From: Microbacterium endophyticum
GTDB taxonomy: Bacteria; Actinomycetota; Actinomycetes; Actinomycetales; Microbacteriaceae
Direction: 5' to 3'
Assembly: GCF_011047135.1 (NCBI RefSeq)
Contig: NZ_CP049255.1
Location: 2,666,001-2,730,000, forward strand
Length of the DNA: 64,000 nucleotides
The position numbers and the translations under genes are program-made. The notes below the pieces were generated by a model. The model made no database searches. It saw only the letters and a program-made list of their open reading frames with translations, and had not been told where the DNA came from. Below are positions 1 to 64,000 of the stretch, piece after piece. Position 1 is the stretch's first letter, and each line of letters opens with the position of its first letter.

Positions 1-603
1 TGGGGCCTCGGGATCCTGTTGCGTGAGCATCGAATCCGAAAGATGACATCGTCGTACGTTGGCGAGAACAAGGAGTTTGAACGCCAGTTTCTCTCTGGTG
101 AACTCGAACTCGAGCTGACGCCTCAGGGAACCCTGGCGGAGAAACTGCGTGCCGGCGGAGCAGGAATCGCGGCCTTCTATACGCAGACCGGCGTTGGTAC
201 GCAGGTTGCGGAAGGCGGCCTGCCGCGGCGCTACGACAGTGAGGGAAAAGTGGCGCTCGCCTCTCCCTCAAAGGATCTTCGGACGTTTGACGTCAGCGGT
301 AATCCGAAGACCTATGTGCTTGAAGAAGCCATCGTCACGGAGTTCGCACTGGTGCACGCGGCGCGAGGCGACCGCCACGGGAACCTCGTGTTCTCGAAGG
401 CAGCAAGGAGTTTCAACCCGCTCGCCGCTATGGCAGGAACCGTCTGCATCGCCCAAGTGGAAGAGCTCGTGGAACCGGGCATGCTCGACCCTGACTCGAT
501 TCATCTTCCGGGGGTGTACGTGCATCGCATCGTCGAGGTAGGTCGAGATATCGAGAAGCGAATCGAGAAGCGAACAGTCTCGACCGCAGAGAAGGGCAAC
601 TGA
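1..603 (+). CDS. scoA: 3-oxoacid CoA-transferase subunit A (5' end outside window)
   Basis: This is the alpha subunit of a two-subunit class I CoA-transferase, which moves CoA from succinyl-CoA (or a similar donor) to a 3-oxoacid such as acetoacetate in the cytoplasm. The frame is already open at base 1 and reads [21 protein letters not shown], a known mid-protein stretch of the family, so the gene starts outside the window and about 200 of roughly 230 residues are present. The ATG-like starts inside the fragment are therefore not real starts. It ends 1 nt before subunit B, followed by a thiolase, which suits acetoacetate breakdown. 3-oxoadipate CoA-transferase (pcaI) is the main alternative, but no other protocatechuate gene is visible. 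Confidence 0.88.
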
Positions 604-604
604 T

Positions 605-1252
605 ATGCCGCGCACGCGCGACGAGATGGCTGCACGGGCAGCTCTTGAACTGCAGGATGGCTCGTATGTGAATCTCGGCATCGGGTTGCCCACGCTTGTC
701 CCCAATCACGTGCCTCCCGGGGTGACAGTCATCCTTCAATCTGAGAATGGAATACTCGGGGTCGGGCCATACCCCGACGACGCTGCTGTCGATCCTGACC
801 TCATCAACGCGGGAAAAGAAACGGTCACGACGCTCCCCGGCGCCTCGTTTTTTGATTCCGCGACGAGCTTCGGCATGATCCGGGGCGGGAAAATCGACGC
901 GGCTATTCTCGGCGCCATGCAGGTTTCGGCGAGCGGTGATCTGGCCAACTGGATGATCCCCGGAAAGATGGTGAAGGGGCCGGGAGGTGCGATGGATCTC
1001 GTTCACGGCGCGTCGCGGGTGATCGTGCTCATGGAGCACACCGCGAAAGACGGTGCACCCAAGATTTTGAACGAGTGCGCTCTGCCGCTCACCGGCCGCG
1101 GCGTCGTTGATCGCATCATCACGGACCTCGCCGTTATCGATGTGACCGATGATGGACTTGTGCTTGTCGAGCTAGCCAACGGCGTGAGCATTGACGACGT
1201 GGTGTCTGCGACAGAGCCAGAACTTTTGATTGCTCTCAAGGAGGAAGCATGA
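605..1252 (+). CDS. scoB: 3-oxoacid CoA-transferase subunit B
   Basis: This is the beta subunit of the CoA-transferase and carries the active site. Near residues 24-30 it has the NLGIGLPTL stretch, and at residues 46-49 the SENG motif whose glutamate (E47) forms the acyl-glutamyl-CoA intermediate in this family. The length of 215 residues is normal. The ATG lies 1 nt after the subunit A stop and the last four bases overlap the thiolase start (ATGA), so the three genes are very probably co-transcribed and translationally coupled. Substrate assignment (acetoacetate or 3-oxoadipate) is inferred from context only. Confidence 0.9.
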
Positions 1253-2430
1253 TCGATGACATCGTGATCGTTGCGGCAGCACGGACGCCTCAGGGCCGCC
1301 TGAAGGGGCAACTCTCGTCTGTCACGGCCACTCGATTGGGAGCAGTTGCGATTCGCGGCGCTCTCGCCGCCGGCGAGATACCCGCCGATGCTGTTGACGC
1401 AGTGTTCGTCGGTCAGGTGCTCTCGGCCGGTTCTGGTCAGAACCCTGCGCGGCAAGCTGCTCTCGGCGCGGGAATCGGATGGCGTGCACACGCTGCAGTC
1501 GTCAACAAAGTCTGCCTTTCCGGCCTCAGCGCTGTCATCGATGCGCAGCGAATGCTGGCATTGGGCGATGCAAAGGTCGTGGTCGCCGCCGGAATGGAAT
1601 CAATGACGCACGCTCCGCATTTGCTGATGGGCTCGCGCGAGGGGTGGAACTACGGCTCCGTGGAAGTGCTCGACCACATGGCGTATGACGGGCTTACGGA
1701 CGCATACGAGAGCGACAGTATGGGGGCCTCGACTGAGCGCGGGAACGGCCCACGTGAGATTTCTCGGACGCAACAAGACGAGGTCGCTGCGCGTTCTCAT
1801 CAGCGTGCTGCGGCCGCATGGGAGGACGGTGTCTTTGATCGGGAGATCGTCGAAGTCGAGGTTCCACAGCCGAAAGGTCCCGCAGTCATCGTCACTCGCG
1901 ACGAAGGCATTCGCGCTGAGACCACTGCGGACACGTTGGCGAAATTGCTCCCCGCTTTTGCTTCGGAGGGCACGATTACGGCGGGCAATTCCTCGCAGAT
2001 TTCGGACGGCGCCTCGGCCGTTGTCCTCACCACCCGTGCTCACGCCGATGAAAACGGTTGGGCCGTACTCGCCTGCCTCGGATCTCATGGGCAAGTGGCT
2101 GGTCCCGATAACTCGCTTCACGCTCAACCGGCAAACGCCATCAAGGTTGCCTGCGGCAAAGACGGGATTGAGCCAAGCGGGCTTGATTTTATCGAGATCA
2201 ACGAAGCATTTGCCGCTGTTGTCGTGCAATCTCAGCGAGAGCTTGGCGTAGGAGATGACGTCGTTAACCCGCACGGGGGCGGTATCGCTATTGGTCACCC
2301 GATCGGAGCGAGCGGCAATCGGCTCGTGGTCCATGCTGTGCATGAACTGATGCGCAGAGGCAGCGGAACTGCGGCGGTAGCGCTGTGCGGCGGGGGCGGT
2401 CAGGGCGAGGCTCTTATCCTGCGCCGCTGA
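1249..2430 (+). CDS. atoB: Acetyl-CoA acetyltransferase (thiolase)
   Basis: This thiolase cleaves acetoacetyl-CoA into two acetyl-CoA, or runs the reverse condensation. The 393-residue length is standard. The acylation cysteine is C89 in [12 protein letters not shown], followed by NEAFAA near residue 322, the catalytic histidine in GHPIGASG near residue 350, and a second cysteine in CGGGGQGEA close to the C-terminus. The CLSGL form of the first motif is common in actinobacterial acetoacetyl-CoA thiolases. Its start overlaps scoB by 4 bp. With the CoA-transferase it forms a complete acetoacetate activation and cleavage module. A beta-ketoadipyl-CoA thiolase (pcaF) cannot be excluded. Confidence 0.9.
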
Positions 2431-2439
2431 AGTCAACGC

Positions 2440-2706
2440 CTATTGGCGGCGGAGGTGCTTCTCCATGAGCTCTGCTTCTTGCCCCGCGATGGGAGAGTCA
2501 CCGGGAATTCCTTTGCCCCGGCCGGCGCGATAAATATCCGCCATGGCACCGACGGCGAGTACGACCGTGATTATCCAACTCGCCCAGGCGAGCACGCTTC
2601 GCCAGGTGAAATGGTCGCGATCACGGAGGCTGTCGAACAGCGGCTTACCCATGATGAATGCGTTGATGAGCCCGGTGCCGAACAGATACTTGCGCATAAG
2701 AGCCAC
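2440..2706 (-). CDS. Small hypothetical membrane protein
   Basis: This 88-residue protein is not one I can name. It starts with a short basic segment (MRKYLFGTG), has a hydrophobic stretch near residues 37-58 (SVLAWASWIITVVLAVGAMA) that should span the membrane, and ends with a polar tail rich in charged residues. The GTG at 2706 and the ATG at 2697 (residue 4) are both possible starts; neither has a clear Shine-Dalgarno sequence. It is convergent with the thiolase, with a 9-bp gap, and divergent from otsA. I keep it because the hydrophobic profile is coherent and it fills an otherwise empty 400-bp interval. Confidence 0.6.
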   Translation of the reverse strand: MALMRKYLFGTGLINAFIMGKPLFDSLRDRDHFTWRSVLAWASWIITVVLAVGAMADIYRAGRGKGIPGDSPIAGQEAELMEKHLRRQ

Positions 2707-2826
2707 GGTACCGTGCAGATCGCGTTGAGATCACCTCTTGACAGCATCGGCGGGCGAGCGCAAGCCCAGGGCGGGTGTGTGTGCCGCTGTTAGATTAAGA
2801 ACAATCCGAATCACCAGGAGTGTTCT

Positions 2827-4242
2827 GTGTCTAAAGCCGAGTTCGTTGTCGTCGCGAATCGTCTCCCCGTTGATCACGATCCCGATTCCGAGAATGGCTG
2901 GCGGCGCTCACCCGGCGGGCTCGTGACGGCTCTTGAGCCAGTGATGCGGAAGGCGGATGGCGCGTGGGTCGGTTGGGCGGGAAAGCCCAACCTGGAGGTT
3001 GAACCTTTCGATTTTGAGGGCACTCATCTGGTTCCGGTTTCGCTCAACGAAGACGAAGTCCAGAACTACTACGAAGGAATGTCCAACGACACGTTCTGGC
3101 CGCTCTATCACGATGTGATCGCAGCTCCGCGCTACCGGCGCGCATGGTGGGATTCCTATGTCACGGTCAACCGTCGTTTTGCCGAGGCCGCTGCCGCGGC
3201 CGCAGCAGATGGCGCCACCGTGTGGGTGCAGGACTACCAGCTCCAGCTGGTCCCGCAAATGGTACGTGAGCTACGTCCCGACCTGACGATCGGATATTTT
3301 CACCACATTCCATTCCCGGCATACGGCCTCTTCGCCCAGCTTCCCTGGCGGCGTCAAGTGATCCAGGGCCTGCTCGGTGCGGACGTCATCGGCTTCCAGC
3401 GGGTCGCTGACGCCGGCAACTTCGCCCGCGCAGTGCGCCGCGTGTTCCACTACGAAACCAAAGCCACCGGCATCCGTGTCCCAAACGCCGACGGTACGAC
3501 CCGCCGGGCCATTGCGCGCGCTTTCCCCATTTCGATAGACACGGAGTCGTATATCGAATTGGCGCAGCGCGAAGATATCAAAGCGCGCGCGGTGGAGATT
3601 CGAGAAAATCTAGGAAACCCCAAGAAGATTCTTCTGGGCGTCGACCGCCTTGACTACACCAAGGGAATCAGGCACCGTCTCAAGGCGTACGGCGAGCTGC
3701 TCAACGACGGTCGTCTGAGCGTCGAAGACGTCGTGCTCGTGCAGGTTGCAAGTCCGAGTCGCGAGCGCGTCGAGGCTTACATGCAGTTGCGAGACGAGAT
3801 CGAACTCACAGTCGGCCGGATCAACGGCGATCGCGACACTATGGATCACAGCGCTATTCGATACCTGCACCAGGCGTACCCGCGCGAAGAAATGGTCGCG
3901 CTCTACCTTGCAGCGGATGTCATGCTCGTCACGGCGCTTCGCGACGGCATGAACTTGGTCGCGAAGGAGTACGTCGCGAGTCGGGTCGATAACCGTGGTG
4001 TTCTCGTGCTGAGCGAGTTCGCAGGCGCAGCTGATGAGCTGGGCAGCGCGTTGTTGATGAACCCGCACGACATCGGCGGCCTTAAAGACACGATTGTTCG
4101 CGCTGTGGAAATGCCGGCTGCAGAACAGGGGCGACGTATGCGGTCGCTGCGAAAGCGAGTGCGAGAAAACGACGTCGAACGGTGGTCTCAGCTTTTCCTG
4201 AACGCACTCGCAAAGGCGAAAGAGCCGGAGAACAACGCATGA
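2827..4242 (+). CDS. otsA: Trehalose-6-phosphate synthase
   Basis: OtsA (glycosyltransferase family 20) joins a nucleotide-activated glucose to glucose-6-phosphate to give trehalose-6-phosphate in the cytoplasm. The 471 residues match the family. Visible motifs are the N-terminal NRLPVDHD and PGGLVTAL loop (residues 10-40), WVQDYQLQLVPQMVR near residue 135, FHHIPFPAYG near 158, GVDRLDYTKGI near 270, and the donor-binding DGMNLVAKEY near 372-381. The GTG start is set by the AGGAG at 2816-2820. The stop overlaps the otsB start by 4 bp (ATGA), which couples synthase and phosphatase. Trehalose serves as a stress protectant in actinobacteria. Confidence 0.96.
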   Translation: MSKAEFVVVANRLPVDHDPDSENGWRRSPGGLVTALEPVMRKADGAWVGWAGKPNLEVEPFDFEGTHLVPVSLNEDEVQNYYEGMSNDTFWPLYHDVIAAPRYRRAWWDSYVTVNRRFAEAAAAAAADGATVWVQDYQLQLVPQMVRELRPDLTIGYFHHIPFPAYGLFAQLPWRRQVIQGLLGADVIGFQRVADAGNFARAVRRVFHYETKATGIRVPNADGTTRRAIARAFPISIDTESYIELAQREDIKARAVEIRENLGNPKKILLGVDRLDYTKGIRHRLKAYGELLNDGRLSVEDVVLVQVASPSRERVEAYMQLRDEIELTVGRINGDRDTMDHSAIRYLHQAYPREEMVALYLAADVMLVTALRDGMNLVAKEYVASRVDNRGVLVLSEFAGAADELGSALLMNPHDIGGLKDTIVRAVEMPAAEQGRRMRSLRKRVRENDVERWSQLFLNALAKAKEPENNA

Positions 4243-5039
4243 CGACGCCTGTCGAGTCGCCCGAAGAGGTCACGGCGGCACTTGAAGAACTGGCGGCAAC
4301 TGCGCACCTTTTGATAGCCCTCGATTTTGATGGCACACTCGCATCGCTCAATGACAAGCCGATGGAATCTCGCATGTTGCCCGAGGCGCGCCGTGCGCTG
4401 GAGGCGCTCGTTGCGGCTCCACACACGTCGGTCGCTCTCGTTTCCGGACGAACTCTCCACGATCTGAAGATCATTTCTGAACACGACGATTCTTCGCTCG
4501 TTCACCTTGCCGGCTCTCACGGCGCCGAGTTCTGGCATCCAGGAGAGGGCGAAACTCCTCGTGAGAGTTCTGACGAGGATGCCGCAGACAGAGCGCTGCG
4601 TGATGACGTGCGCGTGAGCGCCGAGCAAGCGGTTGCAGACATTGACGGTGCATGGATCGAGCCGAAAGAGTTCGGGATCGGGCTTCACACCCGACTTGCG
4701 GCATCTGCTGACGCTGAGATTGCCGCGTCGCGTATCGACAGCCTCCTAGCGGAACGTGCGCCATCATGGCGTCGCCGCACCGGCCACAACATTTTGGAGT
4801 ACGCGTACCGTCACGAAGGAAAAGACACCGCGATTGCGGCGCTGCGGAAGCGCCTTGGCGCGAGTGCTGTTCTCTTCGCGGGCGACGACGTCACTGACGA
4901 AGATGCACTCGCGAGCCTTGAGTCCGAGGACCTCGGGGTCCGAGTCGGGAGTGGCGAGACTCACGCACGCGTCCGGGTCGCGGACGCCGCAGCACTCTCT
5001 CATGCGCTGTTAGCCCTAGCCAAGCTTCGTTCCGCCTGA
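4239..5039 (+). CDS. otsB: Trehalose-6-phosphate phosphatase
   Basis: OtsB removes the phosphate from trehalose-6-phosphate and is a HAD-superfamily enzyme. HAD motif I is LDFDGTL with the nucleophile D29 and the general acid D31; motif II is ALVSGR near residue 67; motif IV is [10 protein letters not shown] near residue 213. The ATG at 4239 overlaps the otsA stop (ATGA) and gives 266 residues, the usual size. An upstream in-frame start at 4182 would run inside otsA and add a non-homologous basic segment, so I rejected it. A middle stretch near residues 105-125 is rich in Asp and Glu and probably belongs to the cap domain. Confidence 0.95.
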
Positions 5040-5081
5040 GAGACGCGCCCGCGTAACGCGCGAGGACCGCCGAGGCAGGAA

Positions 5082-5087
5082 TACACT
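5082..5087 (+). promoter_or_regulatory. -10 box of a probable leaderless ilvD transcript
   Basis: The box TACACT lies 7 nt before the ilvD ATG and no Shine-Dalgarno sequence is present. This is the spacing expected when transcription starts at or next to the start codon. No convincing -35 hexamer is visible. Confidence 0.5.
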
Positions 5088-5094
5088 CTGTTAC

Positions 5095-6813
5095 ATGCCT
5101 GAAATCAAACCTACCTCCGGTGCGCCCATCGACATCAAGCCACGCAGCCGCGTCGTTACCGATGGCATCGAAGCAACGACCTCTCGCGGAATGCTCCGCG
5201 CTGTCGGCATGGGCGACGAGGACTGGGAAAAACCACAGATTGGTATCGCGTCCAGCTGGAATGAGATCACTCCCTGCAACCTGAGCCTTGACCGACTCGC
5301 TCAGGGAGCAAAAGAGGGCGTGCACTCAGGTGGCGGCTACCCGCTACAGTTCGGCACGATTTCCGTCTCGGACGGAATCTCTATGGGGCACGAGGGAATG
5401 CACTTTTCGCTCGTGTCACGCGAAGTCATTGCGGACTCAGTCGAAACCGTCATGATGGCTGAGCGCCTCGACGGCTCGGTCCTCTTGGCAGGCTGCGACA
5501 AGTCATTGCCCGGCATGCTGATGTCGGCTGCGCGGCTCGACCTCTCGAGCGTCTTTCTCTACGCGGGATCGATCGCGCCAGGTTGGGTGAAGCTCAGCGA
5601 CGGCACCGAGAAGGAAGTCACGATCATTGACTCCTTCGAAGCCGTCGGAGCGTGCAAAGCCGGAAACATGAGTGAAGAAGACCTCAAGCGCATCGAGTGC
5701 GCAATCGCTCCTGGCGAAGGCGCGTGCGGTGGCATGTATACCGCGAACACAATGGCGTCGGTGGCTGAAGCGCTCGGGATGAGCCTGCCGGGTTCGGCAT
5801 CGCCGCCCTCCGCAGACCGTCGCCGCGACTACTTCGCCCATCGTTCTGGCGAAGCGGTCGTCAACATGCTGCGCCTGGGCATCACCGCTCGCGACATCAT
5901 GACCAAGAAAGCTTTCGAAAACGCAATTACCGTCGCGATGGCACTGGGTGGTTCAACCAACGTCGTGTTGCATCTGCTCGCGATCGCCAGTGAAGCCGAA
6001 GTCGAACTCACGCTCGATGACTTCAACCGCATCGGTGACAAGGTGCCGCACCTCGCCGATATGAAGCCATTTGGACAGTTCGTCATGGCCGATGTCGATC
6101 GCCACGGCGGCATTCCGGTGCTGATGAAGGCACTGCTCGATGCCGGGCTGTTGCACGGTGACGCGCTGACGGTCACCGGTAGGACCGTTGCCGAGAACCT
6201 CGAGGCGCTGAATCCCGACCCCATCGATGGCACCGTTATCCGTACGCTCGATAACCCCATCCACGCCACCGGCGGAATCACGATCCTCAAGGGATCCTTC
6301 GCACCCGACGGAGCGGTGGTCAAGACAGCAGGCTTCGATGCCGCGGTATTCGAGGGGCCCGCCAAGGTCTTCGAGCGCGAGCGTGGTGCGATGGATGCAC
6401 TTACCAACGGCGAAATCATGGCGGGCGATGTGATCGTCATTCGTTACGAAGGTCCTAAGGGTGGACCGGGAATGCGCGAAATGCTCGCCATCACAGCAGC
6501 CATCAAGGGCGCCGGTCTCGGTAAAGATGTATTACTCTTGACAGACGGAAGATTCTCAGGCGGCACAACCGGCCTGTGCATCGGCCACATAGCACCCGAA
6601 GCAGTGGACGCAGGTCCAATTGCATTCGTGCGCGATGGTGATCTGATACGGGTCGATATCGCAGCTCGCACTCTCGACCTACTCGTCGATGAGGCAGAGC
6701 TCAGCTCCCGCCGCGAAGGCTGGGAACCGCTACCTCCCCGCTATACCCGTGGCGTTCTTGCCAAGTACTCGAAGCTCGTGCGTTCCGCCGCTGAAGGCGC
6801 AACCACAGGCTGA
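5095..6813 (+). CDS. ilvD: Dihydroxy-acid dehydratase
   Basis: IlvD dehydrates 2,3-dihydroxy-isovalerate and 2,3-dihydroxy-3-methylvalerate to the 2-oxoacids that become valine, leucine and isoleucine. The 572-residue protein has the iron-sulfur cysteine motifs [10 protein letters not shown] near residue 134 and [12 protein letters not shown] near residue 209, plus [14 protein letters not shown] near 285 and DGRFSGGT near 483. The ATG is preceded by a TANNNT box at 7 nt rather than a ribosome-binding site. It leads the run ilvD-ilvB-ilvN-ilvC, with 42 bp to ilvB, so these four genes may form one transcript with further internal promoters. Confidence 0.96.
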
Positions 6814-6855
6814 TCAGACATTCATCCGCTTTTGCCGAACTCGAGGTTATTCACC

Positions 6856-8658
6856 ATGCCCGCCGAATCCGCCACGGCCGTTCCCCGGCCCCCCGCTCGA
6901 AGCGCATCGGCGCCCGTGCTCACGGGCGCACAAGCGGTCGTCCGTTCTCTGGAGCTTCTGGGGGTGACCGACGTCTTCGGTCTTCCCGGCGGCGCCATCT
7001 TGCCGGTCTACGACCCGCTCATGGACACCGAAGAGATCCGTCACATTCTCGTGCGCCATGAGCAGGGCGCGGGCCACGCCGCCGAAGGGTACGCGTCAGC
7101 TTCCGGCCGAACGGGCGTCGCAATCGCAACGTCCGGTCCGGGAGCAACCAACCTTGTCACCGCGATTGCTGACGCCTACATGGACTCAGTGCCGATCGTG
7201 GCCATCACGGGTCAGGTCTTCAGCACGCTCATGGGAACGGATGCGTTCCAAGAGGCAGACATCGTCGGAATCACGATGCCAATCACGAAGCACTCGATTC
7301 TCGTGAAGACGCCGGAAGAAATTCCCGGCGCTATCGCTGCGGCATACGAAATCGCGAGCACTGGTCGACCGGGCCCGGTGCTTGTCGACATCACGAAAGA
7401 TGCGCAGCAGGCCGAGGCGCCGTTCATCTGGCCGCCCAAGATCGATCTGCCTGGCTACCGTCCGGTGACGAAAGCGCACGGAAAACAGATTCACGCTGCG
7501 GCGCAGTTGCTCGCGAGCGCTCAGAAGCCCGTGCTTTACGTCGGTGGTGGCGTCATCCGAGCTCGTGCATCACGCGAACTGCTTGCGTTGGCTGAGGCAA
7601 CGGGCGCACCTGTCGTCACGACCCTGATGGCAAGAGGCGCTTTTCCCGATTCGCACCAGCAGCACCTCGGCATGCCGGGCATGCATGGCACGGTCCCCGC
7701 TGTTCTCGCCCTTCAAGAAGCTGACTTGATCGTCGCCCTCGGCGCGCGATTCGATGATCGTGTTACCGGGAAGGCCGCGCTGTTCGCTCCGAACGCGCAG
7801 GTGGTTCACGTAGACATCGATCCAGCCGAGATCTCGAAGATCCGATACGCAGATGTGCCGATTGTGGGAGATCTTCGCGATGTGCTTGTCGACCTCGAAG
7901 CCGCCTACCACGGCGCCGTTTCCGAGGGAGAGCCCGATACCGCCGAGTGGTGGTCCTACCTCGACGGTCTTCGCAACGAATTCCCGCTCGGCTATTCGCA
8001 GCCGACCGACGGACTCATGGCGCCCCAGTACGTGATTCAACGCATCGGAGAGATGACGGGGCCCGAAGGCGTGTACGCGTCCGGCGTCGGTCAGCACCAG
8101 ATGTGGGCCGCACAGTTCATCAAGTATGAACGTCCGAATTCTTGGCTGAATTCAGGTGGCGCTGGCACGATGGGCTACTCGGTTCCGGCTGCAATGGGAG
8201 CCAAGGTTGCCGAGCCTGATCGTGTTGTATGGGCGATCGACGGTGACGGATGCTTCCAGATGACAAACCAGGAACTCGCCACCTGTGCGATCAACAACAT
8301 CCCGATCAAGGTAGCGATTATTAACAACTCGTCCCTCGGGATGGTCCGGCAGTGGCAGACGCTCTTCTACGACGGCCGCTATTCGAATACCGATCTCAAC
8401 ACCGGGCACAATTCCATTCGAATTCCCGACTTCGTGAAGCTCGCTGAAGCGTATGGCTGCCTTGCCATCCGTGTGGAACGAGAAGAAGACGTGGATGCCG
8501 CGATCCAGACGGCGTTGGAGACGAACGATCGGCCCGTCGTGATCGATTTCGTGGTGAGTGCGGACGCCATGGTCTGGCCCATGGTGCCTCAGGGCGTAAG
8601 CAACAGCTACGTGCAGTACGCCCGCGAGCACGCGCCTGCATTCGACGAGGAGGACTGA
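6856..8658 (+). CDS. ilvB: Acetolactate synthase, large (catalytic) subunit
   Basis: IlvB condenses two pyruvates to acetolactate, or pyruvate with 2-oxobutyrate, using thiamine diphosphate, FAD and Mg2+. The catalytic glutamate lies in [14 protein letters not shown] near residue 69, and the diphosphate-binding motif [12 protein letters not shown] begins near residue 462 and ends at [15 protein letters not shown] chose the ATG at 6856 because GAGG at 6843-6846 precedes it by 9 nt; the TTG at 6832 would add 8 residues without support. The 600-residue length is normal. It is followed after 1 nt by its regulatory subunit ilvN. Confidence 0.96.
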
Positions 8659-8659
8659 G

Positions 8660-9169
8660 ATGACCAAGCACGTCCTGAGCCTCCTAGTGGAGGACAAGCC
8701 GGGTCTGCTGACTCGTGTAGCTGGCCTTTTCGCTAGGCGCGGCTTCAACATCGAGTCGCTCGCTGTCGGTGTGACCGAGGTGCCGGGGCTTTCTCGCATC
8801 ACGGTCGTGGTCGATGTCGACCAGCTTCCTCTCGAGCAGGTCACCAAGCAGCTCAACAAACTGATCAACGTGATCAAGATCGTCGAGCTCGAAGACGCAG
8901 CATCGGTTCAGCGTCACCACATGCTGATCAAGGTGCGCGCTGATAACGCCAACCGTTCGAACGTTCTCGAGGTCGTCAACCTTTTCCGCGCGTCGGTCGT
9001 CGACTATGCGCCCGACGCTGTTGTGATCGAGGTCACCGGAGACAAGGGCAAGGTCGACGCGTTGCTTCGGGCTCTCGAACCTTTCGGCGTGAAAGAGCTC
9101 GCCCAGTCGGGCCTGCTCGCAATGGGCCGCGGAAGCAAAAGCATTACCGAACGAGTCCTTCGCGGTTAG
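8660..9169 (+). CDS. ilvN: Acetolactate synthase, small (regulatory) subunit
   Basis: IlvN binds valine and confers feedback control on IlvB. The protein has 169 residues, with an N-terminal ACT domain starting at HVLSLLVEDKPGLLTRVAGLFARRG (seen from residue 4; the valine-site glycine is in EDKPGLL) and a C-terminal ACT-like half ending in LAMGRGS. It begins 1 nt after ilvB with GAGGA as the ribosome-binding site inside the ilvB end. The gap to ilvC is 90 nt and contains a GC-rich inverted repeat (GCGCCC at 9176 region against GGGGCGC), which could modulate read-through. Confidence 0.95.
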   Translation: MTKHVLSLLVEDKPGLLTRVAGLFARRGFNIESLAVGVTEVPGLSRITVVVDVDQLPLEQVTKQLNKLINVIKIVELEDAASVQRHHMLIKVRADNANRSNVLEVVNLFRASVVDYAPDAVVIEVTGDKGKVDALLRALEPFGVKELAQSGLLAMGRGSKSITERVLRG

Positions 9170-9232
9170 CGCAGGCGCCCTGTCGACATAGTGGGGGCGC
9201 GCACGTGCGAAACAGCGGAATCCTGACATTGA

Positions 9233-10285
<1,053 letters not shown>

Positions 10286-10323
10286 TCACGATAGACCGCC
10301 GTTCCTAACCGGCACGGCTCCGG

Positions 10324-10359
10324 CCCGAGCACGCCACCGCATCAAGTGACGTGCTCGGG
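10324..10359 (+). terminator. Stem-loop after ilvC
   Basis: CCCGAGCACG (10324-10333) pairs perfectly with CGTGCTCGGG (10350-10359) around a 16-nt loop, followed by a T-containing but imperfect tail. It lies 38 nt after the ilvC stop and probably ends the ilv transcript. Confidence 0.65.
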
Positions 10360-10398
10360 TCTTCGTGCGTTTTGTGCGCGTTTGCTTTGGAACGCGGA

Positions 10399-10404
10399 TA
10401 AGGT
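10399..10404 (+). promoter_or_regulatory. -10 box upstream of the 10411 gene
   Basis: TAAGGT lies exactly 6 nt before the ATG at 10411, with no ribosome-binding site between them, which suggests a leaderless transcript. Confidence 0.5.
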
Positions 10405-10410
10405 TGGCGA

Positions 10411-10905
10411 ATGGCCCGCGGTGAAGATGACGCTCTTTCTTGGAGCGGTGACGATGATCCGACGCTCGATGTGGTTTCGCGAGATCCCGCAGATTCTCTC
10501 CCTGCGGGCTACACCGCTGTGGGCCGGGGGAGTAGACCACATGAAGACGCGGCAGACGCACCGGAATCCGAGCAGGAAACTCCGAGCGCGGGGCAAAAAG
10601 CTCCAGGCGGCATGGGGAATGCAGCGCTGGTGACGCTGGGGGTTCTCGGGGGTGTCTACCTTCTATGGACCATCGGGTGGCTCCTTGGCGGTCTTCGCCT
10701 CGCTGACTACGCCCAGTTCCTCGTCTCGCCAGTGGGTTTCCAAGTGAGTCTGTGGCTCGCCGTTGCGGCATCGCCGATCTGGTTCCTCACTGTCTTTCTT
10801 CTCACACGGCGCTCGAAACTGTGGTTGCGGCTGTCCATGCTGATTGTGGGAGTGCTCGTACTGCTGCCGTGGCCTTTCATCATGGTGGGAGCGGTCGGAA
10901 CATGA
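10411..10905 (+). CDS. Hypothetical membrane protein with acidic N-terminus
   Basis: This 164-residue protein has an acidic, disordered-looking cytoplasmic N-terminus (about residues 1-65, rich in D, E, S and P) followed by three hydrophobic segments near residues 70-90, 108-130 and 137-158. I do not recognise a named family; similar proteins are often found next to serA in Microbacteriaceae, from memory only. The stop overlaps the next membrane protein by 4 bp (ATGA at 10902-10905), so the two are coupled and may work as a pair. No enzymatic motif is visible. Confidence 0.75.
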   Translation: MARGEDDALSWSGDDDPTLDVVSRDPADSLPAGYTAVGRGSRPHEDAADAPESEQETPSAGQKAPGGMGNAALVTLGVLGGVYLLWTIGWLLGGLRLADYAQFLVSPVGFQVSLWLAVAASPIWFLTVFLLTRRSKLWLRLSMLIVGVLVLLPWPFIMVGAVGT

Positions 10906-11261
10906 TGGCATCGACAACTGGCACGTCTGCCGCGCGAAGGTCAGCACTGCCCACGTGGTTGATAGCGACAGTCAGCGGGCTTTTCGGCCTCTTCTACGCC
11001 TACGCGGTGTGGAACGCGGTCGACTTGCTCATTCGACAAGCGAGCGGCCCGCTCGGATTGAGCGGCTACGGCTGGTTTGTGTTGTTGGCCGCCGTGTTCT
11101 TTCCGATCCTCGCCTTCGCCGGTGCTCTCACGCTCGGATGGCGCCGAAAAATCGGCCCACTGGTGCTCATTCTGCTCACGGGTCTCGCCCTCGTCTCGGT
11201 CTTCTGGCTGAACATCGTCGCGTACGCGAGCGTCTACGGAACGAGCCTGCTCGGCTCCTGA
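10902..11261 (+). CDS. Hypothetical three-helix membrane protein
   Basis: This 119-residue protein has hydrophobic segments near residues 16-38, 53-75 and 85-112 and a short basic N-terminus. I chose the ATG at 10902 because it overlaps the upstream stop as ATGA and has GGGAG 10 nt before it; an in-frame start at 10752 lies inside the preceding gene and adds residues with no membrane-protein character. Its function is unknown. It is co-translated with the gene before it and followed, after a 134-nt gap holding a TAGGGT box, by serA. Confidence 0.75.
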   Translation: MMASTTGTSAARRSALPTWLIATVSGLFGLFYAYAVWNAVDLLIRQASGPLGLSGYGWFVLLAAVFFPILAFAGALTLGWRRKIGPLVLILLTGLALVSVFWLNIVAYASVYGTSLLGS

Positions 11262-11395
11262 TGAGCGTCACACAGCATTTCGTTGCGTGAGCGAGCGATA
11301 GGGTAGTACCGGTCCCGCCCGCGGACGTGCGCTGCGAGGCATCCGATCGTCCCCCGTGCTCTGCACGTCACCCGCGCTGCAAAAGGATCCACCAC

Positions 11396-13000
11396 GTGAC
11401 GAAGCCCGTTGTGCTTATCGCCGAAGAACTATCACCCGCCACGATCGACGCGCTCGGTCCCGACTTCGAGGTTCGTCATGTCGACGGAGCCGATCGCACA
11501 GCTCTCCTGCCGGCGCTGGCCGACGCGAACGCTGTTCTGATCCGCTCTGCGACGAAGATGGATGCTGAAGCGATCGCCGCGGCCCCGTCGTTGAAGGTCA
11601 TCGCCCGCGCTGGTGTCGGTCTCGACAACGTCGACATCAAGTCGGCAACGACCGCTGGCGTCATGGTCGTCAACGCGCCGACGTCGAACATCATTTCCGC
11701 CGCTGAACTCACGGTGGGGCACGTTCTGAGTCTTGCTCGTCGTATCCCCGCGGCACACGCTTCGCTTTCAGAGGGTCTGTGGAAGCGCAGCTCGTACACC
11801 GGCACGGAACTCTTCGAGAAAACGATCGGCATCATCGGCCTCGGTCGCATCGGTGCTCTCATCGCTGCCCGTGTTCAGGCTTTCGACATGCGTGTCGTAG
11901 CCTACGACCCGTACGTCACGAGCGCGCGTGCGCAGCAGCTCGGCGTGCAGCTCTTGAGCCTCGAGGAACTTCTCGAGGAAAGCGATTTCGTAACGATCCA
12001 CATGCCGAAGACGCCCGAAACCACGGGAATGATCAGCACCGATCAGCTCGCCCGGATGAAGTCGACAGCATATGTGGTGAACGTTGCGCGCGGCGGTCTT
12101 ATCGATGAAGAAGCCCTTTACACGGCTTTGACAACGGGCGAGATCGCCGGCGCCGGCCTCGACGTCTTCACGAGCGAGCCGCCCAAGGCAGACTCGTCAG
12201 CCGCAAAACTCCTCGATCTCCCCAACGTCGTGGTAACTCCGCACCTGGGCGCCTCCACGGAGGAAGCACAGGAGAAGGCAGGCGTCTCCGTTGCGAAGTC
12301 CGTGCGGCTCGCGCTCGGCGGTGAACTTGTACCCGATGCCGTGAACGTGGCTGGTGGAGTCATCGATCCGTATGTGCGACCCGGCATCCCGCTGGTCGAA
12401 AAGCTCGGCCAGATCTTCTCGGCCCTCGCGCTTTCGCCAGTCACGAGCCTGGACGTTGAAGTTCATGGTGACCTGAGCGAATATGACGTCAGTGTGCTCA
12501 AGCTTGCGGCGCTCAAGGGCGTATTCACCAACGTCGTAAGTGAAAGCGTGTCGTATGTCAACGCGCCGTTGCTCGCGGAGCAGCGCGGCGTCGAGGTGCG
12601 GCTCATCGTCGACGACCAGTCCGAGGAGTACCGCAACGTGATCACGGTCGCTGGCGCACTGTCGGACGGATCGCAGGTGTCGGTATCTGGCACGCTCACG
12701 GGCACGAAGCAGATTGAAAAGCTCGTCGGCATCAACGGTCACGCGCTCGAATTGCCCATCGAGAAGAACCACGTCGTCATGATGTACACGGACCGACCGG
12801 GAATCGTCGCGGTCTACGGACAAAAGTTCGGCGACGCCGGCGTCAATATTGCCGGCATGCAGATTGCTCGTCAGGCCGCTGGCGGTCAGGCGCTGTCGAT
12901 TCTGACCGTCGATTCGCCCGTGCCCGACGAGGTTCTCGCCGATGTGCGCGCCGCAATCGATGGTGCACTCATCCGTCAGATTGAGATCACCGAGTCGTAA
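11396..13000 (+). CDS. serA: D-3-phosphoglycerate dehydrogenase
   Basis: SerA oxidises 3-phosphoglycerate to 3-phosphohydroxypyruvate, the first step of serine synthesis. The 534-residue long form has the catalytic and NAD domains (GLGRIG near residue 148, ARGGLIDEEAL with the substrate arginine near 231, and PHLGAST with the catalytic histidine near 281), an intervening domain, and a C-terminal ACT domain near 458-534 (TDRPGIVAVYGQKFG) that binds serine. The GTG at 11396 has AAAAGGA 9 nt before it; a start at 11327 would add 23 unrelated residues. A TAGGGT box at 11299-11304 could supply a promoter with a leader of about 85 nt. Confidence 0.95.
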   Translation: MTKPVVLIAEELSPATIDALGPDFEVRHVDGADRTALLPALADANAVLIRSATKMDAEAIAAAPSLKVIARAGVGLDNVDIKSATTAGVMVVNAPTSNIISAAELTVGHVLSLARRIPAAHASLSEGLWKRSSYTGTELFEKTIGIIGLGRIGALIAARVQAFDMRVVAYDPYVTSARAQQLGVQLLSLEELLEESDFVTIHMPKTPETTGMISTDQLARMKSTAYVVNVARGGLIDEEALYTALTTGEIAGAGLDVFTSEPPKADSSAAKLLDLPNVVVTPHLGASTEEAQEKAGVSVAKSVRLALGGELVPDAVNVAGGVIDPYVRPGIPLVEKLGQIFSALALSPVTSLDVEVHGDLSEYDVSVLKLAALKGVFTNVVSESVSYVNAPLLAEQRGVEVRLIVDDQSEEYRNVITVAGALSDGSQVSVSGTLTGTKQIEKLVGINGHALELPIEKNHVVMMYTDRPGIVAVYGQKFGDAGVNIAGMQIARQAAGGQALSILTVDSPVPDEVLADVRAAIDGALIRQIEITES

Positions 13001-13017
13001 ACAGCCGTAACCACTCC

Positions 13018-13074
13018 TGACCTGCCCGTTTTTGCAGGTGTTTCGCGCGCGAGCCGGCAAAAACGGGCAAGTCA
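13018..13074. repeat. 18-bp inverted repeat upstream of the DUF559 remnant
   Basis: TGACCTGCCCGTTTTTGC (13018-13035) and GCAAAAACGGGCAAGTCA (13057-13074) are inverted copies with one mismatch around a 21-nt loop. A further direct copy of the right arm (17 of 19 bases, CAAAAACAGGCAAGTCGCG) lies at 13430-13448 at the other end of the remnant gene. It may act as a serA terminator, but the third copy suggests a repeat family rather than only a terminator. Confidence 0.8.
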
Positions 13075-13139
13075 CGTTGTGGATATCGCATGTTCTACAC
13101 ATAACAAGCCAGGTCGCCTCTGCGGTGACGACCCGCCAC

Positions 13140-13457
13140 GAACCTTCTGTGACGTCAGCGAGTGCTCGAGCTCCTGGACAAGCATTCGGAATCGCCGAAA
13201 GAATCTGAACTGCGGTTCTTGCAAGGGCCGAGTGCAATATCGACGTCTTCGTCAGCTTCGGAACTTTCGTTGCGCGGGTCGACCTCGCCTATCGGCAACT
13301 GACTATCGCGATCGAGTACGAGGGTGACTGCCACCGGGAACCAGAGCAGTTTCGACGCGACCTGGCTCGCCGGCGTCGACTCGGGGCGTCCGGCTGGACC
13401 TACATTTCTGTCATCCAGCGCGACTCCCACAAAAACAGGCAAGTCGCGAAGAAGTGA
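13140..13457 (+). pseudogene. DUF559-type nuclease remnant
   Basis: This is the decayed C-terminal part of a DUF559 (PD-(D/E)XK, Vsr-like fold) protein. One frame reads RVLELLDKHSESPKES and ELRFLQ (from about 13159 to 13220), a typical opening of the domain. The continuation, VARVDLAYRQLTIAIEYEGD, is in a different frame from about 13230 to the stop at 13455-13457. A frameshift therefore separates them. The N-terminal 200 residues expected of the full-length family are absent. The last codons (NRQVAKK) fall within a repeat copy at 13430-13448, as if recombination had truncated the gene. The intact relative lies at 42490-43392. Confidence 0.75.
13430..13448 (+). repeat. Third copy of the CAAAAACRGGCAAGTC repeat
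   Basis: CAAAAACAGGCAAGTCGCG matches the right arm of the upstream inverted repeat (13058-13076) at 17 of 19 positions in direct orientation. Together the copies bracket the DUF559 remnant. Confidence 0.65.
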
Positions 13458-13462
13458 ACGGG

Positions 13463-14008
13463 TTACGCCCGCGTTGAGTGCTCGACCAGGGCGATGAGGG
13501 CGGCGAGTTCAGGCTCATCGAACTTGGGTCCGGGTAGTGCGCCGACGGTCAACGCGTTGTTGAAGTAGAGGCCGTCACTCACGAGCATGACGAGTTGGAG
13601 CGCTGATTCATCGCGAACATGCGGCCTGATTGCGCCTTCCCACATGTCGCGCACGCGACGTAACGCATCGGTGGCCAGAGGATGCCCATTCTGCGCGAGA
13701 CGCGACACGGCGATGATCGAACGATCAAGTGGCGAGTCGGTCATGATCGAGCTGCGCATTAAGGCCGCCACCGGACCGGAGGATGCCGCGACAATCTTCT
13801 CGACGTCGAGAACTGCACGCTCTTCCATGCGTTCGATGACACCGTTTTCGAGAGCATCTTTCGACGCGAAGTGGTACAGCAGTCCGCCCTTTGAGACGCC
13901 GGCCAATCGCGCCACTGTCTCCATCGTCGCGGCCCGTTCACCGTCGCTGCGCACCACCTGCTCGAACGCATCGAGAACTGTTTCGCGGGCACGCGGTGGT
14001 CTGGTCAT
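13463..14008 (-). CDS. TetR-family repressor of the adjacent MFS exporter
   Basis: This 181-residue protein has an N-terminal TetR helix-turn-helix (METVARLAGVSKGGLLYHFASKDAL, about residues 27-52, seen as VARLAGVSKGGLLYHF) and a ligand-binding C-terminal domain with no recognisable specificity. It is transcribed away from the MFS gene at 14076, and the 22-bp palindrome CTATACC-N8-GGTATAG lies between them, so it very probably represses the exporter and perhaps itself. Its own start has a TACGAT box (complement of 14016-14021) 7 nt upstream and no ribosome-binding site. A second TetR at 34366-34905 has a nearly identical operator. Confidence 0.9.
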   Translation of the reverse strand: MTRPPRARETVLDAFEQVVRSDGERAATMETVARLAGVSKGGLLYHFASKDALENGVIERMEERAVLDVEKIVAASSGPVAALMRSSIMTDSPLDRSIIAVSRLAQNGHPLATDALRRVRDMWEGAIRPHVRDESALQLVMLVSDGLYFNNALTVGALPGPKFDEPELAALIALVEHSTRA

Positions 14009-14015
14009 CGGCTAA

Positions 14016-14021
14016 ATCGTA
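14016..14021 (-). promoter_or_regulatory. -10 box of the tetR at 13463-14008
   Basis: Read on the minus strand, TACGAT sits 7 nt before the ATG at 14008 with no Shine-Dalgarno sequence. It fits a leaderless transcript. Confidence 0.45.
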
Positions 14022-14048
14022 CCTATCTCGGGCGGGCTCATCGTGTTA

Positions 14049-14070
14049 CTATACCAGCTGGACGGTATAG
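14049..14070. promoter_or_regulatory. TetR operator, CTATACC-N8-GGTATAG
   Basis: The arms CTATACC (14049-14055) and GGTATAG (14064-14070) are perfect inverted repeats with an 8-bp spacer. The site lies between the divergent tetR and MFS genes, ending 5 bp before the MFS ATG, so bound repressor would block the MFS promoter or start region directly. Confidence 0.75.
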
Positions 14071-14075
14071 AAATA

Positions 14076-15626
14076 ATGACGACTTTTACTCAAGAAATCG
14101 AAATCGCGAACGCTGGCGGTCAAAAAGTGGGCGCCCGCGGCTGGGCAGCGCTCGCGGTGTTGATGCTTCCGGTGCTCTTGGTTTCGGTAGACAACACGGT
14201 GCTGAGCTTCGCGCTCCCCGCCATTGCTTCAGACCTTGCGCCCACCAGCGTGCAGCAGCTATGGATTATCGACGCCTACCCGCTGGTTCTCGCGGGTCTC
14301 CTCGTGACAATGGGCACGCTCGGAGACCGTTTCGGACGGCGACGGATGCTTCTCATCGGTGCCATCGGATTCGCCGCTGTCTCGGCACTCGCAGCGTTCG
14401 CACCCACTGCCGAGCTGCTCATCGCCGCTCGCGCTCTTCTCGGAGTCTTCGGTGCGATGCTGATGCCTTCGACGATGTCGTTGCTGCGGAGCATCTTTAC
14501 CGACCGGGATCAGCGCCGCATCGCGATCGCGATTTGGGCCGCGATGTTCTCGGCAGGCGCCGCAGCCGGACCGATCGTCGGTGGAGTATTGCTGGAGCAT
14601 TTTGCCTGGGGCTCGGTCTTTCTTCTTGCCGTCCCCGTGCTCGTGCCGCTGCTTGTCTTCGCACCGCTCTTGCTCCCCGAGAGCCGTGACCCGTACCCCG
14701 GCCGCATCGATGCGTTGAGCATCGTGCTGTCGCTGGCCACAATGGTTCCGATCGTCTACGCGATCAAAGAGATCGCGATCCACGGACCGGCTCTCTTGAG
14801 CGTGGGGCTTCTCGCTCTCGGTGGGCTTATTGGTTGGGTCTTCGTCAAGCGCCAGCTCGCGTTACCCGTCCCGATGCTCGACATGAGGTTATTCCGCCGC
14901 TCCTCGTTCAGCGGCGCTCTCCTCGTCAACACGTTGACGGTCATGGCTCTCGTGGGATTCCTCTACTTCGTGGCACAGCATCTTCAACTTGTCGTGCAGT
15001 TGAGCCCCATCGAAGCAGGATTCGCCCTCGTTCCTGGACTCGTTGCCACCATCGTTGCGGGCCTCGCGATCGTGCCGATCGCTAAGCGTTTCGCACCCAG
15101 CATCGTGGTTCCGAGCGCCTTGGTTTTCACTGTTGTCGGGTATCTGATCATCGCGGCATCGTCAACGGATGCTGCGAACGTCAGCGTGCTCGTCATCGCG
15201 TTCGCCGTTCTGGGCCTTGGGATCGGTGCGGCTCAAACAGTGTCGAACGATCTGGTCATTTCCAACGCGCCACCGAACAAGGCGGGTGCAGCCGCGGCCG
15301 TATCTGAAATGTCGTATGAGCTCGGTGCTGTGCTCGGAACCGCGGTTTTGGGAGGCATCTTGACGGCGCTTTACCGCACGAACCTCTCGGTTCCCGAGGG
15401 CATTTCGGCGGTCGACAGCGCGGCTGCTCGCGAGACGCTTGCAGGAGCTATGTCAGCCGCGGAGAGCATCGGGGGAGACCTTGGCGCTCAACTCCGGCTC
15501 GCTGCCGCACAAGCGTTTGATGCCGGCGTGAGCGTCACGTCGCTGATTGGTGCCGGCCTTGTTGTCGCAGCCGCGATCATCGCTGCCACTACCCTGGGAA
15601 GGTCCCGCCGCGTTCGGGCGCGCTGA
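14076..15626 (+). CDS. MFS drug/proton antiporter, DHA2 (14-helix) type
   Basis: This 516-residue membrane protein resembles the EmrB/QacA type multidrug exporters. It shows about 14 hydrophobic segments, the loop motif [16 protein letters not shown] between helices 2 and 3 (near residue 80), and [13 protein letters not shown] in helix 1, a motif region typical of DHA2 members. The ATG at 14076 starts just after the TetR operator; a GTG at 14043 would place the operator inside the coding region and add 11 unlikely residues. There is no ribosome-binding site before the ATG. The substrate is unknown, and regulation by the divergent TetR is inferred from the shared operator. Confidence 0.9.
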
Positions 15627-15669
15627 CGACCGTCGCCGCCCACGTGGCATTCCCCGCGAGGAGAAAGCT

Positions 15670-16722
15670 ATGTCGCGCGTTGTGAAGCTCGCCGTCATCC
15701 CCGGAGACGGTATCGGTCCTGAAGTGATTTCCGAAGCCGAAAAGGTGCTGGATGCCGTCACTGCTGGCAGTGGCATCCATTTTGAGAAGACTCATTTCTC
15801 TCTTGGAGCGGGCCGCTTTCTCGAAACCGGCGACACTCTGACGGATGCCGACCTCGAGTCCATCAAGTCGCACGACGCCATCATGCTCGGTGCCGTAGGG
15901 GGAGTACCCGGCGATGCCCGGCTTAAGGACGCCAACATCGAGCGCGGACTGCTGCTCAAGCTGAGGTTCGAGCTCGACCACTACGTGAACCTGCGCCCCT
16001 CGAAGCTCTATCCCGGTGCGCCAGGCCCGCTTGCGGCGCCCGGAGATGTCGACTTTGTTGTCGTGCGTGAGGGAACCGAGGGCCCCTATGTCGGTAACGG
16101 CGGAGCAATCCGTCGTGGCACGCCTCAGGAGGTGGCAAACGAAACGTCGGTGAATACCGCCTTCGGAGTGGAGCGAGTCGTTCGCGCCGCGTTTGCTCTC
16201 GCTGACCGCCGACGCCGAAAGCTCACCCTCGTGCATAAGACGAACGTTTTGGTGCACGCCGGTGCCATCTGGAAACGTCTGGTTGACGAGGTTGCAGCAG
16301 AGTATCCAGCGGTGGCCGTAGACTATCTCCACGTCGACGCGGCAACGATCTTCCTGGTCACGAACCCGGCGCGCTTCGATGTGATTGTCACCGACAACCT
16401 TTTCGGCGATATTTTGACAGACCTGGCAGGCGCCGTAACCGGTGGCATCGGCCTCGCAGCTTCGGGAAATATCAATCCCGATCGCGTATTCCCCTCGATG
16501 TTCGAGCCAGTTCACGGATCTGCACCCGACATCGCGGGACAGCAGAAAGCCGACCCCACGGCCGCGATTCTCTCAACAGCTTTGCTGCTCGATCATCTTG
16601 GGCTCACAGCGGAAGCCGCTCGCGTCACCCGCGCGGCTGAGGAAGATATCGCGCACCGTGACGGCGCACACCGCACCACTTCACAAATTGGCGACGCGAT
16701 AGCCGCGCGAGTCCAGGCGTAA
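15670..16722 (+). CDS. leuB: 3-isopropylmalate dehydrogenase
   Basis: LeuB oxidatively decarboxylates 3-isopropylmalate to 4-methyl-2-oxopentanoate in leucine synthesis. The 350-residue protein begins with [24 protein letters not shown] (seen from residue 4) and contains LRPSKLYPG near residue 117, the substrate loop [14 protein letters not shown] near 137, and the metal-binding [15 protein letters not shown] near 240. The ATG at 15670 follows GAGGAGAAA; an earlier in-frame start at 15547 lies inside the MFS gene. It is 43 bp downstream of the exporter and 66 bp upstream of ilvE, and is separated in the genome from leuCD. Confidence 0.95.
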
Positions 16723-16788
16723 TCTGTACTCGCACGCAGCACACGCCGCCCTATCCCGCCCGCGGGGCGCAGAGACAGCGAGAAGAAA

Positions 16789-17895
16789 ATGACCACGATC
16801 GATACTGACCCTGACACCGGACTCAACCCGCTCCAGTTCTTGGTGAGAAAAAATCTCGCCGCGAAGTCTCCCGCGGCGCGCGAAGAAATTCTGGCGAACC
16901 CGGGGTTCGGCACGCACTTCACCGATCACATGGTCGATGTCTGCTGGTCGGTAGGTGGAGGTTGGCATCGTCCGCGCGTGCAGCCTTACGGGCCGCTCAG
17001 CCTCGACCCGGCCGCTGCAGTGTTGCACTACGCGCAGGAGGTCTTCGAGGGTATCAAGGCATACCGGCATGCGGACGGCTCGATCCACACGTTCCGCCCC
17101 GACCAGAACGCGCGGCGTCTTCAGCGGTCAGCACGTCGGTTGGCTCTTCCCGAGCTTCCGGTCTCGTACTTCTTGCAGTCGCTTCGTGAGTTACTCGCCG
17201 TGGATGCGGATTGGGTTCCGAGCGGCGCAGACCAGAGTCTCTACCTGCGGCCCTTCATGTTCGCGAAAGAAGCATTCCTGGGTGTTCGGCCTGCCAACAA
17301 GGTTAACTACTACGTGATCGCGAGCCCCGCGGGAGCGTATTTCAAGGGCGGCGTTCAACCGGTGTCGATCTGGTTGAGTGAGGACTACTCGCGTGCTGGA
17401 AAGGGTGGCACTGGCGCTGCCAAGACCGGCGGAAACTACGCTTCGAGCCTGCTCCCGCAGTCCGAGGCGTACGAGAACGAATGCGACCAGGTCGTCTTCC
17501 TCGATCAGGATCGCAACGTGGAAGAACTGGGTGGCATGAACATCGTCTTCGTCTACAAAGACGGAACGCTCGTCACCCCACAGTCGGATTCGATTCTCGA
17601 GGGGATCACTCGGGATTCGATCCTGCAGCTTGCGGTTGACCGCGGTCACAAGATCGAGGGTCGCAACGTTTCGCTCGATGAGTGGCGTGCCGGAGTCGCT
17701 TCAGGTGACATTGTCGAAGTGTTTGCGTGTGGCACCGCCGCTGTCGTGACACCCATTGGCGTGTTGAAGGGTCGCGATTTCTTCGATCAGCAGCCGACCG
17801 GAACACTCGCGCTCGAGCTACGCGAAGAACTCACCGACATTCAGTACGGTCGTCGTGAAGACAAGCACGGCTGGCTCTACCGTCTCGATGCCTAG
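16789..17895 (+). CDS. ilvE: Branched-chain amino acid aminotransferase
   Basis: IlvE is the PLP-dependent transaminase that makes leucine, isoleucine and valine from their 2-oxoacids with glutamate as amino donor. The 368-residue protein belongs to fold type IV; the PLP lysine is K212 in GAAKTGGNYASS. Other family motifs are YAQEVFEGIKAYR near residue 81, the signature ending LGGMNIVFV near 247, and EVFACGTAAVVTPIG near 307. The start ATG has AGAAG a few bases upstream. With leuB directly before it, the pair carries out the last two steps of leucine synthesis. Confidence 0.95.
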   Translation: MTTIDTDPDTGLNPLQFLVRKNLAAKSPAAREEILANPGFGTHFTDHMVDVCWSVGGGWHRPRVQPYGPLSLDPAAAVLHYAQEVFEGIKAYRHADGSIHTFRPDQNARRLQRSARRLALPELPVSYFLQSLRELLAVDADWVPSGADQSLYLRPFMFAKEAFLGVRPANKVNYYVIASPAGAYFKGGVQPVSIWLSEDYSRAGKGGTGAAKTGGNYASSLLPQSEAYENECDQVVFLDQDRNVEELGGMNIVFVYKDGTLVTPQSDSILEGITRDSILQLAVDRGHKIEGRNVSLDEWRAGVASGDIVEVFACGTAAVVTPIGVLKGRDFFDQQPTGTLALELREELTDIQYGRREDKHGWLYRLDA

Positions 17896-17918
17896 CCGAT
17901 TCGGTGGGTCATCATCGG

Positions 17919-17924
17919 TAGGCT
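17919..17924 (+). promoter_or_regulatory. -10 box of the FAH-family gene
   Basis: TAGGCT lies 6 nt before the GTG at 17931 with no ribosome-binding site between them. The same TAGGCT box precedes gltX, coaD and ftsY at similar distances. Confidence 0.55.
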
Positions 17925-17930
17925 GGAACG

Positions 17931-18698
17931 GTGAGAATCGCACGCTTTAGCTACGAAGACGCCATCACCTACGGAATCGTCGACGGCGGTGAACTTGTCG
18001 TGCTCGCGGGCGACCCGATGTTCGCTGGATTCCAGCCGACCGGAGCCCGCGTTCCGCTCGGCGACGTGGCACTGCTGGCGCCCGTCATCCCGCGTTCGAA
18101 GATCGTGTGCGTCGGCAAGAACTATCGCGACCATGCCGTCGAGATGGGTGGCGATGCTCCCGCAGAGCCACTGCTGTTTCTGAAGCCGAACACTTCGGTC
18201 ATTGGTCCCGGTGACGCGATCGTTCGGCCGGCTCAGTCGCACCGCACTGATCATGAGGGTGAACTTGCCGTCGTGATTGGTCGTATCGCCAAGAACGTCT
18301 CGGTAGAGAACGCGCTCGATTTCGTCTTCGGCTACACGATCGGTAACGACGTGACAGCTCGCGACCTGCAGAAGAGTGACGGTCAGTGGGCGCGAGCCAA
18401 GGGTTTCGACACGTTCTGCCCCCTCGGCCCCGCCATCGAAACCGAGTTCGACCCGGCGGGTGACGCGCGCGTTATCACGCGCGTCAACGGCGAAGTGCGG
18501 CAAGACGGAGCAATCTCCGACATGATCCACTCGGTTCCTGAGATTATCGCGTACGCGTCAGCCGCCTTCACCCTGCTGCCGGGAGACGTCATTCTCACCG
18601 GAACGCCCGCGGGGGTTGGCGAGTTCGTCGCGGGCGACAGGGTAGAAGTGGAAATTACCGGTCTCGGTCTGCTCGGTAACACCGTCCGGGATGCCTGA
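17931..18698 (+). CDS. Fumarylacetoacetate hydrolase (FAH) family protein
   Basis: This 255-residue protein belongs to the FAH fold, whose members hydrolyse or decarboxylate beta-diketo acids in aromatic or oxaloacetate metabolism. Seen motifs are [14 protein letters not shown] near residue 58, the metal-binding glutamates in [11 protein letters not shown] near 109, and [23 protein letters not shown] near 137 (read in parts). The exact substrate cannot be told from sequence; acylpyruvase or oxaloacetate decarboxylase activity is common in this subgroup. GTG start follows a TAGGCT box. Its end overlaps the MFS gene by 8 bp, so a transporter-linked catabolic role is possible. Confidence 0.85.
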
Positions 18699-19938
18699 GA
18701 CCGCTGTGCCGGGCATCCTCACTGAGGTGCAGCTCGGTGCCGTGCGTCGCCGCACGATCGGCGTTCTTTCTGCAGGGCAGATTCTGGGCGGGGTCGCTTT
18801 TGGCGCGACGATTTCGCTCGGTGCCGTGCTTGCAACAGATATCGCGGGCGACGAGGCTGTTGCGGGTTTTGCGACCGCCTCGGTAACCCTCGGTGCCGCC
18901 GCCCTGGCGATACCGCTCGCACGCCTCGCCCAGAGGCACGGTAGACGGATGTCCCTCGCCACGGGAATGCTGATCGCGCTCGTCGGCGTCGCTGTGGTTA
19001 TCTCGGCAGCCGCGCTTCGCTCGTTTCCCGCGCTCCTCGCGGGGTTTGCGCTGATTGGCGCTGGGCAGGCGGCAAACCTGCAGTCTCGCTTCGCGGCATC
19101 TGATCTAGCGACCGACGCATCGAGAGGTCGCGACCTCTCTCTCGTCGTGTGGGCGACGACTATCGGGGCCGTGCTGGGACCGAACCTGGTTGGTCCGGGC
19201 GAGACTATCGGTGCCTCACTAGGGATGCCTCCGCTCACCGGAGCGTATGTCTTCACGATCGTGTGCCAGGTGCTGGGGGTGGCGCTCTACCTGATTGCGC
19301 TTCGACCCGACCCGTTGTTGTTGGCGCAGAAGATCGCGGCAGATCACGCCGCATCGGGCACCGCACGCATTGCTCGAGCAGACAGGCCGCTGGCGGCGCG
19401 CTACGCAATTTTCGCGGTCGCTGGCGCTCACGGAGTCATGGTGGCGGTCATGGCGATGACGCCGGTGCACCTCTTGCACCACGGCGCGACGCTGACGATT
19501 GTAGGACTCACGATCAGTCTCCACATCGCTGGTATGTACGCGCTCGCGCCGGTGTTCGGTTTTCTTGCAGACCGCCTGGGGCGCGTTCCCGTCATTCTTA
19601 TCGGTCAGGTCCTGCTAGCCGCGGCACTTCTCACGGCGGGCCTTGGCCAGGACTCGACGGCGGCGGTGACGATCGGGCTCGTGTTGCTGGGGCTCGGCTG
19701 GAGCGCGTCGACGGTTGCAGGTTCTGCGCTCTTGACAGAGATGTCTTCTGAGGATCGTCGAACGACGCGCCAAGGGCGAAGCGACCTCGCAATGAACCTG
19801 GTCGGCGCTATCGGTGCAATTCTTGCCGGCGTCGTTCTTGGTGCCATCGGTTACGGCGGACTCGCGTTGATCGCTCTGGCGATTGTTGCCGCGGTGGGTG
19901 CGCTGGCACCGTTTGCTGCTAAGACTTCAGCGCACTGA
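18691..19938 (+). CDS. MFS transporter, 12-helix type
   Basis: This 415-residue permease has about 12 hydrophobic segments. The loop after helix 2 holds [14 protein letters not shown] near residue 75, and the second half repeats the pattern as [16 protein letters not shown] near residue 290, both classical MFS loop motifs. The start ATG overlaps the FAH gene by 8 bp (ATGCCTGA), giving translational coupling. The 3' end overlaps the convergent aminotransferase gene by 20 bp. The substrate is unknown; coupling to a FAH hydrolase would suit an organic acid, but this is only inference. Confidence 0.87.
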
Positions 19939-20968
19939 CAGCGAGGTCTACGTCTTCCTCATCGTTGTAGATATGGAACGCGACGCGGGCACGCCCCGCA
20001 CGGCCCGATGCCACGATCTTTTTCGATGCCAAGCGGGTGACGGCGGTGCCTTCGTCATCGAGCCACGTGATGATCGCGCTTTCGCGAGTCGGCTCCGGTA
20101 GGTCCATTTCTTCACGAAAGAGGCGAGCGAGGTGAGTGGTGTGGCTGTAGAGCGCCATCTGATTCGTACGGGCAAACAGCGCCAGCGCTGGAGCGGCCCC
20201 GACAAACGCTTGCCATGCCGGCGAGACATCGAACCGCCGCGCGTCGGAGGCAAGAGTTACGGCATCCCCGTAGCAAGAATCCCAAGGGTTTTCACCCGCG
20301 TACCATCCAGCGAAAAGCGGCGATGCGCGGGTGAGTAGTGCATTCGAAACTGTGAGAAAAGATACTCCGCGCGGAGCGCACAGCCATTTGTACGCGTGGC
20401 AGATGACCGCATCGAAGACGGATGCCTCGACGGGAAACCACCCGACTGCTTGAGTCGCGTCGCACAGTGTCAGAGTTCCATGGGCGCGCGCCGCGCGGGT
20501 AATTTCTCCGACATCAGCGACTTCGCCCGTGGCGGACTGAACAAGCGAGAACGCAACGAGCGCAGTCTGAGGCTGTATCTCTGCAGCAAGATCCCGAAGC
20601 GGGACACAGCGGACCTCAAAGTCGCGCCCTGCGTGCACAAAAGGCAACACGATCGATGAGAAGTCGCCGTCAGCGACGAGCACCTCGGCTCGTTCCGGAA
20701 GCGCGGAAGCGACAAGGGCTGTCATCACGGAAGCTTGGGATCCGATTGCCACCCGTTGAGGTGCAACCTTGACGAGTCGCGCAAAGCTCCGTCGTGATCG
20801 CTCCACCGCGCTCGTGTAGTCAGCGAGGTCGGGGTGGCCACCGGCTGCCGAATCGAGGTCTGCGATGATCGCCGCACGCGTTGCGCGCGTCGGCAACCCA
20901 ACTGTGCAACTGGCGAGATAGCCACGCCCGCCGCTGAACTGCGTGCGTGCCGACGTAATAGTTTTCAT
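19919..20968 (-). CDS. Class V aminotransferase (PLP-dependent)
   Basis: This 349-residue fold type I enzyme looks like the cysteine desulfurase/kynureninase group. The PLP aspartate is D170 in LTLCDATQAVGW, and the Schiff-base lysine is K194 in HAYKWLCAPRG. The specific reaction cannot be assigned: there is no typical SufS active-site cysteine loop, and related actinobacterial proteins are only named aminotransferase class V. The ATG has GGAGG upstream (complement near 20978-20984). It is divergent from a LysR-type gene, and the shared 82-bp gap holds the palindrome GCTGTA-N6-TACAGC, so LysR control is likely. That regulator carries a premature stop. Confidence 0.85.
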   Translation of the reverse strand: MKTITSARTQFSGGRGYLASCTVGLPTRATRAAIIADLDSAAGGHPDLADYTSAVERSRRSFARLVKVAPQRVAIGSQASVMTALVASALPERAEVLVADGDFSSIVLPFVHAGRDFEVRCVPLRDLAAEIQPQTALVAFSLVQSATGEVADVGEITRAARAHGTLTLCDATQAVGWFPVEASVFDAVICHAYKWLCAPRGVSFLTVSNALLTRASPLFAGWYAGENPWDSCYGDAVTLASDARRFDVSPAWQAFVGAAPALALFARTNQMALYSHTTHLARLFREEMDLPEPTRESAIITWLDDEGTAVTRLASKKIVASGRAGRARVAFHIYNDEEDVDLAVSALKS

Positions 20969-20989
20969 ATATCGAGCCTCCTGCGAGCC

Positions 20990-21007
20990 GCTGTATTCGT
21001 CTACAGC
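20990..21007. promoter_or_regulatory. Candidate LysR operator, GCTGTA-N6-TACAGC
   Basis: GCTGTATTCGTCTACAGC is a perfect inverted repeat with 6-bp arms and contains the T-N11-A form typical of LysR-type sites. It lies in the gap between the aminotransferase gene and the interrupted lysR. Confidence 0.55.
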
Positions 21008-21037
21008 AGGTTTGCCATCGAAAACATGACAGATGGT

Positions 21038-21043
21038 TATGCT
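21038..21043 (+). promoter_or_regulatory. -10 box of the lysR gene
   Basis: TATGCT lies 7 nt before the ATG at 21051; no ribosome-binding site is seen. Confidence 0.45.
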
Positions 21044-21050
21044 TTAGGGC

Positions 21051-21992
21051 ATGGCAGCGCAAAACGCGAGCGAAAACGACTTCGATGTCTACCCGCTACG
21101 AGTTGTAAAAGCAATCAGCGACGAAGGGTCGATTACTCGTGCTGCGTACTCACTTGGTTTCAGTCAGCCAGCGCTGAGCCAGCACGTGCGAAGGCTGGAG
21201 CAGAAGCTAGGAATTGGCATCGTCGAGCGCGTTGGCCGCACAGTGAGGCTCACCGAGGCTGGGTGAATTCTCGCTCGTCATGCACCTGCCGTGACGAATG
21301 CGTTGGATGCGGCATCCGAAGAGCTCGATGACTTGCGCGGGCTGAGATCTGGCCGTGTGCGTCTGGTGGGCTTTCCCTCTGCTTCGCCCACTGTGCTTCC
21401 GAAGCTCCTTGCGGACCTGGCCGAACGCCACCCTGGAATAGCTGTGTCGTATGTCGAGGCGGAGCCGCCCGAAGCTGTAGAAGCTGTACGCGAAGACCGC
21501 GCCGACGTCGCTTTGACTTTCAGCTATCCAGGCGACCGTGATGATCCGCATGTATCGAGCGCGCGAGGGTTGTCGGTGCGCTCCATCGGACATGACCAGA
21601 TGCTTGCCGTTCTCCCGACTCATCACCCGGTAGCCCGCGCGAGCTACACCGGGGGAGAGGTCGACGTGGCGCTTCTCGCTGACGAAGATTGGATTGCGGG
21701 TTGTCCGCGCTGCCGTGGGCACCTTTTGGAGCTGTGCGGACGTGCGGGCTTCGAGCCGCGCATCACATTCGAGACCGACAACTTCATTGCCGTGGAGTGC
21801 CTTGTCGCACAAGGAATCGGAGTGGCAACCCTGCCCCGACTCGCTGTCGACTCAGTTCCTGCCATGCCTGGAGTTGTGACCATCGCGCTTCCACGCGGCG
21901 AAGAACGGACAGTTCACCTTGTGACAGCTCACGGTGCCGAAGATGTGCCGACCGTCCGCGCCACCCTCGCGGCGCTTCGCCGAGTTGTGTAA
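21051..21992 (+). pseudogene. LysR-family regulator interrupted by an in-frame TGA
   Basis: Residues 1-71 (21051-21263) form a complete LysR winged helix-turn-helix with VVKAISDEGSITRAAYSLGF, SQPALSQHVRRLEQKLG and ending RTVRLTEAG. A TGA at 21264-21266 follows, and the same frame continues as ILARHAPAVTNALDAASEELDDL and through the whole effector domain to 21992. In the family the position is usually Arg or Gly (LTEAGRILA), so one base change (CGA or GGA to TGA) explains the break. A GTG at 21291 could restart the effector domain alone. Either the gene is dead, or it is read through, or the base is an assembly error. Without the stop the protein would be about 313 residues, normal length. Confidence 0.85.
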
Positions 21993-22028
21993 GCGCCATG
22001 TTCACCATGTGATGAGCGCGAGCGCGAG

Positions 22029-22034
22029 TAGGCT
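22029..22034 (+). promoter_or_regulatory. -10 box of gltX
   Basis: TAGGCT lies 8 nt before the gltX ATG and there is no Shine-Dalgarno sequence, suggesting a leaderless or nearly leaderless mRNA. Confidence 0.5.
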
Positions 22035-22042
22035 AGAACCCT

Positions 22043-23554
22043 ATGTCGAGCTCACCCGATCCCCGCACCACCACTGCTACTGGCAGTGACGTGCGCGTGC
22101 GTTTTTGTCCTTCTCCCACGGGTCTCCCGCACGTCGGCCTTGTGCGAACCGCCCTCTTCAACTGGGCTTACGCCCGCCACAACGGCGGCAAGCTCGTGTT
22201 TCGCATCGAAGACACCGATGCGGCTCGTGACAGTGAAGAGAGCTATGCGCAGCTTCTGGATGCGCTTCGCTGGCTGAAGATCGACTGGGACGAGGGCGTA
22301 GAGGTCGGAGGTCCCCATGCGCCGTACCGGCAGTCGCTGCGTCACGACATCTACCGTGAAGTGCTCGACAAGCTGATCTCGGCCGGTGTGGTTTACGAGA
22401 GCTACTCCACTGCAGCTGAGATCGACGCACGCAACGAGGCCAACGGTCGAGCGAAGCAGCTTGGCTACGACAACTACGATCGCGAGCTCACAGACGAGCA
22501 GAAGGCCGCGTTCCGGGCCGAGGGTCGTGAACCGGCTTGGCGCTTGCGCGTACCCGATCACGACCTGACCTATGTTGACCTCGTGCGTGGCGAAGTCACG
22601 TTCCCTGCCGGGTCTTTCCCTGACTTCGTGATCGTCCGTGCCGGGGGAGTGCCGCTCTATACCTTCGTGAACCCGGTCGATGATGCGGTCATGGGGATCA
22701 CTCACGTGCTTCGTGGTGAGGACCTCATGCCATCCACGGCTCGTCAGCTCGCGCTCTACGACGCACTTATCGAAGCTGGAGTTACCGACTTCATTCCGCG
22801 ATTCGGACACTTGCCGCTGGTTCTTGGAGACGGCAATAAGAAGCTCTCAAAGCGCGATCCACGCGCGGATCTCTTCTTGCAGCGTGAGAAGGGCTTCATC
22901 CACGAGGGGCTGCTGAACTACCTCGCCTTGCTCGGTTGGTCGATCGGACCGGATCGCGACATCTTCTCACTCGCTGAGCTGACTGCGGCATTTGACGTCG
23001 AGAACGTCAACCCCAACCCTGCTCGCTTCGATCAGAAGAAAGCAGAGTCCATCAACGGCGACCACATCCGGATGCTGGAGCCCGCTGTATTTGTCGAGCG
23101 GATCATGCCGTATTTGCTGTCGGCTGGCATCGTGAGTGATCCGCCGACGGACGATCAGATGCAGCTAATCGTGGCTTCCGCGCCTCTCGTGCAGGAGCGC
23201 GTTCAGCTCCTCGGCGACGTGCCCGGGCTATTGGGCTTCTTGTTCACAGAAGAGGTCGTCTACGAAGAGGCGGCGCTCGCGACGCTGCCGGACAACGCTG
23301 GTGAGGTACTCGTCGCCGGTGTCGGTGCACTCGAGCTTGTGCCCGACACTGAATTCACGACAGCTGTGATCCAAGAGGCCCTCGCGGGCGCTCTCGTTGA
23401 GGGCTTGGGTTTGAAACCGCGGATCGCGTACGGCCCGTTGCGGGTTGCGGTCAGCGGGCGTCGCGTTTCGCCCCCACTGTTCGAATCGATGGAGCTTTTG
23501 GGTAAGGCAGAGACGATTTCTCGGCTCGGCGCTCTCGTTTCACATCGGGGCTGA
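22043..23554 (+). CDS. gltX: Glutamyl-tRNA synthetase
   Basis: GltX charges tRNA-Glu with glutamate, and in organisms lacking GlnRS also tRNA-Gln, for later amidation by GatCAB. The 503-residue class I synthetase has [20 protein letters not shown] with the HIGH-like HVGL near residue 31, and the KMSKS-like [11 protein letters not shown] near residue 266. It is followed 86 bp later by a tRNA-Gln gene, a common arrangement in this group of actinobacteria. The ATG is chosen because it matches the family start and follows a TAGGCT box. Another tRNA it would charge, tRNA-Glu, lies at 29370. Confidence 0.96.
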
Positions 23555-23579
23555 CTGCGGCTCGCCCGAGCTGCTCGGT

Positions 23580-23608
23580 TTGGCTTCACCCCCGGCGTCG
23601 AGTAAGGT
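23580..23608 (+). promoter_or_regulatory. Promoter of tRNA-Gln
   Basis: TTGGCT (23580-23585) and TAAGGT (23603-23608) are separated by 17 bp. The predicted start is about 25 nt before the mature tRNA. Confidence 0.55.
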
Positions 23609-23640
23609 TGATCCTCGGTACGACTTCGGTCTGATACCGA

Positions 23641-23712
23641 TGGGGTATGGTGTAATTGGCAACACGGAGGTTTCTGGTACCTTTGTTCTTGGTTCGAGTC
23701 CAGGTACCCCAG
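23641..23712 (+). tRNA. tRNA-Gln (anticodon CTG)
   Basis: The acceptor stem TGGGGTA (23641-23647) pairs with TACCCCA (23705-23711), with discriminator G at 23712. The anticodon loop TTCTGGT carries CTG, reading CAG codons, and the T arm contains GGTTCGAGTCC. The U1-A72 pair is typical of tRNA-Gln. CCA is not encoded. Confidence 0.95.
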
Positions 23713-23716
23713 CTTT

Positions 23717-23744
23717 AAAAACCCCCGCATAGCGGGGGTTTTTT
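23717..23744 (+). terminator. Intrinsic terminator after tRNA-Gln
   Basis: ACCCCCGC and GCGGGGGT form an 8-bp GC-rich stem with the 3-nt loop ATA, followed by a run of T (23739-23744). It is a textbook terminator directly behind the tRNA. Confidence 0.9.
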
Positions 23745-23805
23745 GCATTTCCGAGGTCGTGATTTATTCATGATTTGGATGGAGCTTTCACAGGAGGCAC
23801 CCGCG

Positions 23806-24309
23806 GTGCGATCTGAAGATCCGAGAAGCAACCACACGTCTCATGTGCGCACTGGGAACCAGTCGCTGTCGCATCGCCGTGTATTCGCCGCACCGGCCGA
23901 ACTCGTGCAGCGCGCACACGTTGATCCGGAGCTCTTTCGACAATGGATGGGTCCTCGTGGAAGCATGGTGAGCTTCGAGCAGTTCAACCCCGTGACCGGC
24001 GGTGCATTTCGCTACGGAGTGGGTATGGAGGGAACGCCCGCTGCGGTATTTTTCGGTTCTTATCATGTGGTCGTTCCCGGTCTCATCGTTCATACCTGGC
24101 AGTACCACGGCGAGACGGGGTTCACCGTGGAAGCGCTTCGGTTTACTGCAGAGTCGCACTCCTCGTCGGTGCTCGACGTGACATCGACATTCCCGACAGT
24201 GGAGGCCTGCGATCAGATGGTGGAAAGCGGCCTCGACGATGAGATGGATGCCAACTTCGATCGTCTCGATGAGGTTTTGTCTTCCCTAGGTCGTTCTGTA
24301 TCGAGCTAG
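23806..24309 (+). CDS. SRPBCC/AHSA1-like domain protein
   Basis: This 167-residue protein has the START-like Bet v 1 fold typical of the AHSA1 (Aha1-like) group: HRRVFAAPAELVQRAHVDPELFRQWMGP near residues 23-50 (read in parts), GGAFRYGVGM near 66, and the closing TSTFPTVEACDQMVESGLDDEMDANFDRL stretch near residues 127-155. Such proteins bind hydrophobic ligands or act in stress responses; no specific job is known here. I chose the GTG at 23806 because AGGAGG at 23792-23797 precedes it by 8 nt; starts at 23743 and 23770 lie on or before that site, partly within the terminator tail. It stands alone between tRNA-Gln and the fructose operon. Confidence 0.82.
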   Translation: MRSEDPRSNHTSHVRTGNQSLSHRRVFAAPAELVQRAHVDPELFRQWMGPRGSMVSFEQFNPVTGGAFRYGVGMEGTPAAVFFGSYHVVVPGLIVHTWQYHGETGFTVEALRFTAESHSSSVLDVTSTFPTVEACDQMVESGLDDEMDANFDRLDEVLSSLGRSVSS

Positions 24310-24332
24310 CGCGTTCTCTGTGATAAAAACCT

Positions 24333-24364
24333 CATAAAGCAACAGGAATAAATGTTGTTTTATG
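24333..24364. promoter_or_regulatory. Palindromic operator upstream of fruR
   Basis: CATAAAGCAACA (24333-24344) and TGTTGTTTTATG (24353-24364) are inverted copies with one mismatch and an 8-bp spacer. The right arm overlaps the -35 box of the fru operon, so it is the best candidate for autorepression by the DeoR-type FruR. Confidence 0.65.
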
Positions 24365-24383
24365 TGGAAGTGCGTTGTAATCT
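24355..24383 (+). promoter_or_regulatory. Promoter of the fructose operon
   Basis: TTGTTT (24355-24360) and TAATCT (24378-24383) are separated by exactly 17 bp, and the predicted start lies about 15 nt before the fruR ATG, leaving room for GGAGG. Confidence 0.6.
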
Positions 24384-24404
24384 TTCATGCAACACGGAGG
24401 TTGC

Positions 24405-25190
24405 ATGTACGCAATGGAGCGCAGAGAACACATCGAGAGTGTGTTGCGCGAAGAAGGTCGGGTCGCCGTCGTCGATCTTGCTGTGAGGTTCGACGTAACC
24501 ACCGAAACTGTGCGCCGCGATCTGGACGCGATGGAGAGCGAGGGGCGGCTTCGTCGTGTGCATGGCGGGGCGGTGCCGAAAGAGCGTGGGAGCACACGCG
24601 AAGTGCCCGTGATCGAACGGACTGCGCAACGCGCCGATGCTAAGCGAGCGATCGCGCTTAGGGCTCTTGACGCCATCCCGCCGGGATTCAGCGGATCGAT
24701 CTATCTCGACGCGGGAACCACGACCGCGGCGATCGCTGCGATGCTGCCTGACCGTCTCGCCGCTTTTGGTGGCAGTGCCGAGGTAGTCACGCATTCGCTG
24801 ACGCTCGCACCGATCGTCGCTGGCGTTCCGAGTATTTCGCTCTTCATCATTGGCGGACGAATTCGCGGTGTCACCGCAGCAGCAGTCGGTGCATCGACGG
24901 TCCGGTCGATCGCTGCGATTCGGCCCGACATCGCATTTATTGGCGCGAACGGAATTTCCGCTGAGTTCGGGCTGAGTACGCCCGATGCTGAAGAGGCTGC
25001 GGTAAAAGAAGCGATCGTACGCGCGGCGCGGCGTGTTGTCGTCGTTGCGGACTCGAGCAAATTCGGGCAAGAGCTGCTCGTGGGGTTCGCAGCCCTTTCC
25101 GAAATCGACGTAATTGTGAGTGATGCTCCTGTGTATACCGAACTTTCTGAAGCACTAGCGACTGCTGGCGTTGAGGCGTGGATCGCATGA
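24405..25190 (+). CDS. fruR: DeoR-family repressor of the fructose PTS operon
   Basis: This 261-residue repressor has an N-terminal DeoR helix-turn-helix (VAVVDLAVRFDVTTETVRRDL near residues 17-37, and VHGGAV just after) and a sugar-phosphate-binding domain with IYLDAGTTTAAIA near 101 and VADSSKFGQELL near 217. In this family the inducer is usually fructose-1-phosphate. The ATG at 24405 has GGAGG 6 nt before it; the ORF's earlier ATG at 24387 lies next to the -10 box. The stop overlaps the fruK start (ATGA). A 32-bp palindrome over its own promoter suggests autorepression and control of fruK-fruA-ptsH. Confidence 0.92.
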   Translation: MYAMERREHIESVLREEGRVAVVDLAVRFDVTTETVRRDLDAMESEGRLRRVHGGAVPKERGSTREVPVIERTAQRADAKRAIALRALDAIPPGFSGSIYLDAGTTTAAIAAMLPDRLAAFGGSAEVVTHSLTLAPIVAGVPSISLFIIGGRIRGVTAAAVGASTVRSIAAIRPDIAFIGANGISAEFGLSTPDAEEAAVKEAIVRAARRVVVVADSSKFGQELLVGFAALSEIDVIVSDAPVYTELSEALATAGVEAWIA

Positions 25191-26143
25191 TCGTTACGGT
25201 GACGGCAAACCCATCGCTTGACCGGGCCATGGTCCTTGACGCGCCGCTCGAGGTCGGAATCGTCCAGGCTGCCGCTTCTACTCGCGAGGATGCCGGCGGC
25301 AAAGGCATCAACGTCGGGCGCGTGATTCAAGCCGCGGGAGAAGAAACGCTCGCTGTGTTGCCGCTGGCCCAGAACGACCCATTTGCTGCGCTTCTCGGTG
25401 AAACCGGCCTTCCATTTCATGCGGTGCCGGTGCATGGTCACGCTCGATCGAACCTGACGATTACAGATCCGGCTGGCGTCACAACAAAGCTCAACCTACC
25501 AGGTGCTGCACTGCGAAGCGGTGAGACCGACGCCTTGCTCGCGATCATCGTCGCTGCGTGCGAAGACGCTGACTGGCTCGTCCTGGCGGGCTCTTTGCCT
25601 CAGGGGATGAATGTAGATTTCTACGTTGACGTGATTGTCGCCGTTCGTGCCCGATGGGGAGACGCCGCTCCTCGGATTGCGGTGGATACCTCGGGCGCAC
25701 CACTGCGCGCAGTCGTCGCTTCGGGGCATCCCGATCTCATCAAGCCCAATGAACATGAGCTCGCGGACTTGGCTGGTGTCGATGCTCCCACCGAGGATCT
25801 CTTAAACGCGGTGCTTCCGATTGCTGCGTCCCTGGTGCCAGATCGCGTCGGCGCCGCCCTCATCACCCTCGGCGGTGACGGCGCGGTTTTCGTCGATGGT
25901 TCTGGTGCACTCTTGGCTCCTGCGCCCCGCATTCACGTGGCGAGCACTGTCGGCGCGGGCGATAGCTCACTGGCCGGCTTTTTGCTCGCCGACGTTCGTG
26001 GTGCAGCCCCGAGCGAGTGTTTGGCCAGCGCGATCAGATATGGCGCCGCTGCGGCGACTTTGCCCGGCACACAGCCTCCGACGTCATCGGACTTTCCACC
26101 CGGCGAGATCGTCGTGCGACGGCGAAGCAACCCTCTTACCTAA
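25187..26143 (+). CDS. fruK: 1-phosphofructokinase
   Basis: FruK phosphorylates fructose-1-phosphate, made by the fructose PTS, to fructose-1,6-bisphosphate. The 318-residue PfkB-family kinase begins MIVTVTANPSLDR, has DAGGKGINVGRV near residue 37 and the C-terminal signature VGAGDSSLAGFLLAD with the catalytic aspartate near residue 258. The ATG at 25187 overlaps the fruR stop as ATGA. It is followed 34 bp later by fruA. Tagatose-6-phosphate kinase is a related family, but the surrounding fru genes decide the call. Confidence 0.94.
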   Translation: MIVTVTANPSLDRAMVLDAPLEVGIVQAAASTREDAGGKGINVGRVIQAAGEETLAVLPLAQNDPFAALLGETGLPFHAVPVHGHARSNLTITDPAGVTTKLNLPGAALRSGETDALLAIIVAACEDADWLVLAGSLPQGMNVDFYVDVIVAVRARWGDAAPRIAVDTSGAPLRAVVASGHPDLIKPNEHELADLAGVDAPTEDLLNAVLPIAASLVPDRVGAALITLGGDGAVFVDGSGALLAPAPRIHVASTVGAGDSSLAGFLLADVRGAAPSECLASAIRYGAAAATLPGTQPPTSSDFPPGEIVVRRRSNPLT

Positions 26144-26177
26144 CTAACCCTCACACCACTGAAATATGGAGGACATC

Positions 26178-28250
26178 GTGTCCCACACAATCACCTCTGA
26201 ACTCGTGTCTCTCGACACGAGTCTCGGAGCAGACAAGGCAGCCGTCATTCGCGCTCTCGCCGAGCGCGTTGTCGCGCAGGGGCGCGCGACAGATGCCGAA
26301 GCGCTGTTCGCTGACGCATGGGCCCGCGAACAGAAAGATGAGACCGGCCTTCCGGGCGGAATCGCTATTCCCCACGCGAAGAGTGCTGCGGTGACCGAGC
26401 CGTCGCTGGCATTTGCCCGTCTGACGCCGGGCGTGGATTTCGGCGCCGACGACGGACCTGCCGATCTCGTGTTCCTCATCGCTGCACCCGCTGACGCCGC
26501 TGAGGCGCACTTGGCGGTGCTTTCGAAGCTCGCACGCAGTCTCATGCAAGATGACTTCACCTCGGGCCTTCGTGCAGCGAAGAGCGCAGACGAAGTGGTT
26601 GCAATCGTGCAGAACGCTATCGGAGAAGGCAACGCTGCCTCGGCAGCCGCACCCGCGGCCGCCGGTGCGGCATCGTCAACAACTCCGTCTGCGTCCGATG
26701 AGCTCTCTATCAACGGACGCCCCGCGCGCATCGTCGCCGTGACGGCATGTGCGACGGGAATCGCCCACACCTTCATGGCCGCTGATGCTCTCACCGCGGC
26801 GGGAAAGAAGGCCGGAATCGATTTGGTCGTTGAGCCTCAGGGTTCTAGCGGTTACCAGGCGATTGATCCTTCGGTGATCGCCAATGCGGATGCTGTCATT
26901 TTTGCTGTGGACGTTGACGTTCGCGAACCGCAGCGTTTTGCGGGCAAGCCCGTCGCTCGCGCAGGTGTCAAGCGCGGCATCGAGCACCCAGACCAAATGA
27001 TTGCTGATGCAATAGCGGCGGCAAAAAACCCGCAGGGTTCGCGCGTGAGCGGTTCCGCAGGGTCGTCAACCGCTGATGCTCCGGCCCAACCCACATCGTG
27101 GGGTGCCCGCATCCAGCGGATTTTGCTCACGGGTGTGAGCTACATGATTCCGTTCGTTGCCGGTGGCGGTTTGTTGATCGCTCTGGGCTTCTTACTCGGC
27201 GGATATCAGGTCACCGACAACGCGGCGACGGTCATCACACAGAACTCCCTGTGGGATCTGCCCACGACAGACATCACGTCGAACCTCGGCCCGCTCGGCC
27301 AGTATCTCGGCTCAGTGTTCTTCATGATCGGCGCAACCTCGATGGGCTTTTTGGTCTCGGCTCTTGCCGGGTACATCGCGTTCGCCATCGCTGACCGCCC
27401 CGGTATTGCGCCGGGTTTTGTCGCGGGAGCGGTAGCCGTCCTCATGAACGCTGGCTTCATCGGTGGCATCATCGGTGGTCTGCTTGCCGGCTTCATCGCG
27501 TGGTGGCTCGGTCGTCTCAACCCGCCCGCATGGCTGCGCGGTCTGATGCCGGTTGTCATTATCCCGCTGATCGGCTCGCTCATCGCTTCTGGGCTGATGA
27601 TTCTCTTCCTCGGTCGACCCATCGCATCTCTTATGGAATTGCTGAATGAGGGTCTGACGAACCTCGCAGCGACAGATGCGATCGTGGTCGTTGGAATCAT
27701 CCTCGGTCTGATGATGTGCTTCGACCTCGGCGGTCCGGTCAACAAGGTCGCCTACGCGTTTGCAACGGCAGGGCTCGCGAGTGCATCGACCGCCGACATT
27801 CACGCCGTACCCTTCCTCATCATGGCCGCGGTTATGGCCTCAGGTATGGTTCCCCCGCTCGCTATGGCGCTCGCATCCACAGTGCTCTCCCGCAAGGTAT
27901 TTACCCCGGTCGAGCGTGAAAACGGTAAGGCTGCGTGGCTGCTCGGCGCGTCGTTCATCAGCGAAGGTGCAATTCCGTTCGCCGCTGCCGACCCGCTGCG
28001 CGTGATCCCGGCATCAATGGTCGGTGGCGCGATCACCGGTGGAATGAGCATGCTCCTGGGCGTCTCATCGCTTGCCCCCCACGGTGGTATTTTCGTGTTC
28101 TTTGCGATCAACCCGTTCTGGGCATTCGCTCTTTCGATTGCCGTTGGTACCGTCGTCACTGCTCTGATCGTCGTCGCATTGAAGACGTTCGTCGGCCGGA
28201 AAGAACTCCAAGAAGCTGAAGAGAACCCAGCTGTAGCCGTCGCGGTCTGA
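26178..28250 (+). CDS. fruA: Fructose-specific PTS enzyme IIABC
   Basis: FruA imports fructose through the membrane and phosphorylates it at carbon 1. The 690-residue fusion has an EIIA domain (about 1-150, phospho-histidine H66 in GIAIPHAKS), an Ala/Ser-rich linker, an EIIB domain (about 180-280, phospho-cysteine C191 in VTACATGIAHTF), and an EIIC permease domain from about 310 with eight or more hydrophobic segments. The GTG at 26178 is preceded by GGAGG (26168-26172) at 5 nt; the ATG at 26166 would lie on that ribosome-binding site. It receives phosphate from HPr, encoded 34 bp downstream. Confidence 0.94.
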   Translation: MSHTITSELVSLDTSLGADKAAVIRALAERVVAQGRATDAEALFADAWAREQKDETGLPGGIAIPHAKSAAVTEPSLAFARLTPGVDFGADDGPADLVFLIAAPADAAEAHLAVLSKLARSLMQDDFTSGLRAAKSADEVVAIVQNAIGEGNAASAAAPAAAGAASSTTPSASDELSINGRPARIVAVTACATGIAHTFMAADALTAAGKKAGIDLVVEPQGSSGYQAIDPSVIANADAVIFAVDVDVREPQRFAGKPVARAGVKRGIEHPDQMIADAIAAAKNPQGSRVSGSAGSSTADAPAQPTSWGARIQRILLTGVSYMIPFVAGGGLLIALGFLLGGYQVTDNAATVITQNSLWDLPTTDITSNLGPLGQYLGSVFFMIGATSMGFLVSALAGYIAFAIADRPGIAPGFVAGAVAVLMNAGFIGGIIGGLLAGFIAWWLGRLNPPAWLRGLMPVVIIPLIGSLIASGLMILFLGRPIASLMELLNEGLTNLAATDAIVVVGIILGLMMCFDLGGPVNKVAYAFATAGLASASTADIHAVPFLIMAAVMASGMVPPLAMALASTVLSRKVFTPVERENGKAAWLLGASFISEGAIPFAAADPLRVIPASMVGGAITGGMSMLLGVSSLAPHGGIFVFFAINPFWAFALSIAVGTVVTALIVVALKTFVGRKELQEAEENPAVAVAV

Positions 28251-28284
28251 TTAGCTGGTACTAGGACCAACGTAAGGAGACACC

Positions 28285-28554
28285 ATGGCAGAACGCCAGG
28301 CCACAATCGCGAGCTCGTCGGGGCTTCATGCTCGCCCCGCAAAGCTGTTCGTGCAGGCGGTGCAAGAGAAGAAGGTTCCCGTGACCATCGCGGTCGAGGG
28401 TGGTGCTGATCTGAATGCGGGAAGCATCCTTTCGCTCATGGGGTTGGGCGCGGCCCAGGGCACCGTGGTGACGCTCAAGGCCGAGGGCGACGGCGCCGAG
28501 CAGGCGCTCGACGAACTTGTCGCACTTCTTGAGACGGACCTCGACGCGGCGTAA
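28285..28554 (+). CDS. ptsH: Phosphocarrier protein HPr
   Basis: HPr carries phosphate from enzyme I to PTS enzymes II. The 89-residue protein has the active-site SSGLHARPAKLF with H15, and the SILSLMGLGA segment around the position of the regulatory serine in firmicutes; no HPr kinase gene is visible here. The ATG follows AAGGAG at 28274-28279. It closes the operon fruR-fruK-fruA-ptsH and is followed by a long bidirectional terminator. The general PTS enzyme I (ptsI) is not in the window. Confidence 0.95.
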   Translation: MAERQATIASSSGLHARPAKLFVQAVQEKKVPVTIAVEGGADLNAGSILSLMGLGAAQGTVVTLKAEGDGAEQALDELVALLETDLDAA

Positions 28555-28560
28555 CTCGCC

Positions 28561-28615
28561 AAAAAGACGGATGCCGCGGCAATCCCCTACGGGGTGCCGC
28601 GGCATCCGTCTTTTT
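28561..28615. terminator. Bidirectional terminator between ptsH and the MBL-fold gene
   Basis: Positions 28561-28581 and 28595-28615 form a perfect 21-bp stem with A-run and T-run ends; the loop contains a further CCCC/GGGG pairing. It ends both the fru operon and the convergent gene. Confidence 0.93.
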
Positions 28616-28622
28616 GGAGCGA

Positions 28623-29261
28623 CTAGAGCTCTGTGGAGTCACCGGGTTCAAGCTCGATGAACTCACCGTCACCCTGCTCGACCGCCCATTTGAGACGCTC
28701 GCGTCCCATCCCGAGCCCCGCTTGCGAGAGGGTCATGTCGTGCGTTGCGAACACAGCCTGCGGCGATACTGCGAGCACGAAGTCGATTGCGTCGCCTATT
28801 TTTAACCACGGTGCACCAACGGGTGCTGCAAGCAGCTTGACCTTTGTATGCTTCGGCACTGCATAAGAGTCACCCGGGTAATAGAACTCGTCGTTCACTA
28901 AGACGCCGACGTTGTCGATCATCGGGATGCTCTCGTGAATCACTGCGTGGTCGCCACCGAAGAATTTTAGTGCGAACGGCGCGAGGCTCACTGCGTCCCC
29001 GGGCTTCACGATTGTTATCTCGTATCCGGGAGCGGCCTTGGCGACACCCTCCGGCGCGAAGATAGGAATGCCGGGGTGTGCGGCGAGTATTCGATCGAGG
29101 TGAGCTGGTGTCCAGTGGTCTGGATGCTCGTGCGTCAGAACGACGCCAGCGACGCTCCCCAGCTCTGCCAGGGGAGAGGTGAAGACGCCCGGGTCGATAA
29201 TGAGGGCTGCACCCTCGTTCTCGATTTTCAAGGCGGCATGTTCGTACTTAGTCACTCGCAT
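28623..29261 (-). CDS. MBL-fold metal-dependent hydrolase (UlaG-like)
   Basis: This 212-residue metallo-beta-lactamase fold protein binds metals through THEHPDHW (H44, H46, D48, H49) plus later histidines such as GGDHAVIHES near residue 102 and FATHDMTLS near 172. The length and motif spacing resemble UlaG/L-ascorbate-6-phosphate-lactonase relatives and small Zn-dependent hydrolases, but its substrate is unknown. It converges on ptsH across a strong shared terminator. The ATG is chosen as the first in frame with the family start (MRVTKYEHAALKIE). Confidence 0.88.
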   Translation of the reverse strand: MRVTKYEHAALKIENEGAALIIDPGVFTSPLAELGSVAGVVLTHEHPDHWTPAHLDRILAAHPGIPIFAPEGVAKAAPGYEITIVKPGDAVSLAPFALKFFGGDHAVIHESIPMIDNVGVLVNDEFYYPGDSYAVPKHTKVKLLAAPVGAPWLKIGDAIDFVLAVSPQAVFATHDMTLSQAGLGMGRERLKWAVEQGDGEFIELEPGDSTEL

Positions 29262-29322
29262 AACGCTCAGTCAACTCCCGCAATTACCTTGCGGCAAGCA
29301 GCGACGCGGGATCGAGCTCGAT

Positions 29323-29352
29323 TTGTCTGGTCTGTGTTTCTCATGGCATAAT
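29323..29352 (+). promoter_or_regulatory. Promoter of tRNA-Glu
   Basis: TTGTCT (29323-29328) and CATAAT (29347-29352) are 18 bp apart, ending 17 nt before the tRNA. Confidence 0.5.
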
Positions 29353-29369
29353 CGAACGGTTGCGTGAAC

Positions 29370-29445
29370 GGCCCCATCGTATAGCGGCCTAGTACCTCGC
29401 CCTCTCACGGCGGTAACGCGGGTTCGAATCCCGCTGGGGTCACCA
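29370..29445 (+). tRNA. tRNA-Glu (anticodon CTC)
   Basis: The acceptor GGCCCCA (29370-29376) pairs with TGGGGTC (29435-29441); discriminator A and an encoded CCA follow. The anticodon loop CTCTCAC carries CTC for GAG codons, and the T arm contains GGTTCGAATCC. Confidence 0.96.
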
Positions 29446-29447
29446 AC

Positions 29448-29480
29448 CGAAAACGCCCGTCCTTAGGACGGGCGTTTTCG
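29448..29480 (+). terminator. Intrinsic terminator after tRNA-Glu
   Basis: A 15-bp stem (GGACGGGCGTTTTCG pairs with its complement at 29448-29462) with the loop TTA includes the T-run in its descending arm. It begins 3 nt after the CCA end. Confidence 0.88.
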
Positions 29481-29547
29481 TATTGACGCGTTACTTCGCC
29501 GAAAGTGCGGTAGTGTTGACATCGATAGGCGGACTCTCATTCGTCTC

Positions 29548-29580
29548 GCCCCGGTTGTGTGGTAACGGCCGGGGCTTTTT
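29548..29580 (+). terminator. Terminator-like stem upstream of the yidC-type locus
   Basis: GCCCCGG (29548-29554) pairs with CCGGGGC (29569-29575) followed by TTTTT. TTGACA at 29516-29521 and TAGTGT at 29511-29516 lie just upstream, so a short terminated RNA or an attenuator for the downstream genes is possible. I see no gene between 29481 and 29654. Confidence 0.55.
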
Positions 29581-29654
29581 CTCTGCCTATTTGCTTTCCT
29601 CAGTGCCCTGTCAGCGTGCTAGCTTGAGACGTCCTGAACGAGGGGAGAGTGCGC

Positions 29655-29933
29655 ATGTTCGAGTCAATCCGCTCCATGATGCAGTTCTGCCTTCTCGCTG
29701 TCGGTTTGACCGCTCTCCAAAGCTCCTCGTCGACCGTCGTCGTTGTCGCATTGATGGCGGTAGCCCTCGTCGCTCTATCGGTGCGGCTGATTACGCTGGC
29801 CTCGGACGCGCCGCAGGGTCCGACGAGGCCGGCTATAGAGATAGATGTATCTTCACCGCTCACGCAGAGCGACCCGGATGCCGCGGGCCACATCCGCTCG
29901 CGAGCCCCAGGGATCGTGGCCCTGGCCACGTAG
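29655..29933 (+). CDS. Small membrane protein (DUF6412-like)
   Basis: This 92-residue protein has one or two hydrophobic segments (residues 8-22 and 27-48, VVVVALMAVALVALSVRLI) and a polar C-terminal tail. The ATG at 29655 has GAGGGGAG 7 nt upstream; the GTG at 29649 overlaps that spacing. From memory, small proteins of the DUF6412 type lie next to a second YidC/Oxa1 gene in Microbacteriaceae, which is the case here (103 bp to the insertase). The function is unknown. The family name is a recollection I cannot check. Confidence 0.65.
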   Translation: MFESIRSMMQFCLLAVGLTALQSSSSTVVVVALMAVALVALSVRLITLASDAPQGPTRPAIEIDVSSPLTQSDPDAAGHIRSRAPGIVALAT

Positions 29934-30035
29934 CTCGCGCACATTCACGTCCCCCTCCTGTAGGGGTCCGACGCTGATTCTCGGCGCAGTTCGTGGCGAT
30001 GCAGCCCGAACTCGACTCCGACGAACGGATACGTA

Positions 30036-30752
30036 ATGGACCCTTTTTCTTTCCCACCGATTGCCGCAGTTCTCGACGCGGCGTATAGCGGGCTCATGAT
30101 GCTCGCAGCAATTCTCGAACCGGTTGTGGGTGGTGCAGCGGCCCCCGCGGCCATCGTCCTGATCACCCTGCTGGCACGAGCCGCTCTGATTCCGGCCGGT
30201 GTGTTGCAAGCGAAATCTGAACAGACGCAGGCACGACTAGCCCCCGCACTGGCCAAATTGCGGCTTCGATACGGCAAAGATCGGGAACGACTGCAACGAG
30301 AGACGATGCACCTCTATGCGACCGAAAAGGTTTCACCGGCCGCGGGGTGCCTTCCGGTGCTGTTACAGGCTCCGGTGGTCGGCGTTATCTACGCGCTCTT
30401 TCTGCACACCAGCATCGCAGGTCACGCGAATGCGCTAATGACAGAGCAGCTCTTTGGAGTATCTCTCGGTGCGAGCTTCGTGTCTTCGTGGGGATCGGGC
30501 ACACTCACGCTTTCGACAATTGCGGTGTTTGGCGCTTTCGTGCTGGTGATCGCGCTGGTCGCCGAGCTGTCACGAAGGGCGTTTTCGATGCCAAATGCGC
30601 CGCGGTTCGTGGGCGTGCTGCAGTTCGTCACGGCGGGATTCGCGCTCTTCGTACCCCTGGCGGCGGTGCTCTACCTCACAGTCACTGTCGCATGGACGTT
30701 AGGGCAGCGAATCATCCTGAGAAGGAAGCATCCGCTTCCTCCGCCGCGGTGA
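30036..30752 (+). CDS. YidC/Oxa1-family membrane protein insertase paralog
   Basis: This 238-residue protein has the YidC/Oxa1 core: a hydrophobic TM1 with the conserved arginine in LITLLARAALIPAG near residue 47, the cytoplasmic hairpin QTQARLAPALAKLRLRYGKDRE near 65-87 (read in parts), and further segments around VLLQAPVVGVIYALFLHT, FGAFVLVIALVA and ALFVPLAAVLYLTV. It lacks the large periplasmic domain of proteobacterial YidC and is shorter than the usual housekeeping copy near dnaA/rnpA in actinobacteria, so it is probably an accessory paralog. It follows the small membrane protein and may act on specific clients. Confidence 0.87.
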   Translation: MDPFSFPPIAAVLDAAYSGLMMLAAILEPVVGGAAAPAAIVLITLLARAALIPAGVLQAKSEQTQARLAPALAKLRLRYGKDRERLQRETMHLYATEKVSPAAGCLPVLLQAPVVGVIYALFLHTSIAGHANALMTEQLFGVSLGASFVSSWGSGTLTLSTIAVFGAFVLVIALVAELSRRAFSMPNAPRFVGVLQFVTAGFALFVPLAAVLYLTVTVAWTLGQRIILRRKHPLPPPR

Positions 30753-30760
30753 AAGCGTGA

Positions 30761-32476
30761 CTAGGAGGTCTGTTTCGGGGCGCCGATGATGCGCTCACGC
30801 ACTTCGCGGCGAAGAACTTTACCGACAAGTGAGCGTGGCAGGTCATCGACGAACACGATTCGACGGGGTACTTTGTGCTCAGCGAGTAACGAGCGGGCGA
30901 AGTCGCGTATGGCTGCGGCATCCTGCTCGAACTTCTCACGGAGAACAATTGCTGCACCGACCTGCTCGCCGCCCTGGCCGCGCGGGAGAGCCACGACGGC
31001 GACATCAGCGACCGATGGGTGAGCACGAAGCGCTTCTTCGACCTCGGTCGGGGCGACATTGAACCCGCCCGTGACAATGAGCTCTTTCAACCTGTCGACG
31101 ACGGTGACAAATCCGTCTTCTGCGACTGTGACGATATCGCCGGTGCGTAGCCATCCGCCGTCGAGTAGTACTTCTCGGGTTTGCTCGGGCTGGCCCCAGT
31201 ACCCGGAAAAGACTTGGGGGCCACGGAGGAGAAGCTCACCAGCCTCGCCAAATCCGCGGTCGACGGAGATGTCCTCGGGGTCGACGACGCGAATGTCTGT
31301 ACTCGGGAACGGCACTCCCACCGTCCCCGGGCGGCGGCTTTCGCCGATGGGATTTCCGAGAGCGACCGGCGAAGTTTCCGTCATTCCGTAGCCTTCGACG
31401 AGAAGGCCCCCCGTGGCCTTTTCCCATCGATCTACTGTGGAAACGGGAAGACTCATCGCGCCGGATATCGCGAAGCGCACCGAGCGGAGATCAATCGTGC
31501 CGTTGTTCGACGCGCGTGACAGCTGGTCGTAGATCGGCGGAACCGCGGGTAAGAACGTGGGCGGACTCTTCTGGACTGCGTCTTTGATGAGATCGACATC
31601 GAACGTGGGAAACAGGACCAGTTTTGCACCGATGCTCATCGCGAATGTCAGACACAGCGTGAGGCCGTAGGCGTGGAACAGGGGGAGTACTCCGTAGAAG
31701 ACCTCTTCGCCCTCGCGAAGACCCGGCACCCAAGCGCGGCCCTGCATCGCATTTGCGCGGAGATTGCGATGAGTGAGGATTGCGCCCTTAGGTGCCCCGG
31801 TCGTACCGCTCGTGTACTGCAAAAGGGCAACGTCATCGAGTTCGGGACGGGGCGCATGCGGAGATAGCGGCGCCGCGGAAACGATCTTCTGCCAAGGAAT
31901 GAGTTCCTTGGCCTTGGGGCTTGCCGTGATGCGGTCACGCGCAGCGCGAGCCTTCGCAACGGGCAGACGCAGCGCGACTTGCTTCGCTAGCGGCATGTCG
32001 CGGGTAATGTCGACGCTCACGATGTGGCGGGGCCGCGTGTCTTTTGGCAGACCCGATACCGTGTCGGCCACCCGGTTCCACACGATCGCGACGGTGGCGC
32101 CGTGATCGACGAACTGCCGACCGAGCTCATGAGCTGTGTAGAGCGGATTGTGCTCGACCACGATCGCGCCCAATCGAAGTGTCGCGTAGAACGCCACAAT
32201 GTGGGCGGGGCTGTTGGGCATGACCAAAGCGACGCGAGTGCCTGCTTGCACGCCCAGGAGCCGGAGGCCCTCCGCAGCTCGCGTGATGCGTGCACCGAGC
32301 TGAGCGTAGGTCGTGGTTGCGCCGAAGAATTCAAGCGCGACAGATTGCGCGTGTCGCTCAACACTCGCCTCGATCATGTCCGGCAACGTCTCAGTGATTT
32401 CACCGATCTGATGGGGAACGTTCGGGGCGTATGCCGACAGCCAAGGCTGGGCGGAAAACGGGTAGCGCTCATTCAT
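30761..32476 (-). CDS. fadD: Long-chain fatty acid-CoA ligase
   Basis: This 571-residue adenylate-forming enzyme activates fatty acids to acyl-CoA with ATP. The AMP-binding motif LLQYTSGTTGAPKGAILTHR lies near residue 210, the YGMTETSP motif near 370, the hinge aspartate region GWLRTGDIVTVAEDGFVTVVDRLKE near 445 (read in parts), and the C-terminal lysine in PRSLVGKVLRREVRE near 555. It is the last gene of a leftward run tetR-GNAT-ene-reductase-fadD, with 124 bp to the preceding gene. It ends 9 bp from the convergent insertase gene. Substrate chain length is not known. Confidence 0.93.
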   Translation of the reverse strand: MNERYPFSAQPWLSAYAPNVPHQIGEITETLPDMIEASVERHAQSVALEFFGATTTYAQLGARITRAAEGLRLLGVQAGTRVALVMPNSPAHIVAFYATLRLGAIVVEHNPLYTAHELGRQFVDHGATVAIVWNRVADTVSGLPKDTRPRHIVSVDITRDMPLAKQVALRLPVAKARAARDRITASPKAKELIPWQKIVSAAPLSPHAPRPELDDVALLQYTSGTTGAPKGAILTHRNLRANAMQGRAWVPGLREGEEVFYGVLPLFHAYGLTLCLTFAMSIGAKLVLFPTFDVDLIKDAVQKSPPTFLPAVPPIYDQLSRASNNGTIDLRSVRFAISGAMSLPVSTVDRWEKATGGLLVEGYGMTETSPVALGNPIGESRRPGTVGVPFPSTDIRVVDPEDISVDRGFGEAGELLLRGPQVFSGYWGQPEQTREVLLDGGWLRTGDIVTVAEDGFVTVVDRLKELIVTGGFNVAPTEVEEALRAHPSVADVAVVALPRGQGGEQVGAAIVLREKFEQDAAAIRDFARSLLAEHKVPRRIVFVDDLPRSLVGKVLRREVRERIIGAPKQTS

Positions 32477-32600
32477 GAGGATGCCCCTAACGGCTGGAAA
32501 CTGACCCTCAGCGTAACTGTGGGCGTATGCCGCCGCAGGTATTCCTCAGCCTTCTCATGGCGTCTACCTAGAAAGGCGATCCGTAAACTTTTGGCGGTGC

Positions 32601-33683
32601 TTATCGGGGCACGGAACGGTATGCGCGGATGTACTGGGGCGGCCAGATCGTCTCGGGGTCCTCGCCCAGTTCTGACGCTGCCCGAAGAGCAAAGTGCGGG
32701 TCCCGCAAAAATTCGCGGCCGGCAAAGATCGCGTCCGCGTCGCCCGCCTGCAGAATCCCTTCCGCCTGAGGTCCGCTTGTGATGATCCCAACCGCGGCGG
32801 TCAGAGCAGCGCTCACCTCGCGGACGCGGGCAGCATGCGCGACCTGATACCCCGGTCCCACGGTGATCTTCTGGTGCGCCACGAGCCCCGCCGTAGAGAC
32901 ATCCGACAGATCGGCTCCTGCCTCGATCGTCCAGCGAGCAACGGTGGCTACATCGTCTGTCGTCAACCCACCCGGAGCTGCGTCTGTCGCTGAAAATCGA
33001 ACGAATAGTGGGACCTTTGGGCCGATTTCGTCGCGCACAGCGCGTACCAAATCAAGAAGTAGCCGAGCCTGGTTCTCCAGGCTGCCGCCCCACGCGTCAG
33101 TACGTGTGTTGCTGAGCGGGGAAAGAAACTCGTGTAGAAGGTATCCGTGAGCTGCATGAAGTTCGATGACGTCGAATCCTGCGGTGATCGAGCGACGGGC
33201 CGCGAGACGGAAAGCCTCTACCGTTGCGATGATCTGCGCCGCAGTCATCTCTCTGGGCGCGTGGAACCCCTCATATGCAATTGGCGAGGGCCCAAGCGTC
33301 TCCCAGCCGCCTTCGACCTCGCTCACGCTGCCTGACTGCCCGGAGAACGGCCACCAAGTGGATGCCTTGCGCCCGGCGTGAGCGAGCTGGATGCCCGCCA
33401 ACGATCCGCGAGCGTGGATGGATTCGGTGATCGTGGCCCAGGCGTCTCGCTGCGTGTCGTTCCAGATGCCGGCGTCGCGGGGGCTAATCCTGCCTTCGGG
33501 GACGACCGCTGCGGCCTCGGTCACGATGAGGCCTGCCCCGCCGCTGGCGAATTGCGACAGGTGCACGTGGTGCCAGTCATTGACGACGCCATCTTCTGCG
33601 CTGTATTGACACATTGGTGCGACCCACAGGCGATTCTTGAAGGTGACGTTTCGCACCGCGAGGGGGGAGAAGAGCAAACTCAT
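32601..33683 (-). CDS. NADH:flavin oxidoreductase (old yellow enzyme, YqjM type)
   Basis: This 360-residue FMN-dependent ene-reductase reduces activated C=C bonds, usually with NADPH. It has APMCQYSAEDG with C25 (the redox-tuning cysteine of YqjM), the catalytic histidines in VIELHAAHGYLLHEFLSP near residue 168, and NTRTDAWGGSLENQ near 190. I took the ATG at 33683, which matches the family start and follows the GNAT stop by 1 nt; the longer frame to 33743 lies inside the GNAT gene. In B. subtilis the homolog responds to oxidative stress, which would fit the msrBA genes nearby, but the link is inference. Confidence 0.9.
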   Translation of the reverse strand: MSLLFSPLAVRNVTFKNRLWVAPMCQYSAEDGVVNDWHHVHLSQFASGGAGLIVTEAAAVVPEGRISPRDAGIWNDTQRDAWATITESIHARGSLAGIQLAHAGRKASTWWPFSGQSGSVSEVEGGWETLGPSPIAYEGFHAPREMTAAQIIATVEAFRLAARRSITAGFDVIELHAAHGYLLHEFLSPLSNTRTDAWGGSLENQARLLLDLVRAVRDEIGPKVPLFVRFSATDAAPGGLTTDDVATVARWTIEAGADLSDVSTAGLVAHQKITVGPGYQVAHAARVREVSAALTAAVGIITSGPQAEGILQAGDADAIFAGREFLRDPHFALRAASELGEDPETIWPPQYIRAYRSVPR

Positions 33684-33684
33684 C

Positions 33685-34308
33685 TCACAATTCTGTCTTC
33701 TCTTTGCGGTGGGAGGGGCGCCACATCGCCATGGGGTGAGCATTCTTGATACCGCTGATCAATGAGACGGCTTCAAACCCGTGACGACGGTACAGCGAGC
33801 GATTGCGCTCGTTCGACGATTCGAGGTAGGCCGGGGCCGCATCGGCATCGATGCTCTTCAGCCGGGATTCCAACAGCGCTGCACCCACGCCCGCCCCGCG
33901 AGCTTCGACGCTCACTCCGATTTGTGACAGATACCAGTGCGGCTCGGCGGGGCGGTGACGCGCAAGAGTGGTCTTTAGCTGAATTGCGCCACGTAGTCCG
34001 CGCCACCCGAGTGCACCCACGAAAGTGGGGAGCTCTCGCAGGTGAGCGAGAATCGATGCCCGTTGGCTGGGGTGTTCCCAGATCGCCGCTCCGAGAACCA
34101 TGCCGTCGGATTGCCTGCGGGCGAGATCGACCCGACCCGTGCGGAGCGCGCTGGAGCGGAGGATGGCTGCGAAAAGCTCCGTGAATCGTTCTTGGCGATG
34201 AGATCCGTGGATGAGAGTGCTCATCACCGTCTCATCGGAGAACGTGGCGGCGAGCATTCTCGAAACGACAGAGACGTCAGAGGGAGATGCGGGGGAGATG
34301 GTGAACAT
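33685..34308 (-). CDS. GNAT-family N-acetyltransferase
   Basis: This 207-residue acetyltransferase carries the acetyl-CoA binding motif A as WYLSQIGVSVEARGAGVGAALLESRL (near residues 125-150, with RGAGVGAALL) and motif B as YLESSNERNRSLYRRHGFEAV near 160-180 (read in parts). The acceptor is unknown. The ATG has GAAAGAA upstream. Its stop is 1 nt from the ene-reductase start, so the two are coupled, and it lies 57 bp downstream of the tetR gene. The operon therefore looks like a TetR-regulated detoxification set. Confidence 0.87.
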   Translation of the reverse strand: MFTISPASPSDVSVVSRMLAATFSDETVMSTLIHGSHRQERFTELFAAILRSSALRTGRVDLARRQSDGMVLGAAIWEHPSQRASILAHLRELPTFVGALGWRGLRGAIQLKTTLARHRPAEPHWYLSQIGVSVEARGAGVGAALLESRLKSIDADAAPAYLESSNERNRSLYRRHGFEAVSLISGIKNAHPMAMWRPSHRKEKTEL

Positions 34309-34365
34309 GGGGGTTCTTTCTGGGTAGTACTCGCGGTGGTGGGAGCTGTGCGATCTGCGGGTGCT

Positions 34366-34905
34366 TCATGTCGAGGGCACTTCATCGGCTAGTGAGAGGA
34401 GACGACTAATGAGCGCTGTGCGTTGCTCGGGTTCGATGCTCAGTACGCCTGTGGCTTCTGCGATCCACAGCCCATTGGTAGCCAGCCAGACGAGGAGGAG
34501 CGGCATCATGTCGGTGCCTTTTCCAAACCCGAACCAAGTCTGGAGATATTCGAGCCATGGAGCGCTCAAGTTTGGTCGGCGCACAGCTTCAGAAAACACG
34601 ACAAACTCACCCGGCGTCGCGCCACCATCTCCGGCGAATTGCACGAAAGCGTGAATTCGTTGCGAAAGCGTGGTTTCAGCCAACGGAACGATCAATGCGG
34701 CTTGAAGTTCAACCTGCCACCTTGCGATGACGTGCTCGATGAGAGCGATCATCATCGAGTCCTTCGTGGGGAAGTGGTACATCAACCCGGCTTTTGTTAA
34801 ACCCGCAGCTCGTGCGACGGACTGATAGGTGATGTCGGCCTGACCATCGGCGTCGACGACGCTGATGGCGGCGTCAAGGATCTCGTCACGGGAGCTGGCT
34901 CTCAT
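34366..34905 (-). CDS. TetR-family regulator (second)
   Basis: This 179-residue repressor has the TetR helix-turn-helix [27 protein letters not shown] near residues 20-46 (seen as [16 protein letters not shown]) and a C-terminal ligand domain. It is first in the leftward run with the GNAT, ene-reductase and fadD genes. Its promoter box TAAAGT (complement of 34913-34918) lies 7 nt before the ATG and inside the operator CTTTACC-N8-GGTATAG, so it probably represses its own leaderless transcript. The operator differs from that of the tetR at 13463-14008 by one base in one arm. Confidence 0.9.
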
Positions 34906-34912
34906 AAATTTA

Positions 34913-34918
34913 ACTTTA
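34913..34918 (-). promoter_or_regulatory. -10 box of the second tetR
   Basis: On the minus strand TAAAGT is 7 nt before the ATG at 34905 and overlaps the operator. No ribosome-binding site is seen. Confidence 0.5.
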
Positions 34919-34935
34919 CCGGTCGTACGGTATAG
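34914..34935. promoter_or_regulatory. TetR operator, CTTTACC-N8-GGTATAG
   Basis: CTTTACC (34914-34920) and GGTATAG (34929-34935) form a near-perfect palindrome (one mismatch) with an 8-bp spacer, the same architecture and half-site as at 14049-14070. Confidence 0.65.
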
Positions 34936-35050
34936 TTCGGGATGGCTGCGATTATTCGCAGCGTGCTCCCAGCCTCGAAGGAACAGCGGGCGACCGACAT
35001 CCGTTGTCTCTATTGACGTCTCAGCCAGTGGCGTCGATAAAGGAGGAAAC

Positions 35051-35521
35051 GTGTCACACGACTACCGCAAGACTCCCGAGGCGCTTGCGCGTCTCACGCC
35101 CAATCAGTTCCGCGTCACGCAAGAAGATGGCACCGAGCCAGCATTTCGCAACGAGTACTGGGACAACCATGACGATGGCATCTACGTCGATGTCGTTTCA
35201 GGTGAGCCCTTGTTCTCGTCGACAGACAAGTTCGAGAGCGGCTCGGGATGGCCAAGCTTCACGAAGCCGTTGAAGAGCGGAGCCGTGAACGAGAAGATCG
35301 ACCGCTCGCTGTGGATGAAGCGGACGGAAGTGCGATCTGCGCTCGCAGACAGTCACCTCGGCCATCTGTTCGATGACGGCCCCCGCGAGGCTGGCGGTAT
35401 GCGCTACTGCATGAACTCGGCGTCACTGCGTTTCGTGCCGGTCGCCGATCTCGAATCACAGGGATACGGTGAGTACCGCCACCTCTTCGACTCAACGAAC
35501 ACTCAGGAGCAGGCATCATGA
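35051..35521 (+). CDS. msrB: Peptide-methionine (R)-S-oxide reductase
   Basis: MsrB repairs the R form of methionine sulfoxide in proteins. The 156-residue protein has [10 protein letters not shown] near residue 62, [12 protein letters not shown] near 101, and the catalytic C120 in [11 protein letters not shown]. The zinc-binding CxxC pairs found in many MsrB proteins are absent (the segment reads [11 protein letters not shown]), so it is the zinc-free type. The GTG start has a perfect AGGAGG 5 nt upstream; an ORF extending to 34865 covers the operator region and is not the real start. The stop overlaps msrA by 4 bp. Confidence 0.94.
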
Positions 35522-36063
35522 CCGATAACGGCACCATCACACAGACTTCCGGCAACGAAACAGCAGTGCTCGCTGGCGGATGTTTCTGGGGTATGGAAGA
35601 CCTCATTCGTCGACAGCCGGGCGTGCTCGACACCCGCGTCGGATACACCGGCGGTTCGAACGATCACGCGACATACCGCAATCATCCAGGCCACGCGGAG
35701 GCCGTCGAGATCGTATTCGACCCGCAGAAAACGACGTACCGCGACATCCTGGCGTTTTTCTTCCAGATTCACGATCCTTCGACCTTGAACCGTCAGGGGA
35801 ATGACGTCGGCACTAGCTATCGCTCGGCAATCTTCCCGCTCTCTGATGAGCAGGAGCGGGTGGCGCGCGACACGATCGCAGACGTTGACGCATCGGGGCT
35901 TTGGCCCGGTAAAGCTGTCACGACTATTGAACCGGCGAGCCCATTTTGGGAGGCCGAGCCGGAGCATCAGGACTATCTGCAGCGCATCCCGAATGGCTAC
36001 ACATGCCACTTTCCTCGCCAGGGGTGGGTGCTTCCCGCGCGCGAGCAGAGTTCGGCTCACTAG
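35518..36063 (+). CDS. msrA: Peptide-methionine (S)-S-oxide reductase
   Basis: MsrA repairs the S form of methionine sulfoxide. The 181-residue protein has the catalytic C22 in [34 protein letters not shown] near residue 44 (read in parts) and [25 protein letters not shown] near 81-105. The ATG overlaps the msrB stop (ATGA), so the two enzymes are made together. No C-terminal resolving-cysteine pair of the E. coli type is seen; the recycling partner is probably thioredoxin acting otherwise, which is an inference. Confidence 0.95.
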
Positions 36064-36111
36064 AGGCTTTCCGAGGGGAATGCGCGGTTCGCGCCGGGTG
36101 TTCCCCTCTTC

Positions 36112-37251
36112 ATGACGATTCGTGAGGTGGACGTCGTCGTTATCGGCGCGGGACAGGCTGGCCTTTCGGCGGCCTACCACCTGCGACGTCGGGGCTTTGT
36201 GCCCCATGACGCCGAGCTGGTTGATGCCGGTCGAACGTTCATCGTCCTGGATGCGAATGAACATCCCGGGGGTGCGTGGCAGCACCGCTGGGCGTCGCTT
36301 CGGATGGCGACCGTAAACGGCATCCACGAGTTGCCGGGATTCGCGGTTCCACCCGCCGATCCGAAAGCGGCAAGTCGTGATGTGTTGCCGACGTACTTCG
36401 CTGCGTACGAAAACCGCTTCGACCTTCACGTCCAACGCCCGGTGAATGTCACAGCAGTCCGCCGTGACGATGACGATCCGAACGGCAGACTGCGCGTTGA
36501 AACATCGCGGGGTGCGTGGGACGCGCGATACGTCATCAACGCGACCGGCACGTGGACGAAGCCGTTCTGGCCACACCATCCAGGCGCAGGAGCTTTTGCA
36601 GGCCGACAACTACACGTGGCGGACTATGTTTCCGCTGCCGAGTTCGCCGGAAAGCGAGTGATCATCGTCGGCGCTGGCGTATCAGCTATCCAGCTTCTCG
36701 ATGAGATCTCGCATGTGGCCGAGACGACCTGGATGACTCGACGCGAGCCGCAGTGGATCGACGCTGATTTCGATATCCCCACGAGAGTTGCCGCGATCGC
36801 GGGGATCGACGAACGGGTGCGGGAGGGACTCGCGCCCGGAAGCGTCATCTCGATCACGGGAATGCACTGGACACCGTGGGCACGCGCGGCAGCGGCCCGT
36901 GGAGTGCTGGTGCGGCACCCGATGTTCAGCGCCCTCGAAAGGGACGGGGCGCGAATGCCTGATGGGACATTCGTACCCGCCGACGTAATCCTGTGGGCCA
37001 CTGGTTTCCGTGCAGCGCTCACGCACCTGGCTCCCCTTCACGTGCGTTTGCCGGGCGGGGGAATCCGCGCAGATAAAGCAAGATCGCTCGACGAACCTCG
37101 TCTTTTCCTCGTGGGCTACGGTCCTTCGGCCTCGACGGTCGGCGCTAACCGTGCAGGCCGCGCCGCTGTGCGCGCGATTGTCAGCGAAATGGATGCCGAA
37201 GCTGATGATCGGGCGGTGGCCACGATCCAGGTCTCGCCCGTTCGGCCTTAG
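36112..37251 (+). CDS. FAD-dependent NAD(P)-binding oxidoreductase (flavin monooxygenase-like)
   Basis: This 379-residue protein has two Rossmann folds: the FAD site VVVIGAGQAGLSAAYHLRRRG at the N-terminus (residues 8-28, GAGQAG) and the NAD(P) site VIIVGAGVSAIQLLDEI near residue 183. Between them lie the NATGTWTKPFWPHHPG stretch near 144 and, late, ILWATGFRAAL near 293, both typical of group B flavin monooxygenases and the CzcO/YpdA-like relatives. The substrate is unknown. It lies 48 bp after msrA and is convergent with the Ktr genes. Confidence 0.87.
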   Translation: MTIREVDVVVIGAGQAGLSAAYHLRRRGFVPHDAELVDAGRTFIVLDANEHPGGAWQHRWASLRMATVNGIHELPGFAVPPADPKAASRDVLPTYFAAYENRFDLHVQRPVNVTAVRRDDDDPNGRLRVETSRGAWDARYVINATGTWTKPFWPHHPGAGAFAGRQLHVADYVSAAEFAGKRVIIVGAGVSAIQLLDEISHVAETTWMTRREPQWIDADFDIPTRVAAIAGIDERVREGLAPGSVISITGMHWTPWARAAAARGVLVRHPMFSALERDGARMPDGTFVPADVILWATGFRAALTHLAPLHVRLPGGGIRADKARSLDEPRLFLVGYGPSASTVGANRAGRAAVRAIVSEMDAEADDRAVATIQVSPVRP

Positions 37252-37261
37252 CGCCCCCGCA

Positions 37262-37963
37262 TCATCGCAGCTGTGCAAATGCCTCTGCATCGGCAGTGGC
37301 GCCCACGATGAGTATCGTGTCGCCCTCGACCAGAACCGTTTGATTGTCGGCGTTGGTCCACGGCTGGTCGCCGTGCTGGAATGCTGCCACTGTGACGCGA
37401 TGAGTCTTCCGCAGATCGGTTGCTCCGAGCGCTACATTCTGGAACATGCCGGGCACCGGTGCTTTCACGAGAGCGTAGCCCTTAGCGACTTCGATGTAGT
37501 CGAGGGCCGCCCCACGCACGAGGTGCGCGACACGACGCCCCATATCCTTTTCGGGGTATATGACATGTTGAACGCCGAGTTGCTCGAGAATGAGGCCGTG
37601 CTGATCGTTAACGGCTTTCGCCCAGATCACTGGACTTTTCATATTGAGCAGGACCGAACACGTCAGAATTGATGCCGAGACATCGTTGCCGATTGCGACG
37701 ACGACTCGGTCGAATTCTTCGAGTGCAAGCTGCGCGAGAACTTCCGGTTTCGTGGCGTCTGCGCGAACGACCTGCGTAAGTTCTCCGTTGAGTGACTGCA
37801 CGAGTTCTTCGTGATTGTCGATGCCGAGAACCTCTGTCCCGCTGGCCATGAGCTCGAGAGCTAGTGAGCTGCCGAAGCGACCAAGTCCGATGACGGCAAC
37901 TGAGTCTGCTTCGGCAATACGGCGCGAGGTGTCTCTCGCGCTGAAAATCGGGAACCTACCCAA
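37262..37963 (-). CDS. Potassium uptake regulatory subunit (KtrA/TrkA type)
   Basis: This cytoplasmic RCK protein gates the K+ channel subunit by binding nucleotide. It has an N-terminal Rossmann motif VIGLGRFGSSLALEL near residue 24, the acidic residue after the second strand (GIDNHEE), and a C-terminal TrkA-C domain near residues 150-230. I set the start at the TTG (37963), which overlaps the end of the channel gene by 8 bp with AAAGG upstream; this gives 234 residues, close to KtrA. The longer frame to 38053 runs through the channel gene and adds nonhomologous sequence. It is co-transcribed with the channel gene. Confidence 0.87.
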   Translation of the reverse strand: MGRFPIFSARDTSRRIAEADSVAVIGLGRFGSSLALELMASGTEVLGIDNHEELVQSLNGELTQVVRADATKPEVLAQLALEEFDRVVVAIGNDVSASILTCSVLLNMKSPVIWAKAVNDQHGLILEQLGVQHVIYPEKDMGRRVAHLVRGAALDYIEVAKGYALVKAPVPGMFQNVALGATDLRKTHRVTVAAFQHGDQPWTNADNQTVLVEGDTILIVGATADAEAFAQLR

Positions 37964-39332
37964 TGGCCGGCCTTTCTTTCGGTAGTTCGTAAAGAATGTG
38001 CCGATCACGCAGGGCGATGGCACTTCCAAGTGTGAGCGGTCCGAGGCGGCCAAGGAACATCAGCACGACCAGAACAATTTGCCCGAACGTTGAAATCTCG
38101 TTGGTGATGCCCGTCGAAAGTCCGACCGTCGCGAAAGCGGAGATCGTTTCGAAGAGTGACTGATCCATGGGTTCACCCGAAATCACCATCAGCATTCCCG
38201 CGCCCGAGACGACTGCTCCCACGGCAATGAGCACGACAGTTATCGCCTGGCGGTGAACAGCCCGCGAGAGTCGCTTGCCGAAGATATTGACAGCGGCCTC
38301 GCCACGCAACTCAGTCACCATGATGAAAAAGAGAACCGCGAATGTTGTGACCTTGATACCACCACCGGTGCCCGCCGGGCCGGCGCCGATAAACATCAGC
38401 ACATCCATCCCCAGCCATGTTTCGTCGTGCATCATTCCGATATCTACGGAGTTGAAGCCGGCCGTTCGCGTTTGAACGGAGTGGAAGAACCCCGCAAGGA
38501 TCTTGCCCCACGGTGAAAGTGGGCCGAAGGTGTCCGGGTTGTTCCATTCCAACGCGGTGATGTAGAGCCAGCCACCTATGAGCAGTACGCCCGTTCCCCA
38601 GAGCACGATCTTCGTGTTCATCGACCAGTGGAGCGGGCTGCGGAACTCTTTCTTCAACTGCATGATGACCGGAAAGCCCAAACCACCCAGGATGATCGCA
38701 ACGCACAGAGGAAGGCAGATAAAGGGGTCTTCAACAAAGCTCATCAAGTTATCGCTGTACAGCGCGAACCCAGCGTTGTTGAACGACGAAACCGCGTGAA
38801 AAAGACTGAACCACACGCCTTTGCCGATCGAATACCCATAGCCGAGCGTGAAGCGAAGCAAGAGCATCAGGAACACAGCTGCTTCGATCAGGAGCGAAAT
38901 CTTGACGATGCCTCGCACAAGCCCACGTACGTCATCGAAGCCGATTTGTTTGGCCTCTGTCGCGGTGTTGAGTCGCGATCGCACGCTGAGCTTCCGGGCG
39001 ATGACAAGCCCGATGAGCGATGCAAAGATCATGATCCCCAGCCCGCCCAGCTGGATCAGAAGCATGATGACGACCTGACCGAACGGCGACCAGAAAACTG
39101 CGGTATCGACGACAGTGAGGCCCGTGACACACACGGCGCTTGTCGCAGTGAAGAGCGCTTCGACGAAGTTCGCGCCGCCTGGTCCAGCTTTTGCTATCGG
39201 TAACACCAAGAGGGCGGTGCCCGCCGCGATCGTCAGCGCAAAGCCGACTACCACGGCTTGTGCCGGGTGTAGACGGAAACGTTGGTGTCGTGCCGTGCGG
39301 CGTTGCCGTGACGGGTTCGAGCGAAAGCTCAC
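37956..39332 (-). CDS. Potassium uptake transmembrane subunit (KtrB/TrkH type)
   Basis: This 458-residue protein is the K+-conducting subunit. It contains four membrane-pore-membrane repeats; the first filter is visible as ATSAVCVTGLTVVDT near residue 63, the later ones near VSSFNNAGFALYSD (about 182), SVQTRTAGFNSVDIG (about 288) and ISAFATVGLSTGI (about 403). The GTG start follows a TAGTGT box at 6 nt on the minus strand (39339-39344). The gene overlaps the regulatory subunit by 8 bp. Na+-coupled K+ import during osmotic stress is the usual role. Confidence 0.9.
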   Translation of the reverse strand: MSFRSNPSRQRRTARHQRFRLHPAQAVVVGFALTIAAGTALLVLPIAKAGPGGANFVEALFTATSAVCVTGLTVVDTAVFWSPFGQVVIMLLIQLGGLGIMIFASLIGLVIARKLSVRSRLNTATEAKQIGFDDVRGLVRGIVKISLLIEAAVFLMLLLRFTLGYGYSIGKGVWFSLFHAVSSFNNAGFALYSDNLMSFVEDPFICLPLCVAIILGGLGFPVIMQLKKEFRSPLHWSMNTKIVLWGTGVLLIGGWLYITALEWNNPDTFGPLSPWGKILAGFFHSVQTRTAGFNSVDIGMMHDETWLGMDVLMFIGAGPAGTGGGIKVTTFAVLFFIMVTELRGEAAVNIFGKRLSRAVHRQAITVVLIAVGAVVSGAGMLMVISGEPMDQSLFETISAFATVGLSTGITNEISTFGQIVLVVLMFLGRLGPLTLGSAIALRDRHILYELPKERPAIG

Positions 39333-39338
39333 TCGAAG

Positions 39339-39344
39339 ACACTA
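39339..39344 (-). promoter_or_regulatory. -10 box of the ktr operon
   Basis: On the minus strand TAGTGT precedes the GTG at 39332 by 6 nt; no ribosome-binding site is present. Confidence 0.5.
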
Positions 39345-39365
39345 GCGCTGTGTGGGGCGGTTAGC

Positions 39366-40517
39366 TCATTTCTCCGGTGCGTCGTCAACTTTCTCTGACG
39401 TCGAAGCGCCGGTCGTCGCCGTTTCCTGAAACACGACAGGCGCTTGTGCGATGCGTGTGCGAGCTCGCTTTACAAGCCGCACGATCAGCCAAATGACAAG
39501 CGAGGCGACGCTGATAACTGCGATCCACGGCAACAGGAAGCCCAGCGAAATCAGGATTGCGTTGAGCGTGACGATCAAGCCGCTCCATCCCGCGCCGAGG
39601 CCATCGACAAATCCGACCGGCTCCGGCGTGGCATCCGCTTCAGCAGCAGAAAGGTTTATCGAAATACTCGACATCGAGACCTGGCTTTCCAACCAGTCCA
39701 ATTGCTGTTGATACGACTCGAGCGTGGCTTGGCGCTCTGACAAAGCTGTCTCAGCAGCCAAAAGATCGGATGTGGAATCAGCCTGCGCCATGAGCTCCGT
39801 CAACCGCGTAACCGAAGCCTCAGCCGCGTCGATACGTGCTCGCAGGTCGACGGTTTGGTCTGTTACGTCGTCCTGAGACAGCGAAGAGGACGTGACGGTT
39901 CCCAGTGCGCGGAGGTCAGACATCACCGCGGTGAGGTCGTCGGCGGGCACCCGGACATTCATCCACACGCCATCGGTTGTTCCAGGCGCCGGCATGCTGG
40001 TGTCGTACATCAGACCCGACATGTCGCCACCGCTGGTTCGCGACTCGTTCTCGATGTAACCTCCGGCATCCGAGATCACCGAAGTGACGCTCGCGGCCGC
40101 ACCATCGAGATCATCGACCGTGAGAGTGAGAGCGCCGGAGGCGATGATGTCTGCGCCCGTTTCGCTGCGGTCACCCCCCTCAGCTGTCGCTCCTTCGACA
40201 GTGTTGAGGCCAGCTTCGCCGCTCGTCGTCATCGGAACGTCCATCGCAGCACTGCTATCGCTCAGAGATTCGTTGGTGACTGTCACCGAGCCGGTGTTCG
40301 TTCCACGAAGGTCTCCGACAACCGCCGGGGAGATGACCGCGGCAACAACGACAACAGCGGCCGCGGCGCTGACCGATGTCCACACGCGCCGACGGCGCGT
40401 TCGCGTTTTTGTTCGGTCAGAACGGATCGCCTCAAGCATTTTTTGCTCGACGAGATCCATGCGGTCGGTCGGGAAAGGGGGAAGGTCTTCGTGCCGCGCG
40501 GGCGTGGACTCGTTCAT
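39366..40517 (-). CDS. DUF4349 membrane protein, partner of a sigma factor
   Basis: This 383-residue protein has a cytoplasmic N-terminus of about 45 residues rich in charge (DLVEQKMLEAIRSDRTKTRTRRRR in parts), a first membrane segment near 48-66 (VSAAAAVVVVAAVISPAVV), an extracellular DUF4349 region (about 125-320, starting GALTLTVDDLDGAAASV, including a predicted coiled coil near 210-265), and a second membrane segment near 325-355. It overlaps the sigma factor stop by 1 bp (TAATG), the layout of sigma/anti-sigma pairs, although no zinc-binding HxxxCxxC anti-sigma motif is visible. Anti-sigma activity is therefore only a hypothesis. Confidence 0.85.
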   Translation of the reverse strand: MNESTPARHEDLPPFPTDRMDLVEQKMLEAIRSDRTKTRTRRRRVWTSVSAAAAVVVVAAVISPAVVGDLRGTNTGSVTVTNESLSDSSAAMDVPMTTSGEAGLNTVEGATAEGGDRSETGADIIASGALTLTVDDLDGAAASVTSVISDAGGYIENESRTSGGDMSGLMYDTSMPAPGTTDGVWMNVRVPADDLTAVMSDLRALGTVTSSSLSQDDVTDQTVDLRARIDAAEASVTRLTELMAQADSTSDLLAAETALSERQATLESYQQQLDWLESQVSMSSISINLSAAEADATPEPVGFVDGLGAGWSGLIVTLNAILISLGFLLPWIAVISVASLVIWLIVRLVKRARTRIAQAPVVFQETATTGASTSEKVDDAPEK

Positions 40518-41071
40518 TAGTTTGTCTCCTTCACGACGGTGCGCAATTTAGTGCGGATACGGGAGAGACGATTTCTGACGACACCGTGCGTGACACCGAG
40601 CGCTTCGGCCGCGGCGACGTAGGCGTAGCCCTCACTTACACACAGCACAAAGATCTGACGATCAATATCGGAGAGCCCCCGTACTTCGCGAGCAATTCGA
40701 TCCGCTAAATCAGCGGAGATGATCTGCTGCTCCACGTCGATCGACAATGATGCCTTCTCGCTCTCACTCGACGTGATGTGCTCACGCTCACGTTTCTGGC
40801 GACGTACCCGATTCGCCGCGTGAAAGCGACAGATCGTTGCGAGCCAGGGGAGCGCGCTCGTGCTTTCGAGCTCGAACCCGCGCAGCTTTCGCCACGCGGT
40901 AACGAACGTTTCTTGCACGACGTCTTCGGCATCGGATGCTTGACGCGTGATTGCAAAAGCGATCCGATAGACGGCTTCGCCGTATGCGCGGTAAAGCTCC
41001 CTGAACGCGGCGTCACTTCCGGCTGTTGCGCGCGCAATCAGGTCGGCGTCGCTTGCTCGCGTGTGGGGCAT
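40517..41071 (-). CDS. ECF-type RNA polymerase sigma factor
   Basis: This 184-residue sigma-70 protein has region 2 (FRELYRAYGEAVYRIAFAITRQASDAEDVVQETFVTAWRK, about residues 22-60, with DAEDVVQETF for core binding) and region 4 (LSDIDRQIFVLCVSEGYAYVAAAEALGVTHGVVRNRLSRIRTKL, near 132-175, including the helix-turn-helix). Both are read here in parts. I chose the ATG at 41071, which follows GGAG and gives the family length; the frame stays open to 41425 through the riboswitch region, which is not coding. Co-translated with the DUF4349 protein, its likely partner. Confidence 0.9.
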   Translation of the reverse strand: MPHTRASDADLIARATAGSDAAFRELYRAYGEAVYRIAFAITRQASDAEDVVQETFVTAWRKLRGFELESTSALPWLATICRFHAANRVRRQKREREHITSSESEKASLSIDVEQQIISADLADRIAREVRGLSDIDRQIFVLCVSEGYAYVAAAEALGVTHGVVRNRLSRIRTKLRTVVKETN

Positions 41072-41192
41072 CCCGGCTCCGTCCGTCAAAGGTGCCCTGT
41101 TGTCAAGGCATCCCGTTCTCAGTCTCTCAGTAGCTATGTGTCGGCAACGCCGCGATCGTCTCAAGGATTGTTGTCCCGATACAGTGGACGCG

Positions 41193-41300
41193 CGAAGGGG
41201 AGTATCCCGAGAACGCGTGGTCGTCATCACGAAGTGCTGTGCAGCATTTCCGGTCACGTGTCGTAGCCCATGCTGCGGGGAGAGACTTTCGGTGCTCTTT
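41193..41300 (+). ncRNA. yybP-ykoY (manganese) riboswitch upstream of terC
   Basis: The region starts CGAAGGGGAGTATCCC (from 41193) and ends GAGACTTTCGGTG (41282-41294). These are the conserved elements I remember for actinobacterial members of Rfam yybP-ykoY, including GGGGAGTA and GAGACNTTCGGTG; GGTCGTCATCAC in the middle (41218-41229) also fits. The closing stem can form between CGAAG and CTTTCG. The RNA sits 27 nt or more before terC, a known Mn2+-exporter class often under this riboswitch. The identification rests on memory of the consensus and on the downstream gene. Confidence 0.75.
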
Positions 41301-41326
41301 GACCCTCTTTGCCTGAAAGGCCCGGA

Positions 41327-42376
41327 ATGGACCTGCAACTCCCGCTGTGGTTTGAAATCAGCTCTCTCGTTGGACTCACGCTGATTCTGCTCGCCGATCT
41401 GCTGATCATCCTGCGACGACCGCACATTCCGTCGACACGTGAGTCGTCACTCTGGGTTGCGTTTTATGTACTGTTGGCGCTCGTGTTCGCGGGCCTCATG
41501 TGGCTCTTTGCCGGAGGCGAATACGCCGGTCAATTCGTGGCCGGCTGGCTGACCGAATACAGCCTGTCGATCGATAATCTGTTCGTGTTCGTGCTGATCA
41601 TGACTCAGTTCGCCGTGCCTCGGCGCTATCAGCAGGAAGTGTTGATGGTTGGGATCATCATCGCCCTCATTCTTCGCGGAGCATTCATCCTTGTCGGTGC
41701 GACGGTTATCGAGAACTTCAGCCCGATCTTCTACCTCTTCGGCGCTTTTTTGGTCTGGACTGCGATCCGACAAGCATTTCCAGGGGGAGATCAAGACTCG
41801 GACACGAACAACGAGAGCCTCATCGTCAGAACCCTTCGTCGCACGATAGACATCAGCGACCACTATGACGGTGCGAAAGTGCGAACCGTCGTCGACGGCA
41901 AGAAGATGTTCACGCCGATGATCATCGTGTTCGCAGCTATCGGTGTGACGGACCTGCTATTCGCGTTCGATTCGATCCCCGCGATATTCGGCATTACTCA
42001 GAGCGCGTTCATCGTGTTTACCGCCAACATCTTCGCGCTCATGGGGTTGCGTCAGCTCTACTTCTTGCTCGGCGATCTTCTCGATCGACTCCGCTACCTG
42101 CACTACGGCATCGCCTTCATCCTGGCTTTCATCGGCGTCAAACTCGTACTCCACGCGATGCACGTAAACGAGCTTCCGTTCATCAACGGCGGAGAACCGA
42201 TCGCATGGGCTCCAGAGATATCCACGTGGATGTCTCTTGCCGTGATCGTTCTATCGATGGCGGTGGCAACGGGCGCAAGCCTCATCGCATCAGCCCGTGA
42301 CAAACGAGCTTCGACGGCGACCGATGCCGCCGCAGCCGTTGCTGAAGAAAAGGGAATGCCGCCCGCGGTCGAGTAG
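41327..42376 (+). CDS. TerC-family membrane protein (probable Mn2+ exporter)
   Basis: This 349-residue integral membrane protein has about nine hydrophobic segments and the two TerC signatures with acidic residues in the membrane: TEYSLSIDNLFVFVLI near residue 77 and GVTDLLFAFDSIPAIFGIT near 205. TerC/Alx proteins are linked to manganese efflux and to metalation of exported proteins. The ATG at 41327 has GAAAGG 7 nt upstream; the TTG at 41309 is less likely. The Mn riboswitch directly upstream supports a manganese role and predicts that expression rises with Mn2+. It is convergent with the DUF559 gene. Confidence 0.9.
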   Translation: MDLQLPLWFEISSLVGLTLILLADLLIILRRPHIPSTRESSLWVAFYVLLALVFAGLMWLFAGGEYAGQFVAGWLTEYSLSIDNLFVFVLIMTQFAVPRRYQQEVLMVGIIIALILRGAFILVGATVIENFSPIFYLFGAFLVWTAIRQAFPGGDQDSDTNNESLIVRTLRRTIDISDHYDGAKVRTVVDGKKMFTPMIIVFAAIGVTDLLFAFDSIPAIFGITQSAFIVFTANIFALMGLRQLYFLLGDLLDRLRYLHYGIAFILAFIGVKLVLHAMHVNELPFINGGEPIAWAPEISTWMSLAVIVLSMAVATGASLIASARDKRASTATDAAAAVAEEKGMPPAVE

Positions 42377-42489
42377 CCGCGCTCGGCGATCGATCCTCCC
42401 GTGTGGGCTCTGCACTGCGCCCGATCTCCGCTCCGCTGGCGACCCATCGCGGATGAACCCAAGTAGCGGGCCGAGAGCGAGTCGGGCTC

Positions 42490-43392
42490 TCATCGAGCTC
42501 GCCAGCCGGCTGATTTCAGCGCTCGAGCTGTCACTGCGACGATCTCGGGCGGCAGCATCCGTTTGGTGATTCGAATCGTGACCCAGCCGACCGCGCTTAG
42601 GTCGTTGTACCTGCGTAGGTCCTTTGCCCACTGCGCATCGTCGTAGAGGTGCTGCTCACCTTCGTACTCGAGAACGACCCGCCAGCGCCGCCACACGAGA
42701 TCGCCGTGTACAACACTCCCGTTCGCGAGAGCGATCGGGGCGTTCAGCGACGGATAAGGAAGACCGCACCGAGTTATCGCGAGTCGAGTGAGGGTTTCGC
42801 GAGGCGATCGCGATCCAGCTCGTATTTCGTCGAATGCCAGGCGCGCGTTCCGGATGCCGCGAGCACCTGTGTTCGCACGTATGGAATCGTCCATCGCGTC
42901 TCGCGTCGCGAGCTCTCCTTGCCACTGGAGTAGCCGGTCGCCCGCCACTATCAGTTCGTCGACGCTAAGACACCGGCCGAGCATGAGCCAGGTGTCGATG
43001 GCGGAGGTGACGTTCAGCCCCGACACACGCTCCGGTATCAGTCGCTTCAAAGTCTTGTGGCCAACGATCCCCCGACCGCGAGGCGCGCGGCCGCCACCAA
43101 GGTGCAGCACATGCAGATCGGTGCCGCGCTCCAACCATCCCGGCATGGGAAAGCCCCATATTTTCGCGGCCGTCGCGTGCGCAAAGACGAGTTCGGCTGC
43201 GGGGCGAGACGCATATGCGCGGGCGAGTTCCAGGTCGTCCAGATGCGCGGATGCTGGTGCTCGCACACCATGGAACGGGGCATGCAGATCGCGGCGGCGC
43301 AGACGCTGCTCCGGGATACCGTTTGCCACAGCATCCGCCACGGAAAAGCTTCGGTGCTGCCACGCGGCCGGTAGCGGTTGCGCTGTTCTCAT
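42490..43392 (-). CDS. AbiEi-like/DUF559 fusion protein (putative nuclease)
   Basis: This 300-residue protein has a basic, probably winged-helix N-terminus (SVADAVANGIPEQRLRRRDL near residue 20, then HAPFHGVRAP), a middle region like AbiEi-type antitoxins, and a C-terminal DUF559 domain of the PD-(D/E)XK fold near residues 220-300, with LVWRRWRVVLEYEGEQHLYD holding the likely metal-binding aspartate and glutamates (GDLVW, LEYEG) and ending TIRITKRM. There is no adjacent AbiEii toxin gene. The ATG at 43392 is the first in frame that fits the family; the frame runs on through repeats to 43536. A 20-bp inverted repeat lies 112-179 bp upstream. A decayed relative is at 13140-13457. Confidence 0.8.
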   Translation of the reverse strand: MRTAQPLPAAWQHRSFSVADAVANGIPEQRLRRRDLHAPFHGVRAPASAHLDDLELARAYASRPAAELVFAHATAAKIWGFPMPGWLERGTDLHVLHLGGGRAPRGRGIVGHKTLKRLIPERVSGLNVTSAIDTWLMLGRCLSVDELIVAGDRLLQWQGELATRDAMDDSIRANTGARGIRNARLAFDEIRAGSRSPRETLTRLAITRCGLPYPSLNAPIALANGSVVHGDLVWRRWRVVLEYEGEQHLYDDAQWAKDLRRYNDLSAVGWVTIRITKRMLPPEIVAVTARALKSAGWRAR

Positions 43393-43503
43393 CGCACAAG
43401 AGTCAGCCGACGCATCCGTGCCGGCTCGTTTACGACGGAACAGGTGCACAACCCCTGTTCCTGCCCAGGTGTGCAGAAATTCCCGCGCGCCATCAGCTGC
43501 CGC

Positions 43504-43571
43504 CGAAGGGTCGCAACACGCCGTACTCCGCGACATCGGCGCGATGCATTGCGGCGTGTTGCGACCCTTCG
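43504..43571. repeat. 20-bp perfect inverted repeat upstream of the DUF559 gene
   Basis: CGAAGGGTCGCAACACGCCG (43504-43523) and its exact complement CGGCGTGTTGCGACCCTTCG (43552-43571) are separated by 28 nt. A 40-bp perfect pairing is far beyond an ordinary terminator and there is no T-run. No gene lies between 43393 and 43646, so this repeat and the leucine leader promoter are the only structures seen there. Confidence 0.85.
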
Positions 43572-43634
43572 AGGGCTCGGCGAGTGCATACGGACGGAGT
43601 GCGGCGGCCGCGAGGGGGAGGCGGTAGCTGGTGG

Positions 43635-43640
43635 TAACCT
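43635..43640 (+). promoter_or_regulatory. -10 box of the leu leader transcript
   Basis: TAACCT lies 6 nt before the GTG of the candidate leader peptide, the same arrangement as at many genes here. Confidence 0.5.
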
Positions 43641-43646
43641 CGTGGG

Positions 43647-43691
43647 GTGTGGATCGCTCGCCTTCTCCTTAGCGGCCGCGACGAGGCCTAA
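43647..43691 (+). CDS. Candidate leucine leader peptide (attenuator ORF)
   Basis: A 14-codon frame with GTG start encodes [14 protein letters not shown] and ends at TAA. Three successive leucine codons (CTT CTC CTT, 43662-43670) stand 66 codons' worth of sequence before leuC, which makes a leucine-sensing leader plausible. The segment TTCTCCT inside these codons (43663-43669) is exactly complementary to AGGAGAA at 43743-43749, the leuC ribosome-binding region. A stalled ribosome would cover the complementary segment and leave the leuC site open. The start is 6 nt from a TAACCT box and has no ribosome-binding site. The structure is inferred and no transcript is shown. Confidence 0.6.
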
Positions 43692-43713
43692 CCCCAGGCC
43701 ATCCTCGTCGCGG
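43676..43713 (+). promoter_or_regulatory. Leader stem between the leu leader ORF and leuC
   Basis: CCGCGACGAGG (43676-43686) pairs perfectly with CCTCGTCGCGG (43703-43713). A second copy of GTCGCGG at 43719-43725 offers an alternative partner for CCGCGAC, and GGCCT/AGGCC (43685-43699) can form a competing inner stem. No T-run follows, so control of leuC translation is more likely than intrinsic termination. Confidence 0.55.
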
Positions 43714-43756
43714 AGTCTGTCGCGGGCTTGATCCTCTGTCCCAGGAGAACGACGCA

Positions 43757-45244
43757 ATGAGCACACCTATCCCTGACGAAACCGTCATTCCGGAACGCCC
43801 CCGTACCCTCGCTGAAAAAGTGTGGGACGACCACTTGGTGGTCAAAGGTGAAAACGGCGAGCCGGACATCATCTACATCGATCTGCACCTCGTGCATGAG
43901 GTTACGAGCCCGCAGGCGTTCGATGGCCTTCGCGCGGAAGGTCGGCCACTTCGGCGCGTCGACCTGACGATCGCGACGGAAGATCACAACACTCCGACGC
44001 TCGCGATCGACAAACCGATCGCCGACCTCACTTCGCGCACGCAAATCGAGACGCTCCGCCGTAACGCGGAGGAGTTCGGTGTACGTCTGCATTCGCTGGG
44101 CGATAAAGAGCAGGGAATCGTGCACGTTGTCGGGCCGCAGCTCGGACTCACCATGCCCGGTGTCACCGTGGTCTGCGGAGACAGCCATACCAGCACTCAT
44201 GGCGCGTTCGGAGCTATGGCGTTCGGTATCGGCACGAGCGAAGTCGAACATGTCATGGCGACTCAGACGCTTCCGCTCACACCGTTCAAGACAATGGCGA
44301 TCACCGTTGAGGGCGATCTGAAGGCTGGTGTGACGGCGAAAGACATCATTCTCGCTGTCATCGCAAAAATCGGCACAAACGGCGGCCAGGGCTACGTGCT
44401 CGAATTCCGCGGTAGCGCCGTTCGTGCGCTCTCGATGGAGGGCCGTATGACGATGTGCAACATGTCGATCGAGGCCGGTGCGCGCGCCGGAATGGTCGCT
44501 CCCGACGAGACGACATTTGAATACGTGAAGGGTCGCGACCACGCTCCGCAAGGACAAGACTGGGAGGATGCCGTCAGCTACTGGCGAACTCTTCCATCCG
44601 ATGAGGGCGCCGTATATGACGCCGAAGTCTTCCTTGATGCCAACGAGCTCGAACCGTTCGTCACCTGGGGAACAAACCCCGGTCAGGGTGTGTCGCTCAG
44701 CGATGTCGTGCCCTCACCTGACGACTTTAGCGACCCCAACGATCGCGTTGCCGCAGAGCGTGCCCTGGAGTACATGGCGCTCACGCCTGGCGTTCCGCTG
44801 AAAGAGGTGCCCGTTGACGCGGTCTTCATGGGCTCATGCACAAACAGTCGCATCGAAGACCTTCGCGCTTTCGCTTCGATTATTGCGGGGCGCAAGAAGG
44901 CTGATGGCGTTCGCGTCATGGTCGTGCCTGGCTCTGCCCGTGTCCGCCTAGAGGCAGAGGCTGAAGGCCTCGATAAGCTCTTCATCGAATTCGGCGCAGA
45001 GTGGCGTTTCGCCGGATGCTCGATGTGCCTCGGTATGAATCCGGACCAGCTGGCTCCGGGGGAGCGATGCGCCTCGACGAGTAACCGCAACTTCGAAGGC
45101 AGACAGGGTAAAGGTGGGCGTACTCACCTTGTGTCACCGCTCGTAGCTGCAGCTACAGCGGTGCGAGGCACACTTTCGAGCCCGAGCGATCTTGAAGAAC
45201 TTGACGCCGCCACAGCGGCGCAGACAACGGCGGAGGTGCGCTGA
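43757..45244 (+). CDS. leuC: 3-isopropylmalate dehydratase large subunit
   Basis: LeuC, with LeuD, isomerises 2-isopropylmalate to 3-isopropylmalate. The 495-residue aconitase-family subunit has the [4Fe-4S] cysteines in GSCTNSR near residue 358 and [12 protein letters not shown] near 421, plus [13 protein letters not shown] near 142. The ATG is preceded by CCAGGAG with 9 nt spacing. Expression is probably under the leucine leader described upstream. leuD follows after 1 nt. Confidence 0.96.
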
Positions 45245-45245
45245 G

Positions 45246-45857
45246 ATGGACAAGTTTTCTACTCACACCGGAATCGCAGCGCCGATGCGACGCTCATCGG
45301 TCGACACCGATCAGATCATCCCTGCGGTGTATTTGAAGCGAGTGACGAAGACCGGGTTCGACGACGCTCTCTTTGCGAACTGGCGTCAGGACCCCGATTT
45401 TCTCCTCAACCAAGAGGCGTACAAAAACGCTTCGGTTCTGATCGCTGGACCAGACTTCGGCACCGGCTCAAGCCGCGAGCATGCGGTATGGGCGCTACGG
45501 GATTACGGATTTCGGGTTGTACTCAGCCCGAAGTTCGCCGACATCTTCCGCGGAAACGCGGGCAAGCAAGGGCTCCTCACCGGGATTATCACCGAGGCAG
45601 ACCTCGAAGCACTGTGGGCGTCCATCGAGTCGGACCCCTCAACACCGATGACCGTTGACCTCGAAACGCGGATTGCTGAACATGGCAACCTCCGCGTCGC
45701 TTTCGAGATCGATGATTACACTAGGTGGCGGCTCCTTGAGGGGCTCGACGACATCGGGCTTACCCTTCGGAACGAAGACAAGATCGCCGCCTACGAAGCG
45801 CGACGCGAATCCTGGAGGCCCCGCACCTTACCGGTGCCGCCGCTTCCCATACAGTGA
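45246..45857 (+). CDS. leuD: 3-isopropylmalate dehydratase small subunit
   Basis: LeuD is the swivelling small subunit of the isomerase. The 203-residue protein has [21 protein letters not shown] (near residues 6-26, read in part), the [17 protein letters not shown] loop near 71 and [24 protein letters not shown] near 89 (in parts). The ATG at 45246 is 1 nt after the leuC stop; the longer frame from 45192 lies inside leuC. The pair leuCD is followed by murA after 13 bp, so leucine and cell-wall genes may share a transcript. Confidence 0.96.
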
Positions 45858-45870
45858 GGCACCACCGCTT

Positions 45871-47235
45871 ATGACACTCCTCAGCGATATCTCAACGCCG
45901 GATAACCCCAAGGGCCCCACCGGTGAAACGCTCGCTATCCGCGGCGGCCAGCCGCTTTCCGGAGAGGTGTGGGTCAAGGGCGCGAAGAATCTCGTGACGA
46001 AGGCCATGGTTGCAGCCCTCCTCGGCGAGAGCCCGAGTGTGCTGCGCGACGTTCCTTCCATCAGTGATGTTGCTGTCGTGAGATCGCTTCTCGAGGTGCA
46101 CGGTGTGCGCGTCGTTGACGGCGAGGAAGACGGAACGCTTCACCTCGACCCGAGTGATGTCGAGTCTGCGCATATGGAGGAGATCGACGCTCACGCAGGT
46201 GCCTCTCGCATCCCGATTCTTTTCTGCGGTCCGCTGCTGCACCGGCTTGGTCAGGCCTTCATCCCCGACCTCGGTGGATGCCGCATCGGGGACCGACCGA
46301 TCGACTTCCACCTCGATGCACTGCGCAAGTTCGGCGCAGTTGTAGAGAAGCTGCCGACAGGTATCCGTCTTTCTGCTCCGAACGGTCTGCACGGTGCGAA
46401 CATTCACCTGCCGTACCCGAGCGTTGGCGCCACCGAACAGGTGCTGCTCACAGCCGTGCGGTCCAAGGGTGTGACAGAGCTGCGGAACGCCGCGATCGAG
46501 CCCGAGATCATGGATCTCATCGCCGTGCTGCAGAAGATGGGCGCGATCATTTCATATGAGCCCAACCGTGTGATTCTGATCGAGGGCGTCGATAAGCTCC
46601 ACGGTTACGACCACCGTGCGATCTTCGACCGCAACGAAGCTGCGAGCTGGGCTTGCGCTGCTCTCGCAACCGACGGCGAGATCTTCGTCAGGGGGGCAAA
46701 GCAGCAGGAGATGCTGACTTTCCTCAACGTGATGCGCAAGGTCGGTGCGGACTTCGACATCCAAGAAGAAGGTATTCTCTTCCGTCGGGGCGAGTCGCTT
46801 CGTCCGGTCACGGTCGAAACCGACGTGCACCCAGGATTTATGACCGACTGGCAGCAGCCCCTCATTGTTGCTCTCACCCAGGCGGCAGGCGAGTCGATCG
46901 TGCATGAGACCGTCTATGAGAACCGCTTTGGCTTCACCAACGCTCTCGTGAAGATGGGCGCGAACATCGTCGTACACCCTCACGGACTGCAAGAGGGTCC
47001 GCGCCGAGTGCCGCGCCGAAGCCTTGAGCAGGCTGCGGTGATCAACGGCCCGACTCATCTTCGTGGCGCGGAGATCACTGTTCCTGACCTCCGTGGCGGA
47101 TACAGCCACGTCATCGCGGCTCTGACGGCTGAAGGCGAATCGGTCGTAAAGAACGTTGGGATCATTAGCCGCGGTTACGAGAAATTCTTCGACAAACTCT
47201 CCGCTCTTGGCGCAGACTTTGACGTGATCGGCTAA
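45871..47235 (+). CDS. murA: UDP-N-acetylglucosamine 1-carboxyvinyltransferase
   Basis: MurA transfers enolpyruvate to UDP-GlcNAc, the first committed step of peptidoglycan synthesis, and is the fosfomycin target. The 454-residue protein has VKGAKNLVTKAM with K39/N40 (the E. coli K22/N23 pair), and the active-site cysteine near residue 137 in LGGCRIGDRPIDFHL, so it is expected to be fosfomycin-sensitive. The ATG at 45871 has no strong ribosome-binding site and is close behind leuD; the frame open to 45655 lies in leuD. It overlaps no neighbour; plsC begins 3 bp later. Confidence 0.94.
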   Translation: MTLLSDISTPDNPKGPTGETLAIRGGQPLSGEVWVKGAKNLVTKAMVAALLGESPSVLRDVPSISDVAVVRSLLEVHGVRVVDGEEDGTLHLDPSDVESAHMEEIDAHAGASRIPILFCGPLLHRLGQAFIPDLGGCRIGDRPIDFHLDALRKFGAVVEKLPTGIRLSAPNGLHGANIHLPYPSVGATEQVLLTAVRSKGVTELRNAAIEPEIMDLIAVLQKMGAIISYEPNRVILIEGVDKLHGYDHRAIFDRNEAASWACAALATDGEIFVRGAKQQEMLTFLNVMRKVGADFDIQEEGILFRRGESLRPVTVETDVHPGFMTDWQQPLIVALTQAAGESIVHETVYENRFGFTNALVKMGANIVVHPHGLQEGPRRVPRRSLEQAAVINGPTHLRGAEITVPDLRGGYSHVIAALTAEGESVVKNVGIISRGYEKFFDKLSALGADFDVIG

Positions 47236-47238
47236 GGC

Positions 47239-48009
47239 GTGAGCGCTGCAGCCCCGCGACGACGTGCGTCGACGGAGAAGTCTAGGCCCAGCGTTTTTTG
47301 GCCCCTGGCGGCGATTGTGGTCCCTATCGTCGGAATCTTCACGAAGATCGAGATAACGGGGGCGGAGCACCTTCCCACCGAAGGTGCGTATGTTCTCGCT
47401 CCGAACCACTACTCCGAAGTGGATCCCGTGATCGTCGCGGTCGCCGTCTGGCGAATCGGCCGCGCACCACGATTCATGGCGAAAGAGAGCCTTTTCAAAG
47501 TTCCCGTTCTCGGATGGGCGCTGCGTGCCACCGGAATGATCCCTGTTGCGCGAACGTCGAATGCGTCGTCTGCCAAGCACACGATCCAAACTGCTCATCA
47601 CCTGGTGGACGAGGGTAGCGGTGTCATCGTGTATCCCGAAGGCTCACTCACACGCGATCCTGACGCGTGGCCCATGCGTGGCAAAACCGGTGCAGTCCGC
47701 GTCGCTGTTGCTGGCGGCATCCCTTTGATTCCGATGGCGCACTGGGGTGTGCAAGAGATCATGCCGCGCTACGGAAAAGTGAGCCTGTGGCCACTGCGGA
47801 AGCGCATTGAAGTCGTACTCGGCCCGGCAGTTCCGATGCCTGAGCGCGGCGAGAAGCCGACGCCCCCGTCTGTCCTCGTTGCAGCAACGGATGCCGTCAT
47901 GGAAAAGATCGCGGAGATGCTCGGCGAGATTCGTGGCGAGCAAGCGCCAGCAGAACGGTGGAATCCGTCTGAGCACGGGCAGCGGGAAACGGGTCGACTT
48001 GACTCGTAA
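47239..48009 (+). CDS. plsC: 1-acyl-sn-glycerol-3-phosphate acyltransferase
   Basis: PlsC adds the second acyl chain to lysophosphatidate in phospholipid synthesis. The 256-residue protein has the NHYSEVDP form of the HX4D catalytic motif near residue 55 and YPEGSLTRDPD near 133, with an N-terminal membrane-associating hydrophobic stretch (FWPLAAIVVPIVGIF). The GTG start follows the murA stop by 3 bp. The end overlaps the TTG start of gpsA, so lipid precursor genes are coupled. Confidence 0.93.
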   Translation: MSAAAPRRRASTEKSRPSVFWPLAAIVVPIVGIFTKIEITGAEHLPTEGAYVLAPNHYSEVDPVIVAVAVWRIGRAPRFMAKESLFKVPVLGWALRATGMIPVARTSNASSAKHTIQTAHHLVDEGSGVIVYPEGSLTRDPDAWPMRGKTGAVRVAVAGGIPLIPMAHWGVQEIMPRYGKVSLWPLRKRIEVVLGPAVPMPERGEKPTPPSVLVAATDAVMEKIAEMLGEIRGEQAPAERWNPSEHGQRETGRLDS

Positions 48010-49129
48010 AAGCGATGCTGCTGCGCCTCGCGTCGCGGTGATCGGCGCTGGTAGCTGGGGAACGACGTTCGGGAAGATCTTGGCTGACGGTGGTGCCGAC
48101 GTCGTCATGTGGGCGCGCCGACCTGAGCTTGCACAGGAGATCAACGAAGCAAAACGCAACAGCAAGTATTTGTCCGGTGTGAACCTACCGCGATCGATGT
48201 CCGCGACATCTGACCTCGCGGACGCGCTCGCGGGCGCTGAGCAGATATTCCTCTCGGTGCCCAGCCAAAGCCTTCGCGACAACCTCAGCGCTCTGCGACC
48301 GTTCGTCCGCGACAACAGCGTTCCGCTGGTTTCGCTCATGAAGGGGGTGGAAAAGCGCAGCGGGCTGCGGATGAGTCAGGTCATCGAGCAAGCTCTCGAA
48401 TGCGATCCCGCGCGAATAGCGGTGGCATCAGGGCCCAACCTTGCGCTAGAAATCGCCCGCGAACAGCCCACCGCGGCTGTGATCTCCTCCGTGAGCGCCG
48501 AGACGGCTGAGGCTGTGGCGCGGCGCGCACGCAACAGCTATTTTCGTAGTTTCGTAAACACCGATGTCGTAGGCACTGAGTTCGGCGGCGTACTGAAGAA
48601 CCTCATCGCGGTCGCCATCGGAATTGTCGACGGGGTCGGGTACGGCGAGAATACAAAAGCCTCGATCATCACTCGTGGTCTGGTCGAGATGACGGACTTC
48701 GCTGTTGCTCAAGGCGCCGAGCCGGAGACGCTCCAGGGCTTGGCGGGTCTCGGCGACCTTATCGCTACGTGCCAATCGCCGCTGAGTCGAAACAACACGG
48801 CGGGTCGACTGCTCGGCCAGGGCTATAGCTTCCAAGATGTTGTGAAGCAGATGCAACAGACTGCCGAAGGCCTCGCGTCGGTTGCGCCGATTCTGCAGCT
48901 CGCCCGCTCGGCGGGTGTGCAGATGCCCATCGTCGAGCAGGTCAAGCGAGTTCTCGACGGCACCATGGACCCGCGAGACATCGCCCCACACCTGACAACC
49001 GACGACGACACGCCGCAAGGTGAGAGGACCAACAATGGACAAGCCAGCGGTGGTGCTGCTCTTTGGCGGACGTTCCAGCGAGCATTCGATCAGTTCCGTC
49101 ACAGCGGGCGGAGTCCTCAGGGCGATTGA
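47999..49129 (+). CDS. gpsA: NAD(P)H-dependent glycerol-3-phosphate dehydrogenase
   Basis: GpsA reduces dihydroxyacetone phosphate to glycerol-3-phosphate, the backbone of phospholipids. It has the dinucleotide motif VAVIGAGSWGTTFGKIL near residue 11, and the catalytic lysine region GVLKNLIAVAIGIVDGVGYGENTKASI near 196-222 (read in parts). I set the start at TTG (47999), which overlaps plsC by 11 bp and keeps the complete N-terminal strand. The 3' end is odd: the frame runs to 49129, 95 bp beyond the ddl start at 49035 in another frame, giving a C-terminal tail of about 30 residues (ERTNNGQASGGAALWRTFQR and on). Confidence 0.9.
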   Translation: MTRKSDAAAPRVAVIGAGSWGTTFGKILADGGADVVMWARRPELAQEINEAKRNSKYLSGVNLPRSMSATSDLADALAGAEQIFLSVPSQSLRDNLSALRPFVRDNSVPLVSLMKGVEKRSGLRMSQVIEQALECDPARIAVASGPNLALEIAREQPTAAVISSVSAETAEAVARRARNSYFRSFVNTDVVGTEFGGVLKNLIAVAIGIVDGVGYGENTKASIITRGLVEMTDFAVAQGAEPETLQGLAGLGDLIATCQSPLSRNNTAGRLLGQGYSFQDVVKQMQQTAEGLASVAPILQLARSAGVQMPIVEQVKRVLDGTMDPRDIAPHLTTDDDTPQGERTNNGQASGGAALWRTFQRAFDQFRHSGRSPQGD

Positions 49130-50126
49130 CCGTGACCGGTTCCGGGTCATCCCGGTGGGCATCACTCGAGAAGGCGCGTTCGTGCTCGAAGACGATGATC
49201 CCCAGAAGTTCGCGCTCGTCCCCGACGCGATGCCGGCGGTAGTCGACAACGGAACGCGTGTGTTGTGGCCGGAGGCGGCGGGAGAGCGGACGCTCCGCGT
49301 GCGTCAGGCTGATGGCGAGGTTGTGGATCTCGGAACAATTGATGTCGTGTTGCCGATTCTTCATGGCCCTCACGGCGAAGACGGCACGATCCAAGGATTC
49401 TTCGACACGCTGGAGATCCCGTATGCCGGTGGTGGCGTGCTCGACTCTGCCCTGTGCATGGACAAGCACTTCATGAAGATCGTGCTGCAGGCCGCGGGCG
49501 TACCAGTAGCTCCGTCGATCACTGTTCGTCAGAACGAATGGGATGGAGACCTCGATTCGTTCGCTGCACGTGCTGAAAGTCTCGCTTTTCCCTGGTTCAT
49601 CAAGCCCGCACGGGCCGGATCGAGCGTTGGCGTGTCGAAAGTCCACGCTATCGGCGAGCTCGTTGAGGCATTGGAGATCGCGTTCCATGAGGACGAGAAG
49701 GTGCTCGTCGAACAAGGAGCCGTGGGTCGCGAGATTGAGGTCGGGGTGCTTGAGGGGCGTGCGGGTGATGAAGCGCGAGTGTCGCTCCCGGGCGAGATTG
49801 TTTTGACGACCCGCGAGTTCTACGACTTCGAGGGCAAGTATCTCGGAGGCGACGGAGTAGAGGTCGTCTGTCCTGCCGACATGACGGATGCCGAGACAGC
49901 GGCTGTGCAGGACGTCGCTCGACGTGCCTTCGCCGCGGTGGACGGAGTTGGTCTTGCTCGTGTCGACTTTTTCTTGACCGCCGACGGCCCGGTCGTCAAC
50001 GAGCTCAACACGATGCCTGGCTTCACACCCATATCGATGTTCCCGAAGTGTTGGGAAGCGTCAGGGCTGAGCTACGCCGATCTCGTCTCCGAACTCATCG
50101 ACGCTGCTCTCGAACGAGTCGCTTAA
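49035..50126 (+). CDS. ddl: D-alanine-D-alanine ligase
   Basis: Ddl joins two D-alanines for the peptidoglycan stem and is the target of D-cycloserine. The 363-residue ATP-grasp enzyme has VVLLFGGRSSEHSIS at the N-terminus, HGPHGEDGTIQGFFDTLEIPYAGGG near 113, WFIKPARAGSSVGVSKV near 192 and the late VNELNTMPGFTPISMFP near 320, with the Mg-binding N/E residues. The ATG at 49035 lies in the gpsA frame's last 95 bases; an ORF start at 49020 adds 5 residues. The stop is 4 bp inside the convergent lipoprotein gene end. Confidence 0.94.
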   Translation: MDKPAVVLLFGGRSSEHSISSVTAGGVLRAIDRDRFRVIPVGITREGAFVLEDDDPQKFALVPDAMPAVVDNGTRVLWPEAAGERTLRVRQADGEVVDLGTIDVVLPILHGPHGEDGTIQGFFDTLEIPYAGGGVLDSALCMDKHFMKIVLQAAGVPVAPSITVRQNEWDGDLDSFAARAESLAFPWFIKPARAGSSVGVSKVHAIGELVEALEIAFHEDEKVLVEQGAVGREIEVGVLEGRAGDEARVSLPGEIVLTTREFYDFEGKYLGGDGVEVVCPADMTDAETAAVQDVARRAFAAVDGVGLARVDFFLTADGPVVNELNTMPGFTPISMFPKCWEASGLSYADLVSELIDAALERVA

Positions 50127-50596
50127 CTATCGGTCGACGGGCGGTCGGTGCATTCGCCGCCCTTCTGTGGAATCTGGAAAACAGCGCTCGCAAGCGCCTG
50201 CAGTACATCGTTTCCTGACACCTCGTCGTAGTTCAGATACACCTGCACAGCGGGGCTCCGCCCGAATGTGGTGAATCGGTAGTACGGCGCTTCGCTGTCG
50301 TCGATGAGCCAGTCGACGCCGCCGGGGGACTGGCAAGGAAGAGTCGAGGGACCCGGCTCTTCCAGTCCACAAGTGAGAATCACGGCCGTCGGGTCGCCCC
50401 ATGCAGCCGTCGCTTGAGAATCAGTCCAGCGGCGATCGAGGTTATCGACGGTTGACGGTAGCCGCACCATCATTTCTGCGCACAGAGGGTCGTTCGCATC
50501 GACCGCAGGCTCTGTCGATACCGTGGACGTGCACCCTGTCAAGACGACGGCGAATGCCAGAAGCGCAACGACGAAGGCGCGGAAGGATCGGGTCAC
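50123..50596 (-). CDS. DUF3515-type lipoprotein
   Basis: This 157-residue protein has a signal peptide with the lipobox VVLTGC (cysteine at residue 22), so it is lipid-anchored outside the membrane. A DUF3515 domain follows, with conserved cysteines (PLCAEMM, LTCGLEE, LPCQSP, GGECTDR) that may form disulfides. In related genomes it lies between ddl and thiL, as here, and its role is unknown. The GTG start has TAGCCT (50603-50608 on the minus strand) 6 nt upstream. Its 3' end overlaps ddl by 4 bp. Confidence 0.87.
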   Translation of the reverse strand: MTRSFRAFVVALLAFAVVLTGCTSTVSTEPAVDANDPLCAEMMVRLPSTVDNLDRRWTDSQATAAWGDPTAVILTCGLEEPGPSTLPCQSPGGVDWLIDDSEAPYYRFTTFGRSPAVQVYLNYDEVSGNDVLQALASAVFQIPQKGGECTDRPSTDS

Positions 50597-50602
50597 TCTT
50601 CC

Positions 50603-50608
50603 AGGCTA
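50603..50608 (-). promoter_or_regulatory. -10 box of the DUF3515 lipoprotein gene
   Basis: Minus-strand TAGCCT is 6 nt before the GTG at 50596; it lies within the 32-bp gap shared with thiL. Confidence 0.5.
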
Positions 50609-50616
50609 ACCGCCGC

Positions 50617-50622
50617 TAGCGT
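50617..50622 (+). promoter_or_regulatory. -10 box of thiL
   Basis: TAGCGT is 6 nt before the thiL ATG. The spacer contains GAGGG, which is too close to the ATG to be an ordinary ribosome-binding site. Confidence 0.45.
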
Positions 50623-50628
50623 TGAGGG

Positions 50629-51621
50629 ATGACCGTGTCTGATCCGACTGTTGGCGAACTTTCCGAAGGAGAAATCCTCGCTCGGATCCTCGCACGTCTT
50701 TCACCGAGCCGTGCTTTACTCGGGCCTGGCGACGATGCCGCCGTTATCGCGGCTCCGTCCGGTCGTTTCGTAGCGACTGTCGACACGCTGGTGCACGGAC
50801 CGGACTTTCGACTCGCATGGTCGAACGGTTTCGACTTGGGATGGAAAGCTGCCGCGGTCAATCTCGCCGATGTTGCCGCCATGGGCGCACGTCCAACAGC
50901 TCTTCTGGTCGCGCTGGCGATGCCGGATGCCACGCGTGCGTCATTTGTCGAGCACATAGCCGATGGGCTGCGTGCGGCGTGCGAGGCTTTGGCGCCGGGC
51001 TGCGCGGTCGAGGGAGGAGATCTGACCGTGTCGGACACGCTTGTCGTCGCTGTTACCGCGCTTGGCGTGCTCGACGCCGCGGCCGTGACGCGGTCGGGAG
51101 CACGACCCGGAGATATCATCGCTATCGCCGGTGATACGGGGGTAGCAGCGCGCGGCCTAGATCTGCTCTTCTCGCACTTCACGGACGCAAGCGGCACTCC
51201 GATTGCGATTTCTCCCGCTGCGCTACGTTCCCTGTCGGATGAGGACGGTACGGCGTTGAGTCGCCAGCTACGCCCGTTTCCACCAGTCGCACTCGGGCCA
51301 GCAGCGGCTTCCGCGGGAGCTTCCGCGATGATGGATGTCTCCGACGGCCTCGTTCTCGACGCAAGTCGAATGGCCGTGGCATCCACGGTCACTCTCGACT
51401 TCGACCGACAGTGCGTCGGCGACGATCCGCTGTCACTATCTGGCGGGGAAGACCACGCATTGCTTGCGACTTTTCCCCCGAGCGCAGTGCTTCCCGAAGG
51501 ATTTCGTGCTGTCGGAGCCGTTCGAGACGTCGGTGCCGCGCCAGTAACGATCGACGGCGAGCCATACGACGGTGAGAGCGGCTGGGACCCCTATCGTGAC
51601 TGGGATTCTGCGCGCGGCTGA
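50629..51621 (+). CDS. thiL: Thiamine-monophosphate kinase
   Basis: ThiL phosphorylates thiamine monophosphate to the cofactor thiamine diphosphate, used for example by IlvB. The 330-residue protein has the PurM-like motifs GPGDDAAVI near residue 31, the VDTLVHGPDFRLAW stretch near 50, AVNLADVAAMGA near 80 and GDTGVAARGLDLL near 165; MMDVSDGLVLDASRMA is visible near 233. It is divergent from the lipoprotein gene and ends 30 bp before the start of the convergent rsmD end. Confidence 0.92.
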   Translation: MTVSDPTVGELSEGEILARILARLSPSRALLGPGDDAAVIAAPSGRFVATVDTLVHGPDFRLAWSNGFDLGWKAAAVNLADVAAMGARPTALLVALAMPDATRASFVEHIADGLRAACEALAPGCAVEGGDLTVSDTLVVAVTALGVLDAAAVTRSGARPGDIIAIAGDTGVAARGLDLLFSHFTDASGTPIAISPAALRSLSDEDGTALSRQLRPFPPVALGPAAASAGASAMMDVSDGLVLDASRMAVASTVTLDFDRQCVGDDPLSLSGGEDHALLATFPPSAVLPEGFRAVGAVRDVGAAPVTIDGEPYDGESGWDPYRDWDSARG

Positions 51622-52163
51622 GCCCACCACATCACTGTGTCGCCATAGGCGCGATCGCGTGTACGTTCGACGCCGTCAGGCCATGCGGGCTCTGGTGATC
51701 TACGCCCGCGTTCGACAACGATCAGTGCGTCGGCCGCCAACCTCGGTACAAGAAGTTCCAGTACCTGCGCCAGCTCAGCTTCGGCAAGGTCGTAGGGAGG
51801 GTCGATGAGCACCAGATCGAACGTTTCGCGCGATCCCTCCAGATATTTGGCAACGGCGGCGCGATGCACTGTTGCGTGCCCGCCGGCGGCGTTCGATACG
51901 CGGGATGCGTTTTTTTGGGCGACCGACACCGCAGGTGCTCCTCGTTCGACCAGTGTTGCTGTGGCGCCGCCGCGACTGAGTGCTTCGAGACCGAGTGCCC
52001 CCGACCCCGCGTAAAGGTCTAGGACGCGGGCGCCGTCTACGGCATTCGCTGCGTCGAGCGCGCTGAAAAGTGCCTCGCGCACTCGTTCGCTCGTGGGCCG
52101 GGTACCTGCAGCGGGAACATCGAGGCGTATGCCGCCCGCGCTTCCCGAAATAATGCGCGTCAC
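51591..52163 (-). CDS. rsmD: 16S rRNA (guanine(966)-N2)-methyltransferase
   Basis: RsmD methylates G966 of 16S rRNA in the 30S subunit. The 190-residue protein has RIISGSAGGIRLDVP at the start, the SAM motif VLDLYAGSGALGLEALSRGG near residue 58, and the N-methyltransferase motif DPPYDLAEAEL near 132. The GTG at 52163 fits the family start and has TAGGGT 7 nt before it on the minus strand; the longer frame to 52304 runs through the recG promoter region. The 3' end overlaps thiL by 31 bp in convergent orientation. Confidence 0.92.
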   Translation of the reverse strand: MTRIISGSAGGIRLDVPAAGTRPTSERVREALFSALDAANAVDGARVLDLYAGSGALGLEALSRGGATATLVERGAPAVSVAQKNASRVSNAAGGHATVHRAAVAKYLEGSRETFDLVLIDPPYDLAEAELAQVLELLVPRLAADALIVVERGRRSPEPAWPDGVERTRDRAYGDTVMWWAQPRAESQSR

Positions 52164-52170
52164 GCTACTC

Positions 52171-52176
52171 ACCCTA
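52171..52176 (-). promoter_or_regulatory. -10 box of rsmD
   Basis: Minus-strand TAGGGT (ACCCTA on the plus strand) is 7 nt before the GTG at 52163. Confidence 0.5.
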
Positions 52177-52202
52177 CAAACATGAGTGTCGGATGCCGCA
52201 GC

Positions 52203-52208
52203 TAGAGT
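52203..52208 (+). promoter_or_regulatory. -10 box of recG
   Basis: TAGAGT is 7 nt before the ATG at 52216, with no ribosome-binding site. Confidence 0.5.
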
Positions 52209-52215
52209 CGAAGTT

Positions 52216-54402
52216 ATGACGTCTGTTGGTCTCGCCACACGCCTCGAAGGTGTGGTGGGCGGCAAAACCTCCAAGGCGCTAAAGCGTGCGTTCGGCATGA
52301 GCACAGTCGGTGATTTACTGAGTCACTACCCGCGTCGGTACGCGATGAGTGGCGAACTCACTCCGCTCGACTCCTTGATCGAGGGTGAGCAGGTCACGAT
52401 CATCGCTCAGATCAAATCAGCGAACGAGCGCAAGATGCGTCAGCGCAACGGATCGTTGCTCGAGGTCGTTATTACCGACGGCCGGGGCGACGTCAAACTC
52501 ACCTTTTTCAACCAGAAGTGGCGAATAACCGAGCTTGTTCCCGGCAAACGTGGCATCTTCTCCGGCAAAGTCGGCGCATACAGCAGAGAAATGCAGTTCG
52601 CCAACCCCGACTACGAAATCTTCGACGACGACGAACAAGCGCGGTCGTCCGCAGAAACGTACACAAATCACCCCATCCCGATCTACCCGGCAACTTCGTC
52701 GGTTTCCAGTTGGCAGATCGGAAAAATCGTGTCGCTCGTGCTCGACACACTGGGCCCGATCGACGATCCGCTTCCGGACGATCTGCGCGCGAGACAGGGT
52801 CTCTTGTCTTTCCGAGAAGCCATCGAACGCATGCATCGCCCAGATTCACGTGACGTGATCCCCGAGGCAGTGCATACGCTGCGGTGGCAAGAGGCACTTG
52901 TCTTGCAAACCGCGTTGTTGCAGCAACGGCAGTTCGTTCGCGAATTGTCTGCGACAGAGCGCGCGCCCGGCGATCTTCTGGAAGTTTTTGACAGGAACCT
53001 CCCGTTTACGCGGACCGCGGATCAGCTGACGGTGGGCGAGGATATCGCAAAGGATCTCGTCGCTCCCTGGCCGATGAATCGCCTCGTGCAGGGTGAAGTG
53101 GGATCAGGTAAGACTCTCGTCGCGCTCCGCGCGATGTTGCAGGTGGCGCAATCTGGTGGTCAGTCGGCGCTCATTGCGCCGACTGAAGTATTGGCATCGC
53201 AACATTTGCGATCGATGACACGGATGCTGGGACCCGATCTCGCACCGCGACTCATTCCTACTCTCCTCACCGGGCAGCTGACTGCCGCGGAGCGTCGCCG
53301 GGCTGCGCTACGTGTCGCCTCGGGACAGGCCCTCATCGTTATCGGAACGCACGCGCTGCTCAGTGACTCCACGACGTTCGCAGATCTCGGCCTCGTCGTG
53401 GTTGATGAACAACACCGTTTCGGCGTGGAACAGCGTGAGTCGCTTCGCGCGAAGGGTTCGAGTCCGCATGCACTGGTGCTCACAGCGACACCAATTCCGC
53501 GCACTGTTGCCATGACCGTATTTGGTGATCTCGACGTGTCGACGATCAGAACACTTCCTGAGGGTCGCGCGGGCATTCAAACGTTTGTTGCTCCTATCGC
53601 CGAGAAACCGTCGTGGTTTCCACGAGTGTGGGCACGCGCGGCAGAAGAAGTCGAAAAAGGGCGGCAAGTTTTTGTCGTGTGCCCGGCGATCGATACCGCG
53701 CCTGAAGCGATCGAATCCGATCGAGCTGAAGAAGAAGCAGACTCACCGGCCGCTGTCGAACCGCCGTCGGAGGGAGCAGCACCCAACGCGCGCTGGGGAG
53801 TTGTGCAGGCAGCGGCGCTTTTGGCGGAGCATCCGCTTTTTCGGAACATCCGCGTGGAAATATTGCATGGCCGAATGACCGGTGAAGAAAAAGACACGAT
53901 CATGCGCGCGTTCGCCGCGGGTGACATCGATGTTCTTGTTGCGACGACCGTGATTGAGGTCGGGGTCGACGTGCCGAATGCATCGACAATGATCGTGTTG
54001 GAAGCCGATCGATTTGGCGTTTCCCAACTGCACCAGCTGAGGGGTCGTGTGGGCCGGGGGAGTGTTCCAGGGCTGTGCCTGCTCGTCACTGAATCAGTGC
54101 CGGGGTCGTCAGCTCGTAGCCGCGTTGAGGCGGTGGCGGCGACATCAGACGGGTTTGAGCTCGCCGAGGCCGACCTCACTTTGCGCGGCGAAGGAAACGT
54201 ACTCGGTGATGCGCAGTCGGGTGTGCGTTCCTCGCTTCGCCTCCTTCGTGTGGTGACTGACGCGGATCTCATCGCCGTCGCTCGGGGCGAGGGGGAGAGA
54301 ATCCTCAACGAGGACCCAACTCTTTCAAGCCACCAGGGTCTCGCTGATGCGATCGAGCGCCGCTTGGATGTCGCTGAGCGCGCGGCAATGGCAAAGAACT
54401 GA
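52216..54402 (+). CDS. recG: ATP-dependent DNA helicase RecG
   Basis: RecG remodels stalled replication forks and Holliday junctions. The 728-residue protein has an N-terminal wedge (OB) domain near 1-200, Walker [15 protein letters not shown] near residue 294, the DEQH box [14 protein letters not shown] near 396, [11 protein letters not shown] near 422, and the second helicase half with [13 protein letters not shown] near 577 and QLRGRVGRG near 604. The ATG at 52216 gives a normal N-terminus; the frame open to 52186 is shorter by no evidence. It is divergent from rsmD with 52 bp shared. Confidence 0.95.
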
Positions 54403-54424
54403 ACGGTTTCGCGCCGCACGCAGC

Positions 54425-54430
54425 TAGGCT
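54425..54430 (+). promoter_or_regulatory. -10 box of coaD
   Basis: TAGGCT is 7 nt before the coaD GTG and no ribosome-binding site is seen. Confidence 0.5.
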
Positions 54431-54437
54431 TGCACGT

Positions 54438-54935
54438 GTGAGCAACCGGATCGCCGTCGTTCCTGGGTCTTTCGATCCGCCAACGCTCGGACACCTCGAC
54501 GTCATTCGCCGTGCTGCCGCGCTCTATGACGAGACGCACGTTTTGGTTGTGCACAACCCTGCCAAGGAGGCGATGCTCCCTATCGCGCAGCGGCTCGCGC
54601 TCCTTGAGCAATCGATAGCCGAGGGTGGCATCGAGGGCAAAGTTGTCGTCGCAGCGTGGAGCGTCGGTTTGCTCGTTGATTATGCGACAGACGTCGGAGC
54701 GGGAGTGCTCGTGAAAGGCATTCGCTCTCAGATCGATGTTGCGTACGAGTCGCCGATGGCGATCGTGAACCGGCACTTGGCAGGCATCGAGACGGTATTT
54801 TTGCTACCCGATCCCGCGCACGCGTTGGTTTCGAGCTCACTCGTGCGCCAGGTTGCGAATCTCGGCGGCGACGTCGCTCCGTTCGTTCCTCCGGCAGTTG
54901 CGTCATTTCTGGACACGGGATCTCGCGGTATCTGA
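54438..54935 (+). CDS. coaD: Phosphopantetheine adenylyltransferase
   Basis: CoaD makes dephospho-CoA from 4'-phosphopantetheine and ATP. The 165-residue nucleotidyltransferase has [20 protein letters not shown] with the TxGH motif (T16, H19) and the second signature ISSSL-like [15 protein letters not shown] near residue 130. The GTG start gives the normal N-terminus [14 protein letters not shown]. It follows recG after 35 bp but with its own TAGGCT box; DUF177 follows 33 bp later. Confidence 0.95.
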
Positions 54936-54956
54936 CCCGGCGCTGCTTGGCCCTTG

Positions 54957-54962
54957 TAGGGT
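54957..54962 (+). promoter_or_regulatory. -10 box of the DUF177-rpmF transcript
   Basis: TAGGGT is 6 nt before the GTG at 54969; no ribosome-binding site is present. Confidence 0.5.
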
Positions 54963-54968
54963 TTACGA

Positions 54969-55529
54969 GTGAGAACTCGTAGACCCGGACCCTTCAGCAT
55001 CAATGTGCGTGACATCGTCCGACGCCCGGGCGAGATGCGCGAAACCCAACGTGAAGTGACCCTTGCCGAAAAATGGGGAGAAGGATTGGTGTGGGTGCCC
55101 GCATCGTCCGATATCGCCCTAGACGTGCGTTTGGAATCGGTGCACGAGGGAATCCTCGTGACCGGAACCGCAACAGGACGGTACGAGGGAGAGTGCAGTC
55201 GCTGCCTCAAAGAGATCGACGCGCCTGTCGAAGTCGAGATTCAAGAGCTTTTCGCGTACCCTGGTGGGGAAGCGAACGACTTCGAGGTTCAAGACGACCA
55301 CGTGGATCTTGAAACTCTGGTCAGGGATGCAACTGTCCTTTCGCTTCCGTTCCAGCCGGTATGCCGGCCAGACTGCCCCGGGTTAGATCCCATAACGGGC
55401 GAGCGTTTGGCTGATAATTCCGGTGCGGCACCGCGCGAAACCCTCGATCCACGCTGGGCGGCGTTAGCGGAGTTGGCATCGGAGCAGGCTGATGGCTTGT
55501 CTGATGACGAGCCCACACCCCAGACCTAA
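54969..55529 (+). CDS. DUF177 (YceD-like) protein
   Basis: This 186-residue protein is a DUF177/YceD-family member, which is nearly always encoded just before rpmF and is linked to 23S rRNA handling in plants and bacteria. It has CSRCLKEID near residue 75 and CRPDCPGLD near 132, two cysteine pairs that may bind a metal. It is followed by rpmF after 18 bp, the conserved pair. The GTG start follows a TAGGGT box and gives MRTRRPGPFSIN. The exact molecular role is not known. Confidence 0.9.
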   Translation: MRTRRPGPFSINVRDIVRRPGEMRETQREVTLAEKWGEGLVWVPASSDIALDVRLESVHEGILVTGTATGRYEGECSRCLKEIDAPVEVEIQELFAYPGGEANDFEVQDDHVDLETLVRDATVLSLPFQPVCRPDCPGLDPITGERLADNSGAAPRETLDPRWAALAELASEQADGLSDDEPTPQT

Positions 55530-55547
55530 GAACGAAAAGAGAAGACC

Positions 55548-55757
55548 ATGGCAGGTAACCCCCCGAAGCGGAAAGTTTCGCGCTCCAACACTCGCTCGCG
55601 TCGCGCGCAGTGGAAGGCCGATCCCATCGCTCTCGTAAAGACCGTTGAAAACGGCAAGACGGTCTACAGCCGTCCCCACCAGGCAAAGGTCGTCACGGAC
55701 TCACAGGGAACTGAACTGTTCCTGGAGTACAACGGCCGCAAGGTCGCAGACGTCTGA
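55548..55757 (+). CDS. rpmF: 50S ribosomal protein L32
   Basis: L32 is a small protein of the large ribosomal subunit. The 69-residue sequence begins MAGNPPKRKVSRSNTRSRR and continues QWKADPIALVKTVENGK, matching the family. The zinc-binding CxxC pairs found in some L32 proteins are missing, so this is the zinc-independent form. Its ATG follows GAAAAGAGAAG. It is co-transcribed with the DUF177 gene and lies 8 bp before rnc. Confidence 0.96.
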   Translation: MAGNPPKRKVSRSNTRSRRAQWKADPIALVKTVENGKTVYSRPHQAKVVTDSQGTELFLEYNGRKVADV

Positions 55758-55765
55758 ATCCGTCA

Positions 55766-56458
55766 ATGACGGATGCTCCGGTGGATAACACCGAACTTCT
55801 GAACAAGCTCGGGGTCGATATCGACCCCGAGCTTGTCTCGTTGGCGCTGACTCACCGCTCCTATGCGTACGAGCACGGCCAGATCCCACATAACGAACGG
55901 CTTGAGTTCCTCGGCGATTCCGTGCTGGGCCAAGCGGTCACGGTGATGCTCTACAAGACGCATCCTGACCTTGACGAGGGATCGCTGGCGAAACGTCGTG
56001 CTGCCGTTGTATCAACTGTTGCACTGGCCGAAGTCGCTCGCACGATCGGGCTCGGCCGTTTCATCCGCCTAGGGCGCGGTGAAGAGCTCACGGGTGGGCG
56101 CGATAAGGACTCAATCCTCGCCGACACCACTGAGGCACTCATTGGCGCGAGTTTTCTGTCGGCCGGAGCGGATGCGGCGTCTGCCCTCGTGCTGCGGCTC
56201 ATTGATCCGCTTCTCGCTGACCCAGATCGCTATGGCGCCGCGATGGATCCCAAAACCAGCCTTCAAGAGCTTGTGGCCCACCATCATCTTTCGGCGCCCG
56301 TCTACTCCGTGACGGCTTCGGGACCCGACCACGACCGATTCTTCACTGCAACTGTGACTACCGAGGCCGTGTCAGCATCGGGCACGGGCTCGAGCAAGAA
56401 GACCGCGGAGATGGCGGCGGCTCTGGCTGCGTGGCACGAACTCAGCGGTCGTGCCTGA
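55766..56458 (+). CDS. rnc: Ribonuclease III
   Basis: RNase III cleaves double-stranded RNA such as rRNA precursors. The 230-residue protein has the catalytic signature HNERLEFLGDSVLG (residues 42-55, with E47 and D51), a second acidic site near DTTEALIGASFLS about 118, and a C-terminal double-stranded RNA-binding domain near 155-228 (PKTSLQELVAHHH, GSSKKTAEMAAALAA). The ATG at 55766 is 8 bp after rpmF. The end overlaps the mutM GTG by 8 bp. Confidence 0.95.
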   Translation: MTDAPVDNTELLNKLGVDIDPELVSLALTHRSYAYEHGQIPHNERLEFLGDSVLGQAVTVMLYKTHPDLDEGSLAKRRAAVVSTVALAEVARTIGLGRFIRLGRGEELTGGRDKDSILADTTEALIGASFLSAGADAASALVLRLIDPLLADPDRYGAAMDPKTSLQELVAHHHLSAPVYSVTASGPDHDRFFTATVTTEAVSASGTGSSKKTAEMAAALAAWHELSGRA

Positions 56459-57341
56459 ACTTCCCGAAGTCGAGGTCGTGAGATCGGGGCTTGAACCCGC
56501 ACTCTCGGGCGCCAGCATCGTTGCTGTCGAAGTACTCGATGCGCGCGCCCTGACCCGGCATCCGGGGACTGCTGTCGATTTTGAAGCAGCGTTGGCCGGA
56601 TCGGTAATGGACGCCGTAGTGCGTCGAGGAAAATTTCTTTGGGTGCCACTACGGGCTCGAAATGATGCTCTTTTAGCTCACTTAGGGATGAGCGGGCAGA
56701 TGTTACTTCGTGCGAGCGGCGCGCCCCGTGAGCGGCACGAGCGCGTGCGCATCGCTGTGAGTCACCCTCTTCATGGCAGCCTCGATGTGATCTTTGCCGA
56801 TCAACGAACGTTCGGATCCCTTGCGATCGACTCACTTGTCGATACGCCGGATGGGGCAGCGGCGGGTTCTGGGTCCGGGTGTGCGTCGGTGCCAAGCCAG
56901 GTCGCCCACATCGCGCGCGATCCGCTCGATCCGGCTTTTAGCGACGCCGACTTTCGTCTGCTACTCACGAGAAAGTCCTCCGGAATAAAGCGTGTTCTGC
57001 TCGATCAAACCGTGGTCAGTGGAATCGGCAATATCTACGCGGATGAGTCGCTATGGGCTGCGCGGATCCATCCCGAGACCCCCGCAAAAGATCTTTCTGC
57101 CGAGAAGGTCACCGCGCTTCTCGAAGAGGTTCGCTCAGTACTGCACAAAGCACTCGCAGAGGGCGGCACGAGCTTCGACGCGCAGTACGTCAACGTCAAT
57201 GGGCAAGCTGGGTACTTCGCGCATTCGCTCAACGCATATGGCCGCAGCGGCGAGGAGTGTCCGCGCTGTGGCCACCCGATTGTGCGGGTCGCGTTCGCCA
57301 ACCGCTCCAGTCATTTTTGCGCGCGCTGCCAGCAACGGTAG
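56451..57341 (+). CDS. mutM: Formamidopyrimidine-DNA glycosylase
   Basis: MutM (Fpg) removes 8-oxoguanine and cuts the backbone in base excision repair. The 296-residue protein begins MPELPEVEVVRSGLEP with the catalytic P2 and E3, has K61 in RRGKFLWVP, and ends with the C-terminal zinc finger CPRCGHPIVRVAFANRSSHF-CARC (last 30 residues). The GTG start overlaps rnc by 8 bp. A Lys or Arg-rich NIYADESLW helix (near 190) is also visible. Confidence 0.95.
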   Translation: MPELPEVEVVRSGLEPALSGASIVAVEVLDARALTRHPGTAVDFEAALAGSVMDAVVRRGKFLWVPLRARNDALLAHLGMSGQMLLRASGAPRERHERVRIAVSHPLHGSLDVIFADQRTFGSLAIDSLVDTPDGAAAGSGSGCASVPSQVAHIARDPLDPAFSDADFRLLLTRKSSGIKRVLLDQTVVSGIGNIYADESLWAARIHPETPAKDLSAEKVTALLEEVRSVLHKALAEGGTSFDAQYVNVNGQAGYFAHSLNAYGRSGEECPRCGHPIVRVAFANRSSHFCARCQQR

Positions 57342-57453
57342 TTGCTGGCACATGTTTGCCCGTCCGTTCTGAGAGCCGTACGGCCCGCCGCGCAGTCGTT
57401 TGAGCGAAGTCCGATAGCGTAGGCCGGTAATCTCCTCGGCGAAAGGGCCCCGC

Positions 57454-60400
57454 ATGTACCTGAAGAGCCTCACGCTCAAAGGGTTCAAGTCGTTCGCGCA
57501 GCCCACCACTTTCGCGCTCGAGACCGGGGTGACCTGCATCGTCGGGCCGAACGGCTCGGGTAAGTCGAACGTCGTCGATGCATTGGCCTGGGTCATGGGC
57601 GAGCAGGCGGTGAAAACCCTCCGTGGCGGCAAGATGGAAGACGTCATTTTTGCCGGCACGTCGACCCGGGGACCGCTCGGTCGCGCTGAGGTTCAACTCA
57701 CCATCGACAACTCCGATGGGGCGCTGCCGATTGAGTACGCCGAAGTAACTATCAGCCGCACGCTCTTTCGAAATGGTGCGAGCGAATACGCCATCAACGG
57801 TGACACGTGCCGTCTGCTCGACGTGCAAGAGCTTCTTAGCGACTCTGGCCTCGGTCGCGAGATGCACGTCATCGTTGGGCAGGGCAGGCTCGATACGGTT
57901 TTGCAGGCAACTCCCGAAGATCGTCGAGGTTTCATCGAGGAAGCAGCCGGCATCTTGAAACACCGGCGCCGCAAAGAGAAGACGATGAGGAAGCTCCAGG
58001 CCATGGAGGGCAACCTCACGCGGTTGAGCGATTTGGCGGGGGAGCTTAGACGCCAGTTGAAGCCGCTCGGGCGACAAGCAGAAGTTGCACGGGAAGCAGC
58101 AACCATCGCCGCTGAAGTGCGTGATGCGAAGGCGCGCCTGTTCGCCGACGAACTTGTCACGCTGCGCACTCAGCTCGGCGAATATGCACACAGCGAGCAG
58201 GAGAGACACACCGAGCGGCTCGTGCTGCAGGCGCAAGCCGACGAATTTCGTGGCCGTATTGCTGCGCTCGAAGCTCAGCAGCGTTCAGAGGCCGTTGACG
58301 AGGCGCGCAGTGTTTCGTTTGCGCTCGAACGTGTGCAGGAACGCCTACGTGGGCTCTACTCCCTGACTGGGCAGCGACTCGCACTGCTCGGAAGTGATGA
58401 CGACGCGCTGATCGACCCGGTGACCGTGACGCCACGAGATATCGATGATGCGCGAGCCGAAATAGATGCTGTTGCGGCGGGCCTCGGCGATGCTCAGGAT
58501 GCCGCGGCCGCTGCCGGACGCGAGGTCATAAAGTCACGAGCGGAACTTGACGCGCTTGACGCCGATATTGCGGCGCAGAGTGCGCTTGTGTCGGAGCACG
58601 ACATGAAGTTGACTGCGCTTCGAGGATCCGCAGATTCCGCGGCTTCGACTCTCGTCGCCGTGCGGCAGGGTGTGGAACGACAGCAGGCTGCGCTCGATGC
58701 AGCACTTGTTCGCCGCGCTGAAGCCGAGGAAGCACTCGCGGGTGTCGAACCGGCGTTGACTCCCGAAGAGTCGACGGCTGCACTCGCTGCCGATTACGAG
58801 CATTCACAGCGGCTGGCGACTGAAGCTGAGAACGATGTTTCTGGGATGCGGGAGCGTCTACATACAGCCGAACGAGAAGTAGAGGCACTCACCGCACAAA
58901 CGGCTGCGCTCGGCCGCGCTCTTGATGTTCGAAACGGTGCGACAGCGCTCGTCGGAACGGGTGGACCTGGTATTCGTGGCTTGGTCGGAGACGCTTTACA
59001 GATTCGCTCGGGTTATGAAGCCGCTATTGCGGCAGCCCTGGGCCCGTTGGCTGAAGGCGCACTCGTCGACACATACGATGACGCATTGACGGCTGCCGTC
59101 AGAGCACGGGAGTCCGACGCTGGCGTTGTCGACCTCGTGATTGCGGAGGCAGAATCGCTTCCCGTTGACTTGCCGACTGGCCGGGGGCTTATGCCGGCAA
59201 CCGACGTTGTGACTGCGCCACCCGGGGTGAAAGGCATCCTCTCCCACGTGCTCGTCGCAGATGATCTCGACGCGGCTCGTGCGGTGTTTTCTCAGAGCGG
59301 TGGGAGCGATCACCTACTTACCGTGGTGACGAAAGCCGGGGAGGTGACGACGGCGTTCTTGTTGCGGGCAGGATCGGGCGCTGGGCAATCTCGACTTGAG
59401 CTCGCCGCGGAACGCGATAGCGCGACAGAGCGACTCGCGGAAGTGCGGGTGATCGCGGACTCGTTGCGCGAGCCACTCGTCGAGCGAACTCAAGACCTTC
59501 AATCCGCCCGGCAGCGCACAAAAAAGGCCCTTGAGACGCTTCGCGCGAATGACGCAGCGCTCGCGGCGCACGCTGAAAAAGTCAATCGCGCCACTGTTCG
59601 ACACGAGTCTGCGGTGGCGGAGTGCGACCGGCTTGCAGCGGGACTGCACCAGGCGCAGGGGGCGGTCGAAGATGCCGAAACGGCGGCTCGAGCAACCCAG
59701 GAGCGATTGACCGCTGCTCTTGAAGCTCCGCGTCCGATTCTCGATGTGTCGGCCCGCGACGGAATGCTCGCGCGTCTCGAGTCTGCGCGGGACACCGAGA
59801 TGCGCGCGAGACTCGATGTTGAGACGCTACGCGAGCGCATCCGCGCTGAAGAGGCTCGCGTTGTCGCGCTTGAGCGTCAGCGGGAGCGTGAACAGGCGGC
59901 AGCAGCGGAGGCGGCCCGAAAAGCTGTCATCAGGCGAGGTCAGCGGGCGCGGGCTGAAAACATCGCGGCACAGCTTCCGCCGTTGCTCGATTCGGTCGAC
60001 CGCTCGGTGTCGCAGTCCCGAGTAGAGCTCGCCAGTGCGGAACAGGCGCGGACTGCGCTCACGGCCGAACTCGATGGTCTGCGGCAACAGGATGCTGCCA
60101 TCCGGGAGCGCCTTGCGCGACTTACCGAGAGCGTTCATGGCCTCGAGATGAGTATCCACGAGAAGAAACTGCACGTCACGAGTTTGCTTGAGCGGGTTGC
60201 ATCTGAACTGAGCCTGGATGAGAGCATTCTTGTCGCGGAATACGGACCATCTGCACCAGAGGATGCGGATGAAGCAGCGGCGGCTGCCCCGCAGCCATTT
60301 GACCGGGTCGCCCAGCAGAAGCGACTACGCGATGCCGAGCGAAAGCTTGCACAGCTCGGGCGCGTGAATCCACTCGCGCTGGAAGAGTTCGCTGCGCTGG

Positions 60401-60963
60401 AACAGCGCCACGCCTTCCTCACTGAACAGCTCAATGATCTCGCTCAAACCCGAAAAGATCTCATGACCATCATCGAGGAACTCGATGAGCGGATGCAGAC
60501 GATCTTCTTGGCGGCGTTTGAAGATACGAGGGCCGCGTTCGCTGAAATTTTCCCAATTCTCTTTCCTGGCGGCACTGGACATATTGCGCTGACCAATCCG
60601 GATGACCTCTTGAACACCGGAATCGATGTCGCGGTGCGCCCGGCGGGCAAGAAAATCGAAAGACTCTCACTCCTGTCTGGAGGTGAGAGGTCTCTTGCGG
60701 CAGTGGCGTTGCTGGTTGCCATCTTCACGGCTCGCCCGAGCCCGTTCTACATTCTCGATGAGGTTGAGGCTGCGCTTGATGATGCGAATCTCGGTCGACT
60801 TCTCGCGATTTTTAAAAATCTCCGCGAAAACAGCCAATTGATCGTCATCACTCACCAAAAACGCACGATGGAGATTGCAGACGCTCTGTACGGCGTATCC
60901 ATGCGCCAAGACGGCGTTTCCGCCGTTGTTGGGCAGCGCGTACGCGAGGCCGCGGCTTCGTGA
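57454..60963 (+). CDS. smc: Chromosome segregation protein SMC
   Basis: SMC organises and separates chromosomes with ScpA/ScpB. The 1169-residue protein has Walker A GPNGSGKSNVVDA near residues 31-43, two long coiled coils (about 165-480 and 640-1000, rich in E, A, R, Q heptads), a hinge near 490-600, the signature LLSGGERSLAAVALLVAIF near 1071, and Walker B FYILDEVEAALDD near 1097. The ATG is preceded by GAAAGG; a TAGCGT box at 57415-57420 could start a 5' leader of about 30 nt. It lies between mutM and ftsY, a conserved order. Confidence 0.96.
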   Translation: MYLKSLTLKGFKSFAQPTTFALETGVTCIVGPNGSGKSNVVDALAWVMGEQAVKTLRGGKMEDVIFAGTSTRGPLGRAEVQLTIDNSDGALPIEYAEVTISRTLFRNGASEYAINGDTCRLLDVQELLSDSGLGREMHVIVGQGRLDTVLQATPEDRRGFIEEAAGILKHRRRKEKTMRKLQAMEGNLTRLSDLAGELRRQLKPLGRQAEVAREAATIAAEVRDAKARLFADELVTLRTQLGEYAHSEQERHTERLVLQAQADEFRGRIAALEAQQRSEAVDEARSVSFALERVQERLRGLYSLTGQRLALLGSDDDALIDPVTVTPRDIDDARAEIDAVAAGLGDAQDAAAAAGREVIKSRAELDALDADIAAQSALVSEHDMKLTALRGSADSAASTLVAVRQGVERQQAALDAALVRRAEAEEALAGVEPALTPEESTAALAADYEHSQRLATEAENDVSGMRERLHTAEREVEALTAQTAALGRALDVRNGATALVGTGGPGIRGLVGDALQIRSGYEAAIAAALGPLAEGALVDTYDDALTAAVRARESDAGVVDLVIAEAESLPVDLPTGRGLMPATDVVTAPPGVKGILSHVLVADDLDAARAVFSQSGGSDHLLTVVTKAGEVTTAFLLRAGSGAGQSRLELAAERDSATERLAEVRVIADSLREPLVERTQDLQSARQRTKKALETLRANDAALAAHAEKVNRATVRHESAVAECDRLAAGLHQAQGAVEDAETAARATQERLTAALEAPRPILDVSARDGMLARLESARDTEMRARLDVETLRERIRAEEARVVALERQREREQAAAAEAARKAVIRRGQRARAENIAAQLPPLLDSVDRSVSQSRVELASAEQARTALTAELDGLRQQDAAIRERLARLTESVHGLEMSIHEKKLHVTSLLERVASELSLDESILVAEYGPSAPEDADEAAAAAPQPFDRVAQQKRLRDAERKLAQLGRVNPLALEEFAALEQRHAFLTEQLNDLAQTRKDLMTIIEELDERMQTIFLAAFEDTRAAFAEIFPILFPGGTGHIALTNPDDLLNTGIDVAVRPAGKKIERLSLLSGGERSLAAVALLVAIFTARPSPFYILDEVEAALDDANLGRLLAIFKNLRENSQLIVITHQKRTMEIADALYGVSMRQDGVSAVVGQRVREAAAS

Positions 60964-60977
60964 CCCCGATCGCACTC

Positions 60978-60983
60978 TAGGCT
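60978..60983 (+). promoter_or_regulatory. -10 box of ftsY
   Basis: TAGGCT is 6 nt before the ftsY ATG; no ribosome-binding site is seen. Confidence 0.55.
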
Positions 60984-60989
60984 GGAACC

Positions 60990-61862
60990 ATGGCGGAGAA
61001 GTCTTGGTCGCTCGGTCGCGCGCTGCGCGGCATGTTTGTGAGACCTGTGATCGATGAAACGACGTGGGAGGACTTGGAGACGGCGCTTTTGACGGCCGAC
61101 TTCGGTCCCGACATCACGGAACGCATTGTTGACGAGCTCAGAGAGAAGGTTGAGCGGTTCCGCACGACCGATCCCAAAGACCTCCAGCGGATGCTGCGTG
61201 AGACGTTGGAAGAGCATTTTGCGAAGTTTGATACGACACTGCGACTCAGCGAGCGGCCAGCGGTCGTTCTGGTCGTTGGAGTCAACGGCGTAGGTAAGAC
61301 GACGACGATTGGCAAGTTCGCCAAGTTCCTTCAGAGCTACGGCCGCTCGGTTGTTGTCGGCGCCGCTGACACTTTTCGTGCCGCCGCGGTTGAGCAACTC
61401 GCAACGTGGGCCGAGCGCGGAGGAGCCACCATCACTCGGCCTCAGCACGAAGGTCAAGACCCGGCATCCGTCGCTTTTCAGACTGTGGAGTACGCGAAGA
61501 ACACCGGCACCGAAATTGTCCTCATCGATACCGCGGGTCGCCTTCACACCAAGGGCGGCTTGATGGATGAGCTGGGCAAGATTCGTCGAGTGATCGAAAA
61601 ACAGGCGCCGATCAGTGAAGTGCTTCTTGTCTTGGACGCAACGACGGGCCAGAACGGTGTCATGCAGGCTCAGGCCTTTCTCGAACACGCCGGCGTCACC
61701 GGGCTCGTGCTTACAAAACTCGACGGATCAGCCAAGGGCGGTTTCGTTCTCGCTGTTCAAGAACGCACCGGAATTCCTGTCAAGCTGCTGGGGCAGGGCG
61801 AGGGGATTGGAGATCTCACGGGCTTCACGCCTCACGTGTTCGCCGCCTCTCTCGTTGACTGA
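60990..61862 (+). CDS. ftsY: Signal recognition particle receptor FtsY
   Basis: FtsY is the membrane receptor that, with Ffh, delivers ribosome-nascent chains to the translocon. The 290-residue protein is nearly only the NG domain: an N domain (about 1-85), GVNGVGKTTTIGKFA near residue 97, DTFRAAAVEQL near 128, DTAGRLHTKGGLMDEL near 176 and TKLDGSAKGG near 244. The acidic A domain of E. coli is absent, as usual in actinobacteria. The ATG follows a TAGGCT box and lies 26 bp after smc. Confidence 0.95.
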   Translation: MAEKSWSLGRALRGMFVRPVIDETTWEDLETALLTADFGPDITERIVDELREKVERFRTTDPKDLQRMLRETLEEHFAKFDTTLRLSERPAVVLVVGVNGVGKTTTIGKFAKFLQSYGRSVVVGAADTFRAAAVEQLATWAERGGATITRPQHEGQDPASVAFQTVEYAKNTGTEIVLIDTAGRLHTKGGLMDELGKIRRVIEKQAPISEVLLVLDATTGQNGVMQAQAFLEHAGVTGLVLTKLDGSAKGGFVLAVQERTGIPVKLLGQGEGIGDLTGFTPHVFAASLVD

Positions 61863-61933
61863 ATCTTTGACCTGACGCGAGTTCTGAACACGTTGACCTA
61901 TCGCCGCGGCGGTACTGCTGGTTTTATGGAGGT

Positions 61934-62434
61934 ATGACCATCGAGCACGACTATTTCGGGCTTCTCGAATCCGGACCCGACGGATCGATCTTTTGGTCGG
62001 AGACTGTTGAGTTCGCCGATCAAAGCGTGACGGTTGACCTGACCGCTCCCGATCAAGAAGATGTCTCGATCGACGCCCTCGACGTCGCTGCAGCGATGAT
62101 TTCAGCGCTCGAAGACATCGACATGCGCGCGCGGAACGCGATGGTCACCGAGCTGGATGACCGCACGAGCGAAGTTACCGAGTACATCTTGCAGCAGCAG
62201 GCTGAGCGCGGAGACGAGATCGAGGGACTGTTGGTCGACATCTCTGGCGACGTTCACGTCGACGTCATCCGCTCACTGCAGCTGATGAGTATGACGATCT
62301 TGGCTGATGAGCTCGGCGGGTCTGATCCGTTTGCAGTACTGGAGTACGCGCTCGATCCGGATGCCACAGACGACGTTTTGCTGGTGAATCTCGATTCGTC
62401 AGCGCAGGTCCAATCCGTAACGAGCGCCGAGTGA
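61934..62434 (+). CDS. DUF2004-like hypothetical protein
   Basis: This 166-residue acidic protein (many D and E, few basic residues) begins MTIEHDYFGLLESGPDGSIFWSETVEF, which resembles proteins annotated DUF2004 in actinobacteria from memory. It is predicted soluble with helical middle part (residues 55-110). The ATG has ATGGAGGT just upstream, a clear ribosome-binding site. It is 71 bp after ftsY and convergent with lipA, with a 1-bp gap. No function can be assigned. Confidence 0.75.
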   Translation: MTIEHDYFGLLESGPDGSIFWSETVEFADQSVTVDLTAPDQEDVSIDALDVAAAMISALEDIDMRARNAMVTELDDRTSEVTEYILQQQAERGDEIEGLLVDISGDVHVDVIRSLQLMSMTILADELGGSDPFAVLEYALDPDATDDVLLVNLDSSAQVQSVTSAE

Positions 62435-62435
62435 C

Positions 62436-63476
62436 TCAAACCGCCTGCGCGAAACCCTCGTTAGCGGCGGCGATGTCTGACACCAAGTGGCCCAGGTTCT
62501 CGGGTATTGCGTTCCCTTTCGAAACCATTGACTGCGCCCACAGTCGGCCCGCGCGGTAAGAGGAGCGAACGAGCGGACCCGCGAGTACGCCGAGGAATCC
62601 AATCCGCTCCGCTTCTTCTTTGAATTCGACAAACTCTGCTGGTTTCACCCAGCGGGAAATCGGCATATGGCGCGGTGACGGCCGCAGGTACTGGGTAATC
62701 GTAATAATGTCGGTCCCGGCATCGTGCAAGTCATTCAGCGCAGAAACAACTTCGTGAGGTTCTTCACCCATCCCTAAAATCAGATTCGACTTCGTGATGA
62801 GTCCCGCCTCCCGCGCGGACGTCAATACAGCGAGTGAGCGATCGTACCGAAATGCTGGGCGAACGCGCTTGAATATGCGCGGCACGGTCTCCACGTTGTG
62901 TGCGAAAACTTCGGGGCGGGAGTCGAACACGACCTGCAACTGGGCCGGATTGCCGCTGAAGTCGGTCGCGAGAAGCTCTACGCCGGTGTGAGGATTCGAA
63001 GCGTGAATTCGGCGAACCGTTTCGGCGTGGAGCCAAGCACCGCCGTCGTCGAGGTCATCGCGGGCGACGCCTGTGACTGTCGCGTACCGCAATTTCATCC
63101 GTGCGACGCTTTCTGCGACGCGACGAGGCTCGTCTCTGTCGTAGGCATCCGGTTTTCCGGTGTCGATCTGGCAGAAGTCACACCGCCGGGTGCACTGCGA
63201 GCCTCCGATGAGAAAAGTCGCCTCTCGATCCTCCCAACACTCGAAGATGTTGGGGCAGCCAGCTTCTTGGCAAACCGTATGGAGTCCTTCGTCCTTCACA
63301 AGCGCCTGAAGGGCTGTGTACTCGGGGCCCATCTTTGCCCGCGTCTTAATCCAATCGGGCTTGCGTTCGATGGGAGTCTGGGCATTTCGCACTTCGAGCC
63401 GCAGCAGACGTCGTTCGCCGCGATCCGTGGCGGGGGAGTCCTGCGCGTGCTGAGGGTCCGCGGCGCAACCGCTCAT
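62436..63476 (-). CDS. lipA: Lipoyl synthase
   Basis: LipA inserts two sulfurs into octanoylated proteins to make lipoyl groups for 2-oxoacid dehydrogenases. The 346-residue radical SAM enzyme has the auxiliary cluster cysteines C69, C74 and C80 ([12 protein letters not shown]) and the radical SAM cluster C95, C99 and C102 ([11 protein letters not shown]). The ATG at 63476 overlaps the lipB stop (ATGA on the minus strand), so the two are coupled in order lipB-lipA. A short, variable N-terminal extension precedes the conserved part. Confidence 0.96.
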
Positions 63477-64000
63477 GCCGCGGCCTCGGCATATTCAGTC
63501 TTGAAGCAGCTGGCGACCGCGTCGACCAGGTCTCGAGGGTGCACGGTGCAACCCAGAACATCACTGACCGTAGTCACCCCGGCATCCGTGATCCCGCAGG
63601 GGATGATTTCTGCGAACCCGTCGAGGGTGTTGCTGCAGTTGACGGCGAAGCCGTGCATCGTGACTCCTTTTTCTACGCGGACGCCGATGGCCGCAATCTT
63701 GTCTTCGGCTCCGGCGTGGCTCACCCACACTCCGCTTCGCCCTGCCACCTGGTAGCCCTCGATATCAGCGGTGGCCAACGCGTTGATCAGCAGACGTTCG
63801 AGCCGGCGAACGTGAGCGACGACGTCTATGGGCTCCGACAATCGGAAGATGGGGTATCCCACCAGTTGCCCTGGTCCGTGCCAAGTGATCTTGCCACCGC
63901 GATCGACATCTATAACCTCGGTGCCGGTTCTCGGTCTTTCGTGAGGTTCTGTTCGCGTGCCAGCGGTGTAGACCGCTTCATGCTCCAGGAGCATCAGCGT
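63473..64000 (-). CDS. lipB: Octanoyltransferase (5' end outside window)
   Basis: LipB transfers octanoate from acyl carrier protein to lipoate-dependent enzymes, the step before LipA. Visible are [19 protein letters not shown] at the window edge, the lysine-containing [18 protein letters not shown], and [20 protein letters not shown] with TMHGFAVNC and the late catalytic-type [11 protein letters not shown]. The frame is open to the window end, so about 45 N-terminal residues lie outside. The ATG at 63994 is internal and not the start. It overlaps lipA by 4 bp. Confidence 0.95.

Follow-up and report, generated by a model that had tools for sequence, protein, structure and literature searches.

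The LEU element was described upstream of leuA in Actinobacteria by Seliverstov et al. in 2005 (PMC1262725). In this element, Leu codons of a leader peptide pair with the Shine-Dalgarno (SD) sequence of the leucine gene, and the structure comprises this base stem and a pseudoknot. The same paper argues against a direct riboswitch on the grounds that conserved unpaired positions are absent. Its authors thought a bound protein the likely ligand and pointed to a helicase-domain protein, represented by the orthologues of ML1624, as the regulator. Leader mutations in S. coelicolor (Craster 1999, as cited in PMC1262725) are a misfit to classical attenuation. The mechanism was left open in 2005, and no later paper settling it was found in the literature searched; in the relevant part of PMC8164766, the element receives a single passing mention.

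Two other leaders are comparable to the one analysed here. The leuL1 leader of S. lividans (MRFGLLLLSCRGEGL), which is transcribed leaderless according to the relevant text of PMC8079986, and leuL of C. glutamicum (PMC4046766, PMC8709942) are likewise short, Leu-rich leaders located before a leucine gene. Moreover, leuL1 is without a typical terminator (PMC8079986), so that it resembles our element in this respect as well as in the leaderless start that is proposed for ours. Unlike our element, both leaders are located at leuA and are treated as attenuators, and SD sequestration does not appear in the relevant text of these papers. For leuCD, PMC4340878 reports in its relevant part that NdgR and its orthologues adjoin these genes and regulate them in other Actinobacteria. 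These IclR-type regulators (NdgR, LtbR and AreB) thus regulate, and adjoin, the same gene that the RNA element described below precedes, but they are DNA-binding proteins.

We analysed a window of 64,000 nt from Microbacterium endophyticum, the genome of which is a 2.9-Mb single contig. Its LeuC is closest to Microbacterium among 80 named loci (91% to M. ureisolvens). In the window, leuC is followed directly by leuD and then by a murA homologue. An earlier note on this DNA had claimed a TAACCT box, an open reading frame of 14 codons, a run of Leu codons, the complementary segments TTCTCCT and AGGAGAA, an 11-bp stem and duplicated GTCGCGG arms before leuC. We checked every coordinate claimed for the leader region against the window sequence; all were correct, and all of these features are present. 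They are arranged as follows:

43635..43640, + strand: -10-like box TAACCT, 6 nt 5' of the leader start codon, from which a leaderless transcript would be expected
43647..43691, + strand: leader peptide open reading frame, with a GTG start (M) at 43647-43649, 14 codons and a TAA stop
43662..43670, + strand: Leu codon run CTT CTC CTT
43663-43669, + strand: anti-SD TTCTCCT inside the Leu codon run, 5' strand of the base stem
43676..43686, + strand: 5' arm of the P1 hairpin, CCGCGACGAGG
43686..43689, + strand: 5' strand GCCT of the inner hairpin, with the partner AGGC at 43696-43699; a competitor of the pseudoknot
43695..43700, + strand: pseudoknot strand CAGGCC, in the P1 loop
43703..43713, + strand: 3' arm of the P1 hairpin, CCTCGTCGCGG
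43719..43725, + strand: second GTCGCGG arm, present but not a conserved part
43725..43730, + strand: pseudoknot partner GGCTTG, downstream of P1
43743..43749, + strand: leuC SD region AGGAGAA, 3' strand of the base stem
43757..45244, + strand: leuC, 3-isopropylmalate dehydratase large subunit, with ATG at 43757 (TIGR00170, 743.9 bits; cut-off 560.25)
45246..45857, + strand: leuD, 3-isopropylmalate dehydratase small subunit, with a putative start codon (TIGR00171, 184.5 bits; cut-off 116.25)

The codons of the leader are GTG TGG ATC GCT CGC CTT CTC CTT AGC GGC CGC GAC GAG GCC TAA. The segments TTCTCCT (43663-43669) and AGGAGAA (43743-43749) are perfect 7-bp complements, and the leader stop codon (43689-43691) shares one base with the 5' strand of the inner hairpin.

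Several features of the LEU element were found in the window: three consecutive leucines (LLL), a 7-bp base stem in the predicted minimum-energy fold and the pseudoknot CAGGCC/GGCTTG. As in PMC1262725, a leader with a Leu run is thus combined with a base stem joining this run to the SD and with a pseudoknot; the pseudoknot strands and the inner loop helix of the window may correspond to the published pseudoknot and hairpin. The location differs, since PMC1262725 names leuA and one transposase gene, whereas the window copy precedes leuC instead of leuA. Its counterpart in the same genome, with the leader MCFGGLLLLSCRDESSI, precedes leuA. We took location as part of the description and not of the definition, because the published set itself includes the copy in a transposase gene. 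Judged by homology and structure, the window element is classified as a LEU element, and the leuC leader is a copy of this known kind, which probably senses leucine. The earlier note had stated that no example was described in exactly this form; this has to be corrected, as the same architecture was published at leuA in 2005 (PMC1262725). No description of a LEU element or of a leader peptide at leuC was found in the literature searched, with subscription papers mostly outside it. What is new here is the leuC copy of the LEU element and its link to the absence of an IclR-type regulator beside leuC.

The covariance models built in this work gave two strong matches in the window genome, at leuC and leuA respectively (its LeuA was identified by NCBIfam), while the next best match had an E-value of 0.09. 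The two leader regions align at 71% mean column identity, and the leuA leader MCFGGLLLLSCRDESSI is close to leuL1 of S. lividans (MRFGLLLLSCRGEGL). That one cell holds two LEU copies, each before a different gene, offers a natural comparison for the mechanism of the element. Rfam 15 covariance models yielded no match near the gathering score in the window or in ten LEU-element loci, and a known Rfam family was rejected as the identity of the element. Our alignment yields a covariance model for an element without an Rfam 15 match.

In a single sequence, the complementarity between leader and SD proves little. Between the leader ORF and the segment reaching from P1 to the leuC start, 467 of 5000 mononucleotide shuffles also produced a 7-nt complement, as did 344 out of 3000 random positions in the window; the rate in these controls is 9-11%. 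Stop-bounded stretches with an ORF of 8-30 aa holding LLL numbered 2 + 2 in the 64 kb, on both strands. The pairing exceeds chance because of its conservation and covariation in relatives, which we assessed in a set of elements assembled by requiring a P1 stem with 9 of 10 pairs or more in the 420 nt preceding the homologous start. This stem was found in 97 leuC, 116 leuA and 2 leuB entries, and not found in 58 leuC and 9 leuA entries. After removing identical sequences and those too near the locus end, the final set comprised 181 elements. The swap tests described below used leuC and leuA elements, without the two from leuB. The Herbiconiux element (L041) lies beyond the 420-nt limit and is missing from the leader, pairing, codon and folding counts. 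Between the end of this Herbiconiux daphne element (L041:757-837) and the conserved part of leuC lie about 660 nt, and the gene has a long open N-terminal extension.

The Leu codons proved to be conserved, as the earlier note had proposed to check: at least three consecutive Leu codons were present in 65 out of 69 leuC and 108 out of 110 leuA elements, and the remaining four leuC leaders have two in a row. Leader starts were chosen among in-frame starts with a TANNNT box 4-9 nt upstream. Of the 69 leuC elements, 55 have a gap of 6 nt between box and start, 12 one of 7 nt and 2 one of 5 nt; spacings of 4, 8 or 9 nt were not seen, although the selection allowed them. Among the 109 leuA elements with a leader, the gap was 6 or 7 nt in 102. 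The codon composition of the runs is also distinctive. In leuC leader runs, CTT accounts for 62%, CTC for 32% and CTG for 6% of the Leu codons (n=223), compared with 3%, 50% and 44%, respectively, in leuC genes (n=2582). CTT is thus about twenty times commoner in the leader runs than in the genes, a contrast that is weaker in the window, where leuC itself uses CTT for 10 of its 38 Leu codons. This choice of codons fits pairing with the SD, because CTG would interrupt the pairing with a purine-rich sequence. An alternative cause would be the sensing of a particular leucine tRNA.

In P1, 99.2% of 750 cells were paired, a value that is partly high by construction because the elements were collected by this stem. 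Cells changed on both sides numbered 31, against 10.0 in shuffles, and pairs with double changes numbered 3, against 2.1 (40/500 shuffles). The inner loop helix was found in 65 out of 69 leuC elements, compared with 538 of 1380 loop shuffles, and it shares bases with the pseudoknot strand in all 65 elements having both. The duplicated GTCGCGG arm, offered by the earlier note as the basis of an alternative structure, did not hold up: only 17 of the 69 leuC elements and 1 of the 110 leuA elements have the duplicate, and the alternative stem was rejected. The conserved competing structures are instead the pseudoknot and the inner hairpin.

Covariation was evaluated with swap tests, in which each leader (or loop) was paired with its own SD (or downstream strand) and with those of other elements. 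The mean energy of the base stem was -9.90 for own and -9.35 for swapped leuC pairs (17/5000 permutations as good), and -10.05 and -8.81, respectively, for leuA (0/5000). The helix score of the leuC base stem, in a set with less than 85% identity (n=48), was reached in 1/5000 permutations, compared with 2716/5000 for a control region. When redundancy among the leuC elements was reduced furthest, the base stem lost significance in the energy test (456/5000 for n=31 and 839/5000 for n=22) but kept it in the helix score (29/5000 and 28/5000, respectively). For leuA, own pairs were favoured over swapped ones even in a control region (9/5000, n=85), indicating that part of the leuA pairing signal is relatedness. 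For the leuC leader of the window genome, the leuA SD is a stronger partner (-12.5) than the leuC SD (-10.7); the leuA leader prefers its own SD.

For the pseudoknot, the helix score gave 0/5000 for leuA (n=85) and 8/5000 for leuC (n=48), weakening for leuC to 119/5000 (n=31) and 347/5000 (n=22). The corresponding energy test gave 0/5000 for leuA and 251/5000 for leuC, or 481/5000 with duplicates removed. The strands pair despite very different sequences, such as TCGGCCA/TGGCCGA, CTCGGCC/GGCCGAG and GTCAGCCA/TGGCTGAC. The covariation between the Leu run and the leuC SD that the earlier note had called for was therefore recovered in part: it stands by the helix score and by the energies of the full set, but the energy test fails in the smallest leuC sets. 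As judged from these alignments, the leader and SD strands co-vary, as do the pseudoknot strands, with a signal that fades in the smallest leuC sets.

Next to these pairings, we looked for transcription terminators. No terminator-like site was found in window positions 43000-44000. A run of at least five T between P1 and the start was present in none of the 69 leuC elements and in 3 out of 110 leuA elements; a looser count (five T in eight) gave 7/69 and 33/110, respectively. An intrinsic terminator, and with it a classical transcription attenuator, was rejected at leuC, where no hairpin followed by a U-run was found. Given the pairing of the Leu run with the SD and the lack of an intrinsic terminator in these searches, a translation-level switch is the natural reading. 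The earlier note had arrived at the same reading, which gains from the conserved Leu leader behind a -10-like box and predicts a response to leucine.

When folded without pseudoknots, the minimum-energy structure of the window leader consists of the base stem, P1 and the inner hairpin. The predicted mean unpaired probability of the SD is 0.15 in the free RNA. It increases to 0.47 if the leader is masked as far as P1, as by a ribosome stalled over the Leu run, and is 0.16 if the ribosome sits at the stop codon. In the same kind of folding, the stalled state raises SD accessibility in 56 of the 69 leuC and 95 of the 109 leuA elements. The mean predicted change for leuC is moderate, from 0.38 to 0.51, with the pseudoknot left out.

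We consider it fairly likely that a duplicate of the leuA leader, placed before leuCD, encodes a leaderless leader peptide, and that stalling on its Leu codons, which are also the anti-SD, frees the leuC SD. This explanation draws on the conservation and covariation described above, on the homology to the leuA leader, on the terminator searches and on the absence of the regulator described below. Transcription would start at or beside the leader GTG, as suggested by the spacing of the box, and the leader would be translated leaderless. With sufficient leucyl-tRNA, the ribosome would pass the three Leu codons and terminate at the UAA in the loop of P1. The segment of Leu codons could then pair with the leuC SD across the P1 hairpin and pseudoknot, keeping leuC translation low. 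When leucine is short, the ribosome would stall on the Leu codons and cover them, leaving the leuC site free and leuCD translated. A ribosome terminating at the stop codon, which shares a base with the 5' strand of the inner hairpin, might tip the balance from this hairpin towards the pseudoknot. Stalling on codons that double as the anti-SD would be the simplest reading of all the features. In erm-type translational attenuators, stalling on a leader peptide likewise frees a sequestered downstream ribosome-binding site, but there the hairpins re-pair and the signal is an antibiotic, whereas in the present model the sequestering strand would consist of the very codons on which the ribosome stalls, and the signal would be an amino acid. 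Because the Leu codons and the anti-SD are the same nucleotides, codon mutants would disturb sensor and lock together. It is possible that this coupling explains the puzzling S. coelicolor leuA leader mutants, as they are cited in PMC1262725.

The proposal of a protein ligand leads to a different reading of the same RNA, in which the leader ORF is incidental and a regulator, bound to pseudoknot and base stem, keeps ribosomes off the leuC site. The compact pseudoknotted fold and its conserved stem would suit such a target, and this is how the authors of PMC1262725 read the S. coelicolor mutants and the phylogenetic patterns. An RNA that serves only as a binding target needs no leader ORF, however, so the in-frame Leu codons, the start and the -10-like box at near-fixed spacing, found in leuC and leuA elements alike, count against it, and we regard this reading as unlikely. 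The leader could also act on transcription, its coupled translation setting the balance between read-through and premature termination, which would be Rho-dependent for want of a U-run. There are precedents: PMC1262725 predicted leader-peptide attenuation of the trp and ilvB operons in Actinobacteria, leuA leaders are classed as attenuators, including that of S. lividans without a typical terminator (relevant text of PMC8079986), and C. glutamicum leuA is said to be controlled in this way (PMC8709942, relevant part). Yet neither a terminator-like site in 43000-44000 nor a run of at least five T in any of the 69 leuC elements was found, and the SD is itself one strand of the conserved, co-varying pairing, which makes control of transcription quite improbable at leuC.

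The leuC leader is known here from sequence alone, which would also accommodate a conserved RNA and leader ORF with no role in regulation, such as a 5' stabiliser or an enhancer of leaderless translation. The identifiable genes behind strong matches are leuA, leuB or leuC, however, and the conserved Leu codons, with CTT roughly twentyfold enriched in leuC leader runs over genes, are not what such a role would suggest; we give it very little credence. The stalling mechanism thus remains our preferred reading of the element.

The distribution of the element was examined at several taxonomic levels. A LEU element stands directly before leuC in 35 out of 35 Microbacterium genomes, and leuA lies behind another element in 33 of them (tblastn). 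In the two exceptions, either the contig ends (G023) or only the leuC element was found in a genome that is 77% complete (G030). In other families of the order, none of the 22 genomes with leuC (23 searched) had an element before it at an E-value of 0.01 or better; searches over more than 40 genomes use stricter filters, with which weak matches are lost. The element precedes leuA in 16 of these 23 genomes, and in two of them (G035 and G051) also leuB. The other seven comprise five without a match, one in which the contig ends (G046) and one whose match precedes neither gene (G045). This weak match (L195, E 0.0018) and another (L208 in G004, E 0.0012), both in or beside long open frames and before neither leuA nor leuC, were rejected. 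Among the 80 named leuC loci, 23 have the element, all of them within the 34 Microbacteriaceae loci; with a broader model (R2), none of the other 57 gave a match below E = 0.1. Microbacteriaceae loci without a leuC element include those of Curtobacterium, Frigoribacterium, Agrococcus and Salinibacterium.

At least one element was detected in 147 out of 149 Microbacteriaceae genomes and, at the class level, in 183 out of 196. All ten single-match Microbacteriaceae genomes examined have the element at leuA. We examined 50 class-level loci, consisting of the best matches and hand-chosen others rather than a random draw: 38 precede leuA, 6 leuC (all Microbacteriaceae) and 5 leuB, and 1 was unassignable. 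In two other genomes (L212 and L230), the leader peptide at leuC has exactly the sequence of leaders located at leuA, as would be expected after duplication. The leuC element most likely arose as a duplicate of the leuA leader. When mapped on a tree of LeuC from 76 of the 80 named loci, element presence requires five changes, and the leuC copy may have had a single origin followed by losses.

In Actinobacteria of other families, an IclR-type gene is a frequent divergent neighbour of leuC. The neighbourhood of leuC was searched for this regulator using the divergent leuC neighbour of an Arthrobacter locus (L069) as query, with matches accepted at an E-value of 1e-30 or better. By its place and its IclR-type matches, the query is a putative NdgR/LtbR orthologue. 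A match was obtained in all 23 other-family genomes, and in all 22 with leuC it is divergent and next to this gene. At the same threshold, no match was obtained in the 35 Microbacterium genomes, nor in any of the 149 Microbacteriaceae genomes, for which up to 18 candidates per genome were scored with the 23 other-family genomes as positive controls. Among the named loci, the regulator is beside leuC in 44 of the 57 without the element and in none of the 23 with it. Eleven Microbacteriaceae named loci without a leuC element are also without the regulator beside leuC, so that its absence looks family-wide, whereas the leuC element appears in many, not all, lineages of the family. This complementary pattern matters because an RNA leader seems to replace a DNA-binding regulator of the same gene. 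The order and cause of events, regulator loss or element gain, can be proposed only tentatively. With a confidence just short of even, we suggest that ancestral or early Microbacteriaceae lost the leuCD regulator and that a copy of the leuA leader took over as a leaderless translational switch with sensor codons that double as the anti-SD, the LEU RNA forming a spreading leucine regulon that, in other families, would include leuB and a second leuA.

LEU elements before leuB occur in several other families (L188, L192, L313, L331, L333, L343 and L346). Read by eye, their leaders (e.g. MRSVFVLIDCRGEA in L331) are mixtures of Val, Ile and Leu with no Leu run, and these elements may differ in what they sense and perhaps lack SD sequestration. 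LEU-like elements were also seen at divergent leuA genes, about 50-56% identical to LeuA of the window genome (L179, L180, L185, L186, L187, L261-L264, L321, L337, L339, L342 and L348), several of which are second copies beside a closer leuA.

Upstream of leuC, the window contains a divergent ORF (42490-43536, - strand, 348 aa), which has no NCBIfam match and differs from the IclR-type regulator seen at this place in other families. A perfect 20-bp inverted repeat (CGAAGGGTCGCAACACGCCG and its complement) lies upstream of the leuC leader, at 43504-43523 and 43552-43571, with its first arm within the 5' end of this divergent ORF.
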